Assembly: GCA_902798745.1 (NCBI GenBank)
Contig: CADBXM010000001.1
Location: forward strand, 62,001 to 126,000
Source of the DNA: an uncultured Eubacteriales bacterium
GTDB lineage: Bacteria; Bacillota; Clostridia; Peptostreptococcales; Anaerovoracaceae
DNA: 64,000 nt
Reading direction: 5' to 3'
Shown here: one piece after another, positions 1 through 64,000 of the stretch
Layout: every line of letters begins with the position of its first letter
Position numbering within the stretch: the stretch's first letter is position 1
Translations under genes and position numbers: made by a program
Notes under the pieces: generated by a model
The model's database searches: none
The model's input: the letters and a program-made list of their open reading frames with translations, nothing else
What the model was told of the DNA's origin: nothing

Positions 1-1644
1 CTGTCAAAGAGCAATGACTCAGAGAGTTTCTTCAACGCTAACCACGCTCTGCCATGGTCACTCATGGTTGGTACACTTATGGCTTCGTGGTACAACGGCG
101 CAGGAACGATGGGTACTGTCGGATATGTATGCACCATGGGCTTTGCGGCCTTCTTTATCTGGTCGATCGGATCGCACGCGGTAAGATTCCCGCTCGCGCT
201 CTGGATCGCACCAAGGATCTCAGTAAAGGCTAAGGGAACTATTCCTGAACTTCTGAGATCGCATTACGGTAAGTTCGCATCGGTCCTCGGATCTATCGTA
301 CTCGTAATCACATGTCTTTCCATCGCTGACGTAGCCGCTATCGGTTATATCGGTGAGGCCGGCTGGAATGCTAACAAGTTCGTTGCAGCGGCTATCGTAG
401 TAGCTATCGCTATCGGACTTACATGTCTTTCGGGCTTGATGGGCGTTGCCATCACAGACATGATCTTCTTCATGCTGATGATCGTATGCCTCTGCGCTGT
501 ATATCCTAAGATGTTTGCCGAAGCCGGCGGACTCAACGGATTCCACGCAGCTCTTGATACTACAGCGCCTCATATGATGACAGCGCTTGGTGGTATACCT
601 GTTGCGCAGGCTATCGTACTCGTAGTGCTCTGTATCAACCTGTATAAGGACCCTGCATTCTATCAGAGATTTGCAGCGGCCAAGACACCTCAGACAGGTA
701 AGAGAGCTATGCTGACATGCTTCTCGATCTTCATGTCATTCGACCTGGTAATGATGATGACAGGTATCATCATCGGTATGAAGTTCCCTGCAGAGATCGC
801 AGCCGGAACAGTTCAGCCTGAAGTTGAATACATCAGACTCGTACTTCAGAGCCTGCCTGTAGGACTCCGCGGATTCTTCATCGTAGGCCTCACAGGTGCT
901 ATCGTTTCGACACTCGACTCTTACTACCTCGTAGGTGGTGAGATCATCTCGAACGATATTATTTACATGCTCAGAGGGGACAAGAGACTGCCTGACAAGA
1001 CAGCTATCCTGATCACTCGTATTTCGGCAATTATCTTCGGAATCATCGGTCTTGCTACCGCTTTCCGTTTTGCTCGTGTATACGATGCATTCCTCTTCCT
1101 GGCCAGCATCTCTATGACGCTGCTCTTCGTACCTATGATCGCAGCTCTTATGTATGACGGAAAGAAGACCAATGCTGCAGGACTCGCATCCATGATCGTT
1201 GGAGCCGTTTCCTGGATCTATTTCTACTTTAAACCGATCGTTGTAGATACAGTTACAGGTCCTTATTCTATCGACCCTGTACTCATCGGACTTCCGCTTT
1301 CGTTCGTCGCATTCCTGATCGGTAACCGCTTCGGTACAGACCTTACTGCAGCAAGAAAGGCAGAAGCACTCGAGAAGGGTATTCCACTTGCTGAACTTGG
1401 TCTTGATGCTACTGAACTCACTGAGGAATACAAGAAGTCCATCAAGGTCGAGTGGATCGGAGCAGACGGTGCTCTCATCCTGCTCTACATCGTACTTGCT
1501 TGCTTCTACGGATATGGTATCCTCCACAATGTTGACTGGATCGTCGGATACGCCGCTCCTATCATCGCTATGGGTATCGTGATCTTCGTATTCGTCAAGT
1601 ACCTCACAGAGGTATTTGCTGTAGCAAAGAAATCCAACAAATAG
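1..1644 (+). CDS. Sodium:solute symporter (SSF family), 5' end cut by window
   Basis: The frame is open from base 1, so the true start lies left of the window; the first in-window ATG at 64 is internal. The residues before it, reading Asn-His-Ala-Leu-Pro-Trp-Ser, resemble the first-helix region of SSF symporters. The rest is strongly hydrophobic with about a dozen membrane segments, and a Gly-Ala-Ile-Val-Ser-Thr-Leu-Asp-Ser stretch near residue 300 matches the conserved SSF core helix. SSF proteins move small solutes across the membrane with sodium. The substrate cannot be read from sequence. The next gene encodes an ammonia-lyase-fold protein, so an amino acid or related imidazole or aromatic compound is an inference from context only. 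A strong terminator follows directly. Confidence 0.9.
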   Translation: MSKSNDSESFFNANHALPWSLMVGTLMASWYNGAGTMGTVGYVCTMGFAAFFIWSIGSHAVRFPLALWIAPRISVKAKGTIPELLRSHYGKFASVLGSIVLVITCLSIADVAAIGYIGEAGWNANKFVAAAIVVAIAIGLTCLSGLMGVAITDMIFFMLMIVCLCAVYPKMFAEAGGLNGFHAALDTTAPHMMTALGGIPVAQAIVLVVLCINLYKDPAFYQRFAAAKTPQTGKRAMLTCFSIFMSFDLVMMMTGIIIGMKFPAEIAAGTVQPEVEYIRLVLQSLPVGLRGFFIVGLTGAIVSTLDSYYLVGGEIISNDIIYMLRGDKRLPDKTAILITRISAIIFGIIGLATAFRFARVYDAFLFLASISMTLLFVPMIAALMYDGKKTNAAGLASMIVGAVSWIYFYFKPIVVDTVTGPYSIDPVLIGLPLSFVAFLIGNRFGTDLTAARKAEALEKGIPLAELGLDATELTEEYKKSIKVEWIGADGALILLYIVLACFYGYGILHNVDWIVGYAAPIIAMGIVIFVFVKYLTEVFAVAKKSNK

Positions 1645-1663
1645 TGGCATAGAACGTTATATG

Positions 1664-1697
1664 AAAACCGCCCGTTGCGCTTAGCCGGGCGGTTTTT
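1664..1697 (+). terminator. Rho-independent terminator after the symporter
   Basis: An 11-bp perfect stem (1664-1674 with 1686-1696) closes an 11-nt loop and runs into five T. It separates the symporter from the following lyase-like gene, so the latter needs read-through or its own start signal. Confidence 0.9.
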
Positions 1698-1719
1698 ACT
1701 GAAAAAAGAGGGTAATAGA

Positions 1720-3249
1720 ATGAGTAACAGTAAGAAAAAAGTAGTTCTCGGCGAACCTATGGATATCAAGAAATTCATAGCAGTAGTAAGAGACCATGCT
1801 GAAGTTGAGTTTTCGGAAGAGTATATCGAGCGTGTCAACAGGGCGCGCGCTCTGGTAGACAAGTGGGTCGATGAGGGCCGTGTCATGTACGGTATCACTA
1901 CCGGCTTCGGAGCACTCAGCGAAAGATCCATAAGCAAAGAAGATACTGCGAAGTTGCAGGAGAACATCCTTCTTTCGCACTCAGTATCCGTAGGCGATCC
2001 GTTCACGGAAGAGGAATGCCGTGCTGTAATGCTGATGATCCTTCAAAACCTGGGACAGGGCTACAGCGGAGTCAGACTCTGCGTGCTCGAGCAGTACAGA
2101 CAGTTCCTCAACAGAGGACTTGTGCCATGGGCGCCAAAGCAGGGTTCAGTCGGCTATCTCAGCCCAGAGGCTCATATGGCTCTCGTACTGATCGGAAAGG
2201 GCAAGGCCTGGTTCGAAGGCGAGCTCATGCCGGGCGATAAAGCTCTTAAAAAGGCAGGGCTCGAACCGATGGAGCTTGCTTCCAAGGAAGGTCTCGCACT
2301 TGTATCCGGTACTACAACGACAACAGCTCTAGCTGCTCTCGCGCTCTATGACATGATCAAAGCTGCAAAGTCTGCGGACATCATAGCGGCAATGACACTC
2401 GAACTCTCGGGTGGTCAGATGAATGCCTTTGATGAAAGAGTGTGTGCCGTTAGGCCACATGCCCAGCAGATGAAAACAGCCGAAAATGTCAGGAATATAC
2501 TGGCGGATTCAGAGCTTATAAAGCAGTATGCCGGCGTCCGTGTTCAGGACGCGCTGTCTCTTCGCTGCGTACCTCAGCTCCACGGTGCGGCTAAGCACCT
2601 ATTTGAGGATGCTAAGATAACGATAGAAGTTGAGATGAATTCGTGCTGTGATAACCCTATCATCTGGCCAGAAGAGGGCAACGAGACCGTTATATCCGCC
2701 TGTAATGCCGACGCCGCGTACGTTGGGATGCAGATGGACAGCGCTTGCATAGGAGCCACAGGCATAGCGAAGATGTCTGAAAGGCGCAACAACCGCCTGA
2801 TCGACGGCTCGCTCTCCGATCTGCCTTGGTTCCTCATCAAGAACCCGGGACTGTCATCGGGTCTCATGATTCCTCAGTACGCTCAGGCAGGTCTGCTCAA
2901 CGACATGCGCATGCTCTGCACACCGGCTACAATAGACAACACGCCTACATGCGGCAATCAGGAGGACTATGTTTCGATGGGTTACAACTCCGCGAAGAAA
3001 TCTATCGTGGTAGCCGAGAAACTCGAATACATACTTGCCATCGAACTGCTCTCGGTATTTGAAGGACAGCAGTTCCGCGAGCCTGAACTTAAAAGGGCAG
3101 CGGTATCGCGCGATGTTCTTGACGAGATCGGCAAGAGCGTACCTGTGCTTGAAGAGGACCAGTTCCTCTATCCGTTCATTGAGTATCTACGCGATATGAT
3201 CCATTCAGGAAGATTGCTCGAGATCGCGAGAAAGCACGTGGAGATCTGA
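1720..3249 (+). CDS. Histidine/aromatic ammonia-lyase-fold protein lacking the MIO tripeptide
   Basis: The 509-residue product has the length and overall motifs of the HAL/PAL family: Tyr-Gly-Ile-Thr-Thr-Gly-Phe-Gly near residue 57, Ser-Leu-Arg-Cys in the middle, and Asn-Gln-Glu-Asp-Tyr-Val-Ser-Met-Gly in the C-terminal half. The start is the ATG at 1720, behind the purine-rich GAGGG; an in-frame TTG at 1675 lies inside the terminator loop. In active family members Ala-Ser-Gly follows Gly-Ser-Val-Gly and cyclises to the MIO electrophile. Here GSVG (142-145) is followed directly by Tyr-Leu-Ser-Pro-Glu-Ala-His-Met, which aligns with the usual Asp-Leu-Ala-Pro-Leu-Ala-His-Met, so the three MIO residues appear cleanly missing. 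The usual Asn of LNGT is Ser, and the Tyr after Gln-Asp is replaced (Gln-Asp-Ala-Leu). Fold assignment is secure; ordinary ammonia-lyase activity is doubtful. Confidence 0.88.
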   Translation: MSNSKKKVVLGEPMDIKKFIAVVRDHAEVEFSEEYIERVNRARALVDKWVDEGRVMYGITTGFGALSERSISKEDTAKLQENILLSHSVSVGDPFTEEECRAVMLMILQNLGQGYSGVRLCVLEQYRQFLNRGLVPWAPKQGSVGYLSPEAHMALVLIGKGKAWFEGELMPGDKALKKAGLEPMELASKEGLALVSGTTTTTALAALALYDMIKAAKSADIIAAMTLELSGGQMNAFDERVCAVRPHAQQMKTAENVRNILADSELIKQYAGVRVQDALSLRCVPQLHGAAKHLFEDAKITIEVEMNSCCDNPIIWPEEGNETVISACNADAAYVGMQMDSACIGATGIAKMSERRNNRLIDGSLSDLPWFLIKNPGLSSGLMIPQYAQAGLLNDMRMLCTPATIDNTPTCGNQEDYVSMGYNSAKKSIVVAEKLEYILAIELLSVFEGQQFREPELKRAAVSRDVLDEIGKSVPVLEEDQFLYPFIEYLRDMIHSGRLLEIARKHVEI

Positions 3250-3289
3250 TAAAAAGAACAACTCGATTCAGAACTAAAATGAATGCACG

Positions 3290-3319
3290 AAAAAGGAGTT
3301 CCAATCGGAACTCCTTTTT
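3290..3319. terminator. Bidirectional terminator between convergent genes
   Basis: A 13-bp perfect stem (3290-3302 with 3307-3319) around a four-base loop carries A5 on one side and T5 on the other, so it can end transcription from the lyase-like gene on the plus strand and from rplM-rpsI on the minus strand. Confidence 0.92.
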
Positions 3320-3362
3320 GAATGCTTTGCCTTTGTATGCTTGCGTCCGCAAGGATATATCC

Positions 3363-3764
3363 TTAACGCTTGCTGAACTGGCTAGCTCTTCTGGCCTTCT
3401 TGAGACCTGGCTTTTTACGCTCTTTCATTCTAGGGTCTCTTGTCAGGAATCCTGCTGCTTTGAGTGCAGGTCTGTATTCCTCAGCGTCAACTTCGCAAAG
3501 TGCTCTTGCGATGCCGTGTCTGAGAGCTCCGGCCTGGCCTGTGAAACCGCCGCCGTTAACGGTTGCGATAACATCGAAGCTGCCGAGAGTTCCTGTCAGC
3601 TCGAGAGGTCTCTTGACTTCGTTCTTAACGATGTCTTTCTCACCGAAGTAAGTGTCGAGGTCTCTCTTGTTGATGATGATGTTGCCTGCGCCAGGGAGAA
3701 GTCTCACTCTGGCTACGGATGACTTTCTTCTGCCTGTTGCCTGATACATAGTCTTTGCTGCCAT
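3363..3764 (-). CDS. rpsI: 30S ribosomal protein S9
   Basis: The 133-residue protein contains the S9 signatures [11 protein letters not shown] near the N terminus, [10 protein letters not shown] in the middle, Leu-Thr-Arg-Asp-Pro-Arg, and the basic tail ending Gln-Phe-Ser-Lys-Arg that reaches toward the P-site tRNA. It lies 17 bases downstream of rplM in the conserved rplM-rpsI order and is surely cotranscribed with it. Confidence 0.99.
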
Positions 3765-3781
3765 TGCTTATTCCCCCTTTC

Positions 3782-4210
3782 CTAGAATTCGTATGCTTCC
3801 GGCTTCTGAGCCTTGTGTGGGTGCTCAGGACCTGCATACACTTTGAGCTTTTTGAACATCTGACGTCCGAGTTTGCCCTTTGGCATCATTCCGCGAACTG
3901 CGTGATAGATGATCTCTTCAGGCTTCTTGGCTCTCATTTCGCCAAGGCTCGTTTCTCTGAGACCGCCAGGATAACCGGTGTGTCTCTTGTAGATCTTGTC
4001 AGTTTCCTTTTTGCCACTTACAGCTACCTTCTCGGCGTTGACTACTACTACATAGTCGCCTGTGTCGATATGAGGTGTGTAGATCGGCTTTTTCTTTCCT
4101 CTCAGGATCATAGCCGCTTCAACAGCGAGCTTTCCGAGAGTCTTGCCTTCCGCGTCGATGACATACCACTTGCGCTCGATGTCAGATGGCTTTGCAATGT
4201 AAGACTTCAT
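3782..4210 (-). CDS. rplM: 50S ribosomal protein L13
   Basis: The 142-residue protein is full length for L13. It has the N-terminal Trp-Tyr-Val-Ile-Asp-Ala, the block Lys-Lys-Pro-Ile-Tyr-Thr-Pro-His, the Gly-Asp-Tyr-Val-Val-Val-Val-Asn segment and the late Met-Leu-Pro-like region seen here as [10 protein letters not shown]. It heads the rplM-rpsI operon. About 200 bases of leader separate it from a strong promoter, more than a simple ribosome-binding site needs. Confidence 0.99.
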
Positions 4211-4413
4211 TCTGTGTCCTTTCTGCCTACTCGGATCTGCCTATGTGCTTTGCGTCCTTGAAGGTACGGCTGCTTTATTGCAGAGCTTCTTCGGCCCGCC
4301 TACTCAGTATCGCCTAAGCGATGCCGTTTCGGCCTTACTAGTAATAAATTATTAGTGCTTTGGCTGCCGGCCTCTGGGGCCTGCCTCGGCTGATGCGCGG
4401 CTTTCGCACACGC
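4211..4413 (-). promoter_or_regulatory. Long 5' leader of rplM-rpsI, possible autoregulatory RNA
   Basis: About 200 nt lie between the predicted transcription start and the rplM ATG, with several GC-rich self-complementary patches. Leaders of rplM are known r-protein autoregulatory elements in Bacillota. I cannot confirm a match to that known structure by eye, so this is a positional suggestion. Confidence 0.4.
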
Positions 4414-4419
4414 TTGATT

Positions 4420-4448
4420 AGTATAATCGCTGTAAGCCTTGAAGTCAA
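4420..4448 (-). promoter_or_regulatory. Promoter of rplM-rpsI
   Basis: On the minus strand TTGACT (4443-4448) and TATACT (4420-4425) are separated by exactly 17 bases, a near-consensus sigma-A-type promoter. A plus-strand TATAAT at 4422-4427 overlaps this -10 box and may serve the divergent transporter gene, although its -35 box is weak. Confidence 0.82.
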
Positions 4449-4474
4449 GCGGAAAACTTGATAAAATCCAGCGC

Positions 4475-5404
4475 ATGAGCAACAAAATGAAAGGTACAAT
4501 AGTGCTCCTGATAACCGCCATTGTATGGGGGTCGGGATTCATAGCGCAGAAGTTGGGCGGAGAAGCGATGCCGCCTATGACATTCAACGCAACACGTCAG
4601 CTGATGGCAGCGATAGTGCTGACCCCTCTGGCTGTTTTTAGCGTTCGCTCAAACGGTTATTTTTCAAAGGAAAAGAACACCCCCGAACAGATCACTGCCA
4701 AGGTAAAGATGATGATCGCTGCGGCAGTCGTCTGCGGAGGCTTCCTCGTATTCGCAACGGATTTGCAACAGGTAGGTCTTCAGACTGTATCCGCCGGAAA
4801 GTCGGGCTTTATTTCCGTAACATATGTAGTCCTCGTGCCGCTTGTGGCTGCGTTGTTCGGCGATAAGGCGGGGAAGAAAGCGGTCATGTGTGCCTTTCTT
4901 GCGCTATTTGGATTTGCAGTCATGAGCCTCAGATTTGATGGTGGTATGACAAAAGGGGACTGGCTTACTCTTATCAGTGCTTTGGGCTGTGCCGCGCAGA
5001 TCTTAGCAGTCAATCATTATGTAGATAAGGACAATGCGATATTTTTGGCAGTGCTCCAATCGGCTGCATGCGGCATATTCGGACTGGTGATAGGGGTGCT
5101 GGTCGAGGCTCCGACCTTGGCTTCGTTCCACAACGCGCTCCCGATACTTCTTTATACGACATTCGTCCCTACATGCATAGGCTATCCCGGCCAGGTAATA
5201 GGTCAGAAATATACTGATTCCAACACGGCAGCTCTTATCCTGAGCCTCGAAGCCGTATTCGCTGCCATATTCGGCGCGCTCATACTCGGAGAAACTATGA
5301 GCATGAGGGAGCTTGCCGGAAGTGTCATCATATTTGTTGCTGTCATTATCGCTCAGCTAGAGACGAAGCCCAAAGACATAGGCGGTAGTGAAGCAGATCA
5401 ATAA
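4475..5404 (+). CDS. EamA/DMT-family transporter
   Basis: The protein has 309 residues with about ten hydrophobic helices and two EamA halves. The first begins Thr-Ile-Val-Leu-Leu-Ile-Thr-Ala-Ile-Val-Trp-Gly-Ser-Gly-Phe, the usual opening of this family, and the second half ends in Leu-Ile-Leu-Gly-Glu-Thr-Met-Ser-Met-Arg-Glu, also typical. EamA proteins mostly export amino acids or other metabolites; the substrate is unknown. The ATG at 4475 is preferred over the in-frame TTG at 4439, which would sit almost at the predicted transcription start. The ribosome-binding site is weak. Confidence 0.85.
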   Translation: MSNKMKGTIVLLITAIVWGSGFIAQKLGGEAMPPMTFNATRQLMAAIVLTPLAVFSVRSNGYFSKEKNTPEQITAKVKMMIAAAVVCGGFLVFATDLQQVGLQTVSAGKSGFISVTYVVLVPLVAALFGDKAGKKAVMCAFLALFGFAVMSLRFDGGMTKGDWLTLISALGCAAQILAVNHYVDKDNAIFLAVLQSAACGIFGLVIGVLVEAPTLASFHNALPILLYTTFVPTCIGYPGQVIGQKYTDSNTAALILSLEAVFAAIFGALILGETMSMRELAGSVIIFVAVIIAQLETKPKDIGGSEADQ

Positions 5405-5505
5405 ATGTAGAATACAGGAATAATATGAAAGAGGGGATGCTGCCTCCTCATTTAGTGTAAAATATAGCCAGAAAAAGTTTCATTATGGGACGAAAGGAGA
5501 TAATG

Positions 5506-6180
5506 ATGAAATACACAATTGCAAATCAGCCATTCACAGTGCTCACATTGAATATGGAACAGGGCGAAAGCATCAAGTGTCAGAGTGGCGCTATGGCATG
5601 GATGAGTCCGGGAATAAGGATGGAGACAAAGACCGGCGGACTCGGCGGCATGTTCAAGAAAGCGATCGTAGGCGAGTCTCTGGCGCTCAACCATTACTCT
5701 GCAGAGCAGGCGGGTGAACTCACTCTCGCCAAGCACAGCCCGGGAGACATCATGGCGTTCAACATCAGCGAGACACCTATCATCGCGCAAAAGACTTCTT
5801 TCCTAGCTGCTACAGAGGGCGTCAACATGGACATCTTCCTCCAGCACAGAGTGGGCGCAGGATTCTTCGGGGGCGAGGGGTTCCTGATGCAGAAATACTC
5901 CGGAAGCGGCTACGCATGGCTCGAGATAGACGGAGCGGTACAGGAGAGAGTGCTTGCAGCCGGCGAACAACTCATAATCGACAGCGGTTATGTCGCGGCC
6001 ATGGAGGCTACTTGTTCTATGGATATCCAGACCGTGAAAGGTCTCAGCAATGTCCTGCTCGGAGGCGAGGGCCTGTTCAACACAGTAGTGACCGGCCCGG
6101 GAAAAGTATGGCTACAGACAATGCCTATCAACGCGCTGGCAATGAGTCTCTACGCCTATATGCCGCATCCTAGCAACTAA
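5506..6180 (+). CDS. AIM24-family (TIGR00266-like) protein
   Basis: The roughly 224-residue protein reads as a glycine-rich beta-sandwich. Recognisable family features are the N-terminal Glu-Ser-Ile-Lys-Cys-Gln-Ser-Gly-Ala-Met-Ala-Trp-Met, a Gly-Gly-Leu-Gly-Gly-Met-Phe-Lys-Lys segment and the later Gly-Glu-Gly-Leu-Phe-Asn-Thr-Val-Val-Thr-Gly-Pro-Gly block. The biochemical role of the bacterial proteins is not settled. Two adjacent ATG codons (5503, 5506) follow AAAGGAG; 5506 has the better spacing of six bases. It appears to be a single-gene unit ended by a clear terminator. Confidence 0.85.
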   Translation: MKYTIANQPFTVLTLNMEQGESIKCQSGAMAWMSPGIRMETKTGGLGGMFKKAIVGESLALNHYSAEQAGELTLAKHSPGDIMAFNISETPIIAQKTSFLAATEGVNMDIFLQHRVGAGFFGGEGFLMQKYSGSGYAWLEIDGAVQERVLAAGEQLIIDSGYVAAMEATCSMDIQTVKGLSNVLLGGEGLFNTVVTGPGKVWLQTMPINALAMSLYAYMPHPSN

Positions 6181-6199
6181 AGCATATGCAACGTTTGAC

Positions 6200-6225
6200 A
6201 GCCCCTGTGATCGGGGGCTATTTTT
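6200..6225 (+). terminator. Terminator after the AIM24-family gene
   Basis: A six-base-pair stem AGCCCC/GGGGCT around a short loop is followed by a T-rich stretch. Confidence 0.75.
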
Positions 6226-6314
6226 GTTGTTGCTATGTAATCTATTTGCAATTTTTTGTATAATAACAAGTTAGAGGATTCAAAAGAGACAGGGTGTTCC
6301 CAGGAAGAAAAGCA

Positions 6315-8123
6315 ATGGAAACGAATAAGATAAAAGAAAAGAAAAAGAGCCTTGCGACACAGTTCGCGATCCTGTTTGGGATCATGGCACTGCTGACCAT
6401 AATCATAAGCGGCACGGTCACATATTTGAATCAGACCAAGGCGTATCACAAGGATTGTATAAACAACCTGAAGCAGCTGACCGGATATCTGGACGTTGTT
6501 ATCAACGCTGAGGACGAAGAGTTCGTTTTCCTGAAATCATATTTTGATGAACATTCCGACAAGGTGTGCATACCGGTAGACTTCAGAGCCGACCTAGAAT
6601 CCTCAGAGGACGTGTTCTTCGAGTATGCGAGGTCTCATTATGATGGCCGCGTACCGGGGGCAGGCCTTGACTTTGATGAGATGGATGAAGAGGCTCAGCG
6701 TTTGTATGTCAAATATCGCTTTGAATACTGGTTCACACAGTTCTTTGACGCGGCTGACGAATTTGGCCTCAGTTATGTTTATTTCATCTACCCTGAAGAG
6801 AATGAAGATCACAGGGTGGTCTATATGTTTGATCCTTCGTTGGAGACGACTACAGATAAAGACGGGAACGAGATACTGATGCTGGGAGAAAGCGTCTACG
6901 AAGATCCTGCCATCCACGAGCACATGTGGAAAGCCTGGGAGAGCGGAGAAGTCCTGGACTCGGTAGACTCAGTGAATAACAAATACGGCTATGTATATAC
7001 TTACTGCCGCCCACTCACAGTGAACGGCGAGAAGCTCGGACTCATCTGTGCCGATGCGGATGTGGACCGTATCAATGCGGATATCAGAAATTCCGTGATC
7101 AGACAAGTTCTCGCAGAAGCTCTGATCTTCGTTATTACCATGATACTTCTTTACATGTTCCTCAAATCCAGATTGCTCGATCGTATCGTAAAGCTTATGA
7201 AGGGCGTGCTGAAATACTCGGAGGAAAAAGATCCGATGATGGCAGGGGAGATACGTGCAGGTAAAGGACAGAACGATGAGATCGGAGCCCTGTCCGACAG
7301 TTTTGCAGACATGATCACATCTTTGGATGATTACATGAACGAGCTGCAGGAAGTTACTGCCGAGAAGGAAAGGATAGGGGCGGAGCTCAATGTAGCTACT
7401 CAGATCCAGGCGGACATGCTGCCGAATATCTTCCCGGCATTTCCGGATAGAAAAGACTTCGGTATTTTCGCAACCATGACACCGGCCAAGGAGGTCGGCG
7501 GAGACTTCTATGATTTCTTCTTTGTGGATAAAGACCATATTGCCCTCGTTATGGCGGATGTGTCGGGCAAGGGAGTTCCTGCCGCGCTCTTCATGGTGAT
7601 CGCGAAGACGCTTATAAAGAGTACTCTGCAGTCTGAGACTGAAGCAGCGGAAGCGCTCGCAGATGTCAATGACAAACTTTGCGAAGGAAACCAGGCAGGT
7701 CTCTTTGTTACGGTCTGGATGGCAGTAATAGACCTTCGCACGGGTGAGGGAGTCTCACTCAACGCGGGCCATGAGCATCCTGCTTTCTGCAAGAAGGGCG
7801 GAGAATATGTGCTTGATATATACAGACACTCACCTGCTGTCGCAGCGATGGAAGGCATGATGTTCAAAGAACGCAGATTTACTCTGGAAAAGGGTGAAAG
7901 GCTGTTTGTATATACTGACGGTGTAGCAGAAGCTATGAACGAAGATAACGAACTCTATGGTACTGACCGTATGCTGGTTTCACTCAATGAACATAAAGAC
8001 GGCAGCCTCGAAGAACAGCTCCATGGTCTCAAGGAGAGCATAGATGAATTCGTGGGTGATGCGCCTCAGTTTGATGATATTACCATGCTTCTCTTCGAAT
8101 ACCATGGAAAGGAAAATGAGTGA
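6315..8123 (+). CDS. Membrane-bound SpoIIE/RsbU-type PP2C phosphatase with extracytoplasmic sensor
   Basis: The 602-residue protein has a membrane helix at about residues 20-42, an extracytoplasmic sensor region to about 255, a second helix near 260-285, a HAMP-like linker, and a C-terminal SpoIIE-type phosphatase domain from about 365. The phosphatase carries the metal-binding signatures Gly-Gly-Asp-Phe-Tyr-Asp, Ala-Asp-Val-Ser-Gly-Lys-Gly and the late Asp-Asp-Ile-Thr. Such enzymes usually dephosphorylate anti-anti-sigma (STAS) proteins in partner-switching pathways; no such partner is encoded in this window. A TATAAT box lies at 6259-6264 upstream. The ATG at 6315 fits AGGAAG; an in-frame GTG at 6294 is less likely. 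The next gene overlaps by four bases. Confidence 0.9.
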   Translation: METNKIKEKKKSLATQFAILFGIMALLTIIISGTVTYLNQTKAYHKDCINNLKQLTGYLDVVINAEDEEFVFLKSYFDEHSDKVCIPVDFRADLESSEDVFFEYARSHYDGRVPGAGLDFDEMDEEAQRLYVKYRFEYWFTQFFDAADEFGLSYVYFIYPEENEDHRVVYMFDPSLETTTDKDGNEILMLGESVYEDPAIHEHMWKAWESGEVLDSVDSVNNKYGYVYTYCRPLTVNGEKLGLICADADVDRINADIRNSVIRQVLAEALIFVITMILLYMFLKSRLLDRIVKLMKGVLKYSEEKDPMMAGEIRAGKGQNDEIGALSDSFADMITSLDDYMNELQEVTAEKERIGAELNVATQIQADMLPNIFPAFPDRKDFGIFATMTPAKEVGGDFYDFFFVDKDHIALVMADVSGKGVPAALFMVIAKTLIKSTLQSETEAAEALADVNDKLCEGNQAGLFVTVWMAVIDLRTGEGVSLNAGHEHPAFCKKGGEYVLDIYRHSPAVAAMEGMMFKERRFTLEKGERLFVYTDGVAEAMNEDNELYGTDRMLVSLNEHKDGSLEEQLHGLKESIDEFVGDAPQFDDITMLLFEYHGKENE

Positions 8124-9574
8124 CTGATTACGTAACAAAGTTTTCGTCAATCTGTGCGGAGCGGAATGCTACGGTAAGGGCATGCCGTAAGGCAGGCAAT
8201 GTAAGTCTTGAAAAATTTGTAAGCGCGATGGCCGACAAGGTATCCCGCAACAAGGCTTTCAGACCTTTAAAGGACCCAGGTGACTTTTATTCATGTACAT
8301 CACAACATGTGGAGAAGCTTCTGGGGAAAAAAGCCGCGCGTGAGATAGAAGAGTCTGTCAGACTGGGAGTCATGAGCACCTCGGATCACCACGGCGGGCT
8401 TTTCTGTTCACAGACATTCCAGGGGGATATCATATTTGGTGAACTGATCCACAGGCTGGGATCTACCGGCAGATATGTGCCGATACACTCCGGAGGCCAG
8501 GTGGAGCTTGGGAATGCCACATACGCAAGAGGGTTCTATTCATATGCCTCTGTGGACAACAGGCAGCAGATACCGCTTTTTCCTTACAAGGACAGAAATC
8601 GGCTCAGCTCTCACGCAGAAGCTGTGACGCCGGAGATGATAGATGCTCTTTACAGGCGGCTTAACGAGACGGATGAGTTTTCAGCTGCTAGGGACGCCGT
8701 AAAAGATGTGTGCAGACCAATGTGGGGCGATACCAGCGTGCCCGAAAGCGGCAGATTTGCGGATCAGACGGTGATCGCAGGCTGCGAGCTCTCAAAGCGA
8801 CTGTTCAAAGACGGAAATGGTCCGATTTTGACATACATAGAACTCGAGGAGGTAGTGACTCCGCTGCTCAAAGAGGAGATCAAGGATCCCGATTCTTTGC
8901 CTGCGCATCTGATGCTGGATCCAAAGATGCGTCAATATATGCAGCAGGTAACTACACCTGAGGGCGTGCCTTTGTCGGGGTTGCTTTTCAGGAATGCTGA
9001 TGACAAGGGGCGCAAAAGCCTTCTTACTCTGACGCCTGAGGGCGAGCTGCTCGGCAGTGACTGGCGAAACAAAGAACTGAGATATACCGCGTCGGCGAAA
9101 GAACTCTGCAGGCTGCTTGATGAGAGAAGGATATTCCCCGGACTGTTCCTGATGGCGCTGATCCTGGCGTTCGAACGCGGGTTCACGTGGATGGGCGGCA
9201 TGTTCCAGGCCCAATACCTTCCGATGTGGCAAAGTTGTCTTGTGAAACTGCTTGCAGACTGCGGATTTAAGTTCGAGAGCGAACTTTTCGCGCGTTATCA
9301 ATGCGATGGATATGTATGCGGTCCAATGTTTGCCGAATACGAGGGCGAAGGATTTGCGACCTGCGCAGGCCCTCTCGAATTCCATATGATAAGACCGGAG
9401 TGGGGATCCGTCAGAGAACAGATGCTGAAGACCGGGCTGTGGGATGCTCATCTCATAGGCCTTACTGAGATGTATTTCGATTTAGTTTCTCCCCGGGAGC
9501 GTGAGGATGGCTGGTACGAAAAGGTAAGCAGGGAGTTGTACCACAGGTTCCCGTCAAATGTGCTGCAGGGCTGA
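8120..9574 (+). CDS. Protein of unknown function in the phosphatase cluster
   Basis: I do not recognise this 484-residue, apparently soluble protein. It has no signal peptide and only one moderately hydrophobic segment near residues 340-352. Possibly meaningful motifs are Ser-Thr-Ser-Asp-His-His-Gly-Gly-Leu-Phe-Cys-Ser near residue 90, His-Ser-Gly-Gly-Gln-Val-Glu-Leu-Gly-Asn-Ala-Thr near 122, and several Cys and His residues in the C-terminal third. The GTG start overlaps the stop of the phosphatase gene by four bases, so translation is probably coupled and the two proteins are likely made together. A metal-dependent or small-molecule-binding enzyme is conceivable but not shown. Confidence 0.75.
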   Translation: MTDYVTKFSSICAERNATVRACRKAGNVSLEKFVSAMADKVSRNKAFRPLKDPGDFYSCTSQHVEKLLGKKAAREIEESVRLGVMSTSDHHGGLFCSQTFQGDIIFGELIHRLGSTGRYVPIHSGGQVELGNATYARGFYSYASVDNRQQIPLFPYKDRNRLSSHAEAVTPEMIDALYRRLNETDEFSAARDAVKDVCRPMWGDTSVPESGRFADQTVIAGCELSKRLFKDGNGPILTYIELEEVVTPLLKEEIKDPDSLPAHLMLDPKMRQYMQQVTTPEGVPLSGLLFRNADDKGRKSLLTLTPEGELLGSDWRNKELRYTASAKELCRLLDERRIFPGLFLMALILAFERGFTWMGGMFQAQYLPMWQSCLVKLLADCGFKFESELFARYQCDGYVCGPMFAEYEGEGFATCAGPLEFHMIRPEWGSVREQMLKTGLWDAHLIGLTEMYFDLVSPREREDGWYEKVSRELYHRFPSNVLQG

Positions 9575-9602
9575 TGCCCCGCGAGCGGAGGACAGAGTGA
9601 TA

Positions 9603-10820
9603 ATGAAAAAAAGCAAAAAAATGACGGCTATGATACTGGTGCTTTGCCTGGCCATGCTGGCCATGGTCTTTATGTCCGCCTGCAGTGAGAGTGCGGATAC
9701 GGGCAATGCTTCCGAAACGGCCGCCATGGATGAAAACCAGCTTGATAACACGCCTCATGCAAAGGAAGGCGGCGGTAAATACCGCTTGGCGTATGTCGAT
9801 TATGATGAGTATATGCCGGCGAGCAGGCAGTTCTATTATATACTTGCGGGGCTTGAGGAGCTCGGCTGGATAGAGAAGGGCAGTCTGCCGTTTTCTATTG
9901 CAAGTATAGAAGCCAACAAGCTTTCGACAAAGAACATGTATGACATGCTTAGGTTAGCGGATCTGGGCGATTACATAGAATTTGCCGACGATGCTTTTTA
10001 CTATCTGGGCTATGATGACGAGAAAGATATCAAAGCAGATCTTAAGGCCCGTGCAGGAAAGGACATAGACCTTGTTATCACTTTTGGTACCAGCGCGGGC
10101 GTGCTCGTAAGTGGAATGGATCTTCCGGTGCCTATGATCGACTTCTCGGCTACGGATCCCGTGGCTTCAGGCATCATTGAATCCTCTACAGAGGGCAGTG
10201 GAAAACCAAATGTCTGGGCTCAGGTGGAGCCTTCGGTGCCACTCAGGCAGCTGAAGTATTATCACTCCATACAGCCATTCAATAAGCTCGGTATCATTGT
10301 CTATGGCGATGAGACTATCTCTGGTGTTCCCGACATAATGGCATCGGCCAAGGAGGAAGGCTTTGAAGTCGTAAAATACAATATAAAGGAACAGCCTAGG
10401 GAAACCGACGAGGAGCTGGCAGCATACTACGATCTGGTCGAAGATAAGATGAAAGATATGGTGAAGGAAGACGTGGATGCGTTCTTCGTGACCATCGACC
10501 TGGTGAATGACTATGATCAGCTTCCGCGAATGCTTGAGCATTTCTATGAAAAAAACATCCCTGTATATATGATGGATGATGTCGAGACCGTCAAGGCGGG
10601 CGGGCTCATGCTCATTCTTGCGAGCGACTTGGAAAACGTTGGCAGGTTCATCGCTGACGTTATCGGCAAGATCTTCAACGGAGCTGAGGCCGGCAGTCTT
10701 CCTTGCGTATACACGAGCTCTCCGGGAATTTACCTGAACTATTCTGTCGCGAAGAGGATAGAATACCCGGTCGATTTCGAGCTGCTGACCGTCTGCGATA
10801 AGATTTTTACTGAGGAGTAG
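9603..10820 (+). CDS. Orphan ABC-type substrate-binding lipoprotein (PF04392-like)
   Basis: The 405-residue protein has a lipoprotein signal: Lys-rich start, hydrophobic core, then Phe-Met-Ser-Ala-Cys near residue 22, followed by an acidic linker. The mature part resembles the periplasmic-binding family annotated as ABC_sub_bind (Tyr/Trp-type SBPs), with Asp-Leu-Val-Ile-Thr-Phe-Gly-Thr and a later Lys-Leu-Gly-Ile-Ile-Val-Tyr-Gly strand. No ABC permease or ATPase lies nearby; the next gene, four bases downstream, is a sensor-MFS fusion. A sensory rather than transport role is therefore plausible (inference). A GTG at 9597 has better Shine-Dalgarno spacing and is an alternative start. Confidence 0.85.
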   Translation: MKKSKKMTAMILVLCLAMLAMVFMSACSESADTGNASETAAMDENQLDNTPHAKEGGGKYRLAYVDYDEYMPASRQFYYILAGLEELGWIEKGSLPFSIASIEANKLSTKNMYDMLRLADLGDYIEFADDAFYYLGYDDEKDIKADLKARAGKDIDLVITFGTSAGVLVSGMDLPVPMIDFSATDPVASGIIESSTEGSGKPNVWAQVEPSVPLRQLKYYHSIQPFNKLGIIVYGDETISGVPDIMASAKEEGFEVVKYNIKEQPRETDEELAAYYDLVEDKMKDMVKEDVDAFFVTIDLVNDYDQLPRMLEHFYEKNIPVYMMDDVETVKAGGLMLILASDLENVGRFIADVIGKIFNGAEAGSLPCVYTSSPGIYLNYSVAKRIEYPVDFELLTVCDKIFTEE

Positions 10821-10824
10821 CTGC

Positions 10825-13224
10825 ATGGACGATAAGAAGAAAAGAGAAAGAATAATCCTGTCCATGCTGCTGATCCTTGCTACGATCACGGTCATCTTTG
10901 TTTCAACCATGGGCTTCCTGAATTACCGTTCAAAGGCTATCTCTTTGCAGGATAGCATAATCAACAGAGTAGAGACTGATCTTGCTTCCAGCATAGATAC
11001 ATCTCTCGTATTCGGCAAGAGCTTCGACAATTACTATGGCATGGATGACAACTTTGCCGTATTCAGCGAGAGGTATCCCGGTCCGCAGCCTTTTGTTATT
11101 TCAAAAGACGGAGAACTGATGTATTACGACGGTGATGAGGAAACTGCCGATTATCTGCAGTCGTTCCTCTCATCGAGAGATTTTGTGAACGGATTCAATA
11201 ATCTCAGCGATAGCGAGAACGGTGTCATAAAGTCCGGAAAGACCCATGTTTGTCTTGTGCCGATACACGCGGATAACGAGGTAGTAGGGTATTTCTGTTC
11301 GATTTATAACGAGAAGATATTTGCGAGCAGCCTTTCCAGCCTGACAGTGCCGCTTATGGTGGTGACCTTTATAGTACTGGCGATCGTATTCTTGGGGATA
11401 ATCTTATTCAGACGCAGGACTGAGAACGAGGGGTGGAAAGAAAGACATCAGGGAGCGCTGTTCGAGCAGATGACAAAGACGGTGCCTATTCTTATCATTG
11501 CCGGCGGAGTGCTTCTCATATCCGCTTTGACGCTAAACATTTACCAGGAGGATTATAGGTCCAAGGTCTACGACTCCATAAATATCTCACTTCGAAGCCT
11601 CGAATCGCAGATAGACGAAGTAAGAGTCCAGGGCGTTGACCTCAGAGAAGCAGATGGACTCAGGGAATTCATACTGTCACGTGTAGAATCACTCGAGATG
11701 CTCAGGAGTGTCAGGATCACTGAGGAGATCTCCGAGGTAAACAGGACAAGAGAGCGATCGGATATCATAAAATTTGCTTTTGGAGAAGATTTTAAAGAGA
11801 AAGCAATGTACCTCGAGGCTGAGGTGTCTGATGATGCCATAGATAGCATGATGCGCGAGATTCTACTTGTGCTCATATCTACCATGGTCATACTCCTGAT
11901 CTTCGCGTATGAGATGGGCAATCTTGTTGAGCTCTTCGTCTCAAAGATAATGAAGGACGATGCCGCTGAAGAGGCGGAAGGCAGCTTCTCGGAGAAACAT
12001 GTATCGCTGGCGCTCAGATTTACCGGCTTCCTCTGCTCGACTGCGGAGTACATGTGTGTGCCTTACGCGGCCATGCTGATACGAGCGAGCGGGGAATCCC
12101 TCTTTGGCCTTTCGGTCGGTATGACAGCTGCACTGCCACTGACACTAGAGGGTTTGGCCCAGATGATAGCCATGCTGGCATTGCCACGCTATGTAAGAAA
12201 ATTCGATATCAAAAAGGTGCTTCTCGCATCTACTGTCCTGATGATAGTTTGCAACCTTTCAGCGTTCGCGATCGGCGGAGCCGCTGTCATAATACTCTGC
12301 CGCGCGCTGGCAGGAGTCGCGTATTCGGGCTTCAAGCAGGTGTCTAATTATCTGATCACGAGCGGATACGAGACAGAGAAGGGCCGCAGCGAGAACATAT
12401 CTCAGGACAATGCAGGTCTTCTTGCCGGAGCTACCTGTGGCGCCGGTCTCGGAGCCATACTCTCGGCCAATACCGGTTACGCGACGACTTTCCTCTTCTC
12501 GGCAGTGCTGTTTGCCCTTTATTTCGCGGGTACAGCCTCACTGGTGCCATGGAAGATGATAGACCTCAAGGCCGGCAGGGATATTGCTGCATCGGGCGGA
12601 GTGGCAGAAGAGCCAGTCAAAATAAAGACTGTCATGAATATGTTCAAGTCTCCTGAGATCTGGAGATTCATACTTCTCATGGGCATCCCTCTGAATATAG
12701 GCGTAATGCTTTGTGTCACGCTGATACCGGCGATTTGCCAGGGCAACGGGATATCTTCAGTTATGCTGAGTTACTGCTACATAGCAAACGGAATAGCGGG
12801 CATCTACATAGGGCCTTCTCTTGTATCGAAAGCAAAAGCGAAATTCGGAACTGTTCCGTGCATCGCGGTCACATTCGCGCTCACGGCGTTCAGCATTTTC
12901 ATCCTCAAGGTACCGCCTATTGTGGTAATGATAATCATATCGAGTACCATACTTGGATTCCTTGACGGATTCGCGACTCCGCTCGTTACGGACAACTTTA
13001 TGGATCTCAAGATAGTAAAGCAATCAGTGAATGAGTCCACGGCGCTCATTTTCTCCGTGGTGCTCACTTACGTACTGCTGACGTTCGCTCCAATGGTGGC
13101 AGAGCTTCTGCTCCTTCCGGGGAAGGGAGCTTTCTCGCCGATGATGATCGGCGTTGCCGTGTATGTGGTGGCGGCAGTGGCGTTGTTCTTGTCAGGTGAT
13201 AAAAAAAGGATCAAGGAAAAATGA
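10825..13224 (+). CDS. Fusion of a double extracytoplasmic sensor with an MFS transporter domain
   Basis: The 799-residue protein begins with a membrane helix (about 10-32), an extracytoplasmic region of about 140 residues, a second helix near 180-200, another helix near 220-238, a second extracytoplasmic region to about 345, and a fourth helix to about 370. From about residue 395 to the end there are some twelve helices arranged like a major facilitator, with Arg-Ala-Leu-Ala-Gly-Val-Ala-Tyr-Ser-Gly in the first half. Two sensor-like loops attached to a full transporter are unusual. The domain could transport, or be a transporter-derived receptor. It sits four bases after the SBP lipoprotein gene and overlaps the next gene by four bases. 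Confidence 0.82.
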   Translation: MDDKKKRERIILSMLLILATITVIFVSTMGFLNYRSKAISLQDSIINRVETDLASSIDTSLVFGKSFDNYYGMDDNFAVFSERYPGPQPFVISKDGELMYYDGDEETADYLQSFLSSRDFVNGFNNLSDSENGVIKSGKTHVCLVPIHADNEVVGYFCSIYNEKIFASSLSSLTVPLMVVTFIVLAIVFLGIILFRRRTENEGWKERHQGALFEQMTKTVPILIIAGGVLLISALTLNIYQEDYRSKVYDSINISLRSLESQIDEVRVQGVDLREADGLREFILSRVESLEMLRSVRITEEISEVNRTRERSDIIKFAFGEDFKEKAMYLEAEVSDDAIDSMMREILLVLISTMVILLIFAYEMGNLVELFVSKIMKDDAAEEAEGSFSEKHVSLALRFTGFLCSTAEYMCVPYAAMLIRASGESLFGLSVGMTAALPLTLEGLAQMIAMLALPRYVRKFDIKKVLLASTVLMIVCNLSAFAIGGAAVIILCRALAGVAYSGFKQVSNYLITSGYETEKGRSENISQDNAGLLAGATCGAGLGAILSANTGYATTFLFSAVLFALYFAGTASLVPWKMIDLKAGRDIAASGGVAEEPVKIKTVMNMFKSPEIWRFILLMGIPLNIGVMLCVTLIPAICQGNGISSVMLSYCYIANGIAGIYIGPSLVSKAKAKFGTVPCIAVTFALTAFSIFILKVPPIVVMIIISSTILGFLDGFATPLVTDNFMDLKIVKQSVNESTALIFSVVLTYVLLTFAPMVAELLLLPGKGAFSPMMIGVAVYVVAAVALFLSGDKKRIKEK

Positions 13225-14390
13225 AAACATTCGGAGTATTAAGGGATATTAAAAACGGTGAGTTCAGAGTAGTTTTGACGCCAGCGGAGATAAGGACGCT
13301 AGTGGACGACGGGGTTGATGTCTATGTCGCGTCTGGAGCTGGTTTTAAGGCAGGATTCTATGATGAAGACTACGAGGCCGCCGGCGCAAAGATAGCGAAG
13401 ACCAACGAGGAGATCTGGGAGAAGTGCGACTTCGTTGCCAGGGTGAAGGAACTTGAACCATCGGAATACGATCTGCCGCGCGAAGGACAGATCATATTCA
13501 CATGTATACATCCGGCGGCCCACCGTGAAGAGGTGGACGCGCTGCTGGGCAAGAAAGTGATCGCTTTTACTGCTGAGGATTCCCATCGCTACGGCTCACC
13601 AAACTGCGAGGCTGCAGGCAAGGCGGGCGCGTTCATGGGCCTTTGGGCGATGATGAGCAACAACGGAGGCTCGGGCAAATTCGCAAGCGGTGTAGGGCCT
13701 TCTGAACCTGTCAAGGCCATAGTGTGCGGAGCGGGCACTGTCGGAAGGGCAGCTGTCGACACTCTGTACAGACTCGGTGCAAAGGTGACTGTTTCAGATG
13801 TGTATCCTCCTGCTCTCGAGGCAGTAAAAGAAAAGTATCCTGATATAGATACGATGGATCCGACGAAGGAGCCTCTTGCGGACCGCATGCCGGGCACTGA
13901 CCTAGTGATCAACTCCGTTCGCTGGCCAAAGGATGCCAAGGACTTCATGATCACCCGCGAAATGGTAGCTTCCATGAGGCGCGGTTCAGTGATTTGCGAC
14001 ATCTCCAATGACTACGGATGCATAGAGACTTTCCATGAGACCACTCATGATGATCCGACATATGTTGAGGAAGGCGTGATCCATTACTGCGTGAGCAATA
14101 TACCGGGAGCTATCGCCGGCTCCACCTCGGTGGCTTACGGCCAGGCTTTGCTGCCGCACTTCCGCTCCATACTAAAGGATGGTGTCGCGGAAGCCTGCGC
14201 AAAGGACGGATATCTGCGCAGGAGCCTCACCTGTTATAAGGGATATCTCACCCACGAGGAGACAAGCGGCATCCAGGGGAGACCTTGGGTAAAGCCTGAG
14301 GTCATCCTTGAGATCGAAGACAGGGAGCTCGATCCTGCTCCTCCGGCTACGAAGACTGTGTCAGACAACTACTATCCGGAATTCAAGTGA
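13221..14390 (+). CDS. Alanine dehydrogenase / transhydrogenase-like NAD(P) oxidoreductase
   Basis: The 389-residue protein resembles alanine dehydrogenases. The N-terminal catalytic half has Arg-Val-Lys-Glu-Leu (the substrate-binding Lys region) and Ile-His-Pro-Ala-Ala-His-Arg (the catalytic His region). The Rossmann motif Gly-Ala-Gly-Thr-Val-Gly follows near residue 172, and Cys-Asp-Ile-Ser-Asn-Asp-Tyr-Gly and His-Tyr-Cys-Val-Ser-Asn-Ile-Pro-Gly-Ala stand where the family has its conserved Asp and HYCVANMPGA. The divergence after that block and the Cys-rich central part mean a different 2-amino or 2-oxo acid substrate is possible. It overlaps the sensor-MFS gene by four bases and is followed by a terminator. 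Confidence 0.82.
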   Translation: MKTFGVLRDIKNGEFRVVLTPAEIRTLVDDGVDVYVASGAGFKAGFYDEDYEAAGAKIAKTNEEIWEKCDFVARVKELEPSEYDLPREGQIIFTCIHPAAHREEVDALLGKKVIAFTAEDSHRYGSPNCEAAGKAGAFMGLWAMMSNNGGSGKFASGVGPSEPVKAIVCGAGTVGRAAVDTLYRLGAKVTVSDVYPPALEAVKEKYPDIDTMDPTKEPLADRMPGTDLVINSVRWPKDAKDFMITREMVASMRRGSVICDISNDYGCIETFHETTHDDPTYVEEGVIHYCVSNIPGAIAGSTSVAYGQALLPHFRSILKDGVAEACAKDGYLRRSLTCYKGYLTHEETSGIQGRPWVKPEVILEIEDRELDPAPPATKTVSDNYYPEFK

Positions 14391-14414
14391 AAAAACGATC
14401 GGAAATGACTCGAT

Positions 14415-14441
14415 AAGGCGGCAGTGATAATGCCGTCTTTT
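14415..14441 (+). terminator. Terminator between the sensor cluster and the fumarate reductase genes
   Basis: A nine-base-pair stem (14415-14423 with 14431-14439, one G-T pair) with a seven-base loop is followed by TTT. No convincing promoter lies between it and the next gene at 14459, so read-through probably feeds the downstream genes. Confidence 0.7.
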
Positions 14442-14458
14442 CAGAAAGGAATAGATAT

Positions 14459-15031
14459 ATGAGGCTTAAAAAGATCAATGCTGTACTGGGCTTGCTCTCA
14501 ATACTGCTGATTCTGCTGCACATAGGCTACAGCGTTTTTTGTTATCTGACTTTTTATTACAACCCGGTCCTTAAGCTCGTGTTTGCCTATCCGTTCATGG
14601 TGTGCGTATGTCTCCACGCGATATGCGGCATGATGATAGTTTTCACGATGAAAGACGGTGGCAGGGCGGATCTGTATCCTAAGCAAAATAAGCGCACTAT
14701 ACTGCAGAGGGCATCGGCAGCACTGATCTTTCCTCTACTCATACTTCATATAAACACGTTTTCTCTTATGCAGGCGAGCGCGGAACGCGGTTACACTGTC
14801 TGCATAATACTATTGATACTGGCCGAGATGTTATTCTTTGCCGATGTCATCACCCATGTGGCAGTTTCTTTGACAAATAGTTTTATCACATTGGGGTGGC
14901 TGTCAGACAGAGAACTTCAGAAGTCCATCGACAAGGTCGCCTATGTGATAGGCGCGATATTCTTCGTGATATCTGTATATGCCATAGTCAAGGGGCAGGT
15001 AGTTATGTTCCTAATGAGCAACGGAGGCTGA
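14459..15031 (+). CDS. Membrane cytochrome b-like anchor of a fumarate reductase/succinate dehydrogenase
   Basis: The 190-residue protein has about five membrane helices. Histidines sit within or at the edge of four of them (Leu-Leu-His-Ile-Gly, Cys-Leu-His-Ala-Ile-Cys-Gly, Leu-His-Ile-Asn-Thr-Phe and Ile-Thr-His-Val-Ala-Val), the arrangement expected for ligands of two haems in SdhC/FrdC-type anchors. Sequence alone would not name it. The directly adjacent flavoprotein and iron-sulfur subunits make the assignment likely. It would pass electrons between the quinone pool and the catalytic subunits. Confidence 0.75.
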   Translation: MRLKKINAVLGLLSILLILLHIGYSVFCYLTFYYNPVLKLVFAYPFMVCVCLHAICGMMIVFTMKDGGRADLYPKQNKRTILQRASAALIFPLLILHINTFSLMQASAERGYTVCIILLILAEMLFFADVITHVAVSLTNSFITLGWLSDRELQKSIDKVAYVIGAIFFVISVYAIVKGQVVMFLMSNGG

Positions 15032-15032
15032 T

Positions 15033-16667
15033 ATGAGAGACGCGATCGTGATCGGAAGCGGGATATCCGGTATGGTCACTGCCATAAAGCTGGCAGAGGC
15101 GGGTGTTCACGTGCTTCTGGCATCGCCTTTCCCTTCTGAAAGATCGCAGTCGGTAATGGCTGCGGGCGGCATCAATGCAGTGATGTCAAGGCATGAAGAG
15201 GGCGACTCGGTTTCAGCTCATATAGAGGACACGCTAAAAGGCGGATGCTATCTGGCGGGCGAAGAAGCGGTCAAAGGACTATGCGAAAGCGCTGAGGAGA
15301 TCATCGAATACCTTGAGGGGATAGGAGTTGTCTTCTCTGTGGATGAGGCCGGCCGACCGGCAAGAAGAGCTGTTGGCGGACACTCATATAGGCGCACCTG
15401 CTACTGCGGATCATCCACCGGCAAGCAGATCGTTTCGGCGCTTGTGATGGAGGCGAGACGCCTTGAAGCTGCCGGCCTTATAAAGCGAGCTCTCGGAAAA
15501 TGTTTCCATTCCGCTCTCATAAAAGACGGAGTGTGCTATGGAGCCCTGTTTTTTGACGAAGCTTTCGGCAATATCAGCGCGGAGTACACTGACGTCGTAG
15601 TGGTGGCAACCGGTGGACAGAATGCTCTCTTCGGCAAGACGACCGGCTCCACCCAGTGCGATGGATACACGGCAGGAGAGCTCTTTATGCAGGGCGTAGA
15701 GCTCAAAAATTTAGAGTTTGTCCAGTTCCATCCAACGACTATAGAAACATCACAGAAGCGCATGCTGGTATCCGAAGCAGCGCGTGGCGAAGGCGGAAGG
15801 CTGTTCTATATGGACAACGGTGAAAGGGTCTATTTCATGGAAGAAAAGTACGGCCCGAAAGGAAACCTGATGCCGCGTGACATTGTGAGCAGGGAGATCT
15901 ATTCCGCCGGGAAAGACGTCTTCCTCGATGTATCATTCCTGAAAGACAGCGACATCGAAAGCAGGCTCCCTGAAGTAAGGGATCTGTGCAAGAAATACAT
16001 CGGCATCGACATAGCTAAAGAACCTATCCCGGTAGCGCCGTCTGTGCACTTCTTTATGGGCGGTATCGCCGTCCATAAGAATCACGAGACCAATATACGC
16101 GATCTTTTCGCGGTAGGTGAATGCGCGTCGATGTATCACGGAGCCAACAGGCTGGGAGGAAACTCTCTTTTGGCAGCCGTACACAGCGGCATGATCGCTG
16201 CTCGTGAGATCGCGGGAAGAGATACCAAAGAAGACAGGCCGGATTTCAGCTCTGCGGCCGAGGAAGCAAACCGTATGCTCGATAAAATGAAGGACACAAA
16301 GAGCGTATTCCCTGTGATGTACATACGAGATATGGCATCGGAGACTATGAACAAGAGCATGGGGATAATCCGAAGTGAGGAGTCCATTAATGAGGGCATC
16401 AAGGATATAGATTATTATTTGTCGGTTGCGGAGCGCCTGAGTTACGACAACAGCGTGCTTCCATATTTCAACTACTCGCTTACGGGGATACTGACGCTGG
16501 CAAGAGCGGCGCTTTCGTGCGCTGAATCTCGTAAGGAGAGCAGGGGAGCTCACTACAGGAGCGATCATCCGGATACGCTGGATGACTACGCAGCCGCAAC
16601 CGTTATTTCTTACGAGAACGGTCAGTACAAAGTACGCTTTGATAAGGAGAATGAATATGAAAGTTAG
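15033..16667 (+). CDS. Fumarate reductase/succinate dehydrogenase-type flavoprotein subunit without covalent-FAD His
   Basis: The 544-residue protein has the FAD-binding Gly-Ser-Gly-Ile-Ser-Gly at 8-13, Ala-Ala-Gly-Gly-Ile-Asn at about 43-48, Phe-Val-Gln-Phe-His-Pro-Thr, Ser-Glu-Ala-Ala-Arg-Gly-Glu-Gly-Gly with the catalytic Arg region, His-Phe-Phe-Met-Gly-Gly-Ile, and Gly-Ala-Asn-Arg-Leu-Gly-Gly-Asn-Ser-Leu. The best overall resemblance is to Bacillus-type SdhA. The residue that carries 8-alpha-linked FAD in SdhA/FrdA (Arg-Ser-His-Ser/Thr) is Gln39 here (Arg-Ser-Gln-Ser), so the flavin is probably bound non-covalently. L-aspartate oxidase also lacks this His, but the neighbouring iron-sulfur and membrane subunits favour a respiratory enzyme. 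It starts one base after the anchor gene. Confidence 0.88.
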   Translation: MRDAIVIGSGISGMVTAIKLAEAGVHVLLASPFPSERSQSVMAAGGINAVMSRHEEGDSVSAHIEDTLKGGCYLAGEEAVKGLCESAEEIIEYLEGIGVVFSVDEAGRPARRAVGGHSYRRTCYCGSSTGKQIVSALVMEARRLEAAGLIKRALGKCFHSALIKDGVCYGALFFDEAFGNISAEYTDVVVVATGGQNALFGKTTGSTQCDGYTAGELFMQGVELKNLEFVQFHPTTIETSQKRMLVSEAARGEGGRLFYMDNGERVYFMEEKYGPKGNLMPRDIVSREIYSAGKDVFLDVSFLKDSDIESRLPEVRDLCKKYIGIDIAKEPIPVAPSVHFFMGGIAVHKNHETNIRDLFAVGECASMYHGANRLGGNSLLAAVHSGMIAAREIAGRDTKEDRPDFSSAAEEANRMLDKMKDTKSVFPVMYIRDMASETMNKSMGIIRSEESINEGIKDIDYYLSVAERLSYDNSVLPYFNYSLTGILTLARAALSCAESRKESRGAHYRSDHPDTLDDYAAATVISYENGQYKVRFDKENEYES

Positions 16668-17346
16668 GATACTCCGGCAGCAGACGCCGTTCTCAGAACC
16701 ATATTGGGAGGTGTTTGACGCCGATGTTTCGGGAGATACCTCTGTTGCGGGGCTCCTGAATTATCTGAACTATCATGACGATATAGTCGATGAGAACGGC
16801 AGGCAGACCACCCGTATAGGATGGGAGTGTTCGTGCCTCCAGGGGATGTGTGGTTCGTGCGCCATGGTGATCAATGACGTGCCAAGACTGGCGTGCGATA
16901 CATTCGTAAGGGATCTTGGCAACGAGATCTCTATACGTCCACTACAGAAATTTCCGGTGATCCACGACCTTCTCACAGACAGGTCGAGCATATACGAGAA
17001 CCTCAAGAAACAAAATGTTTATATAGAAAAGTATCAGCCCGATACTATCAAGAACAGGAAGAAAGCTGAAAAGGAGCATCAGCATCAATACGATGCCGCG
17101 AAGTGTCTTAAGTGCGGGCTTTGCCTAGAGGTGTGCCCTAACTATGTTAACGGGCAGAGCTTCTTCGGAGCGGTTTTCGCAAACGACTGCTATCTCGTTT
17201 CCTCGAGGAATTCTGAAAAGAAAGCTGAGATCAAAAAGCTGTACGGCGAGCACTTTGGCAGCACCTGCTCAAAGTCCCTTTCGTGCATGGATGTTTGTCC
17301 AATGAATATTCCGACGATCGCGTCCATGGCAAAATTGAATAAATAA
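16657..17346 (+). CDS. Fumarate reductase/succinate dehydrogenase iron-sulfur subunit
   Basis: The 229-residue protein has the ferredoxin-like 2Fe-2S cluster motif Cys-Ser-Cys-Leu-Gln-Gly-Met-Cys-Gly-Ser-Cys with a further Cys in Leu-Ala-Cys. It then has Cys-Leu-Lys-Cys-Gly-Leu-Cys-Leu-Glu-Val-Cys-Pro for one cluster and a final Cys-Ser-Lys-Ser-Leu-Ser-Cys-Met-Asp-Val-Cys-Pro set. This matches the three-cluster layout of SdhB/FrdB. The ATG at 16657 has GGAG seven bases upstream; the ATG at 16651 is too close. The gene overlaps the flavoprotein stop by eleven bases, so translation is coupled. Confidence 0.92.
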   Translation: MKVRILRQQTPFSEPYWEVFDADVSGDTSVAGLLNYLNYHDDIVDENGRQTTRIGWECSCLQGMCGSCAMVINDVPRLACDTFVRDLGNEISIRPLQKFPVIHDLLTDRSSIYENLKKQNVYIEKYQPDTIKNRKKAEKEHQHQYDAAKCLKCGLCLEVCPNYVNGQSFFGAVFANDCYLVSSRNSEKKAEIKKLYGEHFGSTCSKSLSCMDVCPMNIPTIASMAKLNK

Positions 17347-17347
17347 A

Positions 17348-17374
17348 AAACAGACGCCTCAACAGCGTTTGTTT
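17348..17374 (+). terminator. Terminator after the iron-sulfur subunit
   Basis: A ten-base-pair stem (17348-17357 with 17365-17374, one G-T pair) with a seven-base loop ends in a T-rich arm just before the converging tRNA gene. Confidence 0.65.
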
Positions 17375-17379
17375 TCATT

Positions 17380-17455
17380 TGGTGCGCGCGGCGGGGATCG
17401 AACCCGCGACCCCTTCATTCGGAGTGAAGTACTCTATCCACTGAGCTACGCGCGC
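17380..17455 (-). tRNA. tRNA-Arg, anticodon CCG
   Basis: Read on the minus strand, a seven-base-pair acceptor stem (GCGCGCG with CGCGCGC), a D arm, an anticodon stem CTTCA/TGAAG with loop CTCCGAA, a TTCGATC T loop and an encoded CCA end form a complete 76-nt cloverleaf. The anticodon CCG is at 17420-17422 and reads CGG arginine codons. Confidence 0.97.
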
Positions 17456-17483
17456 ATGAATTAGCCTCGTAAAGTGTAACATA

Positions 17484-17512
17484 AAAAACAGGGAGATGGA
17501 CTCCCTGTTTTT
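17484..17512 (-). terminator. Terminator of gpsA
   Basis: A perfect 12-bp stem (17484-17495 with 17501-17512) around a five-base loop gives a U-run on minus-strand transcripts, just past the gpsA stop codon and before the tRNA. Confidence 0.88.
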
Positions 17513-17536
17513 AAATTTCCTTATTTCGCTCGTTTC

Positions 17537-18538
17537 TTAGAAAGTGTTCAGTTCCTCAACGCGATCCCATGTGAAGAGCTTGTCCATCGCATCAGCAACG
17601 TTGATGTTGCCGTGGATCACATCGTAGATAGCCTCAGTGATAGGCATTTCAACTTTGTACTTAGCCATAAGCTCGTGGAGAGCTTCCGCTGTGAACATAC
17701 CTTCAACTACCATGCCGATGGAGTCTCTGGCTTCGATAGGATCCATGCCGCCGCCGATGAGCTTGCCGCAAGTGAAGTTACGGGAGTCTTCGGACATGCA
17801 TGTTACGATCATGTCGCCAACAGCAGCGAGTCCGATGAATGTCTCAGGCTTTCCGCCCATAGCCACACCGAGTCTCTGCATCTCTGCGATGCCTCTGGCG
17901 ATCAGAGCTGCGCTGGTGTTCTCGCCATATCCGAGTCCGCTGATGATTCCGGAGCCGAGAGCCATAACGTTCTTTACTGCGCCTGCGATCTCGATTCCGC
18001 ACATATCAGGGTTGTAGTAGACTTTGAACTTGTTTGTGCTGAAGAGGTCTCTTGCTGCGAGAGCGGCTTCTTTGTTAACGGAAGCTACGGAAACGCAAGT
18101 CGGAACTCCTGCGCCAACCTGCTCAGCGTGTGAAGGACCTGCGAGGCAGACATATCTGTTGAGGTCGATAAACTCTGAAACGATCTCAGACATTCTTCTG
18201 AGAGACTTGAGCTCGATACCCTTCGAGATGTTCATTACGATAGTGTTCTCTTCGAGGTTAGGAACATGCTGCTCAAGAGCTGCTCTGAGGTGCTGTGCAG
18301 GAAGCGCGAAGATTGCGAATTCAGCGCCCTTCAGTGCCTCTTCCCCGGTCTTGCAGAAGTGATAGTCACCCTCAAGCTTTACGCCAGGGAGATATCTCTT
18401 GTTTTCCATATCTTTCTCAACGTTTGCGAGATGCTCCTGGTCGATGTCGTATACATTGATACGGTAGCCCTTGCCCGCGAGTACTGTGCCGAGCGCCGTG
18501 CCGAAGCTGCCTGCGCCAATAAAGCAAACTGTTTTCAT
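17537..18538 (-). CDS. gpsA: NAD(P)-dependent glycerol-3-phosphate dehydrogenase
   Basis: The 333-residue protein makes sn-glycerol 3-phosphate for phospholipid synthesis. It opens with the Rossmann motif Gly-Ala-Gly-Ser-Phe-Gly-Thr-Ala-Leu, has Lys-Gly-Ile-Glu, Ala-Gly-Pro-Ser-His-Ala-Glu, and the central Glu-Ile-Ala-Gly-Ala-Val-Lys-Asn-Val-Met-Ala-Leu-Gly-Ser-Gly with the catalytic Lys. The length is normal. It is a single-gene unit with its own promoter and terminator. Confidence 0.98.
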   Translation of the reverse strand: MKTVCFIGAGSFGTALGTVLAGKGYRINVYDIDQEHLANVEKDMENKRYLPGVKLEGDYHFCKTGEEALKGAEFAIFALPAQHLRAALEQHVPNLEENTIVMNISKGIELKSLRRMSEIVSEFIDLNRYVCLAGPSHAEQVGAGVPTCVSVASVNKEAALAARDLFSTNKFKVYYNPDMCGIEIAGAVKNVMALGSGIISGLGYGENTSAALIARGIAEMQRLGVAMGGKPETFIGLAAVGDMIVTCMSEDSRNFTCGKLIGGGMDPIEARDSIGMVVEGMFTAEALHELMAKYKVEMPITEAIYDVIHGNINVADAMDKLFTWDRVEELNTF

Positions 18539-18588
18539 GATAAGAATTCTCCTTTGTTTTTATGCTAAATTAATTTTGACCATCAATA

Positions 18589-18617
18589 AGTATACCGCTT
18601 TTTTGCGGATTTTCCAA
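18589..18617 (-). promoter_or_regulatory. Promoter of gpsA
   Basis: On the minus strand TTGGAA (18612-18617) and TATACT (18589-18594) are 17 bases apart, about 50 bases before the gpsA start. It is divergent to the methionine importer leader promoter. Confidence 0.75.
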
Positions 18618-18684
18618 CGGCTTGACGGCTCTAAGATTAAAAAGTGTATTTTGTGAAAAACAACAAATATTGGGAAATTTTTAG

Positions 18685-18713
18685 TTGACTTTACTAATTT
18701 TCATTGCTATAGT
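18685..18713 (+). promoter_or_regulatory. Promoter of the Met-rich leader and metNIQ
   Basis: TTGACT (18685-18690) and TATAGT (18708-18713) are separated by exactly 17 bases. The predicted start near 18720 lies about 30 bases before the leader ATG, with AAAGGAG at 18735-18741. Confidence 0.85.
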
Positions 18714-18750
18714 CACTTATGAACTTATTCTATGAAAGGAGCACATTCAC

Positions 18751-18816
18751 ATGAAGAGAAACATGATGATGGAAATGGGAATGATGGGCATGTGCATGTG
18801 CAGAGCCGGTGATTAG
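18751..18816 (+). CDS. Met-rich 21-residue leader peptide upstream of metNIQ
   Basis: A short reading frame follows a strong Shine-Dalgarno (AAAGGAG, nine bases before ATG). Nine of its 21 residues are Met (positions 1, 5, 6, 7, 9, 11, 12, 14, 16), and Cys occupies 15 and 17, so 11 of 21 residues contain sulfur. It ends Arg-Ala-Gly-Asp-stop. It is expressed from its own near-consensus promoter and is followed within 60 bases by a strong hairpin, then by the methionine ABC importer genes. The composition and position match the leader peptides of his, leu, ilv and trp attenuators, here tuned to methionine. The regulatory role is inferred. A small Met-rich metal-binding peptide is an alternative but would not explain the hairpin set or the neighbour. 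Confidence 0.8.
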   Translation: MKRNMMMEMGMMGMCMCRAGD

Positions 18817-18826
18817 CATAGGATAA

Positions 18827-18908
18827 GGTCATAACGAAGCCAAACTATGAATAGTTCTCGTGTGAGAAGTAATATAGGGGCAGGTCGTTACGACCTGCCC
18901 CTCTTGTA
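18827..18908 (+). promoter_or_regulatory. Putative attenuator (antiterminator and terminator) of metNIQ
   Basis: A 12-bp perfect hairpin with a TTA loop (18876-18887 with 18891-18902) is a terminator candidate, although the following tract CTTGTATA is only moderately T-rich. Eleven bases just after the leader stop (18827-18837, GGTCATAACGA) can pair with 18885-18895 at ten of eleven positions, which would break the terminator stem. A ribosome stalled on the Met codons (18763-18798) would leave the antiterminator strand free. A ribosome at the stop codon 18814-18816 would cover up to about its first bases. Small hairpins at 18842-18855 and 18855-18868 could shape the switch. Confidence 0.65.
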
Positions 18909-18971
18909 TATTCATAACAATCAGCGTAATATTAACGAGTTCGTTGATAAACGCGAAAAGGAAGGAAACAA

Positions 18972-20042
18972 ATGGCAGAAACTATCATAAGCCTGCAGGG
19001 AGTGACCAAGGAATTCGACACCAAAGGCGGTAAGGTAGTCGCTCTCAAAGATATCAACCTGGATATAAAGAAGGGAGATTCATACGGCATCATCGGTCTC
19101 TCTGGAGCGGGCAAGTCAACTCTGGTAAGAACGATCAACCTGCTGGAGCAGCCTACGGAAGGTAAAGTCCTCTTCGACGGAAAGCTTCTGACAGGCCTCA
19201 GCCCAAAAGAGCTCAACCTTCAGAGGCGACGCATCTCGATGATCTTCCAGCAGTTCAACCTGCTGATGCAGAGAGACGCGACCGGGAATATCAGCTTCCC
19301 GCTCGAGATAGCAGGAGCTTCAAAAGCAGATACAGAAAAGAAAGTCAAGGAACTCCTCAAGGTAGTAGATCTTGAAGACAGGGCCCACTCGTATCCGTCA
19401 CAGCTCTCCGGAGGTCAGAAGCAGAGAGTCGCCATAGCCAGAGCTCTCGCTTCAGATCCTGAGGTCATACTCTGTGACGAAGCTACATCGGCTCTCGACC
19501 CGAAGACTACACGCTCGATACTCAGTCTGCTGAGGCAGATCAACGAGGAACGCGGCATCACACTGGTAGTGATCACTCACGAGATGGAGGTCATCAAGCA
19601 GCTTTGCAACAAGGTGGCAGTCATCGAAGGAGGCGAGATCGTCGAGAGGGGCGAAGTGAGTGAGGTGTTCGCGAAGCCAAAGACCAAAGCGGCCCGTAAG
19701 CTCTTCTTCCCTGACGCGACAGAACGTGAGGTACCGGAAAAACGAACTGCTGTTAAGAACCGCTTGAGACTTGCCTTCAACGAGCAGACGGCATACAAGC
19801 CTATCATCGCGAACATGATCCTGGAGATAGGCGAACCGGTCAATATGCTTTACGCCAATATGGACGCGCTGCTCGATGAGCAGAAAGGACAGATGGTAAT
19901 AGCACTGTCAGATGACAAGACCATAGCGGATAAACAAAAGGCGTTTCTCATAAGGGAGGGCGTGGACTTTACTGAGATACCGGAGGATTCAGACTATTAC
20001 GACTATCCTGTGAACGGACCTGAAGAGGAGGTGAATGATTGA
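18972..20042 (+). CDS. metN: Methionine ABC importer ATP-binding protein
   Basis: The 356-residue protein has Walker A Gly-Leu-Ser-Gly-Ala-Gly-Lys-Ser-Thr near residue 45, the signature Leu-Ser-Gly-Gly-Gln-Lys-Gln-Arg, and Walker B with Cys-Asp-Glu-Ala-Thr-Ser-Ala-Leu-Asp. A C-terminal extension from about residue 260 resembles the NIL/ACT-type regulatory domain of MetN, which binds methionine and causes transinhibition. It powers the MetI permease. It is the first structural gene after the Met-rich leader, with the next gene overlapping by one base. Confidence 0.97.
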   Translation: MAETIISLQGVTKEFDTKGGKVVALKDINLDIKKGDSYGIIGLSGAGKSTLVRTINLLEQPTEGKVLFDGKLLTGLSPKELNLQRRRISMIFQQFNLLMQRDATGNISFPLEIAGASKADTEKKVKELLKVVDLEDRAHSYPSQLSGGQKQRVAIARALASDPEVILCDEATSALDPKTTRSILSLLRQINEERGITLVVITHEMEVIKQLCNKVAVIEGGEIVERGEVSEVFAKPKTKAARKLFFPDATEREVPEKRTAVKNRLRLAFNEQTAYKPIIANMILEIGEPVNMLYANMDALLDEQKGQMVIALSDDKTIADKQKAFLIREGVDFTEIPEDSDYYDYPVNGPEEEVND

Positions 20043-20704
20043 TGGATGCTCATACATTGATTGAACTCCTTGAAGAAGGTACTGTACAAACGCTGATAAT
20101 GACAATTGTCGGCACGTTGGTCTCGTACATCATAGGACTTCCAGTCGGAGTTTCGCTCATAGTGACCAGCCCTAACGGAATAAAGCCTGTTGCTTGGTAC
20201 AACAAGATCATGGGATTCATAGTAAATGTCATCAGATCAATGCCTTTCCTGATCCTCATGATAGCTTTCATGCCATACATCAGGATGGTGATCGGGACTG
20301 GAATCGGTACATGGGCGACAACGGCAGCTCTCATACTCGCGGCCTGGCCGTTTGTAGCCAGGATGGTGGAGCAAAGCCTGCTCGAGGTAGATCCGGGAGT
20401 CATCGAAGCAGCCCAGGCGATGGGAGCAAGCAATATGCAAATAATCCGCAAGGTGCTGCTGCTTGAGGCTAGACCATCGCTTCTCAATGGAGCCGCGGTG
20501 GCAACCATCACCATACTCGGATATTCCGCAATGGCGGGAACACTTGGAGGCGGAGGCCTCGGCGATATAGCCATCAGATTCGGTCATTACAGATTCCAGC
20601 CGACGATAATGTGGATCACGATCATCGTACTTGTAGTGATCGTTCAGATCATGCAGGAAATCGGTATCAGAGTGGCAGCGAAGATGGACAACCGTATCAG
20701 TTAA
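20042..20704 (+). CDS. metI: Methionine ABC importer permease
   Basis: The 220-residue membrane protein has five or so helices and the ABC permease coupling loop Glu-Ala-Ala-Gln-Ala-Met-Gly-Ala-Ser near residue 140. The C-terminal block Ala-Gly-Thr-Leu-Gly-Gly-Gly-Gly-Leu-Gly-Asp is typical of MetI. The ATG at 20042 shares a base with the metN stop (TGATG), so the two are translationally coupled. Confidence 0.97.
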   Translation: MDAHTLIELLEEGTVQTLIMTIVGTLVSYIIGLPVGVSLIVTSPNGIKPVAWYNKIMGFIVNVIRSMPFLILMIAFMPYIRMVIGTGIGTWATTAALILAAWPFVARMVEQSLLEVDPGVIEAAQAMGASNMQIIRKVLLLEARPSLLNGAAVATITILGYSAMAGTLGGGGLGDIAIRFGHYRFQPTIMWITIIVLVVIVQIMQEIGIRVAAKMDNRIS

Positions 20705-20729
20705 CGACCCTTAGGGGTAAAAATATAAT
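20701..20729 (+). promoter_or_regulatory. Possible internal promoter for metQ
   Basis: TTAACG (20701-20706) and a perfect TATAAT (20724-20729) are 17 bases apart between metI and metQ. The -35 box is imperfect. An extra start would raise binding protein relative to the membrane complex. Confidence 0.45.
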
Positions 20730-20775
20730 AGGTATATACTTGGATGATGAATATTTTTCATAAGGAGGAAACAAC

Positions 20776-21603
20776 ATGAAGAACATCAAAAGAACAGGTA
20801 TCCTCGCGTTAGTGCTTGCGCTCGCGCTTGGCGCACTCACAGCATGCGGCGGTGGAAGCAGCTCCGAGGACAAGGTTATCAAGGTAGCAGCATCGCCTAC
20901 ACCACACGCAGTCATCCTTAACTCCGACGCAGTAAAGAACGCGCTCGCGGAAGATGGATGGACACTCGAGGTACAGGAGTTTGAAGACTATGTACAGCCA
21001 AACGTAGCTACTACTGACGGAGACGTAGACGCTAACTATTTCCAGCACGTTCCTTATCTTGATGAGTACAATACTCAGAACGGAACAAACCTTGTATCCG
21101 TTGCAGGCGTACACTATGAGCCGATGGGTGTTTATGCAGGAACAAAGAAGAGCTTCGACGAGCTCGCTGATGGCGATAAGATCGGTATTCCAAACGATGC
21201 TACAAACGGCGCCAGAGCACTTCTGCTTCTCCAGGACAATGGAGTCATCAAGCTGAAAGACGACGCAGGCGTAACAGCAACCGAGAAGGATATCGTTGAG
21301 AATCCAAAGAACATCACTATCGTTCCTCTTGAGGCGGCTACTATTCCGGCAACTCTTCCGGACCTCGCACTCGGAGTAATCAATGCAAACTATGCAATCG
21401 GAGCAGAGCTCAAGATCGAGGAAGCTCTTGCAACAGAGGCAGTTGATTCCCTCGCTGCAGACACATACGTAAATGTGATCGTTGTAAACGAGGAGAACAA
21501 GGATAGCGAAAAGACAAAAGCTCTCGTAGCAGCTCTCCAGACTGACGAAGTAAAGGCATTCATCGAATCCGAATTCAACGGAGCAGTAGTTGCGAAGTTC
21601 TAG
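20776..21603 (+). CDS. metQ: Methionine-binding lipoprotein (NlpA family)
   Basis: The 275-residue protein has a lipoprotein signal ending Leu-Gly-Ala-Leu-Thr-Ala-Cys, a short Gly/Ser linker, and a NlpA-family body starting Ile-Lys-Val-Ala-Ala-Ser-Pro-Thr-Pro-His-Ala. The Asp-Ala-Asn-Tyr-Phe-Gln-His and Ala-Asn-Tyr-Ala-Ile blocks line the ligand pocket in MetQ relatives. AAGGAGG precedes the ATG. A strong terminator follows. Confidence 0.96.
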   Translation: MKNIKRTGILALVLALALGALTACGGGSSSEDKVIKVAASPTPHAVILNSDAVKNALAEDGWTLEVQEFEDYVQPNVATTDGDVDANYFQHVPYLDEYNTQNGTNLVSVAGVHYEPMGVYAGTKKSFDELADGDKIGIPNDATNGARALLLLQDNGVIKLKDDAGVTATEKDIVENPKNITIVPLEAATIPATLPDLALGVINANYAIGAELKIEEALATEAVDSLAADTYVNVIVVNEENKDSEKTKALVAALQTDEVKAFIESEFNGAVVAKF

Positions 21604-21623
21604 TCAAACGACAGTAAAAGCCG

Positions 21624-21653
21624 AAAACCGGGGCTTGTCCCCGGTTTTCTTTT
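21624..21653 (+). terminator. Terminator after metQ
   Basis: A ten-base-pair stem (21624-21633 with 21639-21648) with a five-base loop is followed by CTTTTC. It ends 13 bases before the next ATG, so the racemase gene depends on read-through or is made at a lower level. Confidence 0.85.
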
Positions 21654-21665
21654 CAGGAGCAGTCA

Positions 21666-22367
21666 ATGGATAATATCAGAAAAGTAGCAGTTATCTCCGG
21701 CACACCGGTGGATACACAGATGGGGGTCGATTTCATCGAAAAAAAGAATTCCGAGGCGACCGAAGGGGCCGTTATATTTGACGCGCGCTATTGCCCGGTG
21801 TCAGAGGACTGCGACGCTCAGATCAGATTTCAGTACACGGATGATGACGGAAAACGCGCAGCTATGGACGCCCTCTTCGACCCCGAGATAGCGGCCGGCA
21901 CGAGAGACTTTTTCATTTACTGTAACTCTCTCTCAGGCGCGTTCGGATTCGATGCCTACGCGATGAGTAAGTCCGCGGAGAGCGGCGAAGATATACGCGT
22001 GTATACTCCGCTACAGGTTTACAGAGCGATGGGCGAAAAATATGCCCGCGTCGGAGTGATTGCGGCAAACAATATTTCCGCTCATGGTATCGAGGAAGCT
22101 TTCATGGCGACAAATCCTGATGTTTACGTGATCGGAACTGGCAATATGGCGATCGTAAGGGCCATCGAAGACGGTGTAGCTCCCGGAGAGATCGTCGATA
22201 GTTTCGGACTTGAAAAGATGGCGGCATATATGGAAGCTTGCGGCGTGGAAGCTATCGTTCTCGGCTGTACTCACTTCCCGTATTTCAAAGAGGAGCTCGC
22301 AAAAGTCACCGACCTTCCTCTGATAGATCCGGCAGACGAAATGTACCGGGCTATGCTTGACTACTGA
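21666..22367 (+). CDS. Aspartate/glutamate racemase family protein
   Basis: The 233-residue protein has the two catalytic-cysteine regions of cofactor-independent Asp/Glu racemases: Tyr-Cys-Asn-Ser-Leu-Ser-Gly in the first half and Leu-Gly-Cys-Thr-His-Phe-Pro-Tyr in the second, with a Gly-Val-Ile-Ala-Ala-Asn strand between. The Asn-Ser/Cys-Thr pairing follows the family pattern. The exact substrate cannot be read. The position directly after metQ suggests a link to amino acid uptake, but the intervening terminator weakens that. Confidence 0.88.
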   Translation: MDNIRKVAVISGTPVDTQMGVDFIEKKNSEATEGAVIFDARYCPVSEDCDAQIRFQYTDDDGKRAAMDALFDPEIAAGTRDFFIYCNSLSGAFGFDAYAMSKSAESGEDIRVYTPLQVYRAMGEKYARVGVIAANNISAHGIEEAFMATNPDVYVIGTGNMAIVRAIEDGVAPGEIVDSFGLEKMAAYMEACGVEAIVLGCTHFPYFKEELAKVTDLPLIDPADEMYRAMLDY

Positions 22368-22621
22368 TCAGAACTAGTGCTTTTGACTAAAAAACGGACT
22401 TTGTGGCGACAGTTCTAACTGCCGCTATTTTGTTTGCTGAAAACCCCCGAACAAAGGGGTGCGCACCTTTATTTCGAATGCGATTTAATATATAATCTAC
22501 TCTGTATGGGTATGCGATTATAGCGCCATGAAAACGGACGCTTCAAAACCCTAAAATAGGGGCGGGAAAGAGATGAAGCATACGGTGATCCGAAATAAAA
22601 AAATACAAAAGGATGGAAAAA

Positions 22622-25600
22622 ATGGATAACGGATTTGTCAAAGTAGACAGATGGGGCGAGTGCCTCTGGGGGATAGATGAAAACGGTAATTTGCTGATCG
22701 ATGGAGGAAAAGCTGCCTCTGTTTCGGAAACAGGTGTGCCGTGGAAAGATTTCGCGTCTGAATTGGTGACGGTGATCGCGAGCCGCAAGGTGACTTTCCC
22801 TGACGGTGCGTCTCTCGCGGGGCTCTTCAAAGGTTGCAAGCAATTGCAGAGGGGAGACCTCAGCGGCTTCGACACTTCGAATGTATCAGATATGAGTTCG
22901 ATGTTTGAAGGGTGTGTAAGACTTACAGATCTCGATCTGTCATCCTTTGATACATATGCATGCAGTGACATGAGCAATATGTTCCATCAGTGCGCTTCTC
23001 TGACTGACATGCTTATTGGAGACAGCTTCAGCACCGACGGAGACGGAAGCACCGACTGCGGCAAACTGGCTGTCAAGGAATACGGCAAGTACAAAAAAGC
23101 GAAACCATTCTCGGTCGATGGATTCAGAGTGACTTATCACAGCAATTATCCTGACGGAAATGATGCGCCGGCTGAAGAAAGACGCACTATACCGAATTAC
23201 AGATACGTGCTCGAGGAGCAGCTGTTCGATGAGCCTGATGAGTATTCGGCATTCATCGGATGGTGCGGCACTCCTGAGGGCAAAGGTGAGGTATATGAAG
23301 GTGGCTGTGAGATAGAGACTGTCGATGAGGACACAGATCTTTACGCGGTTTGGGGCAGAGTTCCTGAGATCGGCGAAATCGCCGGCCCGATCAGTTTCAC
23401 TTACGGAAGCCCTATACCGTTTGAGCTCCCTGAGATCACATCGGTCAACGACCCGCACGTAAGTGGTTACCTCGAAGTGAGCGAAACAGGCGAAGAAGGA
23501 AGCTGGGAAGCTATAGAGCACACTGCTATTCTGCCTGTATCTTACGACGGATACCTTCTGAGACTGCATGCGTCAAACAGCATAGGAGACGCAGTGTCCA
23601 ATGAGGTGAGGATCAACATACAAAAAGCCAATATAGACTCATCTTCCGTTCGCTGGGCTGAGGATGAAAACATGATCTACGATGGCAGCGTCAAGCATGT
23701 TTGGCTCGAAGGGCTCCCTGAAGGCATCGAACCGGTATACAGCGGTAACGAAGCGACGGAAGCGGGCACATACACCGCGTCCTTCGACTTTGAATTCGAC
23801 AGAGATAATTTCAATGAGCCGCTTATCGTAAGGGAGCATGAATGGACGATCCGTAAAGCCCCTCTCGACCTTTCAAATGTGCGCTGGGACTATGACGGCC
23901 CGTTCGAATACGACGGAAACAATCACGGAGTGGGGCTCAAGGGCCTTCCGGAGGGCGTGACTGCAGAATATGAGGACAACACTCACAACGCAGCCGGCGA
24001 ATACACCGCGACAGTGACGCTCCATTACGATGAGGAGAATTTCGAGAAACCTCGCGAGATCGCTCCTTGCGTTTGGAAGATAAAGAGCGCTGTGATCGAT
24101 CCGGCTGATCTCGAGTGGTCGGGATACGATGACTATGTATACGATGGAAGCGCGAAGAGCGTTTACGTTACGAATCTGCCTGATGATGCCGAGTATGAAT
24201 ACGAAGGCGCCGAAGAGATACCTGCGGGCAAATACCTCGCAAGACTTTCGCTTTACGGCAATTACGCTCTGGCAGGGCCGGCAGAGTACGAGTGGGAGAT
24301 CGAAAAGGCTTCTTACGACATGGGCGATGTTGCATGGAGCGAAGAGCAGAGCTTCACATATGACGGGGATATCCACGGTGTTCAGCTCAGCGGAATCCCT
24401 TATGGCATCGACGTGAAATACAGCGGCAACGAAAGCAGATACGCGGGCGAATACACCGCCAGAGCGACTTTCGACAATCTTGATACTCACAACTTCCACA
24501 CGCCTGAAGACATGACTCTTGACTGGAGAATAGGCAGAAAAGAAGCGGATATGTCGGGCGTCAGATGGAATTACGACGGCGCGTTCACTTATGATGGCGA
24601 GATGAAGAGGGTAGAGCTTGAGGGCTTGCCTGAAGGAATCTATGTAGAATATGAAAATGCTTCTGCATATGACGCGGGAGTCTACAACGCTCATGCTGTA
24701 CTGAAATATGACAGGGACAATATGACCGTAAACGCTCCTTCAGACTGCCAGTGGAAGATAAACAAGAAGAGGATCGACATCTCCGATGTACGCTGGGATT
24801 ATACAGATGCTTTCGTGTATAACGGGCGTGAGCAGGGAGTATACCTTCTTAACGTCCCTGAGGGTGTTGAAGTCGAATACGAAGGCAATGTGAAAGTGGC
24901 TGCCGGAAAGTACGCGGCGAGTGCCACTATGGTGCCTAATGATTCGGTCAACTACGAGGTGCCTGAGATCAGTGGCCTCACATGGTCGATCGATAAAGCA
25001 GATATCAGTCTGCCTGAACTTCGCTGGACCGACTGCTCTGGTTTCGTATACGACGGGACGGAGATGACAGTAGGTATTGAGAGCGATCTCGGAGACGATA
25101 TCGATGTCGAATACACCGGCAATACCGCGAAGACGGCAGGCAGATACTATGCCAAAGCCATTTTCTCGGCTGTCGATGACAATAATTACAAAGCGCCTGC
25201 GTCCGAGGGGTATTCCTGGGACATCGCAAAGGCGTCAAAGGATATGACCGGCGTTTACTGGGATTACAAGGGCGAGTTCGTATATGACGGAAGCATCAGG
25301 ACCGTCGGGCTCGTTAACCTCCCTGAAGGCGTGAGCGTGGAGTATGAAAACGCATCTGCTTCGGAAGCAGGCGAGTATACCGCGGTCGCGAGATTCAGCG
25401 TTACAGACGCCGACAATTTCGAGAATGATATTCCTGAGATGAGCCTCGATTGGCGCATAGCCAAGGCGACGTTCGACATGAGCGGCGTGAGATGGCAGGA
25501 GCCAAAGGAATTCACATATGATGGTGAGGAGAAAGAGGTCAGACTTACAGGTCTGCCTGATGGGCTTTCACCGGAGTACGAAGACAATTCCGCGACAAAC

Positions 25601-28600
25601 GCGGGTAAATATATCGCCAGAGCGACATTCAGCTATGACACAGCAAACTACGAAGAGCCTGCATGTCCTTCATGTCACTGGATCATCGAAAGATCACCGG
25701 TCGATATTTCCGCTGTCAGATGGGACTTTGACGAGGCCTTCGTATATGACGGCTTCGAGAAGACTGTGGCGGTCGAGAACATACCGGAAGGCACATCCGT
25801 AGTCTACTCCAACGCTTCGGCGACACGCGCGGGCACTTACGTGGCTGCTGCCGAGATCATTCCTGAAGACACAGACAACCTTTTGAAGTCGAGGATGGAA
25901 AACCTCACATGGAGGATCGAAAAGGGCGACTACGACATGAGCCATGTCAACTGGGATTATGACTGTGCATTCACTTATGACGGTAGCGAGAAAAGGGTTC
26001 TTCTCAAAGGACTTCCTGAGGGAGCACTTCCATCATACAGAGGCAATATCGCGACAGATGCCGGTACATACAGAGCGACTGTAAGCTTCAATGCAGCAGA
26101 TGGCCGCAACTTCAACACCCCTGACCCTGTAGAGCTCGAGTGGACAATAGATAAGGCTGATTTCGATATGTCGGGCGTCTACTGGGATTACGATAACGAG
26201 TTCACATATAACGGCAGGATGCATGAGGTGAAACTGAATGGCCTTCCTGAAGGACTCAGAGTGATGTACACGGACAACGCCGCTGCAGAAAGCGGAAAAT
26301 ACGAGGCGTCCGCGGAATTGCTGCCATATGACACGGAAAACTACAACGCTCCTGAGGTAGACGATTGCAGCTGGGAGATCGTGAAAGCCGATTACGACAT
26401 GTCCGCCGTAAAATGGGACTACACGAATGCGAAGATCTACAACGGAAGAGAACAGAGCGTGATGCTCGATCATCTGCCAAACGGCGTGTTCGCGGAATAC
26501 ACCGGAAACGAGGCGACAGATGCGGGCAACTATGTTGCTTCTGCTGTACTTTCCGTGGCTGATCCTGACAACTACAATCTTCCTAATGTGAGCGACTGCA
26601 GCTGGGAGATAGACAGGGCCGACTACGATATGTCGTCATGCACATGGGATTACAGACCGGGAACGTTCATTTACGATGGACGCAGAAAGAGCGTCAGCCT
26701 TACAGGGCTCCCTGAGAATGTGAGCGTGACATATAGCGGAGACTCCGCTGAGATGGCGGGTGACTACACCGCAACTGCAAACTTCACCACAAGTGACGAT
26801 AATTTCAACGCGCCTTCTCCTGCAGAGCTCGAATGGAGCATCGGCAAAGCCGACTATGACATGAGCAGCGCTTTCTGGGACTACAACGAAAGCTTCACCT
26901 ATGACGGCACGGTCAAGAAGGTTCAGCTGAACGGAATACCTTCGGGGGTATCCGTAAGTTATGAGTCGAACAGCGCCGTGGATGCGGGAGCATACACAGC
27001 AACAGCATACTTTGATATAGACACTAACGATTACAACGTTCCTGAGCCGATGAACTGCGATTGGACCATAGAGAAGGCGGATCCGGATATCCGCACTCTG
27101 AGATGGGATTACTCCCAGGCATTCGTCTATAACGGCACAGAACAATCTGTAAGTCTCGCGGGCATCCCTGAAACGCTCGAAGCAAACCTAAGCGGCAATA
27201 CTGCGGTTTCGGCCGGAGACTATATCGCTCACGCAGAGCTGATCCCGAATGATCCGGACAATTACAATGCTCCGTCTATCAGGGACTGCGAATGGAAGAT
27301 AGTGAAGGCCGACTACGATATGTCCAACGCAAGATGGGAAGGTGACACAGAGTCTGTCTATGACGGAACTCTCAAGTCCGTTGCCGTAGTCGGGCTGCCT
27401 GAAGGAGTAACACCTGTATACAGCGGAAATCAGGCGACAGACGCAGGCAGATATACCGCGTCGGCGGACTTCGAATATGATGGCGACAATTACCACAAGC
27501 CTGAGATCAGAGATTTCAGCTGGAGCATCGGCAAAGCGGTCTATGATATGTCAAGAGTACACTGGGCAGGAACTGAGGGCTTCGTCTATGACGGTGATGC
27601 CAAGTCTGTCTCGCTTGAGGGTCTCCCTGAGGGAGTAAGACCGGTCTATGATGGCAACTCGGCGACAGAGGTCGGAAGCTATGATGCTTCTGTCAGATTT
27701 GAATACGACGAGCGCAACTACTACGAACCTGAATTCGCAGGATGCTCGTTCGAGATAGAGCCTGCGGCAATAAAAATAGACGAGGACGCGGTGCAGTGGG
27801 ATTACAGCAAGCCTTTCGTCTATGACGGCAGCGAGAAGAGTATATCTATCGCGGAAAGAGTCCGCGAGCAGGGTCTTTTCGACAGACTGCGCGGCAAAGC
27901 AGCGGAGACAGAGCTCGCCGGTATCCCTGAGGGATTCGAAGTCGTCTATGAAGGAAACACAGCGACAGAAGCGGGCGTGTATTACGCAACTGCCAGGCTG
28001 ATCGATGCCGAGGGCAAAAACTACAGAGAACTTGAACTTCCTAAGTGCAAATGGGAAATACTGAAGGCTCCTATCGATGTGTCCGGAGCGAGCTGGGATT
28101 ACAGCGAACCGTTCACATTTGATGGCGAAGAGAAGACAGTCGAACTGACCGGACTTCCTGACACCGTTAAGGTGGAGTACAGCAGCAACCGCGCTCTCAA
28201 TGCGGGTGGTTATGAGGCAATGGCGACACTCGAGGCTGTCGACCCGGCCAATTATGAACAGCCTGCCCCTGTAAGCGGATGCTGGTGGCATATAGACAAG
28301 GCCATATACGATATGTCAGAAGTCCGCTGGGACTATGACGGAGATTTCGTATATGACGGTGAAGAGAAGTCCGTTGAACTTACAGGGCTTCCTGATGGAG
28401 TGACAGTCGACTACTACGTGGATAACAGAGCTATCGAAGCGGGTACATACGTAGCAGAGGCAAGACTCAGCTACAGGAACAGCGAGAATTACGAAGAGCC
28501 TGTCGTTCCTGAACTCAAGTGGAAGATCGCAAGAAAGAAGATCGACACTTCGGAAGTGAGATGGGATTACGATGACGAGACACGCTTCGTATATGATGAG

Positions 28601-28999
28601 AAGCCAAAGGAAGTCAAGCTCGCGGGCGTGCCTGAAGAGATAGAAGTGGTCTATACGGACAACAGAAAGATCAACGCGGGCACATATACCGCAAGAGCGA
28701 GGTTCATATACGACACTCACAATTTTGAGGCCGACGATATCAATGATCTCAGATGGAAGATAGCGAAAGCCGAATACGATACGTCACTCGTTCACTGGAA
28801 CTATGACGGACCATTCACATACGACGGCACTGAGAAGAGTATAGGCCTCGCGGGCGTGCCTGAATCCATCAATGTCAGATACAGAGACAACCGCGCGTCA
28901 TCTGCCGGCACATACACCGCAAAGGCGTATCTGACATACGATAACGACAATTACGAAGAGCCGGATATTGAAACGACTATAGATTGGGAGATTAGATGA
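22622..28999 (+). CDS. Giant repeat protein with BspA-like, InlB-like and 23 MBG/Ig-like repeats
   Basis: The 2125-residue protein starts with a DUF285/BspA-type segment (Phe-Asp-Thr-Ser-Asn-Val-Ser-Asp-Met-Ser-Ser-Met-Phe at about residue 82, with a second copy). It continues with one Listeria-Bacteroides (InlB B-type) repeat ending Asp-Leu-Tyr-Ala-Val-Trp near 243, then 23 repeats of about 77 residues to the end. These are surface or adhesin modules. Yet no signal peptide, lipobox, LPXTG motif or C-terminal anchor is visible. An in-frame TGA at 22586 rules out a hidden upstream signal sequence in this frame. Start choice between 22613 and 22622 is uncertain. A TATAAT at 22491-22496 may be its promoter. 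Its stop overlaps the next start by four bases. Confidence 0.88.
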   Translation: MDNGFVKVDRWGECLWGIDENGNLLIDGGKAASVSETGVPWKDFASELVTVIASRKVTFPDGASLAGLFKGCKQLQRGDLSGFDTSNVSDMSSMFEGCVRLTDLDLSSFDTYACSDMSNMFHQCASLTDMLIGDSFSTDGDGSTDCGKLAVKEYGKYKKAKPFSVDGFRVTYHSNYPDGNDAPAEERRTIPNYRYVLEEQLFDEPDEYSAFIGWCGTPEGKGEVYEGGCEIETVDEDTDLYAVWGRVPEIGEIAGPISFTYGSPIPFELPEITSVNDPHVSGYLEVSETGEEGSWEAIEHTAILPVSYDGYLLRLHASNSIGDAVSNEVRINIQKANIDSSSVRWAEDENMIYDGSVKHVWLEGLPEGIEPVYSGNEATEAGTYTASFDFEFDRDNFNEPLIVREHEWTIRKAPLDLSNVRWDYDGPFEYDGNNHGVGLKGLPEGVTAEYEDNTHNAAGEYTATVTLHYDEENFEKPREIAPCVWKIKSAVIDPADLEWSGYDDYVYDGSAKSVYVTNLPDDAEYEYEGAEEIPAGKYLARLSLYGNYALAGPAEYEWEIEKASYDMGDVAWSEEQSFTYDGDIHGVQLSGIPYGIDVKYSGNESRYAGEYTARATFDNLDTHNFHTPEDMTLDWRIGRKEADMSGVRWNYDGAFTYDGEMKRVELEGLPEGIYVEYENASAYDAGVYNAHAVLKYDRDNMTVNAPSDCQWKINKKRIDISDVRWDYTDAFVYNGREQGVYLLNVPEGVEVEYEGNVKVAAGKYAASATMVPNDSVNYEVPEISGLTWSIDKADISLPELRWTDCSGFVYDGTEMTVGIESDLGDDIDVEYTGNTAKTAGRYYAKAIFSAVDDNNYKAPASEGYSWDIAKASKDMTGVYWDYKGEFVYDGSIRTVGLVNLPEGVSVEYENASASEAGEYTAVARFSVTDADNFENDIPEMSLDWRIAKATFDMSGVRWQEPKEFTYDGEEKEVRLTGLPDGLSPEYEDNSATNAGKYIARATFSYDTANYEEPACPSCHWIIERSPVDISAVRWDFDEAFVYDGFEKTVAVENIPEGTSVVYSNASATRAGTYVAAAEIIPEDTDNLLKSRMENLTWRIEKGDYDMSHVNWDYDCAFTYDGSEKRVLLKGLPEGALPSYRGNIATDAGTYRATVSFNAADGRNFNTPDPVELEWTIDKADFDMSGVYWDYDNEFTYNGRMHEVKLNGLPEGLRVMYTDNAAAESGKYEASAELLPYDTENYNAPEVDDCSWEIVKADYDMSAVKWDYTNAKIYNGREQSVMLDHLPNGVFAEYTGNEATDAGNYVASAVLSVADPDNYNLPNVSDCSWEIDRADYDMSSCTWDYRPGTFIYDGRRKSVSLTGLPENVSVTYSGDSAEMAGDYTATANFTTSDDNFNAPSPAELEWSIGKADYDMSSAFWDYNESFTYDGTVKKVQLNGIPSGVSVSYESNSAVDAGAYTATAYFDIDTNDYNVPEPMNCDWTIEKADPDIRTLRWDYSQAFVYNGTEQSVSLAGIPETLEANLSGNTAVSAGDYIAHAELIPNDPDNYNAPSIRDCEWKIVKADYDMSNARWEGDTESVYDGTLKSVAVVGLPEGVTPVYSGNQATDAGRYTASADFEYDGDNYHKPEIRDFSWSIGKAVYDMSRVHWAGTEGFVYDGDAKSVSLEGLPEGVRPVYDGNSATEVGSYDASVRFEYDERNYYEPEFAGCSFEIEPAAIKIDEDAVQWDYSKPFVYDGSEKSISIAERVREQGLFDRLRGKAAETELAGIPEGFEVVYEGNTATEAGVYYATARLIDAEGKNYRELELPKCKWEILKAPIDVSGASWDYSEPFTFDGEEKTVELTGLPDTVKVEYSSNRALNAGGYEAMATLEAVDPANYEQPAPVSGCWWHIDKAIYDMSEVRWDYDGDFVYDGEEKSVELTGLPDGVTVDYYVDNRAIEAGTYVAEARLSYRNSENYEEPVVPELKWKIARKKIDTSEVRWDYDDETRFVYDEKPKEVKLAGVPEEIEVVYTDNRKINAGTYTARARFIYDTHNFEADDINDLRWKIAKAEYDTSLVHWNYDGPFTYDGTEKSIGLAGVPESINVRYRDNRASSAGTYTAKAYLTYDNDNYEEPDIETTIDWEIR
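23624..28996 (+). repeat. 23 tandem protein repeats of about 77 residues
   Basis: Each unit begins with a pattern like Lys-Ala-x-Tyr-Asp-Met-Ser-x-Val-x-Trp-Asp-Tyr, then Phe-x-Tyr-Asp-Gly, then Leu-x-Gly-Leu-Pro-Glu-Gly-Val, a Tyr-x-x-Asn segment, Ala-Gly-x-Tyr-x-Ala, and a closing Trp-x-Ile. The 19th unit carries an insertion of about 18 residues. Copies differ considerably, so this is old or diversified repetition rather than recent slippage. Confidence 0.9.
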
Positions 29000-30261
29000 A
29001 CGGATATCTAATTGCAATAATTATTTTGACGCTCTGTTCCACGTTTTTTTCGGCGACAGAAACGGCATTCAGTTCGGCAAGCAGGATCAAACTGAAGAAC
29101 ATGGCTGCTGACGACAATAAGCGAGCTGCGCAGGCCCTTAAGCTGACCGAAGATTTCGACCGCCTCATCACCGCGGTTCTGGTCGGGAACACGATATCCA
29201 ATATCGTGATGACATCGGTCGCGACCGTGTACGGAATCGTGACATGGGGAGCGAGGATAGGCCCTACGATCGCTACGGTGATCGTTACACTGCTCATACT
29301 CACGCTCGGCGAGATCTCACCGAAGATCATCGCTAGAGAGTATTCAGAAGAAGTGGCGCTGTTTCTCACGCCTATGGTAAGGGCTCTCATATTCATATTG
29401 ACGCCACTCACCATCGTATTTGAAGGGCTCAAAATGCTTCTCAAGAAGGCATTCGGCAGAAAAAATGAGCCGGAATTCAGTGAGGACGAACTCCTGACTA
29501 TAGTGGAAGAAGCTGAGGCAGGCGGAGCCATAGGTGAAGAACAGAGTGAGCTCATCGCAAACGCGATCGAGTTCAACGACGTTGAAGCCATTGACATACT
29601 CACACCGCGAGTGGATATAGTCGCGGTAGAGAGAGGCACCCCTGTGGCAGAGATAAAGAAGGTCTTCAAAGAGTCGGGGCTTTCAAGGCTGCCGGTCTAT
29701 GAGGATGACCTTGATAACATCATCGGCGTCATCAACCAGAAGGATCTTTACAACAACAATGTGAAGAACATCAAGGAGACCGAAGCTATCATAAAGCCTG
29801 TCGCCTATGTGGCGGAGACGCTGAAAGCCGCGGTGCTTCTAAAGAAGATGCAGGCGAAGCGTACGCATATCGCCATAGTGGTAGATGAATACGGCGGGAC
29901 AACGGGACTGGTCACGCTCGAGGACATAATAGAAGAGATAGTCGGAGACATTTACGACGAGCACGACACCGTGCAGTCAAAGGATGTACGTCCGTCGGGA
30001 AAGGACACATACCTTGTTGCCGGTGGGGCGAATCTCGAGGATTTCTTCGATATGTTCGATGAGGAGATCGAATGCGACGCTACTACGGTCAACGGCTGGG
30101 TCATGATAGAACTCGACCGTCTGCCAAAGGTGGGTGACAGCTTCGACTACGAATCAAAACACAAAGTGTTCCATGCCAGAGTAACAAAGGCCGATTCAAG
30201 ACGCGCGCTGATGACACGCATACGCGTTGAAGATAAAAAAGAAGAAGACGAAAGGATGTAG
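28996..30261 (+). CDS. CNNM/CorC-type membrane protein with CBS pair
   Basis: The 421-residue protein has an N-terminal CNNM-type membrane domain (Thr-Phe-Phe-Ser-Ala-Thr-Glu-Thr-Ala-Phe, then Leu-Val-Gly-Asn-Thr-Ile-Ser-Asn-Ile and Leu-Gly-Glu-Ile-Ser-Pro-Lys). A CBS pair follows (about 205-325, with Val-Asp-Glu-Tyr-Gly-Gly-Thr-Thr-Gly-Leu-Val-Thr) and a C-terminal CorC/HlyC domain. Relatives export or sense magnesium or cobalt ions. Its ATG overlaps the stop of the giant repeat gene by four bases, an odd coupling for such different proteins. Confidence 0.93.
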   Translation: MNGYLIAIIILTLCSTFFSATETAFSSASRIKLKNMAADDNKRAAQALKLTEDFDRLITAVLVGNTISNIVMTSVATVYGIVTWGARIGPTIATVIVTLLILTLGEISPKIIAREYSEEVALFLTPMVRALIFILTPLTIVFEGLKMLLKKAFGRKNEPEFSEDELLTIVEEAEAGGAIGEEQSELIANAIEFNDVEAIDILTPRVDIVAVERGTPVAEIKKVFKESGLSRLPVYEDDLDNIIGVINQKDLYNNNVKNIKETEAIIKPVAYVAETLKAAVLLKKMQAKRTHIAIVVDEYGGTTGLVTLEDIIEEIVGDIYDEHDTVQSKDVRPSGKDTYLVAGGANLEDFFDMFDEEIECDATTVNGWVMIELDRLPKVGDSFDYESKHKVFHARVTKADSRRALMTRIRVEDKKEEDERM

Positions 30262-30266
30262 CATAA

Positions 30267-33041
30267 ATGGGTTTGATGGAAAAGATCTTCGGAGATCTTA
30301 ACGCTAAGGAAGTAAGAAAAGTTGAGAAGACAGTAGACCTTATCGAGTCGTATGACGAGGCGATGCAGGCACTGTCAGATGACGAGCTGAGAGCCAAGAC
30401 TCAGGAGTTCAAGGACAGGCTCGCGGAGGGTGAGACGCTCGACGACATACTGCCGGAGGCATTCGCGGTATGCCGAGAAGGAGCGGTCAGATCTCTCGGT
30501 ATGAAGCATTTCAGAGTCCAGCTCATCGGCGGAGTGGTGCTCCATCAGGGGCGCATCTCCGAGATGAAGACAGGTGAAGGTAAAACACTTGTAGCGACGC
30601 TCCCGGCCTACCTCAACGCGCTTGAGGGCAGAGGCGTACACGTAGTCACAGTCAACGACTACCTGGCAAAGCGTGACGCGGAATGGATGGGCAAGCTGTA
30701 CAGCTTCCTCGGCCTCAAGGTAGGCTGCGTCATACACGCTGTCGAAGGCCCGGCCCGCCATGAACAGTACATGGCCGACATCACATACGGAACAAATAAC
30801 GAATTCGGTTTCGACTACCTCCGTGACAACATGGTCACTTACAAAGAGGAGCTCACTCAGAGAGAGCTCAACTACGCGATCGTCGACGAGGTCGACTCCA
30901 TCCTCATCGATGAGGCGAGGACACCGCTCATCATCTCGGGCAGAGGCGTTGATTCCAGTTCGATGTACCGCAACGCCAACTCCTTCGTAAAGACTCTGAC
31001 AGAGGAAACAGATTATAAAGTCGACGAGAAGGACAATCAGATCTCGCTTACTGACGAAGGCGTCAAAGTCTGCGAGGACTATTTCAAGATCGACAACTTC
31101 TCCGATCCTGACAACATGGAGCTCAACCACTACGTGCAGCAGGCTCTCCGCGCCAACTACCTTATGAAGAGAGACGTTGACTACATCGTCAAGGACGGGG
31201 AGATCCTGATCGTAGATGAGTTCACCGGTCGTCTGATGTACGGGCGCCGTTTCAGTAACGGTCTCCATCAGGCTATCGAGGCCAAGGAAGGTGTTAAGGT
31301 AAGATCCGAGTCCAAGACACTCGCGACCATAACTCTCCAGAACTATTTCAGGATGTACAACAAGCTCGCGGGAATGACCGGTACCGCCAAAACAGAGGAG
31401 GACGAGTTCCGCGACATATACAATATGGACGTAGTCGTGATACCGACAAACAAGCCGGTAGTCAGAAACGATATGGACGACTCGGTATACGGACATCAGA
31501 GGTCGAAGTATAAGGCGATAGTCAACAGAGTAGTGGAAGCTCATCAGACCGGGCAACCTGTGCTGGTGGGTACCATCTCGATCGAGATATCCGAGCTCAT
31601 ATCCGACATGCTCAAGAAACGCGGCGTAAAGCATAATGTGCTGAACGCCAAGCACCACGAGCAGGAAGCTGAGATAGTAGCTGAGGCCGGACGCCTGGGT
31701 GCTGTTACCATAGCGACCAACATGGCCGGCCGTGGTACGGATATCATACTAGGCGGTAACCCAGAGTTCGAGGCGCGCAAGCAGATGAGAAAGGAAGGCT
31801 ATACGCCTGAGCAGATATCGTTCGCGACAGGCTTCGAGAAATCGGATGATCCTGAGATGAACGAGGCCAGGAAACACTTCAACGAGCTCCACAATCAGAT
31901 AAAGGCTGAGAGAGCCCCTGAACAGGAGAAGGTGAGGGAGCTTGGCGGACTTTGCATCGTAGGTACAGAGCGCCACGAATCCAGACGTATCGACAACCAG
32001 CTGAGAGGACGTTCCGGTCGTCAGGGAGACCCGGGAACGACACAGTTCTTCATCTCGCTTGAAGACGATCTTATGAGACTCTTCGGCGGCGAGAGGATGC
32101 AGGGAGTGCTCCAGAGAGTAGGCATGGATGAGGATGATCCGCTCGAAGCGGGAATGCTCTCACGCTCTATCGAAAGTGCCCAGAAGAAGGTTGAAGGCAA
32201 GAACTTCAGCATCCGTAAATACGTGCTCCAGTACGACAACGTCATGAACAAGCAGCGTGAGATCATCTACGATCAGAGACGCATGGTGCTCAACGGAGAA
32301 GACGTATCCGGATATATCAAGAACATGGCATACGAACTCATCGACGGCACTGTAGATCCTGTAGTGATGGAGTCAAAGTACTCAGAGGAATGGGATCTCC
32401 AGAGGATAGTCGACGGGCTGAATCAGATTACACCGCTCTTCGGTGAGAGATTCAAATACGATGAAGAGTATCTTGCGGGTCTGGATGAAGAGACTCTGAA
32501 GGAAGACATCAAAGCTATTTTTGATCAGCTCTACGACGAAAAGGAAGCCGAGATCGGGACCGAGCAGATGAGAGAAGTCGAGCGCATGATCCTCCTGAGG
32601 GTCGTGGACAACCGTTGGATGGATCACATCGATGCCATGGATCAGCTCAAGGAAGGTATAGGCCTCAGAGGCATCGGTCAGCAGGACCCTGCTGTAGCTT
32701 ACGCTCAGGAAGGCTTCGCGATGTTCGACGAGATGGTCGCTGACATCAGAGAAGAGACCGTCAAGTTCTGCTACAATGTGACTGTGACCACCAGGACCGA
32801 GAGACGCAACGTGGTAAGCGGCAGGGTCTCGGCGGCAAAGGAGGAGTACAGGGATGAAGAGGCTGCTCAGCAAAGCGCCGCTCAGAGAAGAGGAGGCAAT
32901 ATGCCTTCGGCGGCTCCAAAGGCTGAGAAGACCGGAAAGCAGGAGACTGTGCGCCGCGATATGCCTAAGGTGGGGCGCAACGATCCTTGCCCATGTGGAA
33001 GCGGCAAGAAGTATAAAAACTGCTGCGGCAGGAACGCGTAA
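30267..33041 (+). CDS. secA: Protein translocase ATPase SecA
   Basis: The 924-residue protein has Walker A Met-Lys-Thr-Gly-Glu-Gly-Lys-Thr near residue 103, the DEAD-type Val-Asp-Glu-Val-Asp-Ser, and the second motor domain with Thr-Asn-Met-Ala-Gly-Arg-Gly-Thr-Asp and [10 protein letters not shown]. It ends in the zinc-binding tail [13 protein letters not shown]. It drives Sec-dependent export. It lies five bases after the CorC-type gene. Confidence 0.99.
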
Positions 33042-33072
33042 AGATTATAGAACAATATAAGTAAAGGAGTGG

Positions 33073-33360
33073 ATGGCTATGGTTGCAATCATCATTATCA
33101 TCGTAGTATTGCTGGCGGCATTCGTGCTGTTTGCGTACAATTCGCTTACAAAGGACAAGAACCGCATCGAGCTGGCTGAGGTCGAACTCAAAAAGTATGA
33201 GGAGACAGGCACGGCTGAGGACATCGACAACGCGAAGAAGTATTACAACGCGGTGCTCAGAGACTACAACACAAAGGTCGAGAGCTTCCCGTTCAGCTTA
33301 GTCGCAGAGATGTTCAACTTCCCAAAGATGCACACTGACAACTTTGACGAAGGACTTTAA
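33073..33360 (+). CDS. Miniature LemA-like membrane protein
   Basis: The 95-residue protein has one N-terminal membrane helix, then Tyr-Asn-Ser-Leu-Thr-Lys-Asp-Lys-Asn-Arg and finally Ala-Lys-Lys-Tyr-Tyr-Asn-Ala-Val-Leu-Arg-Asp-Tyr-Asn-Thr-Lys-Val-Glu-Ser-Phe-Pro. These match the first and last parts of LemA, which is usually about 180-190 residues, so the middle of the four-helix bundle appears missing. No frameshift is evident. AAAGGAG at 33063-33069 fits the ATG at 33079 better than the one at 33073. LemA proteins commonly sit beside DUF2207 or TPM proteins, as here. Confidence 0.8.
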   Translation: MAMVAIIIIIVVLLAAFVLFAYNSLTKDKNRIELAEVELKKYEETGTAEDIDNAKKYYNAVLRDYNTKVESFPFSLVAEMFNFPKMHTDNFDEGL

Positions 33361-33370
33361 GGGGCGTTTT

Positions 33371-35281
33371 ATGAAAACCAAATTATTCAAAAGAATACTC
33401 TCGGTATTCGCTATCGCCGCGGTCGTGGTGATGGCGACTCCGCTCGGGATCAGCGATGCTTCGGCCGATGATAACACGATGTACACGCTCAACTACGACG
33501 TGACAGTCGACGTATCCGAAGACAACTCCTATGATTTTCATGAGTATATCAACATGTACTATGTGACCGCTCACCATGGTATCTACAGATATATACCGAC
33601 AAACGGTTCGAAAATAAGCAGGATCAAAGTACCGGGCTACGAATACGAGACTTACAACGAATCGGGCAACAAAGTCATCAAGATCGGAAGCGGCAGCTAT
33701 ACACTCGTCGGGGAGAACCCATATGACATCACGTACAATATCGCGATGTATGATGATGAGAATTCAGATATGGATATGATGCTCGTCAACCTAATCCCGA
33801 CAGGCTGGACGACCGGCATTGCAGAAAGCAAATGTGTGATCAACCTTCCTAAAAAGGCGGATCTCAGCAAAGCCAAAGTTTTTTCCGGCACTTACGGAAC
33901 AGAATCTAACGAGCTGAATGCCGATCTGAAGACCGGCGATGACGGCAAGACTATAACAGTGACTGCTTCAGACATTCCTGCCAACGCAGGCATAACAGTT
34001 ACGCTTGAGCTTCCACAGGGCTACTGGCAGGGTGCTCCTGAGTTCGGCACGCTCAGCACGAGGAACATACTGCTCTTCCTGCTTGGTCCTATCGGCGCCG
34101 TGATCATCTGGTTCCTGTACGGAAGAGACAGACACCTGGTGAAGACTCTCGAATTCTATCCTCCGGATGATCTGACGCCCGGAGAGGTAGGCTATCTCGT
34201 GGACGGCAAAGTCGACAAGCATGACATCATCTCGACCATAGTTTATCTTGCTGACAAGGGATATATGACGATCGAGGAGATCGACAGGAAGAAATTCAAA
34301 TTCAAGGCAGTCAAATCCCCGGACAGCGAGCCGGCGTATATCCAGAGCATCTATAACGGTATTTTCACGAGCAAAAGGGACGAGACATACAGCGACAAAC
34401 TGGGTGAGAGATTCGGACGGAAATATCAGAAATCCATCGAACAGCTGAGAAATATGTTCCGCGGTACGAACGCGATCAGAAGAGAAGACTCCGTTATGGC
34501 CAGGGCGATCTGCGCGGTCGCGGCTATAATGCCGGCATTCGCCTACAGCTCATGGGCTTCATACTACGGCGACGATATGGGAGGAATTACCGGCATAATC
34601 TGGGCGGGTGGCCACATTCTTGTTTCAACGGCTCTGCTCTGTTCGGTATACGACCATGTACGCTCACAGTCCAGGGTGAAGGCCGTATTCAAGTGCCTGG
34701 GAGCGATCTGGTTCTACTTCATGGGAATAGGGCTCCTCACTCTTGGGTCGGACGCGCTTTCAGTGCTTGATGGGCCTAAGAGGATCGCGATCATAGTGAT
34801 GCTCCATCTCGGTACACTTATCGGCATGTTCTTCAGCGTCGTGGCTATCGCCAAGACGGATAAATACACAGACCTGCTCGGACGCGTGCTCGGCTTCAGA
34901 GACTTCATCAAGACTGCTGAACTCGACAAGCTGAACGAACTGGTGGAGGAAGACCCTCAGTATTTCTACCACATCATGCCTTACGCTTATGTGTTCGGTC
35001 TTTCCAACAAGTGGATCAAAAACTTTGAAAATCTGCCGACGCAGGCTCCACCTACATGGTATCGCGGAAGCCGCGGCATGACCGGTTTCGACTATTACAT
35101 GATGGGGCGCATGATGGGCGACTGCTCGTCAAGTGTCAGCAATCACATTGTTATTCCTTCATCGTCCGGCGGCGGCGGTGGCTTCTCCGGCGGCGGCGGT
35201 GGCTGGAGCGGCGGAGGCGGCTTCAGTGGCGGTGGCTTCTCCGGCGGCGGTATCGGCGGCGGCGGAGGCGGCGGCTGGTAG
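33371..35281 (+). CDS. DUF2207-family membrane protein with Gly-rich C terminus
   Basis: The 636-residue protein has an N-terminal signal peptide (cleavage likely after the Ala-rich stretch near residue 30). An extracytoplasmic beta-rich DUF2207 domain runs to about 225, followed by a membrane helix near 233-253, a cytoplasmic region, three to four helices near 380-500, and a tail made largely of Gly with Phe, Trp and Ser. This is the standard layout of the family found next to LemA. Function is unknown; a role in envelope stress or secretion is often supposed. The ATG at 33371 follows AAGGGG. Confidence 0.87.
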   Translation: MKTKLFKRILSVFAIAAVVVMATPLGISDASADDNTMYTLNYDVTVDVSEDNSYDFHEYINMYYVTAHHGIYRYIPTNGSKISRIKVPGYEYETYNESGNKVIKIGSGSYTLVGENPYDITYNIAMYDDENSDMDMMLVNLIPTGWTTGIAESKCVINLPKKADLSKAKVFSGTYGTESNELNADLKTGDDGKTITVTASDIPANAGITVTLELPQGYWQGAPEFGTLSTRNILLFLLGPIGAVIIWFLYGRDRHLVKTLEFYPPDDLTPGEVGYLVDGKVDKHDIISTIVYLADKGYMTIEEIDRKKFKFKAVKSPDSEPAYIQSIYNGIFTSKRDETYSDKLGERFGRKYQKSIEQLRNMFRGTNAIRREDSVMARAICAVAAIMPAFAYSSWASYYGDDMGGITGIIWAGGHILVSTALLCSVYDHVRSQSRVKAVFKCLGAIWFYFMGIGLLTLGSDALSVLDGPKRIAIIVMLHLGTLIGMFFSVVAIAKTDKYTDLLGRVLGFRDFIKTAELDKLNELVEEDPQYFYHIMPYAYVFGLSNKWIKNFENLPTQAPPTWYRGSRGMTGFDYYMMGRMMGDCSSSVSNHIVIPSSSGGGGGFSGGGGGWSGGGGFSGGGFSGGGIGGGGGGGW

Positions 35282-35303
35282 ACGCTCGATGTATTCCGCC
35301 TGA

Positions 35304-35452
35304 AAGGATACGGCTCGCGCCTCTATGCGGCTTAACGCAGTGGTGCTAAACTCTGACTTCGCAGCACTCTGCGGTGCCGCTTGTCAATCGTTAAGCACCA
35401 GCTACCGCATGGTCCTTTCCGTCGGAACACATCTCGCTCTGTGAGAAAGAAG
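35304..35452 (+). repeat. Structured repeat, tandem copy 1
   Basis: This 149-bp unit is directly repeated at 35453 with only about three base substitutions over the core, so the duplication is recent. It contains an outer inverted repeat TGGTGCT (35341-35347) / AGCACCA (35394-35400) and an inner stem GCAGCAC (35361-35367) / GTGCCGC (35374-35380) with one A-C mismatch. The core is also found, reverse-complemented, near 55.1-55.35 kb. No gene is recognised in the 35282-35606 gap. Confidence 0.9.
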
Positions 35453-35601
35453 AAGGATACGGCTCGCGCCTCTATGCGGCTTAACGCAGTGGTGCTAAAC
35501 TCTGACTTCGCAGCACTCTACGGTGCTGCTTGTCAATCGTTAAGCACCAGCTACCGCATGGTCCTTTCCGTCGGAACACAACTCGCTCTGTGAGAAAAAG
35601 G
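35453..35601 (+). repeat. Structured repeat, tandem copy 2
   Basis: The second copy has outer arms at 35490-35496 and 35543-35549, and an inner stem GCAGCAC (35510-35516) / GTGCTGC (35523-35529) that is fully paired. Relative to copy 1 the C-to-T change at 35527 repairs the inner stem. It runs up to the ribosome-binding site of the HAD phosphatase gene. Confidence 0.9.
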
Positions 35602-35606
35602 AAGTA

Positions 35607-36278
35607 ATGAAAAAATACATCATTTTTGATTTTGACGGGACACTCGTCAACACCAACGACATAATCATGGAATCCTGGCAAGCTACGCTCAGGCACTATC
35701 TCGGTCACGAGTTGCCTGAGCGCACTGTTGAAGCTACATACGGAGAGATCCTTGTGGCTTCTATCCCCAAGCTGATACCCGGTGTCGACATCGATGAGGC
35801 AGTCGAATACTACAGGACATATCAGGATGAGCATCAGGAAGGTGACATCGTATACGTCTTCGATGGCATCAGAGAACTGGTGACTGAGCTGAAAAGGCGC
35901 GGTTGTCTGATCGGTGTCGGGACTTCAAGGACAGCGAATAGCTTCCACGACTACATGAGGCAGCTTGGTATGGAAGACATGGTTGACGAGATCGTCACCA
36001 TGAACGACGTGACTGAGCACAAGCCCGGCCCGGAGACAGCTGAGGCCGTGCTTCGGAAGCTTGCGGCTCATGATGGTAAGGAGCTTAGCGCTGAGACTCG
36101 TGATATGGCGATTTTCATAGGCGACACAAAGTATGATGTCGGCTGTGCACAGAACGCCGGGATCGACAGCGTGCTTGTAGGCTGGAGCCATTATGTTGAC
36201 GAAGAGGATATGGCAGCGCTCGGATTCGAACCGACGTACAGGATAAAAACTCCAGCGGAACTGCTGGATATTATTTAG
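35607..36278 (+). CDS. HAD-superfamily phosphatase (PpaX/Gph-like)
   Basis: The 223-residue protein has HAD motif I Phe-Asp-Phe-Asp-Gly-Thr-Leu-Val-Asn-Thr at the N terminus, a four-helix cap, motif II in Val-Gly-Thr-Ser-Arg, the Lys of His-Lys-Pro-Gly-Pro-Glu and motif IV Phe-Ile-Gly-Asp-Thr-Lys-Tyr-Asp. It resembles phosphoglycolate phosphatases and the pyrophosphatase PpaX; the substrate is open. It is followed by prfB with an eight-base gap. Confidence 0.88.
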   Translation: MKKYIIFDFDGTLVNTNDIIMESWQATLRHYLGHELPERTVEATYGEILVASIPKLIPGVDIDEAVEYYRTYQDEHQEGDIVYVFDGIRELVTELKRRGCLIGVGTSRTANSFHDYMRQLGMEDMVDEIVTMNDVTEHKPGPETAEAVLRKLAAHDGKELSAETRDMAIFIGDTKYDVGCAQNAGIDSVLVGWSHYVDEEDMAALGFEPTYRIKTPAELLDII

Positions 36279-36286
36279 GAGGAAGC

Positions 36287-37403
36287 ATGATACAGGCTGA
36301 CGAAATAAGAAGTCAACTTCCGGAACTTCAGGAGAAGATCGCGGAAGTGGGAGGTTATCTTTGACCCGGCGGGTCTGGAGAAACGCATAAATGAACTGGA
36401 GGGTGAGAGCCTGAAGGATGGATTCTGGGACGATCAGAAGAAGGCCCAGAAGGTATTGAAAGAGAAGAAGTCACTCGAGGATAAACTTGCGACATATAAA
36501 AGGCTCGATAGCGAGATAGAGGAGCTTCCCGATCTTATCGACATAGCGGAAGAACTCGGAGATGAAGACGAAGTGGCGGGGATAGCTGCTTCGGTTTCAC
36601 GCGTCACGGATGAGCTTGAAGATATAAAGACACGCATGCTGCTCAGCGGAAAATACGACGCGAACGACTGTATACTCAGCATCCACGCGGGTACAGGCGG
36701 AGTCGATGCCAACGATTGGGCGGCCATGCTCGAGAGGATGTATCTTCGCTACTGCGAGAAGAAGGGCTTCAAGACAAAGCTCCTCGACAGGCAGGACGAT
36801 GTGGACTACGGCATCAAGAGCTCTACTATTCAGGTAGAGGGCGAAAACGCTTACGGACTTCTGAAATCTGAGACAGGTGTGCACAGGCTGGTGCGTATCT
36901 CGCCATTCAACTCGCTTGGAAAACGGCAGACTTCATTCGCGGCCGTAGAAGTGGTGCCGGATATCGGGGATGATATAGAGGTAAATATAGATCCACAGGA
37001 TCTCAAGATAGACACTTATCGCTCAGGCGGAGCGGGCGGTCAGCACGTTAATACGACAGATTCGGCGGTCAGGATCACACATCTTCCTACCGGCATAGTG
37101 GTCACATGTCAGAACGAACGCTCGCAGATACAGAACCGTGAGACCGCTATGAAGGTGCTCATTTCCAAGCTGACAAGGATCGCAGAGGAAGCCCATAAGG
37201 ACAATCTGAACGAGATCAAGGGCGACCAGTCGATGGCGACATGGGGCTCACAGATAAGGAATTACGTGTTCCAGCCGTATACTATGGTGAAAGACACACG
37301 TACAGGCGCAGAAGTCGGTAATGTTGAAGCTGTGATGGACGGCGACCTGGACGTGTTCGTGCGTGCCAAACTCTCGCAGGACGCAGCGAATGCAACTGTA
37401 TAG
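36287..37403 (+). CDS. prfB: Peptide chain release factor 2 with programmed +1 frameshift
   Basis: The first 25 codons (36287-36361) end in Gly-Gly-Tyr-Leu followed by TGA at 36362-36364. Translation then continues in the +1 frame from GAC at 36363, giving about 371 residues in total, normal for RF2. The second part has the stop-recognition tripeptide Ser-Pro-Phe and the catalytic Gly-Gly-Gln in Gly-Gly-Ala-Gly-Gly-Gln-His-Val-Asn. The interruption is the classical RF2 autoregulatory site and not a mutation. It lies after secA as in many Bacillota, but with about 3.2 kb of other genes and repeats between. Confidence 0.97.
36350..36365 (+). promoter_or_regulatory. Programmed +1 frameshift site of prfB
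   Basis: An internal Shine-Dalgarno-like GGAGG (36350-36354) lies a few bases before the slippery CTT (36359-36361), which is followed by the in-frame weak stop TGA-C. Low RF2 lets the ribosome slip and complete RF2. Confidence 0.95.
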
Positions 37404-37422
37404 CGGGAAGGGCGAAAAGATA

Positions 37423-40400
37423 ATGCTGAGACTGTTTTCAGGTAGAGAGAATATAGACAAGGAACGTTTCATCTACGACTCCTTGAAGGAGCGCGGGGGT
37501 GAAGCGTTTGTTTTAGTGCCTAATCAGTACACGCTTGTGGCGGAAGAGCAGGCGCTGAAGTATCTGGAGACGGACTGTTTGTTTGACGTTGAGATACTTT
37601 CAATGAACCGCCTCGGTCTTCGCATACTGCAGGAGCAGGGCATCGAGTCGGTCAATATGCTAGACAAATACGGCAGGTTCATGCTGCTTTCCATGATCAT
37701 TCGCGATCACGCGGATGATTTTGAGTTTTTCGCGAAAGCTGCGGGAAAGATATCCTTCACTGCTATGCTCAACGACTTCATCTCGGAGTTCAAACAACAG
37801 GACTGCACTCTTGATGAGATAGACGAGATGCTGGGCGAAAATGGGGACGATCCTGTGCTGGGCTCCAAGCTGAGGGAACTCAAGGGCGTAATTGAAGCGT
37901 ATGAAGAGGCTATAAAGGGACGCTTTACTGATTCCGAAGACTATATATCGATGTATGTGAATGCCATCAAGGATTCGAAGCTGGTGCGCGGAAAATCGAT
38001 TTGGATATACGGCTACGACAATATAACTCCAAAATTCGCGAGCGCTATGATGGAACTTGCGGGAGCTGCCGAGTCGGTGAACTTCATAGTCAACAGAAGC
38101 GATTTTGGTCTCGATGAAAAGCTGATCGCAAGTCTCAGACATCTGGCCGGAGAAAAGGGAATAGATATAAGCATCGAAGAGATAGACGGGCAGTATGCGC
38201 TGAAGAGGTCTGAGACCATCGAGCGAATAGACAGATATCTTTGGAAGGATGCGCTTTGCGAAGAGGACAGGGCGGCGAACAGGGACTTCGTCCCGGGCGA
38301 TCTTACGATCGTCTCTGCCGCGAATCCTTATTACGAGGCAGAGTCCGCCGCCGCGTACATATGGCATCTTGTTCGCGACGAGGGCTATATGATGAGAGAC
38401 ATACAGGTGATAGCCAATGACGAGGGAGTCATGCAGCCTATAATCCGCAGGATATTCGCTGAGTATGGACTTCCTGTGTTCGCGGATACAGCAAGGGATA
38501 TTACCGACAGCGCAGCGGTGGGGTTCATAGTCAATCTGCTCGGTTTCCTGGTGAACAGAAAGTCCACTCCGTTTCTTTTCGCCATGCTCAAGACAGGGCT
38601 CAGCGGACTCGAGGGGAAGGATATAGAGGAGCTTGAAAACTACGCGAGGTCTTATCACATCAAAGGCTCGATGTGGGACAAGCCGTTCAAATACGGAACC
38701 GAAGATCTCGGTGAAGACAGGCTGAAGAAGATGGATGAGATGAGAGAGATCATCTCCGAAAAGACTTCAAAGCTGTCGGATATCGTGAAGACTTCCGCTG
38801 ACGTGGCGTCCTTTACAAAAGCTTTCAGGGAATACCTTGAAAGCGAGTGGCAGCTGATTGCCCGTGTGGATAATGCCGCGAAGGAACAGGAAGAAGCCGG
38901 TCTTATCGATGAGGCCCAGCGGATGGTGCAGAGCTATGACAAGGCCATGGATATACTGGGGCAGATGGATGAGATCATGGGCGATTCCCCTGTGGATCTG
39001 AGAGAGTTCACAGACATCTATTTAGCAGGACTTTCCGATGCGGAGGTGGGAGTGATACCGCCTACGGTCGACGGACTTTCGATGGGCACCATGATAAGGA
39101 CCAGGCCGAGACAGATGAGAGCTGCCGTTATACTCGGAGCCAACGAGGGAGTGATGCCGCTTAACCCGGGGACAGAGGGTTTGTTCTCAATTGATGAGAA
39201 GGAATACTTCAAGGACAAAGGTTTCGCGCTCGGTAAACTCGATGAGCTCAAAATGGAAGAAGAGAACGCCGCGATGCAACGCATGATGGCAAGACCATCG
39301 GAAAAGCTTTACATCAGTTATTCGATGAGCGACGCGGGTGGAAATGACGCAAGGCCTTCATCGGTGATCGATTCACTTCTCGACCTGTTCCCTAGGATAG
39401 AGCAGGATGGACTGGTCAAGAAAGATCTCATAAGTTCGGGCTCGTTTGATGTGATCAACACGGCAGACGACGGTATGAGACATCTTATCAACAAGATAAA
39501 AAGCATGGGCATCGGGGCGGAGCCGGATGCAATCACCAAGGCTATGCTCAAATGGTACGCGGCCAACCGTAAAGAAGAACTCGACACCATGCTGGATGCG
39601 ACCGAATATGACAACGATCCTGCTCCACTCGGGGCAGCTACTGCCAAGAAACTTTTCGGGCGTGAAAACGGCGGGCTCGTGATGAGCGCCTCGTCGATTG
39701 GCGCGTATATAGACTGTCCTTTCAGGTACTATGTGGAGAGAGGCCTCAGACCAAAAGAAGAGCGCGACTTTGAGAGCGACCCGAGGTCTGTGGGCGATGT
39801 ATATCATGAATGCCTTATGACGGTAGCGCGTCAGCTTATCGGCAACAGCGAAGTGCTTGAAAAGCTCAGAGACGGTGACGAGGAAGAACTCGAGCGCATC
39901 GTGAGCGCTGCATTGGATGAGATAGCCGGGACTTACAGAGGTGGCCTTTTCATTTCCACCGGGAGTGAGGAATACCGCATGAGCCGTATACGCGAGATAT
40001 GCGCGGCGGCAGCAAAAGCCATGGCTTCCCAGCTTGCGGCGGAGTCTGTCAAAGGGGCCGTCTTTGAGGAGAGGTTTGGAAGACATGGAAGCTTTGAACC
40101 GATAAGACTCGAAGCGGCAGGCGAGGAAGTGCTTGTGGAGGGCACCATTGACCGTGCGGATTACATCGAAGTAGACGGAGAAGAGAGGGTAAGGATCATC
40201 GACTACAAGACCGGCGCTGACAAGCTCGATCTTTGGAAGATGAGACACGGCGTCAAAATGCAGCTGATGATATATCTAATCTCCGCGACAGACGGCGGCA
40301 AAGAGCCTGCTGGAATGTTCTACTTCAATATCAAGGACCCGATCGAATCGATCAACGACAAGTCGGAGAAATCGGCAAACAGCATAATAGAAAGAGATGC

Positions 40401-40743
40401 GGAAGACGAGTTCAAACTCAAGGGCGCGTTCCTGAATGAAGAGGGCGTGTATGAGGCGATGCCTCCGGGAGTACTTACTTCTAATAAAGGCGCGACCAGC
40501 CGCGAAACATACGAAGAAGTGAGATCGGATGTGATCGCGAAGATCGAAGAGACCGCTTCGGGCATACTCGGCGGAAAGATAGACATCAAACCTCTTCGCA
40601 ACGACGGCAGACTGAGCTGTAATTACTGCGGTCTGAAATCCGTGTGCAGAAGAGACCGGGGCTATGTCAAAAATAGCGCTCGCCAAATACCGCCTAAGCC
40701 AAAGGATGACGAAAAAGATAAAGAAAAAGAAGGAACGGACTAG
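37423..40743 (+). CDS. addB: AddB/RexB-type subunit of the double-strand-break helicase-nuclease
   Basis: The 1106-residue protein opens with a segment aligning to the AddB Walker A, but it reads Ser-Gly-Arg-Glu-Asn-Ile-Asp-Lys-Glu-Arg, without the Gly-Lys-Ser/Thr core. It then has Val-Pro-Asn-Gln-Tyr-Thr-Leu. The C-terminal nuclease region shows Gly-Thr-Ile-Asp-Arg-Ala-Asp and Ile-Ile-Asp-Tyr-Lys-Thr-Gly. Cys-Pro-Phe-Arg-Tyr-Tyr near residue 765 and the late Cys-Asn-Tyr-Cys-Gly-Leu-Lys-Ser-Val-Cys supply the four Cys of the iron-sulfur staple. The degenerate ATP motif recalls RexB. No addA lies next to it; the following gene is a WalJ-like hydrolase. Confidence 0.88.
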   Translation: MLRLFSGRENIDKERFIYDSLKERGGEAFVLVPNQYTLVAEEQALKYLETDCLFDVEILSMNRLGLRILQEQGIESVNMLDKYGRFMLLSMIIRDHADDFEFFAKAAGKISFTAMLNDFISEFKQQDCTLDEIDEMLGENGDDPVLGSKLRELKGVIEAYEEAIKGRFTDSEDYISMYVNAIKDSKLVRGKSIWIYGYDNITPKFASAMMELAGAAESVNFIVNRSDFGLDEKLIASLRHLAGEKGIDISIEEIDGQYALKRSETIERIDRYLWKDALCEEDRAANRDFVPGDLTIVSAANPYYEAESAAAYIWHLVRDEGYMMRDIQVIANDEGVMQPIIRRIFAEYGLPVFADTARDITDSAAVGFIVNLLGFLVNRKSTPFLFAMLKTGLSGLEGKDIEELENYARSYHIKGSMWDKPFKYGTEDLGEDRLKKMDEMREIISEKTSKLSDIVKTSADVASFTKAFREYLESEWQLIARVDNAAKEQEEAGLIDEAQRMVQSYDKAMDILGQMDEIMGDSPVDLREFTDIYLAGLSDAEVGVIPPTVDGLSMGTMIRTRPRQMRAAVILGANEGVMPLNPGTEGLFSIDEKEYFKDKGFALGKLDELKMEEENAAMQRMMARPSEKLYISYSMSDAGGNDARPSSVIDSLLDLFPRIEQDGLVKKDLISSGSFDVINTADDGMRHLINKIKSMGIGAEPDAITKAMLKWYAANRKEELDTMLDATEYDNDPAPLGAATAKKLFGRENGGLVMSASSIGAYIDCPFRYYVERGLRPKEERDFESDPRSVGDVYHECLMTVARQLIGNSEVLEKLRDGDEEELERIVSAALDEIAGTYRGGLFISTGSEEYRMSRIREICAAAAKAMASQLAAESVKGAVFEERFGRHGSFEPIRLEAAGEEVLVEGTIDRADYIEVDGEERVRIIDYKTGADKLDLWKMRHGVKMQLMIYLISATDGGKEPAGMFYFNIKDPIESINDKSEKSANSIIERDAEDEFKLKGAFLNEEGVYEAMPPGVLTSNKGATSRETYEEVRSDVIAKIEETASGILGGKIDIKPLRNDGRLSCNYCGLKSVCRRDRGYVKNSARQIPPKPKDDEKDKEKEGTD

Positions 40744-40746
40744 GAA

Positions 40747-41556
40747 TTGGAAATAATATCCGTAGGGAGCAGCAGTTCCGGTAATTCTTACATAATCAAG
40801 GCCGCGGGCCGCGCCATCATTCTCGACACGGGCCTCACGTGCAAGGCGATAATGGCCGCGCTCGAGACAGAAAGCATAGCGCCCGCTGATGTCGCGGCGG
40901 TGCTCGTCACGCACGAGCATACCGACCATGTCAAAAGCGTGAGAGCAGTCTCGCGTAAATGCGGCAATGCGGTCTTTTACGCGAGCCGCGGCACCATAGC
41001 TTCCGCAGCTGTATTCAGCTACGTAGATGAAGAGCGCCTTACAAGGGTTTCCGCCGGCGAATCCTTTGCGATACAAAACGCAGACGATATCACGGTCACT
41101 GCGTTCCCGCTGAGCCACGATGCTGCGGAACCTCTTGGATATACCGTCGAAGCAGACGGGGAGAAGCTGGCTGTCATCACTGATACAGGCATTATCGAAG
41201 ATACGATGTACGAGGCGATAAGCGACGCTGATATGCTGGTGTTCGAAGCCAATCACGATGTGGATATGCTGATGTTCGGCGAGTATCCTTATCCTTTGAA
41301 AAGAAGGATCAAAGGCGACAGAGGCCACCTCTCAAATGACTACGCGGCAGACGTGCTTTCGCATATACTTGAGGATAGAAGTGAGTATAAGACAAAGCCG
41401 CTCCGCATAATGCTGGCACATCTGAGCACTAACAACAATATGCCACTCTTTGCGAGGCAGACGGTAGAGGACAGGCTGGGGAAAGATGGCTTCAGGCCGG
41501 GAGAGGACTACATTCTTGAGGTGGCTATGAAGGAAGGCCTCACATACATGCCGTAG
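40747..41556 (+). CDS. Metallo-beta-lactamase-fold hydrolase, WalJ (YycJ)-like
   Basis: The 269-residue protein has Ser-Ser-Ser-Gly-Asn-Ser near the N terminus and the metal motif Thr-His-Glu-His-Thr-Asp-His, with a later Ser-His-Asp and a Gly-His-Leu-Ser-Asn-Asp block. These fit the YycJ/WalJ group, which includes a 5' exonuclease linked to replication and cell-wall signalling. The start is TTG at 40747, three bases after the addB stop. It precedes rlmH, a common Bacillota neighbour. Confidence 0.88.
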   Translation: MEIISVGSSSSGNSYIIKAAGRAIILDTGLTCKAIMAALETESIAPADVAAVLVTHEHTDHVKSVRAVSRKCGNAVFYASRGTIASAAVFSYVDEERLTRVSAGESFAIQNADDITVTAFPLSHDAAEPLGYTVEADGEKLAVITDTGIIEDTMYEAISDADMLVFEANHDVDMLMFGEYPYPLKRRIKGDRGHLSNDYAADVLSHILEDRSEYKTKPLRIMLAHLSTNNNMPLFARQTVEDRLGKDGFRPGEDYILEVAMKEGLTYMP

Positions 41557-41574
41557 AAAAGTAATGGGAAGATC

Positions 41575-42054
41575 ATGCTTCAAATAAATATTATCTGTAT
41601 TGGAAAACTGAAAGAAAAGTACTGGGAGGCGGCATGCGCTGAGTATATGAAGAGGCTCGGAGCGTATTGCGATGTCTCGATAGTCGAGCTGAAGGAAGAG
41701 AAGCTTCCTTCAAATCCGTCAGCTGCTGATGAGCGCAACGTCAAAGAGGCAGAAGGCAAAGCCATTCTCGGCAGGATATCAAAGGGAGAGTATGTGATAG
41801 CTATGGATCTGAGGGGAAAGGAACTATCTTCGGAGGATCTTGCCGGAAAAATCAGGGATACAGCCTTTACACACAGCACGATCGATTTTATAATTGGCGG
41901 GAGCCTCGGGCTTTCGGAAGAAGTTATCAAGCGAGCAGACCTAAGATTCAGTTTCGGCAGGATCACACTTCCGCACCAGCTGGCAAGGGTAGTGTTGCTC
42001 GAGCAGATATACAGGGCATCCAAGATCAATGCCGGAGAAACATATCACAAGTAG
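41575..42054 (+). CDS. rlmH: 23S rRNA (pseudouridine-1915-N3) methyltransferase
   Basis: The 159-residue SPOUT methyltransferase has Ile-Gly-Lys-Leu-Lys-Glu-Lys-Tyr-Trp at the start, Ala-Met-Asp-Leu-Arg-Gly-Lys, the trefoil-knot SAM motif Phe-Ile-Ile-Gly-Gly-Ser-Leu-Gly-Leu, and the C-terminal Leu-Pro-His-Gln-Leu-Ala-Arg and Tyr-His-Lys. It has full normal length. Confidence 0.98.
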   Translation: MLQINIICIGKLKEKYWEAACAEYMKRLGAYCDVSIVELKEEKLPSNPSAADERNVKEAEGKAILGRISKGEYVIAMDLRGKELSSEDLAGKIRDTAFTHSTIDFIIGGSLGLSEEVIKRADLRFSFGRITLPHQLARVVLLEQIYRASKINAGETYHK

Positions 42055-42064
42055 AGGATCGAAA

Positions 42065-42253
42065 ATGGCAAACAAATACAGCAAAGCAAATACACAGAAC
42101 AGAGACAACAGAAACGAATCAACGCGCAGCATGCAGCAGTATGAAGAGCAGAGAAGCAGGCTCAACACAGGAGCCAGGATAATGGCTATACTGGTGATAG
42201 CCGCCATGGTGGTGACAACATTCCTTGCCGCAGGCATCTTCCTGTTCGACTGA
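42065..42253 (+). CDS. Small single-pass membrane protein of unknown function
   Basis: The 62-residue product has a hydrophilic N-terminal half rich in Asn, Arg, Ser and Gln, and one hydrophobic helix from about residue 38 to the end. The start at ATG 42065, ten bases after rlmH, gives a plausible coupled unit; the ribosome-binding site GAGG is short. I recognise no family. Confidence 0.6.
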   Translation: MANKYSKANTQNRDNRNESTRSMQQYEEQRSRLNTGARIMAILVIAAMVVTTFLAAGIFLFD

Positions 42254-42290
42254 AAAGCTTGAAATAGCAGTATACTCACATGTCACACAT

Positions 42291-42320
42291 CCTCGGCATA
42301 TGCCGGGGGTTTTTTGTTTT
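42291..42320 (+). terminator. Terminator after the rlmH unit
   Basis: The palindromic stretch CCTCGGCATATGCCGGGG (with one T-G pair) forms a stem of about seven base pairs and runs directly into a long T tract. Confidence 0.85.
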
Positions 42321-42370
42321 TTATACACAAAAAGGAAACTGAAAACTTGTTCGTGGTTTCCTTGTTGTGA

Positions 42371-42399
42371 TTGAAAATTAACAAAGATTACGATACAAT
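42371..42399 (+). promoter_or_regulatory. Promoter of the V-type ATPase operon
   Basis: TTGAAA (42371-42376) and TACAAT (42394-42399) are 17 bases apart. About 115 bases of leader follow, including an imperfect hairpin with arms GTAC..ACACG and CGTGT..GTAC near 42460-42486, ending in AGGAGG before the first ATG. Confidence 0.75.
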
Positions 42400-42521
42400 G
42401 TTAACGGTGTTCTAACCTACTCGGTCATAGGATCGAGGATGTTAAAAAACATTCATCTTGTACGCACACGGCAATCGTGTCTGTACGGATATGAGAATTA
42501 CCGTTTTCAGGAGGTGATGGA

Positions 42522-42834
42522 ATGTTTGTAGAAGAACTGGAAAAGATCTATCAGAGCGAATCAAATGCGGATCAGATCATCAAAGACTCAAAGACTGAGT
42601 CTGCAAAGATCATCGAAGAAGCAAAAGAGGAAGCCAGAGAGATCTTGAACAGAGCGCGCAGTGAAGCGGATACTGTATCCAGGAGCTACACGGAAGAGGG
42701 CCAGGCAGAGGCAGATAAGCAATATGCTGAATACATGGAAGAAATCGAAGCTTCTGCTCTGCGCATGCTGGAGGAGGCCGGCGCGAACCGGCAGAAAGCG
42801 GTCGATCTGATCGCGGAAAGGATCGTGAGTAACA

Positions 42835-42848
<14 letters not shown>
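42522..42848 (+). CDS. V-type ATPase peripheral-stalk subunit G/H-like
   Basis: The 108-residue protein is almost wholly helical and charged (Lys-Thr-Glu-Ser-Ala-Lys-Ile-Ile-Glu-Glu-Ala-Lys-Glu-Glu-Ala), as expected for the coiled-coil stalk subunit that pairs with subunit E (NtpF or AhaH type). It is first in the operon, in the position this subunit usually takes. Confidence 0.85.
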
Positions 42849-45314
<2,466 letters not shown>

Positions 45315-45351
45315 TGCTTTGCGAAAAATCAGAAGATAAGGATGTGAGAAT

Positions 45352-45942
45352 ATGAGTATCGAGAAAATCGCTTCTAAAATAGAAAACGACGCAAAAGCAG
45401 TGGCGAAAGAAACCGTGGACGCTGCCAAAAAGCAGGCGTGGGACGTAGTCGATAAGGCCAACAAAAAGGCCGAAGCTATGATCGAGAAAGCCAAAAAGAG
45501 CGGCATCGATGCCCGTGAAAAGCAGGTCGTGCGAAGAAAAGCAGTCGCATCCATCGATGGAAGGAATGTGGTGCTTGCCAAAAAGCAGGAACTGATAAAC
45601 GAATGCTTCGATGAAGCTATCAAAAAGGTCGTATCGGAAGACCGCGACAAATATGTCGATTTCCTGGTTTCCGTGGTCAAATCACAGGGCCTTTCCAAGG
45701 GAACGATCAGTCTTTCAGCAGATGACAAGGAATTGTCGTCCAAGCTGGCTGACAAACTTTCCAAGGAGATACCGGGAAGCGCTTTCGAAATCGCTGACGA
45801 ACCTGCGAACATCAAAGGCGGTCTGATCTGCAGAGCCGGAACCACATCGTATAATGCGTCCATTGAAGCTATAGCAGAGGACATCCGCGGCGACATCGGC
45901 GCGGAGGTAGCTGCGGTTCTATTCGGGACACAGGAGAGTTGA
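45352..45942 (+). CDS. ntpE: V-type ATPase subunit E
   Basis: The 196-residue protein has an N-terminal charged coiled coil with many Lys and Ala and a mixed C-terminal domain ending in Ile-Arg-Gly-Asp-Ile-Gly-Ala-Glu-Val-Ala-Ala-Val-Leu-Phe, typical of subunit E. It forms the peripheral stalk with the first gene product of this operon. Confidence 0.93.
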   Translation: MSIEKIASKIENDAKAVAKETVDAAKKQAWDVVDKANKKAEAMIEKAKKSGIDAREKQVVRRKAVASIDGRNVVLAKKQELINECFDEAIKKVVSEDRDKYVDFLVSVVKSQGLSKGTISLSADDKELSSKLADKLSKEIPGSAFEIADEPANIKGGLICRAGTTSYNASIEAIAEDIRGDIGAEVAAVLFGTQES

Positions 45943-45943
45943 T

Positions 45944-46963
45944 ATGGGAGATCTGACAATCAGAACACAGGATGAATTTGTCTTTTCGGATGCGTTTATC
46001 GGCTGCCAGGTCCAGAAACTGATGCACAAGGCTGATCTGATCCGTCTGGCAAACTGCGCGGACATTGCTGCCGCCAGAACTTTGCTGATGGAGTTCGGAT
46101 ATGATGACCCAAAGGATACGGAAATCGATGATGTCGAGCATTTCATTCGTCACGAGCAGACCAAGCTCTATGAAATGATCTTCAGAAATCTTCCGGGCAG
46201 AAGGGAGATGGCTTCGTTCCTCTTCCCGTTTGACTATCACAATATCAAGGTCTGCCTCAAAGCGGAGATCCTTGGTGAGACACCGACCGAAAAACAGCTG
46301 ATCTCCGTCGGAGATTATGACTGGAAGGTGATGGTCGCGATGATACGTGACAGGAACTACTCGAAGATGAGACCGATTATGAGAGACGCTGTGCAGGAAG
46401 CAATGGATCTCTACGGTAGATCGAACGATCCTCAGGAGATCGATCTTATCCTGGATAAGGCTTGTTACAAAGACATGGTCCTCACAGCAAGAGAGACCGA
46501 GTCTCAGTTCCTGGTCGATTGCGCACGTCTTACGATAGACGTGATCAATATTAAGTCTTTCATCAGGCTCAAGATGATGAAGCGCCCATGGACTTTCTTC
46601 AAGAAGGTCTTTATAGAAGAAGGCTTCATCAAGGAGGATGTTTTTGTGGCCGGCTACGATGAACCGCTTCAGCAGTTCGCCGAGAGGCTCATAAATCCGG
46701 GACTGACCGAGGCCATCAAAGAGGGGTCGCGTGTCCTGGACGAGACAGGCCATTTCCTCAGGGTTGAGACACTGCTGAACAACGTGCTGATGGATGAGTA
46801 CAAAAAAGCGAAGGATTATCTCATCGGGATAGAACCCGTCGCAGGATATTGGTACGCGAAGGAACGTGAGATAGATAATGTTCGTATCATTCTCAGCGGT
46901 ATCCTCATAGGTGAGGAACCGGAGTATATGGAAAAGTTCCTGGGTAACACGTATTTCGACTGA
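45944..46963 (+). CDS. ntpC: V-type ATPase subunit C (d)
   Basis: The 339-residue soluble helical protein links the central shaft to the proteolipid ring. Family features include the Asn-Ile-Lys segment in His-Asn-Ile-Lys-Val-Cys-Leu-Lys-Ala-Glu and the late Glu-Arg-Glu-Ile-Asp-Asn-Val-Arg-Ile-Ile-Leu-Ser-Gly. It starts one base after subunit E. Confidence 0.93.
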   Translation: MGDLTIRTQDEFVFSDAFIGCQVQKLMHKADLIRLANCADIAAARTLLMEFGYDDPKDTEIDDVEHFIRHEQTKLYEMIFRNLPGRREMASFLFPFDYHNIKVCLKAEILGETPTEKQLISVGDYDWKVMVAMIRDRNYSKMRPIMRDAVQEAMDLYGRSNDPQEIDLILDKACYKDMVLTARETESQFLVDCARLTIDVINIKSFIRLKMMKRPWTFFKKVFIEEGFIKEDVFVAGYDEPLQQFAERLINPGLTEAIKEGSRVLDETGHFLRVETLLNNVLMDEYKKAKDYLIGIEPVAGYWYAKEREIDNVRIILSGILIGEEPEYMEKFLGNTYFD

Positions 46964-46975
46964 TGGAGAAATCAT

Positions 46976-47299
46976 ATGTATAAGATAGGAGTAATAGGAG
47001 ACCCCGTTTCCGTCCTGAGCTTTAAGGCAGTGGGACTCGATGTATTCCCATGTGAGGACGGTGCGGAGGCCAAAAAGCTTATAAGGCGGCTTGCAGAAAA
47101 TGAGTATGCGATCCTCTATGTAACAGAGGACCTCGCGGATGAGGCTGCGTCGGAAATCGAACGCTACAGCGATTCAAGACTTCCGGCGATCATACTGATC
47201 CCAAGCAAAGAGGGAGCATCCGGTAACGGTCTCATGAATGTCCGCAAGGCCGTAGAGCGTGCAGTAGGGGCAGACATACTATTCGGAGGTGAAGAATAA
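46976..47299 (+). CDS. ntpG: V-type ATPase subunit F
   Basis: The 107-residue protein opens Lys-Ile-Gly-Val-Ile-Gly-Asp and has the Rossmann-like Ala-Ile-Leu-Tyr-Val-Thr-Glu and Pro-Ala-Ile-Ile-Leu-Ile-Pro strands of subunit F, a central-stalk component. Its stop shares a base with the next start (TAATG). Confidence 0.95.
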
Positions 47300-49074
47300 T
47301 GAGTCAGGGAAAAGTCGTTAAAGTATCGGGGCCGCTGGTAGTAGCATCCGGCATGGAAACAGCCGACATGTACGACGTAGTACGTGTAGGTGACCTGGGA
47401 CTGGTCGGCGAGATCATCGAGATGAGAGGAGATCAAGCCTCCATCCAGGTATATGAAGAAACAGCCGGTATCGGTCCGGGAGCGCCGGTAGTATCTACAG
47501 GAGCACAGCTTTCTGTAGAGCTGGGGCCAGGCCTCATCGAGAGTATCTACGATGGTATCCAGCGTCCGCTGGCTAAGATGTACGAGCAGCAGGGTGCCAA
47601 TATCGAGAGAGGCATCCAGGTACCTGCTTTGGATCGTGAGAAAAAGTGGACATTTGAGCCTCTTGCCGCTGTTGGCGAAGAGGTTGAGCCGGGAGACATC
47701 ATCGGTGTCGTTCAGGAGACCGTAGTCATCCAGCAGAAGATCATGATCCCTAATGGTGTCAAGGGCACTATCGTTTCGATCAAGGCCGGAGATTACACTG
47801 TAGAGGAAACCGTTGCTACTGTACAGACTGAAGATGGCGTCAAGGATATCACTCTGATGCAGAAATGGCCTGTACGTGTAGGAAGACCATACAAGGAAAA
47901 GATGGTTCCGGACATGCCTCTCGTAACAGGACAGAGAGTTATCGACACACTGTTCCCAATTGCTAAGGGCGGTGTTGCCGCTGTACCTGGACCATTCGGT
48001 TCCGGAAAGACGGTAGTACAGCACCAGTTGGCTAAGTGGGCAGACGCTGACGTAGTCGTATATATCGGATGCGGCGAGCGCGGCAACGAGATGACAGACG
48101 TACTCATGGAGTTCCCTGAACTGAAAGACCCTCGTTCGGGCGAGTCCCTGATGAAACGTACAGTACTGATCGCGAACACATCGGACATGCCGGTAGCTGC
48201 TCGTGAGGCTTCCATTTATACAGGAATCACTATCGCGGAGTACTTCCGTGATATGGGATACTCGGTAGCGCTGATGGCGGACTCCACATCCCGTTGGGCT
48301 GAGGCTCTTCGTGAGATGTCGGGACGTCTTGAGGAAATGCCTGGTGAAGAAGGTTATCCGGCTTACCTGGCTTCCCGTCTGGCTCAGTTCTATGAGAGAG
48401 CCGGCCGTGTCGTTACACTCGGTAAGGAAGGACGCCTCGGAGCTCTGTCAGCTATCGGAGCTGTATCTCCTCCGGGCGGCGATATATCCGAGCCGGTTTC
48501 CCAGGCTACGCTTCGTATCGTAAAGGTATTCTGGTCACTGGATGCCAGCCTGGCAAGAGCCAGACACTTCCCTGCGATCAACTGGCTGAACAGTTACTCG
48601 CTGTACGTTGACAGGCTGATGCCTTGGTTTGAGGAGAACGTCGCGAAGGAATTCCCGGCACTCCGCCAGAAGATGATCACACTGCTTCAGGAAGAAGCTA
48701 ACCTGAACGAGATCGTCCAGCTGGTAGGTGTGGACGCGCTGTCCTTCGAAGACCGTCTGAAACTGGAAGCAAGTAAATCGATCCGTGAGGACTATCTGCA
48801 CCAGAACGCTTTCCATGACATAGATACATACGCCTCGCCTAACAAGCAGTACAGAATGATGAAGCTCATCCTTTCATACTACGACTTCTCGCTTGAAGCG
48901 ATAGGAAAGGGAGCATCCTTCAACAAACTGTCTGAACTGCCTGTCAGAGAGACGATCGGAAGATTCAAGTATGTGGAAGAAGATAAGATCGACGATACGT
49001 TTGTTGAGATTGTAGATCAGATGCGTGCCGAGATCGATGAACTGCTGAAGAAGGAGGCGGAAGACGATGATTAA
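47299..49074 (+). CDS. ntpA: V-type ATPase catalytic subunit A
   Basis: The 591-residue catalytic subunit has Walker A Gly-Pro-Phe-Gly-Ser-Gly-Lys-Thr near residue 232, the non-homologous region before it, Gly-Glu-Arg-Gly-Asn-Glu, and Ser-Ser/Thr-Ser-Arg-Trp-Ala-Glu-Ala-Leu-Arg. No intein is present. Hydrolysis or synthesis of ATP occurs at its interface with subunit B. Confidence 0.99.
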
Positions 49075-50437
49075 GGAATATAGGACCATATCGGAAGTTG
49101 CCGGCCCTCTTATGATGGTGCAGGACGTAGAGAATGTCACCTACGATGAGCTTGGCGAGATCATTCTTCCAAGTGGCGAAAAGAGACTTTGTAAAGTACT
49201 GGAGATCAACGGGTCAGACGCGACTGTACAGCTCTTTGAAAGCTCCGCGGGAATCAACCTTAAGGAGAGCGCTGTACGTTTCCTCGCTCACGGAACAGAA
49301 CTTTCCGTATCCCCTGAGATCCTGGGAAGAGTATTTGACGGAATGGGTCGTCCTACAGATGGAGGCCCTGACATCATTCCGGAGAAGCGTCTGGATATCA
49401 ACGGACTGCCGATGAATCCTGCAGCTAGAGACTATCCTGCGGAGTTCATTCAGACCGGAGTATCCGCTATCGACGGACTGAACACACTGGTAAGAGGCCA
49501 GAAGCTCCCTATTTTCTCGGGAAGCGGACTCCCTCACGCCAACCTCGCGGCTCAGATCGCGAGACAGGCTAAGGTACTGGGCGACGGAGCAGGAAACTTC
49601 GCTGTAGTATTCGCCGCCATCGGTATCACATACGAGGAAGCTGACTACTTTGCTTCTGACTTCAGAAGAACAGGCGCTATCGACCGTACTGTAATGTTCA
49701 TGAATCTGGCGAACGACCCGGCTGTAGAGCGTATCGCGACACCGCGTATGGCGCTCACCGCTGCTGAGTACCTCGCATTCGATCTGGGCATGCACGTACT
49801 GGTCATACTGACAGATATCACAAACTACGCGGAAGCTCTGCGTGAGGTATCCGCGGCGCGTAAGGAAGTACCGGGCAGAAGAGGTTACCCTGGCTACCTG
49901 TACACCGACCTTGCGACTATGTATGAAAGAGCCGGCAGAAAGAAAGAGATGCCTGGATCGATCACAATGATCCCGATCCTGACGATGCCTGAAGACGACA
50001 TCACGCATCCTATTCCGGACCTTACCGGATACATCACAGAGGGACAGATCATCCTGTCCAGAGAGCTCGACCGTAAGGGTATACAGCCACCTATCGACGT
50101 ACTCCCTTCACTGTCCCGTCTGAAAGACAAGGGAATCGGAAAAGGCAAGACCAGAGAGGATCACGCTGATACGATGAACCAGCTCTTCGCCGCTTATTCA
50201 AGAGGTAAGGAGGCTCTGGAACTGATGACCATCCTGGGCGAGGCTGCTCTGACAGAGACAGACCTCAAGTACGCGAAGTTCAGTGAGGAATTCGAAAAGC
50301 AGTACGTCTCGCAGGGATTCGAGACAGACAGAGGCATCGAAGAGACTCTGAACACCGGTTGGGAACTTCTGAAGCTGTTGCCTAGAACTGAGCTCAAGAG
50401 AATCAAGGACGAATACATCGATAAGTATCTTGGATAG
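49067..50437 (+). CDS. ntpB: V-type ATPase regulatory subunit B
   Basis: The 456-residue protein is of normal length, with Ile-Phe-Ser-Gly-Ser-Gly-Leu-Pro-His in place of a catalytic P-loop, as expected for the non-catalytic B subunit. [14 protein letters not shown] follows in the second half. The start overlaps the subunit A stop by eight bases. Confidence 0.99.
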
Positions 50438-50448
50438 GGAGGCGCCTT

Positions 50449-51147
50449 ATGGAACGAATGAATGTCAACCCTACCCGAATGATGTTGACATCCCTGAAGA
50501 GGAGACTAAAGACTGCGGTCCGTGGTCACAAACTTCTTAAGGACAAGCGCGATGAGCTGATGAAAGAGTTCCTGGAACTTGCGAGGGAAAACGGACGACT
50601 TCGGGAGGAAGTGGAAAAAGACCTCGACGGAGTATATAAGAACTTCACTGTTGCGAGTTCCATCATGAGCCGGGAGGTAATGCAGGAATCGCTGATGTTC
50701 CCTAAACAGGGTGTAGACCTCAGCGTGGGCAGCAAAAACATCATGAGCGTGGATGTTCCTGTGTTCGACTTCAACACGACGGCGAACAATGAAGGGGACA
50801 TATTCCCATATGGTTTTGCCCGCACTACCGGAGAGCTGGATACAGCTATCCAGAGAATGTCAGACCTCTTCCCTAAACTTCTGGATCTGGCGGCAAAGGA
50901 AAAAGAGACTTCACTCCTTGCTGCCGAACTCGAGAAGACGAGACGAAGAGTAAACGCTCTTGAGTACGTCATGATCCCGCGTCTGCAGCTGACCATACGC
51001 TATATCCAGATGAAGCTGGATGAGAACGAGCGTGGTAACCAGACAAGGCTCATGAAGGTCAAGGATATGATGCTCGAAGAGGCTATCGCTGAAAAGAGAG
51101 CTAAGGACGAAGCTTCTATCGAACGTCTTATCGAATCACAAGGGTAG
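50449..51147 (+). CDS. ntpD: V-type ATPase subunit D
   Basis: The 232-residue, mainly helical protein begins Asn-Pro-Thr-Arg-Met-Met-Leu-Thr-Ser-Leu-Lys-Arg-Arg-Leu, the conserved N terminus of the rotor shaft subunit D, and carries Arg-Arg-Val-Asn-Ala-Leu-Glu-Tyr in the C-terminal helix. It closes the operon order G/H-I-K-E-C-F-A-B-D. Confidence 0.97.
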   Translation: MERMNVNPTRMMLTSLKRRLKTAVRGHKLLKDKRDELMKEFLELARENGRLREEVEKDLDGVYKNFTVASSIMSREVMQESLMFPKQGVDLSVGSKNIMSVDVPVFDFNTTANNEGDIFPYGFARTTGELDTAIQRMSDLFPKLLDLAAKEKETSLLAAELEKTRRRVNALEYVMIPRLQLTIRYIQMKLDENERGNQTRLMKVKDMMLEEAIAEKRAKDEASIERLIESQG

Positions 51148-51173
51148 CAGAAAAAATGCGAATAAAACATACG

Positions 51174-51203
51174 AAAGGCGGTATCATCAGGTGCCGTCTT
51201 TTG
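51174..51203 (+). terminator. Terminator of the V-type ATPase operon
   Basis: A nine-base-pair stem AAAGGCGGT/GCCGTCTTT (with G-T pairs) around a ten-base loop ends in TTTT. Confidence 0.7.
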
Positions 51204-51227
51204 CGTTCTCGTGGTACAATATACATG

Positions 51228-51460
51228 GTTTCGAAACGACGCTCTAACCAGCTGCCTCAGGCTCGTGCCTCGTCGTCTCGAAACACATCCGCATCGATGA
51301 TCCTCCAAGGCTCGCGGGAAATTCCGCTCCCTCGGCAGGCTTCGGGAGCTCCAAGTTCCCGACTCGCTTTCGTCGTCGGATCCTCGATACGGTGTGATTT
51401 CAGCTCCTCCTCGGACCATCTCGCCTTCGGCACTGGTCAGAGCTTCTGGAGCAATCATTA
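51228..51460. other. Structured non-coding stretch of unknown role
   Basis: No gene is seen between 51148 and 51486. GTTTCGAAACGACG near 51229 and CGTCGTCTCGAAAC about 30 bases later are inverted copies differing at one position, enclosing a loop that itself holds CAGGC/GCCT. A second outer pair, ATCGATGATCC near 51294 and GGATCCTCGAT near 51379, frames another GC-rich segment. It could be a small RNA, a degenerate repeat or a repeat-type element. A TACAAT box lies just before it at about 51216. Confidence 0.5.
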
Positions 51461-51486
51461 GGGAGTGAAGCAAGGAAGTAATCGAT

Positions 51487-52077
51487 ATGATAATTATTAG
51501 AAATGAAGATGTATTGACGACAGAGTGGTCGGGAGGCACTACTAGCCAGCTGGCTATATCGCCTGATGGCGCAGTCTATGCGGACAGGGACTTTGACTGG
51601 AGACTTTCCAGCGCAGAGGTGAATGACGAAAAGAGCACATTCACGCCACTGCCCGACTACAACAGGTTCCTTACAATAAGAAAGGGCGCTCTGCGCCTGA
51701 AACACGATGACGGAGACTGGTACACGCTCGAAGAGGGCGATGTAGCAGAGTTCGATGGCGGCAGTCTCACAGAAAGTGAGGGCAAAGTCACAGACTACAA
51801 CCTCATGGTGAGAAAGGGCAAGATCGAAGGCTCTCTTGATACCGAGTTCCTCGAGGACGGCGAAACACTGGCGATGGCACCGGTGAAAGCATCTGAGACA
51901 ACGGCTATATATCTTTCGCGTGGAAGATCACTTGGAGTCCGCTGCAACAAAAAAGAGGTTGCGGAACTCTACGAAGGCGACCTTCTCATTTTCGAAGAAG
52001 GAGATACGGCGGAAGCGCTTTGCGTCGATGCCGCGGGAGAAGTGTATATCATACGCGCGGATATCAGGAGTATATAG
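51487..52077 (+). CDS. HutD/Ves-family cupin-like protein
   Basis: The 196-residue protein has the family pattern Trp-Ser-Gly-Gly-Thr-Thr-Ser-Gln-Leu near residue 14, Phe-Asp-Trp-Arg-Leu-Ser-Ser-Ala-Glu-Val near 36, and a Pro-Asp-Tyr-Asn-Arg-Phe-Leu-Thr-Ile segment in place of the usual Pro-Gly-Tyr-Asp-Arg. HutD proteins often accompany histidine utilisation genes, but their biochemical function is poorly defined. Here it is 48 kb from the lyase-like gene and is followed by a hexomutase. Confidence 0.8.
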   Translation: MIIIRNEDVLTTEWSGGTTSQLAISPDGAVYADRDFDWRLSSAEVNDEKSTFTPLPDYNRFLTIRKGALRLKHDDGDWYTLEEGDVAEFDGGSLTESEGKVTDYNLMVRKGKIEGSLDTEFLEDGETLAMAPVKASETTAIYLSRGRSLGVRCNKKEVAELYEGDLLIFEEGDTAEALCVDAAGEVYIIRADIRSI

Positions 52078-52083
52078 CATAAG

Positions 52084-53577
52084 ATGAGAGATTATTCAAA
52101 ATTACAGAACGGCAGCGACATCAGAGGAGTGGCGATCGCTACAGAAGGCGGTCCCGAGGTAAATCTGAACAAAGAAACAGCGGGCCGTATCACTTTGGCG
52201 TTTTGCGATCTTTTGTCGCGCAAGCTGGGAAAGAAAGCTGAAACGCTTAAAATAGCGGTAGGCTGCGATTCCAGGATATCCGGAGACGAGCTGAAAGAAG
52301 GTGTGCTCGAAGCATTGGGCGACTGCAGCGCATCGGGATATGACGCAGGCATGGCCACTACACCGGCTATGTTCATGTCTACGGTGATGCCGGACTTCGA
52401 TGTCGACGGATCAATCATGATAACAGCCAGCCATCTGCCTTATGAGAGAAATGGTTTCAAGTTTTTTTCGGCTGAGGGCGGATTTGAAAAGAAAGATATA
52501 GCAGAGATATTGAAGCTGGCAGGAGTCTACGGATTCAAAGGTGGTTCGTACGAGAGAAAAGAGATACAGCTTATGCCTGCCTATGCGGAGCATCTCCGCA
52601 ATATGATAAAGAGCGAACTGAGCGATATTCCGGGTTGCCTAAGTGGCATGCATATTGTCGTGGATGCCGGAAATGGGGCGGCGGGTTTCTTTGCCAAGCA
52701 GGTCCTTATGCCGCTTGGCGCGGATATCAGCGGCAGCCTCTATCTTGAGCCCGACGGGATGTTCCCTAATCACCCGGCGAATCCGGAAAGCAAAGAAGCG
52801 CTGGAGTGCATCTGCAATGCCGTAAAGGAAAACGGCGCGGATCTCGGCATAATCTTCGATACAGACGGTGACAGATCGGCGGCTGTGGCGCCGGGGGGCG
52901 AGCCTATAGCTCGCAATGAGATAGTTGCCCTGGCTGCGGCTCTGAAAGCGGATGATTATCCGGGCGGAACTGTCGTAACAGACAGCATCACTTCAAACGA
53001 GCTATCAGTATTTCTGGAGAAAAAGCTGGGACTCAAGCATTACAGATATAAGAGGGGCTACAGGAACGTCATAGGAAAAGCCATCGAGCTCAGCAGCGAG
53101 GGCAAGAACGCGTTTCTGGCGATAGAGACTTCCGGCCATGCCGCATATTCCGACAATTACTATCTCGATGACGGCGCTTATCTTGCTGTACAGATAGTGA
53201 TAAGCGCGGCAAAACTCAAGGCAAAGAAGAAGGACATCACTTCGCTCATCAAAGGACTGAAGAAGCCGGCTGAGTCTGTTGAAGTCAGATTCAAAATAAA
53301 AGCCGAAGACTTCAAACAATACGGAATGAGCGTACTCGAGGCGTTCGAGGAGTGGGCCGACCACACCAAAGGGCTCGAGATCGTAAAGCCTAATTACGAG
53401 GGAGTGAGAGTAAACTTCAAGACAGGAGGGAAAGAAGGCTGGTTCCTCCTAAGGATGTCGTTGCATGACCCGGTGATGCCACTCAACGTAGAGTCTACAG
53501 ACGAAGGCGGGACAGACACAGCGCTCGACTTGATATACAGTTTTATGGAAGGATTTGATGGGATAGAGAGGCCTTAG
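52084..53577 (+). CDS. Alpha-D-phosphohexomutase (phosphoglucomutase/phosphomannomutase family)
   Basis: The 497-residue protein has the phosphoserine loop Thr-Ala-Ser-His-Leu-Pro-Tyr-Glu-Arg-Asn-Gly near residue 118, the metal loop Asp-Thr-Asp-Gly-Asp-Arg near 258, a sugar-specificity loop Glu-Thr-Ser-Gly-His near 345, and a C-terminal phosphate-binding domain. It interconverts hexose 1- and 6-phosphates for envelope or storage sugars. The Ser loop has His-Leu where His-Asn or His-Asn-Pro is commoner, so the subgroup is unclear. Confidence 0.9.
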   Translation: MRDYSKLQNGSDIRGVAIATEGGPEVNLNKETAGRITLAFCDLLSRKLGKKAETLKIAVGCDSRISGDELKEGVLEALGDCSASGYDAGMATTPAMFMSTVMPDFDVDGSIMITASHLPYERNGFKFFSAEGGFEKKDIAEILKLAGVYGFKGGSYERKEIQLMPAYAEHLRNMIKSELSDIPGCLSGMHIVVDAGNGAAGFFAKQVLMPLGADISGSLYLEPDGMFPNHPANPESKEALECICNAVKENGADLGIIFDTDGDRSAAVAPGGEPIARNEIVALAAALKADDYPGGTVVTDSITSNELSVFLEKKLGLKHYRYKRGYRNVIGKAIELSSEGKNAFLAIETSGHAAYSDNYYLDDGAYLAVQIVISAAKLKAKKKDITSLIKGLKKPAESVEVRFKIKAEDFKQYGMSVLEAFEEWADHTKGLEIVKPNYEGVRVNFKTGGKEGWFLLRMSLHDPVMPLNVESTDEGGTDTALDLIYSFMEGFDGIERP

Positions 53578-53591
53578 CCGGAAAGGAAAAA

Positions 53592-54341
53592 ATGGCAGAA
53601 AATAAAAGCAAACGTTCAAAAGGAGTCAGGGTACGCCGTGTGGCTGAGAATGTGATAATCGTATGTCTGGCAGTAATAGTGGCTCTCTCAGGCTGGAAGG
53701 TATACACGATACTGCATGACTACAGCCAGCAGCAAAACGCATACGACGATATCTCAGATTTGGCTCAGAAAGACGGCTTTACCGGAGACATAGATTTCGA
53801 TGCTCTCAGGAAGATAAATCCTGATATCGTCGGATGGCTTTACTATGAAGACAGCCTTATCAATTATCCGATAGTGAAGGGCAGCGACAATGACAAGTAC
53901 CTGACAACTATGTTTGATGGCAATTACGGAGGCTTCGGAACGCTGTTTGCCGACGCAGAGACAGTGGCTCCGTTCAGACAGTTCAATACCATTGTCTACG
54001 GCCATCACATGCGTAACGGATCGATGTTCGGCGACCTTCGCAAGCTAAAGGATACGAACTATGTACTGGAGCATCCTAGGATGGAGCTGATAACTCCTGA
54101 GGGTAAATACCATCTTGATATATGGGCGTTCCTTAATCAGCCAGCCGACAGCAGGATATATACGAATAACATCACTGATAGGGAAGAATGCGCCGAATAT
54201 CTTCAGATGATACAGGGCCTCGCCGAGTATACTACGAGTGTGGAGGTCACGCCTGAAGACAGGTTAGTAGAGCTTTCGACCTGCGCATTTGAATACCAGG
54301 ATGCCAGATACGTTGTCGCATGCAAGATGGTCCCTTGGTAG
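53592..54341 (+). CDS. Class B sortase
   Basis: The 249-residue protein has an N-terminal membrane helix (about 18-38) and a sortase domain with the catalytic His in Tyr-Gly-His-His-Met, the Cys in Leu-Ser-Thr-Cys-Ala-Phe, and the Arg in Asp-Ala-Arg-Tyr-Val-Val. Asn-Pro-Asp-Ile-Val-Gly-Trp-Leu is a class B signature. It attaches proteins to the cell wall or polymerises pilins; no sorting-signal substrate is found in the window. Confidence 0.93.
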   Translation: MAENKSKRSKGVRVRRVAENVIIVCLAVIVALSGWKVYTILHDYSQQQNAYDDISDLAQKDGFTGDIDFDALRKINPDIVGWLYYEDSLINYPIVKGSDNDKYLTTMFDGNYGGFGTLFADAETVAPFRQFNTIVYGHHMRNGSMFGDLRKLKDTNYVLEHPRMELITPEGKYHLDIWAFLNQPADSRIYTNNITDREECAEYLQMIQGLAEYTTSVEVTPEDRLVELSTCAFEYQDARYVVACKMVPW

Positions 54342-54441
54342 GATCGTAGCGCATATGACATGCTGCTCAAGTAGACCAAAGAGCTTAGGTTATGATACAA
54401 TTCGTTTGTTATTGCTACCGATAAAATGAAAGGATATGACT

Positions 54442-54990
54442 ATGGATTACAGGATGACGATCGCAGGATTGGAAAGAGACCTGCCTCTTTGCAAGATCAC
54501 AGATGATCTCTATATCGCCGGTTTTATTATGTTCAACGATGTTGAGATCACCGAGGCTACGGCAAGGGAACTGCTCAAGCTTGCCCCTGATTTTGATGTG
54601 CTTCTCACAGCAGAGACAAAGGGTATTCCTTTAACGTATGAGATGGCAAGGCAGTCAGGCAAGCCGTATATCGTAGCACGCAAAGGCGCTAAGCTGTATA
54701 TGAGAGATATCGTCACAGTGCACGTAAAATCCATCACCACAAGCCATGTGCAGATGCTCTGCCTCGGCAAGGACGAGTGCGACGAGCTCAGAGGAAAGAA
54801 GATCCTCATTGTGGACGATGTTATCAGCACAGGTGAATCTGTAGCCGCTCTTGAGCAGCTGGTGGAGTCTGTTGACGGTGAACTTGTTGGTAAGTTCGCA
54901 GTGCTCGCGGAAGGCGAAGCGGCCGACAGAAAGGATATAACGTTCCTCGAATATCTGCCTCTCTTCAATGCAGATGGCACACCACAGTAG
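54442..54990 (+). CDS. Adenine phosphoribosyltransferase-like protein
   Basis: The 182-residue protein has the type I phosphoribosyltransferase PRPP motif Ile-Leu-Ile-Val-Asp-Asp-Val-Ile-Ser-Thr-Gly-Glu-Ser near residue 117 and an Apt-like Ala-Glu-Thr-Lys-Gly-Ile-Pro-Leu segment. Adenine or a related purine is the likely base; a xanthine-type or regulatory PRT is possible. The ATG at 54442 is spaced better from AAAGGA than the one at 54436. An extended -10 box TGATACAAT lies about 45 bases upstream. Confidence 0.87.
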   Translation: MDYRMTIAGLERDLPLCKITDDLYIAGFIMFNDVEITEATARELLKLAPDFDVLLTAETKGIPLTYEMARQSGKPYIVARKGAKLYMRDIVTVHVKSITTSHVQMLCLGKDECDELRGKKILIVDDVISTGESVAALEQLVESVDGELVGKFAVLAEGEAADRKDITFLEYLPLFNADGTPQ

Positions 54991-55011
54991 CTTATTATGT
55001 TAATACATCAC

Positions 55012-55040
55012 GCGCCGGAAGCAACCGGCGCACTTTTTTT
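55012..55040 (+). terminator. Terminator after the phosphoribosyltransferase gene
   Basis: GCGCCGG (55012-55018) and CCGGCGC (55025-55031) pair around a six-base loop, followed by AC and seven T. Confidence 0.9.
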
Positions 55041-55073
55041 GCCGTTTTTTAGCACAGGCGTAAAACCGCAAAA

Positions 55074-55123
55074 GCAGAGTTTAGCACCGCTACGTGAGGC
55101 CACAGACAGACGAGAGCCACAAT
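55074..55123 (-). repeat. Partial copy of the structured repeat
   Basis: Read on the minus strand this matches the left half of the 35.3-kb repeats: a GGCTCTCG-like start, a CACGTAGCGGTGCTAAACTCTG core, then divergence. The partner arm AGCACC is not found, so the copy looks truncated. Confidence 0.75.
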
Positions 55124-55140
55124 ATCTTTTTTTTTACTGA

Positions 55141-55371
55141 GCGAGCAAATGTCCGGCAGGATCGAGCCTGCGGAAATGCTTTCTATGAACATACAGCGTT
55201 GCTGTAAGGTAGAAAGCATTGATCTCCGGCGGCAAGCGCCTTCGATAAATGTCGGTGCTTAACGATTGCCGAGCGGCATCGCAAGAATGCCGCGAGAGCA
55301 GAGTTTAGCACCGCTACGTGAAGCCGCAGACAGGCGAGAGCCGTATCGATCCTGACGGACATTTGCGAGCG
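55141..55371. other. Large nested inverted-repeat element upstream of the liv leader
   Basis: The ends 55141-55166 and 55346-55370 are inverted copies, matching at 21 of 22 core positions (TCGATCCTG[A/C]CGGACATTTGC). Inside are AATGCTTTCTA (55175-55185) with TAGAAAGCATT (55210-55220), which enclose TACAGC/GCTGTA (55192-55197 with 55201-55206), and a full copy of the structured repeat (55253-55351). No gene is seen between 54991 and 55500 apart from the liv leader start. It could be a mobile MITE-like unit, a structured RNA or both. No target-site duplication could be fixed by eye. Confidence 0.75.
55253..55351 (-). repeat. Structured repeat, third complete copy (inverted)
   Basis: The outer arms CGGTGCT (55253-55259) and AGCACCG (55307-55313) and the inner stem GCGGCAT (55273-55279) with ATGCCGC (55287-55293) pair perfectly. 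Relative to the 35-kb copies both partners change together at two inner positions and one outer position, so the structure is conserved while the sequence drifts. Confidence 0.88.
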
Positions 55372-55431
55372 CTTGTTTTGTAATTAGTGCACAAATTAGC
55401 ATACTTATTTTGAGTTTGTCCACAAAAAATA

Positions 55432-55460
55432 TTGACACACAATCTTCACAATGCTATTAT
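55432..55460 (+). promoter_or_regulatory. Promoter of the Ile/Leu/Val leader and liv operon
   Basis: A consensus TTGACA (55432-55437) and TATTAT (55455-55460) are separated by exactly 17 bases. Two TGTACA palindromes (55466-55471 and 55479-55484) lie at the predicted start and could be an operator or the arms of a 5' hairpin. Confidence 0.88.
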
Positions 55461-55500
55461 TGCGCTGTACAAAAAAACTGTACACTTAAGAGGAGACATC

Positions 55501-55587
55501 ATGTACAAAGCAACAAGCCTTATCGTCATCGGCATTAGCGGCGTCCTTCCGGTCAGAAGACTGGTCGAGGGCGAGTTTGTGCTGTAG
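55501..55587 (+). CDS. Ile/Leu/Val-rich 28-residue leader peptide of the liv operon
   Basis: The reading frame follows AGAGGAG with good spacing. Twelve of 28 residues are branched-chain: Leu at 7, 16, 21 and 28, Ile at 8, 10 and 12, and Val at 9, 15, 18, 22 and 27, with Leu-Ile-Val-Ile as a core run. It is preceded by a near-perfect promoter, followed by competing hairpins and then by a branched-chain amino acid importer operon. This is the layout of ilv and leu leaders in other bacteria. Function as a sensor of charged tRNA is inferred. The peptide itself probably has no role after translation. Confidence 0.78.
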   Translation: MYKATSLIVIGISGVLPVRRLVEGEFVL

Positions 55588-55663
55588 GGCTGAGGCGAGT
55601 ATGTGAGGTCATCCAATACTTCGACTTGATAGCCCGCAGCGATGCGGGCTTATTAAATGCCCG
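55587..55663 (+). promoter_or_regulatory. Putative attenuator of the liv operon
   Basis: AGCCCGCA (55631-55638) and TGCGGGCT (55643-55650) form an eight-base-pair hairpin followed by TATTAAAT. Two other pairings exclude it: GGGCT just after the leader stop (55587-55591) with AGCCC (55631-55635), and CGGGC (55645-55649) with GCCCG (55659-55663). A bulged stem at 55596-55623 lies between. Such alternating segments are the pattern of an attenuator. The T tract is weak, so where termination occurs is uncertain. Confidence 0.55.
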
Positions 55664-55734
55664 AAGTGTAGGCAAACAAGTCATTTACCAACTATCACTC
55701 AGTCAGTTCTTGTTTAGAAGGAAAGGAAACAACT

Positions 55735-56910
55735 ATGAAGAACACATTCAAGAAATTTGCGATCATCGCTCTGTCATGCATGATGGTCTTCGCACTCGCA
55801 GCATGTGGCGGTGGCGGCGGAAGCAGTGAATCCTCTGGCGCAGGCGAGCTCCACATTGGAGGTATCGGCCCTCTCACAGGTCCGGCTGCTCTTTATGGAC
55901 AGGCTGTTAAGAACGGCGCAGAGATCGCTGTAAAGGAAATCAACGAAGCTAATCCTGACGGCGTTCAGATCGTATTCGACATGCAGGATGACGAGCACGA
56001 CCCTGAGAAGTCAGTAAACGCTTACAACACACTGGTCGATGATGGCATGCAGGTACTCGTAGGTACAGTTACTTCAGCTCCTTGCACAGCCGTATCTGCT
56101 GAGGCATATGCAAACAGAACATTCGCTCTGACACCATCCGCTTCGGCTACATCAGTTGTAGAAGGAAACGACAACGTATTCCAGCTTTGCTTCCAGGACC
56201 CACAGCAGGGACAGATCGCAGCTGAATACATTGCAAAGAACTTCCCTGATGCTGTAGTAGGCGCTATCTACAACAACTCAGACAACTATTCGTCAGGTAT
56301 CTTTGATGCATTCAAGAAGGCTCTCGGTGAGAAGGGCATGAGTGTTGCAGCTGAAGAGGCATTCGCTTCTGACGACAACGCTGACTTCAGCGCTCAGCTC
56401 AACAAGATGAAGAACGCTAACGTAGATCTTCTCTTCCTGCCTATCTACTACACACCGGCTTCCAACATCATGAAGCAGGCACACGACATGGGATATGCTC
56501 CTAAGTACTTCGGATGTGACGGCCTTGACGGAATCCTCGCTCTCGAGGGATTTGACACAGCTCTTGCTGAAGGCGCACTGCTCCTGACACCATTCTCCGC
56601 TGACGCTGAGGATGAAGCTACACAGGCATTCGTATCCGCTTATCAGGAAGCATACGGCGAGAAGCCTATCCAGTTCGCGGCAGACGCTTATGACTGCATC
56701 TACACTGTATACAACTGCTTCAATGAGACAGGTCTCGGTACAGACGCTTCCATGGAGGAGATTTGCGAAGCTATGATCGAGAAGTTCAACGGCGGCTTCA
56801 CAGCAACAGGTCTGACAGCTTCCGGCGACATGAAGTGGGCTCCAACCGGCGAAGTCGAGAAGGCTCCTAAGATCTATCTCATCCAGGACGGAAAATACGT
56901 TGAGCAGTAA
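55735..56910 (+). CDS. livK: Branched-chain amino acid ABC importer substrate-binding lipoprotein
   Basis: The 391-residue protein has a lipoprotein signal ending Ala-Leu-Ala-Ala-Cys, a Gly/Ser linker, and a type I periplasmic-binding fold starting Ile-Gly-Gly-Ile-Gly-Pro-Leu-Thr-Gly. The Asp-Asp-Glu-His-Asp-Pro segment and a late Ala-Tyr-Asp-Cys-Ile-Tyr are typical of LivJ/LivK relatives. It is the first structural gene of the liv operon; a strong hairpin follows. Confidence 0.95.
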   Translation: MKNTFKKFAIIALSCMMVFALAACGGGGGSSESSGAGELHIGGIGPLTGPAALYGQAVKNGAEIAVKEINEANPDGVQIVFDMQDDEHDPEKSVNAYNTLVDDGMQVLVGTVTSAPCTAVSAEAYANRTFALTPSASATSVVEGNDNVFQLCFQDPQQGQIAAEYIAKNFPDAVVGAIYNNSDNYSSGIFDAFKKALGEKGMSVAAEEAFASDDNADFSAQLNKMKNANVDLLFLPIYYTPASNIMKQAHDMGYAPKYFGCDGLDGILALEGFDTALAEGALLLTPFSADAEDEATQAFVSAYQEAYGEKPIQFAADAYDCIYTVYNCFNETGLGTDASMEEICEAMIEKFNGGFTATGLTASGDMKWAPTGEVEKAPKIYLIQDGKYVEQ

Positions 56911-56946
56911 GACATTTACTGACTTAAGTGTATAGTTGTTGGCCTA

Positions 56947-56975
56947 GGGGTGCTGCACGAAATGTGCGGCACCCC
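56947..56975 (+). promoter_or_regulatory. GC-rich hairpin between the SBP gene and livH
   Basis: GGGGTGCTGCAC (56947-56958) and GTGCGGCACCCC (56964-56975) pair with one T-G wobble around GAAAT. No T tract follows, so it is more likely an RNA-stabilising or processing hairpin than a terminator, keeping binding protein mRNA above permease mRNA. Confidence 0.65.
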
Positions 56976-57021
56976 AAAGCCGTGTAAAGACGTTTAATTA
57001 ATTAGGAAAGAAAGAAACGAT

Positions 57022-57906
57022 ATGGGGTTTTTGACAAATCTGATCTCAGGACTCAGCCTGGGAAGCGTGTATGCGATAATTGCGCTTGGATATACCATGG
57101 TTTACGGCATATCCAAAATGCTCAACTTCGCTCATGGTGATGTCATCATGATCGGAGGATATGTTTCGTTCATCTTTTCCATGTATATGGGTATGAACGG
57201 ATGGATATCTCTTGCGATCGCTATGGTTGCATGCACGGTACTCGGTATCCTTATTGAAAGGCTGGCTTACAGACCTCTCCGCGGTACCGGGTCTCTCGCA
57301 GTTCTTATTACTGCTATCGGCGTTTCCTATTTCTTGCAGAACGCCGCGCTCCTCATTTGGGGAGCAAATCCAAGAGTATTCCCTAGCCTTTTTGAAGGTG
57401 TGAGCACTATCCATGCAGCAGGCGGAAAGCTTTCACTGTCGCCTGTCTCGCTATTCACTATCCTTGCAAATATCATTATTATGATCATACTTACTCTCTT
57501 TGTCAGCAAGACAAAGGCAGGCAAGGCGATGCGCGCTGTTTCGGAAGACAACGGAGCCGCTCAGCTCATGGGAATCAATGTTAACCAGTCGATATCACTC
57601 ACATTTGCCATCGGTTCCGGTCTTGCTGCCGTAGCCGGAGTGCTGATGTGTTCAGCTTATCCTGTACTGATGCCGACGACCGGCGCTATGCCTGGTATCA
57701 AGGCATTTACAGCGGCCGTATTCGGCGGTATCGGATCCATTCCGGGCGCTATGATAGGAGGCCTTATCCTCGGCGTTATAGAGATCTTCTCCAGAGCATA
57801 TATCTCTACCGAGCTCTCCGATGCTATCGTGTTTGGCTGCCTCATAATAGTGCTGCTCGTAAAGCCGACAGGTCTGCTCGGCAAGAAGATCAACGAGAAA
57901 GTGTAG
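57022..57906 (+). CDS. livH: Branched-chain amino acid ABC importer permease LivH
   Basis: The 294-residue membrane protein has about eight helices, beginning Gly-Leu-Ser-Leu-Gly-Ser-Val-Tyr-Ala-Ile-Ile-Ala-Leu-Gly-Tyr-Thr-Met-Val-Tyr-Gly, the classic LivH start. It has the coupling region near Asp-Asn-Gly-Ala-Ala-Gln-Leu-Met-Gly-Ile-Asn and the late Gly-Gly-Ile-Gly-Ser-Ile-Pro-Gly-Ala. Confidence 0.97.
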   Translation: MGFLTNLISGLSLGSVYAIIALGYTMVYGISKMLNFAHGDVIMIGGYVSFIFSMYMGMNGWISLAIAMVACTVLGILIERLAYRPLRGTGSLAVLITAIGVSYFLQNAALLIWGANPRVFPSLFEGVSTIHAAGGKLSLSPVSLFTILANIIIMIILTLFVSKTKAGKAMRAVSEDNGAAQLMGINVNQSISLTFAIGSGLAAVAGVLMCSAYPVLMPTTGAMPGIKAFTAAVFGGIGSIPGAMIGGLILGVIEIFSRAYISTELSDAIVFGCLIIVLLVKPTGLLGKKINEKV

Positions 57907-57913
57907 GTGCGTT

Positions 57914-59053
57914 ATGGCTGAAAGAATACTTAAGAACATAAGCACCAGAGGCTTAAAGAACGCCGTTAAAGGCAATGAATACAGAAAAGAAGCGCTTATT
58001 TCCTACGGTATACTCATCATAGGATATATAGTCTTGCAGTTAGGAGCCTCGGTTGGTCTGATCGGAAAACATCTGCAGGGCCAGTTCGTTCCTATTTGTG
58101 TCTATGTAGCGCTGGCTATATCCCTCAACCTGGTTGTAGGTATATCGGGAGAGCTTTCCCTCGGTCACGCCGGATTCATGGCTGTAGGAGCATTCACGGG
58201 AATCATAGTCATGAGAGTGCTGGAGCCTCATCTCGGAATCATGCCGATCAGGCTTATCATCGCTCTCATCTTTGCCGCGATCATGGCGGCGATAGCGGGC
58301 TTTATCATAGGCGTCCCTATATTGAGTTTAAGAGGAGACTATTTGGCTATCGTTACGCTTGCGTTTGGCGAGATCGTACGAAACTTCATGAACGTTCTCT
58401 ATTTCGCTCTCGATGAAAACGATCATCTGAAATTCGCGTTCAATCACACGATAGACGGAATAACCAACGATCAGAGGATATTGACAGGAGCCATAGGAGC
58501 TACCGGAGTCACCAAGGCGGCGACATTTACCGGCGCGATGCTCCTTACGGCATTCACTCTTTTCGTCGTGCTCAATCTGAAGAACTCCAAGCAGGGCAGA
58601 GCCATCATGGCCATCCGTGACAACCGTATAGCGGGCGAGTCCATAGGTCTCGATGTCAGGAAGTACAAACTCATGGCGTTCGTCGTAAGCGCGGCACTTG
58701 CCGGTATGGCAGGCTGCATGTTCGGACAGAACTACAGCACACTCGCGCCTGTTAAGTTCAACTTCAATACATCGATCCTGATACTGGTATTCGTCGTACT
58801 CGGCGGTATCGGAAACATCTGGGGTGGAATGATCGCTGCGGCGCTGCTGACGATCCTTCCGGAGGCATTCAGACAGTTTGCTGACTACAGAATGCTTACC
58901 TACGCTATCGTACTGATCCTCGTAATGATCGGTACATACAATCCGACATTCAAGGCCAGGATCAATTCTGTCATCGATAAGATCAAGCCAAAGAAAAAGA
59001 AAGACAGCGGCAAAAAGAACAAAAAAAGTAAATCCGGGAAGGAGGTTGCGTAA
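57914..59053 (+). CDS. livM: Branched-chain amino acid ABC importer permease LivM
   Basis: The 379-residue membrane protein has Gly-Glu-Leu-Ser-Leu-Gly-His-Ala-Gly-Phe-Met-Ala-Val-Gly-Ala and Gly-Gly-Ile-Gly-Asn-Ile-Trp-Gly, typical of LivM. The last 25 residues are a Lys-rich tail ending Ser-Gly-Lys-Glu-Val-Ala. The DNA of that tail, GGGAAGGAGGT, doubles as the ribosome-binding site for livG, which starts at the shared TAATG. Confidence 0.96.
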   Translation: MAERILKNISTRGLKNAVKGNEYRKEALISYGILIIGYIVLQLGASVGLIGKHLQGQFVPICVYVALAISLNLVVGISGELSLGHAGFMAVGAFTGIIVMRVLEPHLGIMPIRLIIALIFAAIMAAIAGFIIGVPILSLRGDYLAIVTLAFGEIVRNFMNVLYFALDENDHLKFAFNHTIDGITNDQRILTGAIGATGVTKAATFTGAMLLTAFTLFVVLNLKNSKQGRAIMAIRDNRIAGESIGLDVRKYKLMAFVVSAALAGMAGCMFGQNYSTLAPVKFNFNTSILILVFVVLGGIGNIWGGMIAAALLTILPEAFRQFADYRMLTYAIVLILVMIGTYNPTFKARINSVIDKIKPKKKKDSGKKNKKSKSGKEVA

Positions 59054-60132
59054 TGGCTAAAGATAAAGACGAAAGGCTTAACTACGAAGCTCCTGAGACC
59101 GGTCACACATATGAAGACAGAAAAGAGATCTACTATAACGACAACGTCGGAGGGCGCGCCGTATTCGTAGACTCCAAGGAACAGTATGAGCCGGATGAAC
59201 CTTATAATGAGGAAGTGTTCATCCCTGAAAAGGACAGAGGTAAATCGCCTGTGCTTGAGGTCAAGGGCCTTGGCATAGACTTCGGCGGTCTGACTGCCGT
59301 AGACAACTTCAACCTCACACTCGGACGCACCGAGATCGGCGGACTGATCGGCCCTAACGGCGCAGGAAAGACCACGATTTTCAACATGCTCACAAAGGTG
59401 TATGAGCCTACCAGAGGAGAGATATTCTTTGACGGTAAGAGCACCAAAGGCATGAACACTGTTGATATCAACAAAGCGGGAATGGCGCGTACTTTCCAGA
59501 ACATCAGACTCTTCGACAATCTGACTGTAGAGGAAAACATCAAAGTGGCACTCCACCACACGACAGACTATGGTCTGCTCGATGGTATGCTTCATACTCC
59601 TAAGTACAGACACGAAGAATTCCGCATCCGCAAGGAAGCCATGAAATATCTCAAGATCTTTGGAATGACCAGGACTGCCAGCTACAGAGCAGGGTCGCTC
59701 CCTTACGGAGCTCAGAGACGTCTTGAGATCATGAGAGCTTTGGCTACAAAGCCAAAACTCCTGCTTCTTGACGAGCCGGCTGCGGGTATGAACCCGTCCG
59801 AAACATCAGAGCTGATGGATACCATCCGCGAGATCAGAGACAGATTCCAGATCGCCGTTTTCCTGATCGAGCACGACATGAGTCTCGTCATGAATATCTG
59901 TGAGGGCATCGTGGTGCTCAACTACGGTCGTATCATCGCAAAGGGCTGGCCTGAAGATATCCAGAAGAACCCTAAGGTCATCGAGGCCTATCTCGGAAAG
60001 AGCAGAGGCAAGATGGACGAAGAAGAGGAGAAGGAAAAGGAAGACATCGAAGCCGCTCTTGCAAAGGGCAAGCTCAAAGCAGGAACTTCGGGCAAACCTG
60101 ACACAGGGGCATCCGGGAAGGAGGTAGAGTAA
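59053..60132 (+). CDS. livG: Branched-chain amino acid ABC importer ATPase LivG with N- and C-terminal extensions
   Basis: The ATPase core (about residues 65-310) has Walker A Gly-Pro-Asn-Gly-Ala-Gly-Lys-Thr-Thr, a divergent signature in Leu-Pro-Tyr-Gly-Ala-Gln-Arg-Arg-Leu-Glu and Walker B Leu-Leu-Leu-Leu-Asp-Glu-Pro. LivG is usually about 255 residues; this one has 359, with an acidic N-terminal addition of some 65 residues (many Glu, Asp, Tyr) and a charged C-terminal tail. The tail ends Ser-Gly-Lys-Glu-Val-Glu and again encodes the next gene's GGGAAGGAGGT. The extensions do not resemble a known domain to me. Confidence 0.93.
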   Translation: MAKDKDERLNYEAPETGHTYEDRKEIYYNDNVGGRAVFVDSKEQYEPDEPYNEEVFIPEKDRGKSPVLEVKGLGIDFGGLTAVDNFNLTLGRTEIGGLIGPNGAGKTTIFNMLTKVYEPTRGEIFFDGKSTKGMNTVDINKAGMARTFQNIRLFDNLTVEENIKVALHHTTDYGLLDGMLHTPKYRHEEFRIRKEAMKYLKIFGMTRTASYRAGSLPYGAQRRLEIMRALATKPKLLLLDEPAAGMNPSETSELMDTIREIRDRFQIAVFLIEHDMSLVMNICEGIVVLNYGRIIAKGWPEDIQKNPKVIEAYLGKSRGKMDEEEEKEKEDIEAALAKGKLKAGTSGKPDTGASGKEVE

Positions 60133-60842
60133 TGGGTACTGTTCTTACAGTTAAAAACATTAACGTCTACTACGGTGCCATCCACGCCATAAAAGGCATA
60201 TCGTTCGACGTAAACAGGGGTGAGATCGTGACTCTTATCGGAGCAAACGGAGCCGGCAAGTCCACGACACTTCATACCGTCTCGGGACTTTTGAGAAGCA
60301 AGACCGGCGACATCGAGTTCCTCGGCGAATCCATTTCCCACACAGCGGCTCACAAGATCGTATCGATGGGTATATCCCATGTACCTGAAGGCAGACGCAT
60401 CTTCCAGGGAATGACCGTACAGGAAAATCTCGAAATGGGAGCTTTCGTTACCAAGCAGGATAGGATACCGGAAAACCTCGCGTATGTATACGAGCAATTC
60501 CCTAGACTGAAGGAAAGGACTTCGCAGATAGCGGGAACTCTCTCAGGAGGTGAGCAGCAGATGCTGGCCATGGGAAGAGCTTTGATGTCCGATCCGGAAC
60601 TGCTGATGCTCGACGAGCCATCGATGGGACTCGCGCCTATACTGGTTGACCAGATCTTTGAGATCATACAGAATCTCAACAAAGCGGGCACAACGATACT
60701 GCTTGTAGAGCAGAACGCTCAGATGGCGCTTTCCGTAGCGGACCGCGCTTATGTAATCGAGACCGGAAAGATCTCGCTTTCGGGAACAGGCGAAGAGCTG
60801 GCCAGGTCTGACGAAGTCAGAAAGGCTTATCTCGGAGGCTGA
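60132..60842 (+). CDS. livF: Branched-chain amino acid ABC importer ATPase LivF
   Basis: The 236-residue protein is of normal length, with Walker A Gly-Ala-Asn-Gly-Ala-Gly-Lys-Ser-Thr, His-Val-Pro-Glu-Gly-Arg-Arg-Ile-Phe, signature Leu-Ser-Gly-Gly-Glu-Gln-Gln and Walker B Leu-Met-Leu-Asp-Glu-Pro. It starts at TAATG overlapping livG and ends the operon. Confidence 0.97.
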   Translation: MGTVLTVKNINVYYGAIHAIKGISFDVNRGEIVTLIGANGAGKSTTLHTVSGLLRSKTGDIEFLGESISHTAAHKIVSMGISHVPEGRRIFQGMTVQENLEMGAFVTKQDRIPENLAYVYEQFPRLKERTSQIAGTLSGGEQQMLAMGRALMSDPELLMLDEPSMGLAPILVDQIFEIIQNLNKAGTTILLVEQNAQMALSVADRAYVIETGKISLSGTGEELARSDEVRKAYLGG

Positions 60843-60865
60843 AAAAACTTCACTAAACTTTCATT

Positions 60866-60893
60866 AAAGGAGCGGAATATCTGCTCCTTTTTG
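60866..60893 (+). terminator. Terminator of the liv operon
   Basis: AAAGGAGC (60866-60873) pairs with GCTCCTTT (60883-60890), followed by TTTTTG. Confidence 0.85.
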
Positions 60894-60935
60894 TGTTACA
60901 CTAACGAAGTATTTTCAGAGAGGATGTGAAGCGTT

Positions 60936-61511
60936 ATGAAGAAAAGACTGACAGGCCTTCTTGTAATAATAATGGCGCTTTGTTTGGCGCTTTCGGGCTG
61001 TGGAAACAAAGAGGAAGGCAGCGATACAGGCAGTAAGAAATCCGCAGATAAAAAGACGGAAGCTGCGACTGTCGTGAAGACTATCGATGATATCGATACA
61101 GAGGGCATGCAGGACATGCCACTTCAGCTTGAATCCGTAACGCTCTATGATGATGGCACGGTCAAAGTGGTTCCTCTCGACAAAGTCAAGGAGATCGCCG
61201 AGACAAACGACGAGCTCGAAGACGGCGCTGCGTACCCGTTCAAGGATATCGGTGAGGTCAAAGACATATATCTGGTGAGATACGGAAACGGCGGATACAG
61301 GACACTGATCGCTCTGATGGAAGACGGTACACTTTCCGCTATCAGCGCCAAGGATCTCATAGAAGAGCATATTCTGGTCGTGATGCCTAATCTCACAGGC
61401 AGGGACAATTACGTATCGGTAGAACAGGTCGAAAACGAAGATGCTTTCGGAGTGATCGGCAAGACCGATAATGATGAAGATATAGAACTCGACTACGCCT
61501 TGGATTTCTAA
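60936..61511 (+). CDS. Small lipoprotein of unknown function
   Basis: The 191-residue protein has a lipoprotein signal with Leu-Ser-Gly-Cys near residue 22, a Lys/Ser/Glu linker, and an acidic body without a recognised domain. It follows an extended -10 box (TGTTACACT, 60894-60902) and is bounded by its own terminator, so it is a single-gene unit. Possible roles in the envelope are open. Confidence 0.75.
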   Translation: MKKRLTGLLVIIMALCLALSGCGNKEEGSDTGSKKSADKKTEAATVVKTIDDIDTEGMQDMPLQLESVTLYDDGTVKVVPLDKVKEIAETNDELEDGAAYPFKDIGEVKDIYLVRYGNGGYRTLIALMEDGTLSAISAKDLIEEHILVVMPNLTGRDNYVSVEQVENEDAFGVIGKTDNDEDIELDYALDF

Positions 61512-61536
61512 CATATAGATAAACGCATCAACAACT

Positions 61537-61565
61537 AACAGCAGAGTGCAATCTGCTGTTTTTTT
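61537..61565 (+). terminator. Terminator after the small lipoprotein
   Basis: AACAGCAGA (61537-61545) pairs with TCTGCTGTT (61552-61560), a nine-base-pair stem with a six-base loop and a following T run. Confidence 0.9.
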
Positions 61566-61566
61566 G

Positions 61567-61575
61567 TGGTATAAT
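61567..61575 (+). promoter_or_regulatory. Extended -10 promoter of the XpaC-telA unit
   Basis: TGGTATAAT at 61567-61575 is a perfect extended -10 element, with no clear -35 box because the terminator T tract sits there. The gene starts 50 bases later. Confidence 0.7.
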
Positions 61576-61624
61576 TCATTCGTATTATTATGATTTTTTC
61601 GATCTAGGCGAAAGGAATATATAA

Positions 61625-63211
61625 ATGCAACAGGTTTTACAAATGCGCGATGTCATAACGGAGTGGTTTGAGACCGACTTCAAGAGGTCTGCACAGGCTA
61701 CCACCAAGACATCCAGGCTTCCTGATGGTCGTCTCAGCTATAGTTTTTCGGTTGAGAACACCTCGGGCTTTGACTTTGATAAATTCTCTTTCAGGATCAA
61801 GGTCATCAATAAAGCCGATGGGAGCGAGATAGGTACCGCGTCTATCAAGGCAGGCGAATGGGCCAGCGGTGAGGTCAAAAACTTCAAGTCCAGGCTCGCT
61901 ATCCCTGAAGACGTAAGGAGCATCTCCTTTGTGATGTACGCCAATTCACTTGACTTTGAAGCAAGACCGACGGATTCCTTCTCTGAGGCATTCAGAGATA
62001 TGGGGGATATAGTGAGAGAAGTCGGAGAAGCCCTCAGCGGTGCAGACGGAAGCGGCGGAGTCTTCGGAGAGCTCTTCGGAACGGGTGGCATGCCTGAGTC
62101 TACAACTACCAGGACAACTACCACAAGAACAGCAGGCGGAACCACAACGACAAAGACCACTAATACCACAACGACAAATAAGAATAGTTCGGGTACAGTG
62201 GATGCGAGGCCGGTAAGCAGCAGAGGTAACGCAGGGTACAACAGAAATCAAAACGGGACTTTTTCTCAAAAGAGAAACGAAAAAAAGCTCAATAAGAAGA
62301 GATTGGGAAAATCTGCGTGGACAGTATCGTTCCTCGTGCTCGGCATCATGTTCGTTCTGGCGATGTTCGCGGATTCCAATACAGCAAGTGAGATCATAGA
62401 ATTCGCTTCGATGGGAGGCGTTTTCCTCGGCGCGTCGGGCATCATGAAGCTGGTGCTCAGCAACAGAGCCAAGAGGATCCGCGCCTATGAGGCCAGGGTC
62501 AACTACAGCGGCAACACTTCTATAGACGAACTGGCGGCTGCTGTCGGAAGGTCTTATGAAAAGACATGTGACGAGCTTCAGCAGATGATAGTCGATGGTT
62601 TCTTCGGCGAGGCCTATGTTGACATAGACAACAGACTTCTTGTAATGACAAGAAACGGTAAGCCTATCGAAGACATTGCGAGGTCTGCTGCCGAAAACAA
62701 GAAAGCGCGCCGCAGATCCGGCAAAGACGACGAAGCACCTGAGACGATCGAGGATCTTATCGCTGTCACCGATGACAAAGAGATCAAGGCAAAGCTCAGA
62801 GAACTCGCGGCTATCACCAAGAGGATCGACGAAAGAGTCGAGCAGGTACCTGATCTCGAAAAGCAGGTCAAGGATTTCAGAGAAAAGTACTATCCTGAAG
62901 TCGTGCGCCTGACTGATGAATACAACGAGAAGATCCAGGATATGGGCAAGTATGGCACAGCGAAGAAGGAAGTAGAAAGCGATTCCACAGGAACTCCTGT
63001 CATCAACACCAACCCTAACTATCTCGCCGAACAGGCAGAGGAGATCAAAAAGGAACTTGTCGTACTTATCGACTCCGTAACAGAGGCTTCCGAGAATCTG
63101 CTCGAGAAGCTCCATGAAGACGACATCATGGATATAACCACAGATATCAAAAAACTGCAGACCACACTTGCGAACAAAGGTCTGCTCGATTCAGACTTTG
63201 ACATAAAATGA
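61625..63211 (+). CDS. XpaC-like membrane protein with Thr-rich linker
   Basis: The 528-residue protein has a soluble beta-rich N-terminal part to about 150, a low-complexity Thr/Arg/Asn linker (about 158-190), and a basic stretch. Two hydrophobic segments lie near 237-256 and 262-283, and a long helical, charged C-terminal half resembles the XpaC (5-bromo-4-chloroindolyl phosphate hydrolysis) family. XpaC genes are commonly paired with telA-family genes, which is the case here. The N-terminal domain and linker are additions I do not recognise. Confidence 0.75.
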   Translation: MQQVLQMRDVITEWFETDFKRSAQATTKTSRLPDGRLSYSFSVENTSGFDFDKFSFRIKVINKADGSEIGTASIKAGEWASGEVKNFKSRLAIPEDVRSISFVMYANSLDFEARPTDSFSEAFRDMGDIVREVGEALSGADGSGGVFGELFGTGGMPESTTTRTTTTRTAGGTTTTKTTNTTTTNKNSSGTVDARPVSSRGNAGYNRNQNGTFSQKRNEKKLNKKRLGKSAWTVSFLVLGIMFVLAMFADSNTASEIIEFASMGGVFLGASGIMKLVLSNRAKRIRAYEARVNYSGNTSIDELAAAVGRSYEKTCDELQQMIVDGFFGEAYVDIDNRLLVMTRNGKPIEDIARSAAENKKARRRSGKDDEAPETIEDLIAVTDDKEIKAKLRELAAITKRIDERVEQVPDLEKQVKDFREKYYPEVVRLTDEYNEKIQDMGKYGTAKKEVESDSTGTPVINTNPNYLAEQAEEIKKELVVLIDSVTEASENLLEKLHEDDIMDITTDIKKLQTTLANKGLLDSDFDIK

Positions 63212-63233
63212 TCTAGAGACTAAGGAGGACAAA

Positions 63234-64000
63234 ATGGCAGAATTCGAACTTACACCTGAAGCTATCAACGAAGCAGCAACAGCTCAGGCAGAAGAGGTAA
63301 AAACCGGTGTAGAAGAAGTGGCAGCTCAGGCAGCCGCTCTCGATCTTGCTCCGGCTATCGATCTTGAGCCTGCAGTAGAAGAGAAGAAGGAAGACTCGCT
63401 TGCCCAGTTCACAGCTGACGAGCAGAGACAGATAAGAGAGGTCGCCGATAAGATCGACATCACAAACAGCAACGCGGTACTCGGTTATGGCGCGAGCGCA
63501 CAGCGTAAGGTAGCGGATTTCGCTGATGGCGCGCTCCAGAGCGTAAGAGCAAAGGACATGGGAGAGACAGGTCAGGTGCTCACATCGCTTCTCGTAGAGC
63601 TCAAGTCAAGCGGCGAAGAGAAGAAGAGCGTACTCGGCAAACTGTTCGGAAGCGCTGAGAAGAACTTCGAAAAGATGAAGGCTCAGTACAGCACCACAGA
63701 AGCCAATGTCGACAGACTCGTTAAACTGCTCGAGGATCACGAAGAGCAGTTGGTCAAGGATGTAGTTCAGCTCGACAAGCTCTATGACAAGAACAAACTG
63801 TACTTCAAGGAAGTATCGATGTACATCGAAGCGGGCAAGCTGGCTATCGAAAAAGCCAGAACAGTGACGCTTCCTGAGCTCGAGGCTAAGGCAAGAGAGA
63901 CAGGCGCCGCTGAAGACGCACAGGCTGCACAGGACTATGCTGACATGATCACAAGATTCGAGAAGAAGATCTACGATCTCGAGCTCTCACGTACGGTATG
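63234..64000 (+). CDS. TelA-family (toxic anion resistance) protein, 3' end cut by window
   Basis: The frame opens at ATG 63234 after AAGGAGG and stays open for 255 codons to the window end. After an Ala/Glu-rich N-terminal part it reads Phe-Thr-Ala-Asp-Glu-Gln-Arg-Gln-Ile-Arg-Glu-Val-Ala-Asp-Lys-Ile-Asp and continues in the helical pattern of TelA/YceH-type proteins. These are linked to resistance to tellurite and some cell-wall agents, with unknown mechanism. It is the natural partner of the XpaC-like gene. Confidence 0.85.
   Translation, partial: MAEFELTPEAINEAATAQAEEVKTGVEEVAAQAAALDLAPAIDLEPAVEEKKEDSLAQFTADEQRQIREVADKIDITNSNAVLGYGASAQRKVADFADGALQSVRAKDMGETGQVLTSLLVELKSSGEEKKSVLGKLFGSAEKNFEKMKAQYSTTEANVDRLVKLLEDHEEQLVKDVVQLDKLYDKNKLYFKEVSMYIEAGKLAIEKARTVTLPELEAKARETGAAEDAQAAQDYADMITRFEKKIYDLELSRTV

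Follow-up and report, generated by a model that had tools for sequence, protein, structure and literature searches.

The window analysed here, 64,000 nucleotides of a contig from an uncultured Eubacteriales bacterium of the Anaerovoracaceae, carries on its forward strand the genes of a putative methionine ABC importer: metN (18972–20042), encoding an ABC ATPase with a C-terminal NIL domain, the permease gene metI (20039–20704, assigned by profile search), and metQ (20776–21603), encoding an NlpA-type substrate-binding lipoprotein, with metN and metQ assigned by domain searches of the open reading frames (ORFs). An Asp/Glu racemase-like gene (21666–22367; ORF and domain search) follows on the same strand and, judging from the spacing, is possibly part of the metNIQ operon. 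Because the MetN protein scores 341 against the NCBIfam MetN equivalog model, below its cut-off of 499.7, methionine is named as the presumed substrate only from the domains encoded (NIL in MetN, NlpA-type MetQ). Neither PF02574 (MetH-type) nor PF01717 (MetE-type) had a match in the source genome (93% complete), and the bacterium therefore probably depends on imported methionine. Downstream of the operon (22613–28999), the window also encodes a 2128-aa protein that consists, as judged by eye, mostly of similar repeats.

The original prediction placed a leader peptide and an attenuator ahead of metN, and the individual features it named were all recovered. These include, on the forward strand, a near-consensus sigma-70-type promoter (TTGACT-17-TATAGT with a TG, 10 of 12 consensus matches; 18685–18713), the leader Shine-Dalgarno (SD) sequence AAAGGAG (18735–18741; kept in alignment A2), a Met-rich frame of 21 codons (MKRNMMMEMGMMGMCMCRAGD*; 18751–18816, stop at 18814) with nine Met and two Cys, a terminator-like hairpin of 12 bp (18876–18902), and the metN start at 18972. 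The complementarity claimed between the RNA after the leader stop and the hairpin also holds: segment C (18827–18837), the proposed 5′ strand of an antiterminator, can pair at 10 of 11 positions with C′ (18885–18895) in the upper part of the hairpin. Transcription would begin at around 18719–18721, and the arrangement TTGAC-16..18-TAnnnT occurs upstream in 43 of the 44 leaders that have enough upstream DNA. The U-tract 3′ of the hairpin in the window is weak (CTTGTATA, four T in eight bases), at the low end of the four to seven T per eight bases seen 3′ of the terminator stem across 40 aligned rows. The 202-nt stretch from 18714 to 18915 folds better than 200 of 200 dinucleotide shuffles (z −4.5), and an Rfam scan found no S-box (RF00162), T-box (RF00230), amino-acid leader or other family at the locus.

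While the hairpin and the C:C′ complementarity stand, the structure as originally described was incomplete, since three further helices are also present. Segment A (18721–18734) would form the start of the mRNA; its partner is segment A′ (18817–18830), which lies directly 3′ of the leader stop and overlaps segment C. Segment B, running from the end of the SD sequence to the start codon (18741–18753), pairs at 12 of 13 positions with B′ (18789–18801), the codons for the end of a Gly and Met-Cys-Met-Cys. Segment X (ATGGGAA, 18775–18781), in the middle of the Met run, pairs across the aligned rows with segment E (18855–18861), and segment D (CTATG, 18845–18849) is likewise an alternative partner of 18817–18821. 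Other readings of the locus were discarded. An overlapping His/Asp-rich frame from 18732 lacks an SD sequence of its own (as judged by eye), the hairpin is single-copy in the genome and so is not a dispersed repeat, and it is not the terminator of a neighboring gene; because the upstream gene, gpsA, is divergent, the hairpin has no obvious target besides the leader transcript.

We searched for MetN in 40 genomes, the source genome included. Close matches (69–100% identity) occur in 22 of 24 genomes of the same genus (own genome counted), and among the loci fetched, one from each, the leader core precedes metN in 21 of 22; the remaining locus (L012) has only 139 bases upstream before the contig ends. 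Two of the 21 leaders deviate, one being cut within the leader (L013) and one lacking the SD sequence (L018). A scan of the genome collection with the pattern ATGNNNATGATGGGNATGYGNATGTGY returned 54 stretches, which overlap the same-genus set and comprise 46 leaders of the window type (44 followed by a MetN-like ORF, two at contig ends), four longer Met/Cys-rich leaders of a metQ type (three followed by a MetQ-like ORF, one at a contig end), and four stretches with no metN- or metQ-like gene following. In the metQ-type group, L041 and L049 both come from contig ends in the same metagenome-assembled genome (MAG) and possibly represent a single locus. By title, the 46 leaders belong to Mogibacterium sp. 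(18), Candidatus Crickella (3), and Clostridiales, Clostridia, Bacillota or Oscillospiraceae bacterium (25); Mogibacterium and Crickella are placed in the Anaerovoracaceae by the NCBI taxonomy. The named sources of the leader genomes are mostly the guts of goat, sheep, water buffalo and horse, and no match to the leader pattern was found in a viral collection.

Nearly all of the related leaders come from MAGs, and a few of them are defective in ways that may reflect assembly errors: L064 and L072 lack A′, C and D, L069 lacks the SD sequence and start, and L035 lacks the 3′ arm of the terminator. These four and L037 were excluded from the 45 rows for the counts of start frame, U-tract and folding, leaving 40 rows. 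Alignment A2 omits the four chance matches, the four metQ-type leaders, L074 (short) and L082 (identical to L056); A3 and R1 comprise 35 of 41 trimmed leaders. In L010, L012 and L002, the interval between the terminator and metN contains what look by eye like incomplete, degenerate repeats of the leader core, suggestive of a tandem duplication.

The leader also extends beyond the genus. A covariance model built from it matched 19 of 297 genomes of the order at an E-value of 0.1 and 27 of 296 genomes of the family at 0.05, and the matches outside the genus include Met-rich leaders ahead of a MetN-like ORF in G288, G135, G321, G310, G505, G479 and G549. Matches in G216, G108, G089, G233 and G173, together with a second place in G288, were set aside as chance on reading the loci. 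From the MetN side, 13 of 25 family genomes from other genera have a match at 1e-60. Seven of these 13 have an SD-led leader with at least seven Met, ahead of metN in G321, G135, G288, G310 and G068 and ahead of metQ in G175 and G166; one (G156) has a weaker Met/Cys leader, and in five (G171, G097, G088, G112, G063) no such leader is visible. Met-rich leaders precede metQ in L066 and L068 as well, and the terminators of the other-genus leaders G288, G135, G321, G310, G505, G479, G549 and G068 have longer U-runs. A Met-rich leader is also found in another family of the order (G035, MRANFISNTMSMYMFMRPVMRES). At class level, the metQ loci were taken with 1.5 kb upstream each, which is often occupied by other genes, so that the absence of a leader there is uninformative; a weak candidate was noted in another family of the class (L161, 1092–1220), with six Met in 42 codons and a hairpin, followed by a metQ-like gene.

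Several gene arrangements encountered in the course of these comparisons are recorded here in their own right. In four order-mates (L025, L027, L028, L030) a metQ-like end lies upstream of metN, as judged by eye. Circularly permuted MetQ/NlpA-like proteins, with the C-terminal half before the N-terminal half, were found in L129–L134, G063, G340, G342, G374, G401, G404, G405, G419 and G444, and six of them are encoded directly upstream of metN in the family. At L119 (G097:C8), the MetN frame is continuous by eye with an upstream histidine-phosphatase-like ORF, giving an open frame of 630 aa (one TAG counted) that is possibly a fusion.

The leader has the features of a coding sequence. In all 40 complete rows, the start codon next to the SD sequence shares the reading frame of the Met core, and the N-terminal lengths differ by whole codons in the alignment. 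In other genera of the family the Met positions are fixed and the flanks drift, and leaders carry up to 10 Met. Across 11 leaders from distinct lineages, Met accounts for 76 of the 348 codons after the start, and in ten peptides chosen by hand the five invariant alignment columns are all Met. By comparison, the chance background of SD-led ORFs of 12–45 codons with at least six Met is six per 775,896 strand-bases (54 scan loci, leaders excluded), and on both strands of the window the leader is the sole ORF of this description. The alignment with relatives proposed in the original prediction thus turned out as it had anticipated, both within the genus and in other genera, with Met codons kept amid drifting flanks and with covarying helix arms. 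These sequence comparisons give good support to the leader, to its Met codons and to its main helices.

Covariation is strongest for A:A′, B:B′ and the terminator stem. Over 45 rows, these helices have 33 cells changed on both sides compared with 11.6 in shuffled alignments (0 of 500 shuffles reach the observed number), and 86.0% of their cells are paired, compared with 29.0–51.4% when the segments are slid. With other genera included (24 rows, seven from other genera), A:A′ and B:B′ have 37 both-side changes compared with 9.2 (0 of 500), in an alignment that was fitted to the model and leans toward it. A compensatory case in B:B′ is the replacement of Cys by Arg in L033, L076 and L078 (U-A to C-G), where the partner beside the start codon has changed too. 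For C:C′ and A′:D, 90.1% of cells are paired with modest covariation (6 of 500 shuffles reach this percentage and 17 of 500 reach the score); A′:D is paired in all 43 rows with letters, with one-sided changes only. For X:E, all seven pairs are possible in 40 of 45 rows, and the variants of E keep G-U or Watson-Crick pairs. X:E and A′:D together have no covariation to speak of (90–101 of 500 shuffles reach the observed values), because one side hardly varies. The first consensus fold (21 rows) contained X:E with A′:D instead of A:A′ with B:B′. Duplex tests of segment 2 against the terminator at single loci of the genus gave 0.12, 0.19 and 0.32 (not significant) and 0.053 over 12 leaders; outside the genus, the corresponding tests gave 0.08 (1:2) and 0.09 (2:3).

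A further property concerns the SD/start region. In five of 11 lineages, its pairing with later leader RNA exceeds that of composition-keeping shuffles at p ≤ 0.05 (0.002–0.042), with values of 0.064, 0.078 and 0.116 in three of the remaining six and 0.47–0.77 in the other three. The ten lineages outside the genus give a combined p of 7e-6, and three further loci have values of 0.024–0.050. In a control set of 151 ordinary genes, such pairing reaches 0.05 in 4% and 0.01 in none. The partner of the SD/start region lies late in the ORF in L134 (0.004), L133 (0.116) and L132 (0.002). This pairing of the leader SD/start with later leader RNA is a new regularity, and it can be read as a leader that closes over its own ribosome-binding site.

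Folding with ribosome masks agrees with a switch only partly. When the RNA of the window is emerging (3′ end at 18891 or 18895), C:C′ is at least 0.89 in 13 of 14 combinations, and once the full hairpin is present the terminator wins in every state computed; read-through must therefore be a kinetic effect, as it is in attenuators already described. When a ribosome occupies the stop codon with a footprint to 18827, C:C′ is 0.38 (3′ end at 18898), and with a footprint to 18829 it drops to 0.00, with the terminator at 0.95; smaller stop footprints leave C:C′ at 0.38–0.89. Across the 40 rows, a stop-bound ribosome with a footprint reaching 15 nt past the first base of the stop brings C:C′ to no more than 0.15 in 39. 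Placing the ribosome in the Met run and making the RNA 5′ of it unavailable gives a mean C:C′ of 0.41, compared with 0.04–0.08 at the stop, and values of at least 0.3 in 21 rows. When only the Met run is masked and the 5′ side is free, 13 rows reach 0.3, compared with 14 for RNA with no ribosome; the two states do not differ (0.28 vs. 0.30), because the computed A:A′ helix forms around the ribosome. In these calculations A:A′ is not strictly exclusive with C:C′, and A′:D, by enclosing C, would make C:C′ a pseudoknot beyond the scoring of the folding program. A stop-dependent switch was obtained in only two of 11 leaders from other lineages (L108 and L136), and equilibrium folding with masks did not reproduce a clean three-state switch.

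Taken together, these observations suggest that the leader is a ribosome-mediated transcription attenuator that reads the supply of methionyl-tRNA, with Met as the control codons, a reading to which we assign a probability of roughly 0.8. Stalling, termination, read-through, a methionine response and the order of these events are inferred. With charged methionyl-tRNA in plentiful supply, the first ribosome would reach the stop at 18814 and cover A′ and the start of C; the hairpin at 18876–18902 would form and transcription would end upstream of metN. When methionine is short, the ribosome would stall on the Met run, covering X and holding B:B′ open; C would be free on emergence and would pair with 18885–18895, within the upper hairpin, and transcription would continue into metNIQ. 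In a leader without a ribosome, A:A′ and B:B′ would shut the leader over its own ribosome-binding site, a closure that may restrict leader translation to the first ribosome, and X:E together with A′:D would make up another closed state, in which A′ is likewise engaged. More speculatively, the ribosome-binding site of the leader might serve as a protector strand, such that a ribosome stalled or queued at the start releases later leader RNA, which could then act in antitermination; in that case the element would signal whether ribosomes occupy its own start, read both Met and Cys, occur in several sequence forms across the family, and stand in the place that a SAM-I riboswitch takes before metN in some order-mates. 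We regard this extended version as rather less likely than not.

The nearest alternative, which overlaps with the attenuator reading, is that the leader senses cysteine, or Met and Cys jointly, rather than methionine alone. With an assumed background of 1.3%, the 25 Cys among the 348 codons of the 11 lineages have a p of 1e-11, Met-Cys-Met occurs in eight of the 11, and a predicted methionine leader of Streptomyces lividans, as its published peptide is given, also contains Cys-Met-Cys (PMC8079986). Nevertheless, Arg takes the place of Cys in L033, L076 and L078, and Tyr does so in L106 and L179; the leader of L136 has no Cys at all, and Met is three times as frequent. This reading is considered rather unlikely. 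Conservation of the peptide raises another possibility, namely nascent-chain arrest, in which the Met/Cys tract itself, lying in the exit tunnel, would halt translation when methionine, SAM or some other small molecule is sensed, and the halted ribosome would control the terminator. Within the genus, MGMMGM(C/R)MC is indeed nearly invariant, as is its DNA, although the scan pattern selected part of this. Across genera the peptide drifts strongly, with only Met columns invariant in the ten aligned peptides, the metQ-type leaders differ in sequence, and the B:B′ and X:E pairings explain part of the conservation at the DNA level; arrest is accordingly considered improbable.

The covarying structure and the folding z-score of −4.5 would also be expected of an RNA-only switch (a riboswitch or a protein-binding RNA), to which the ORF would be incidental. 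This is hard to reconcile with the SD and in-frame start of all 40 complete rows, with N-terminal lengths that change in steps of three, and with the Met enrichment common to leaders that are otherwise unlike; there is also no Rfam match at the locus, and we consider this explanation very improbable. Composition alone might instead point to a small Met/Cys-rich protein acting in trans, for example a metal-binding peptide, given that Met-Cys-Met-Cys is suited to soft metals. The next gene, however, is always metN-like or metQ-like where it can be read (chance matches aside), and the ends and length of the peptide drift, so that hardly any weight is given to this last explanation.

If the methionyl-tRNA attenuator is real, import in a lineage of gut Clostridia follows the charging of methionyl-tRNA, and other genes, including a metK-like one, are under SAM riboswitches; two steps of a single pathway would then each have a sensor of their own. 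Such a division, with methionyl-tRNA governing import and SAM its own synthesis, would make sense. SAM-I riboswitches are present in 44 of 47 genomes of the genus, and the source genome has two, one of which lies ahead of a MetK-like ORF (named by eye). The second (L094, 2679–2765; G000:C3:94178–94264, minus strand) precedes a 213-aa ORF without a Pfam match. The source genome also has two T-box-like matches, both below the curated cut-off, ahead of trpB-like and thrS-like ORFs (by eye). The set of leaders itself offers natural variants for testing attenuation in Bacillota.

With respect to known systems, the SAM-I riboswitch (S-box) senses SAM directly and regulates methionine and SAM genes in Bacillota through transcription termination. 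It is also found ahead of metN in three order-mates (L024, L026, L029) and is absent at the locus in the window. Among peptide leaders, the attenuators in Rfam are specific for His, Leu, Thr and Trp, and attenuators for Ile/Val and Phe are also known (PMC3766115). Histidine leader peptides of hisZ and hisS* are described in bacilli and are likewise cases of leader-peptide attenuation in Firmicutes, but they respond to histidine and precede synthetase-type genes (PMC2965389). The cysteine leader peptides described for cys and cysS genes are likewise encoded by ORFs rich in a sulfur amino acid; they differ in having Cys runs and other targets, and the actinobacterial ones have no obvious terminators (PMC1262725, PMC8632094).

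According to the original prediction, a methionine leader switch on an importer was not known to be described. Peptide leaders that read methionine, as proposed here for one that recurs in related bacteria, have indeed hardly been suggested before, but a Met leader (metL) had already been predicted ahead of metNIQ in Streptomyces lividans TK24, with no clear terminator (PMC8079986). Among open-license PMC full texts, metL was the sole earlier peptide leader with proposed Met control that was found; papers by Vitreschak (2004) and Lopatovskaya (2010) could hold more. The two share a predicted Met leader, the same operon, and Cys-Met-Cys. The metL leader, as far as the source describes it, is leaderless, has three Met including the start, lacks a clear terminator, and is reported from one genome (PMC8079986); the leaders described here are SD-led with up to 10 Met, have a terminator and alternative helices, and occur in several genera of Bacillota, in a comparison for which S. 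lividans is represented by its published peptide alone.

The trp, his, leu, thr, ilv and pheA attenuators of the proteobacterial type work by ribosome-mediated transcription attenuation. The metN leader has in common with them a short ORF rich in the codon of the end product, predicted alternative pairings, and an intrinsic terminator before the structural gene, and it differs in that the predicted control amino acid is methionine and the target an importer. It also differs in architecture: the leader SD sequence is preceded by segment A, and the SD/start region is paired with the ORF, a self-pairing of the ribosome-binding site that would be a testable addition to the textbook attenuation scheme.
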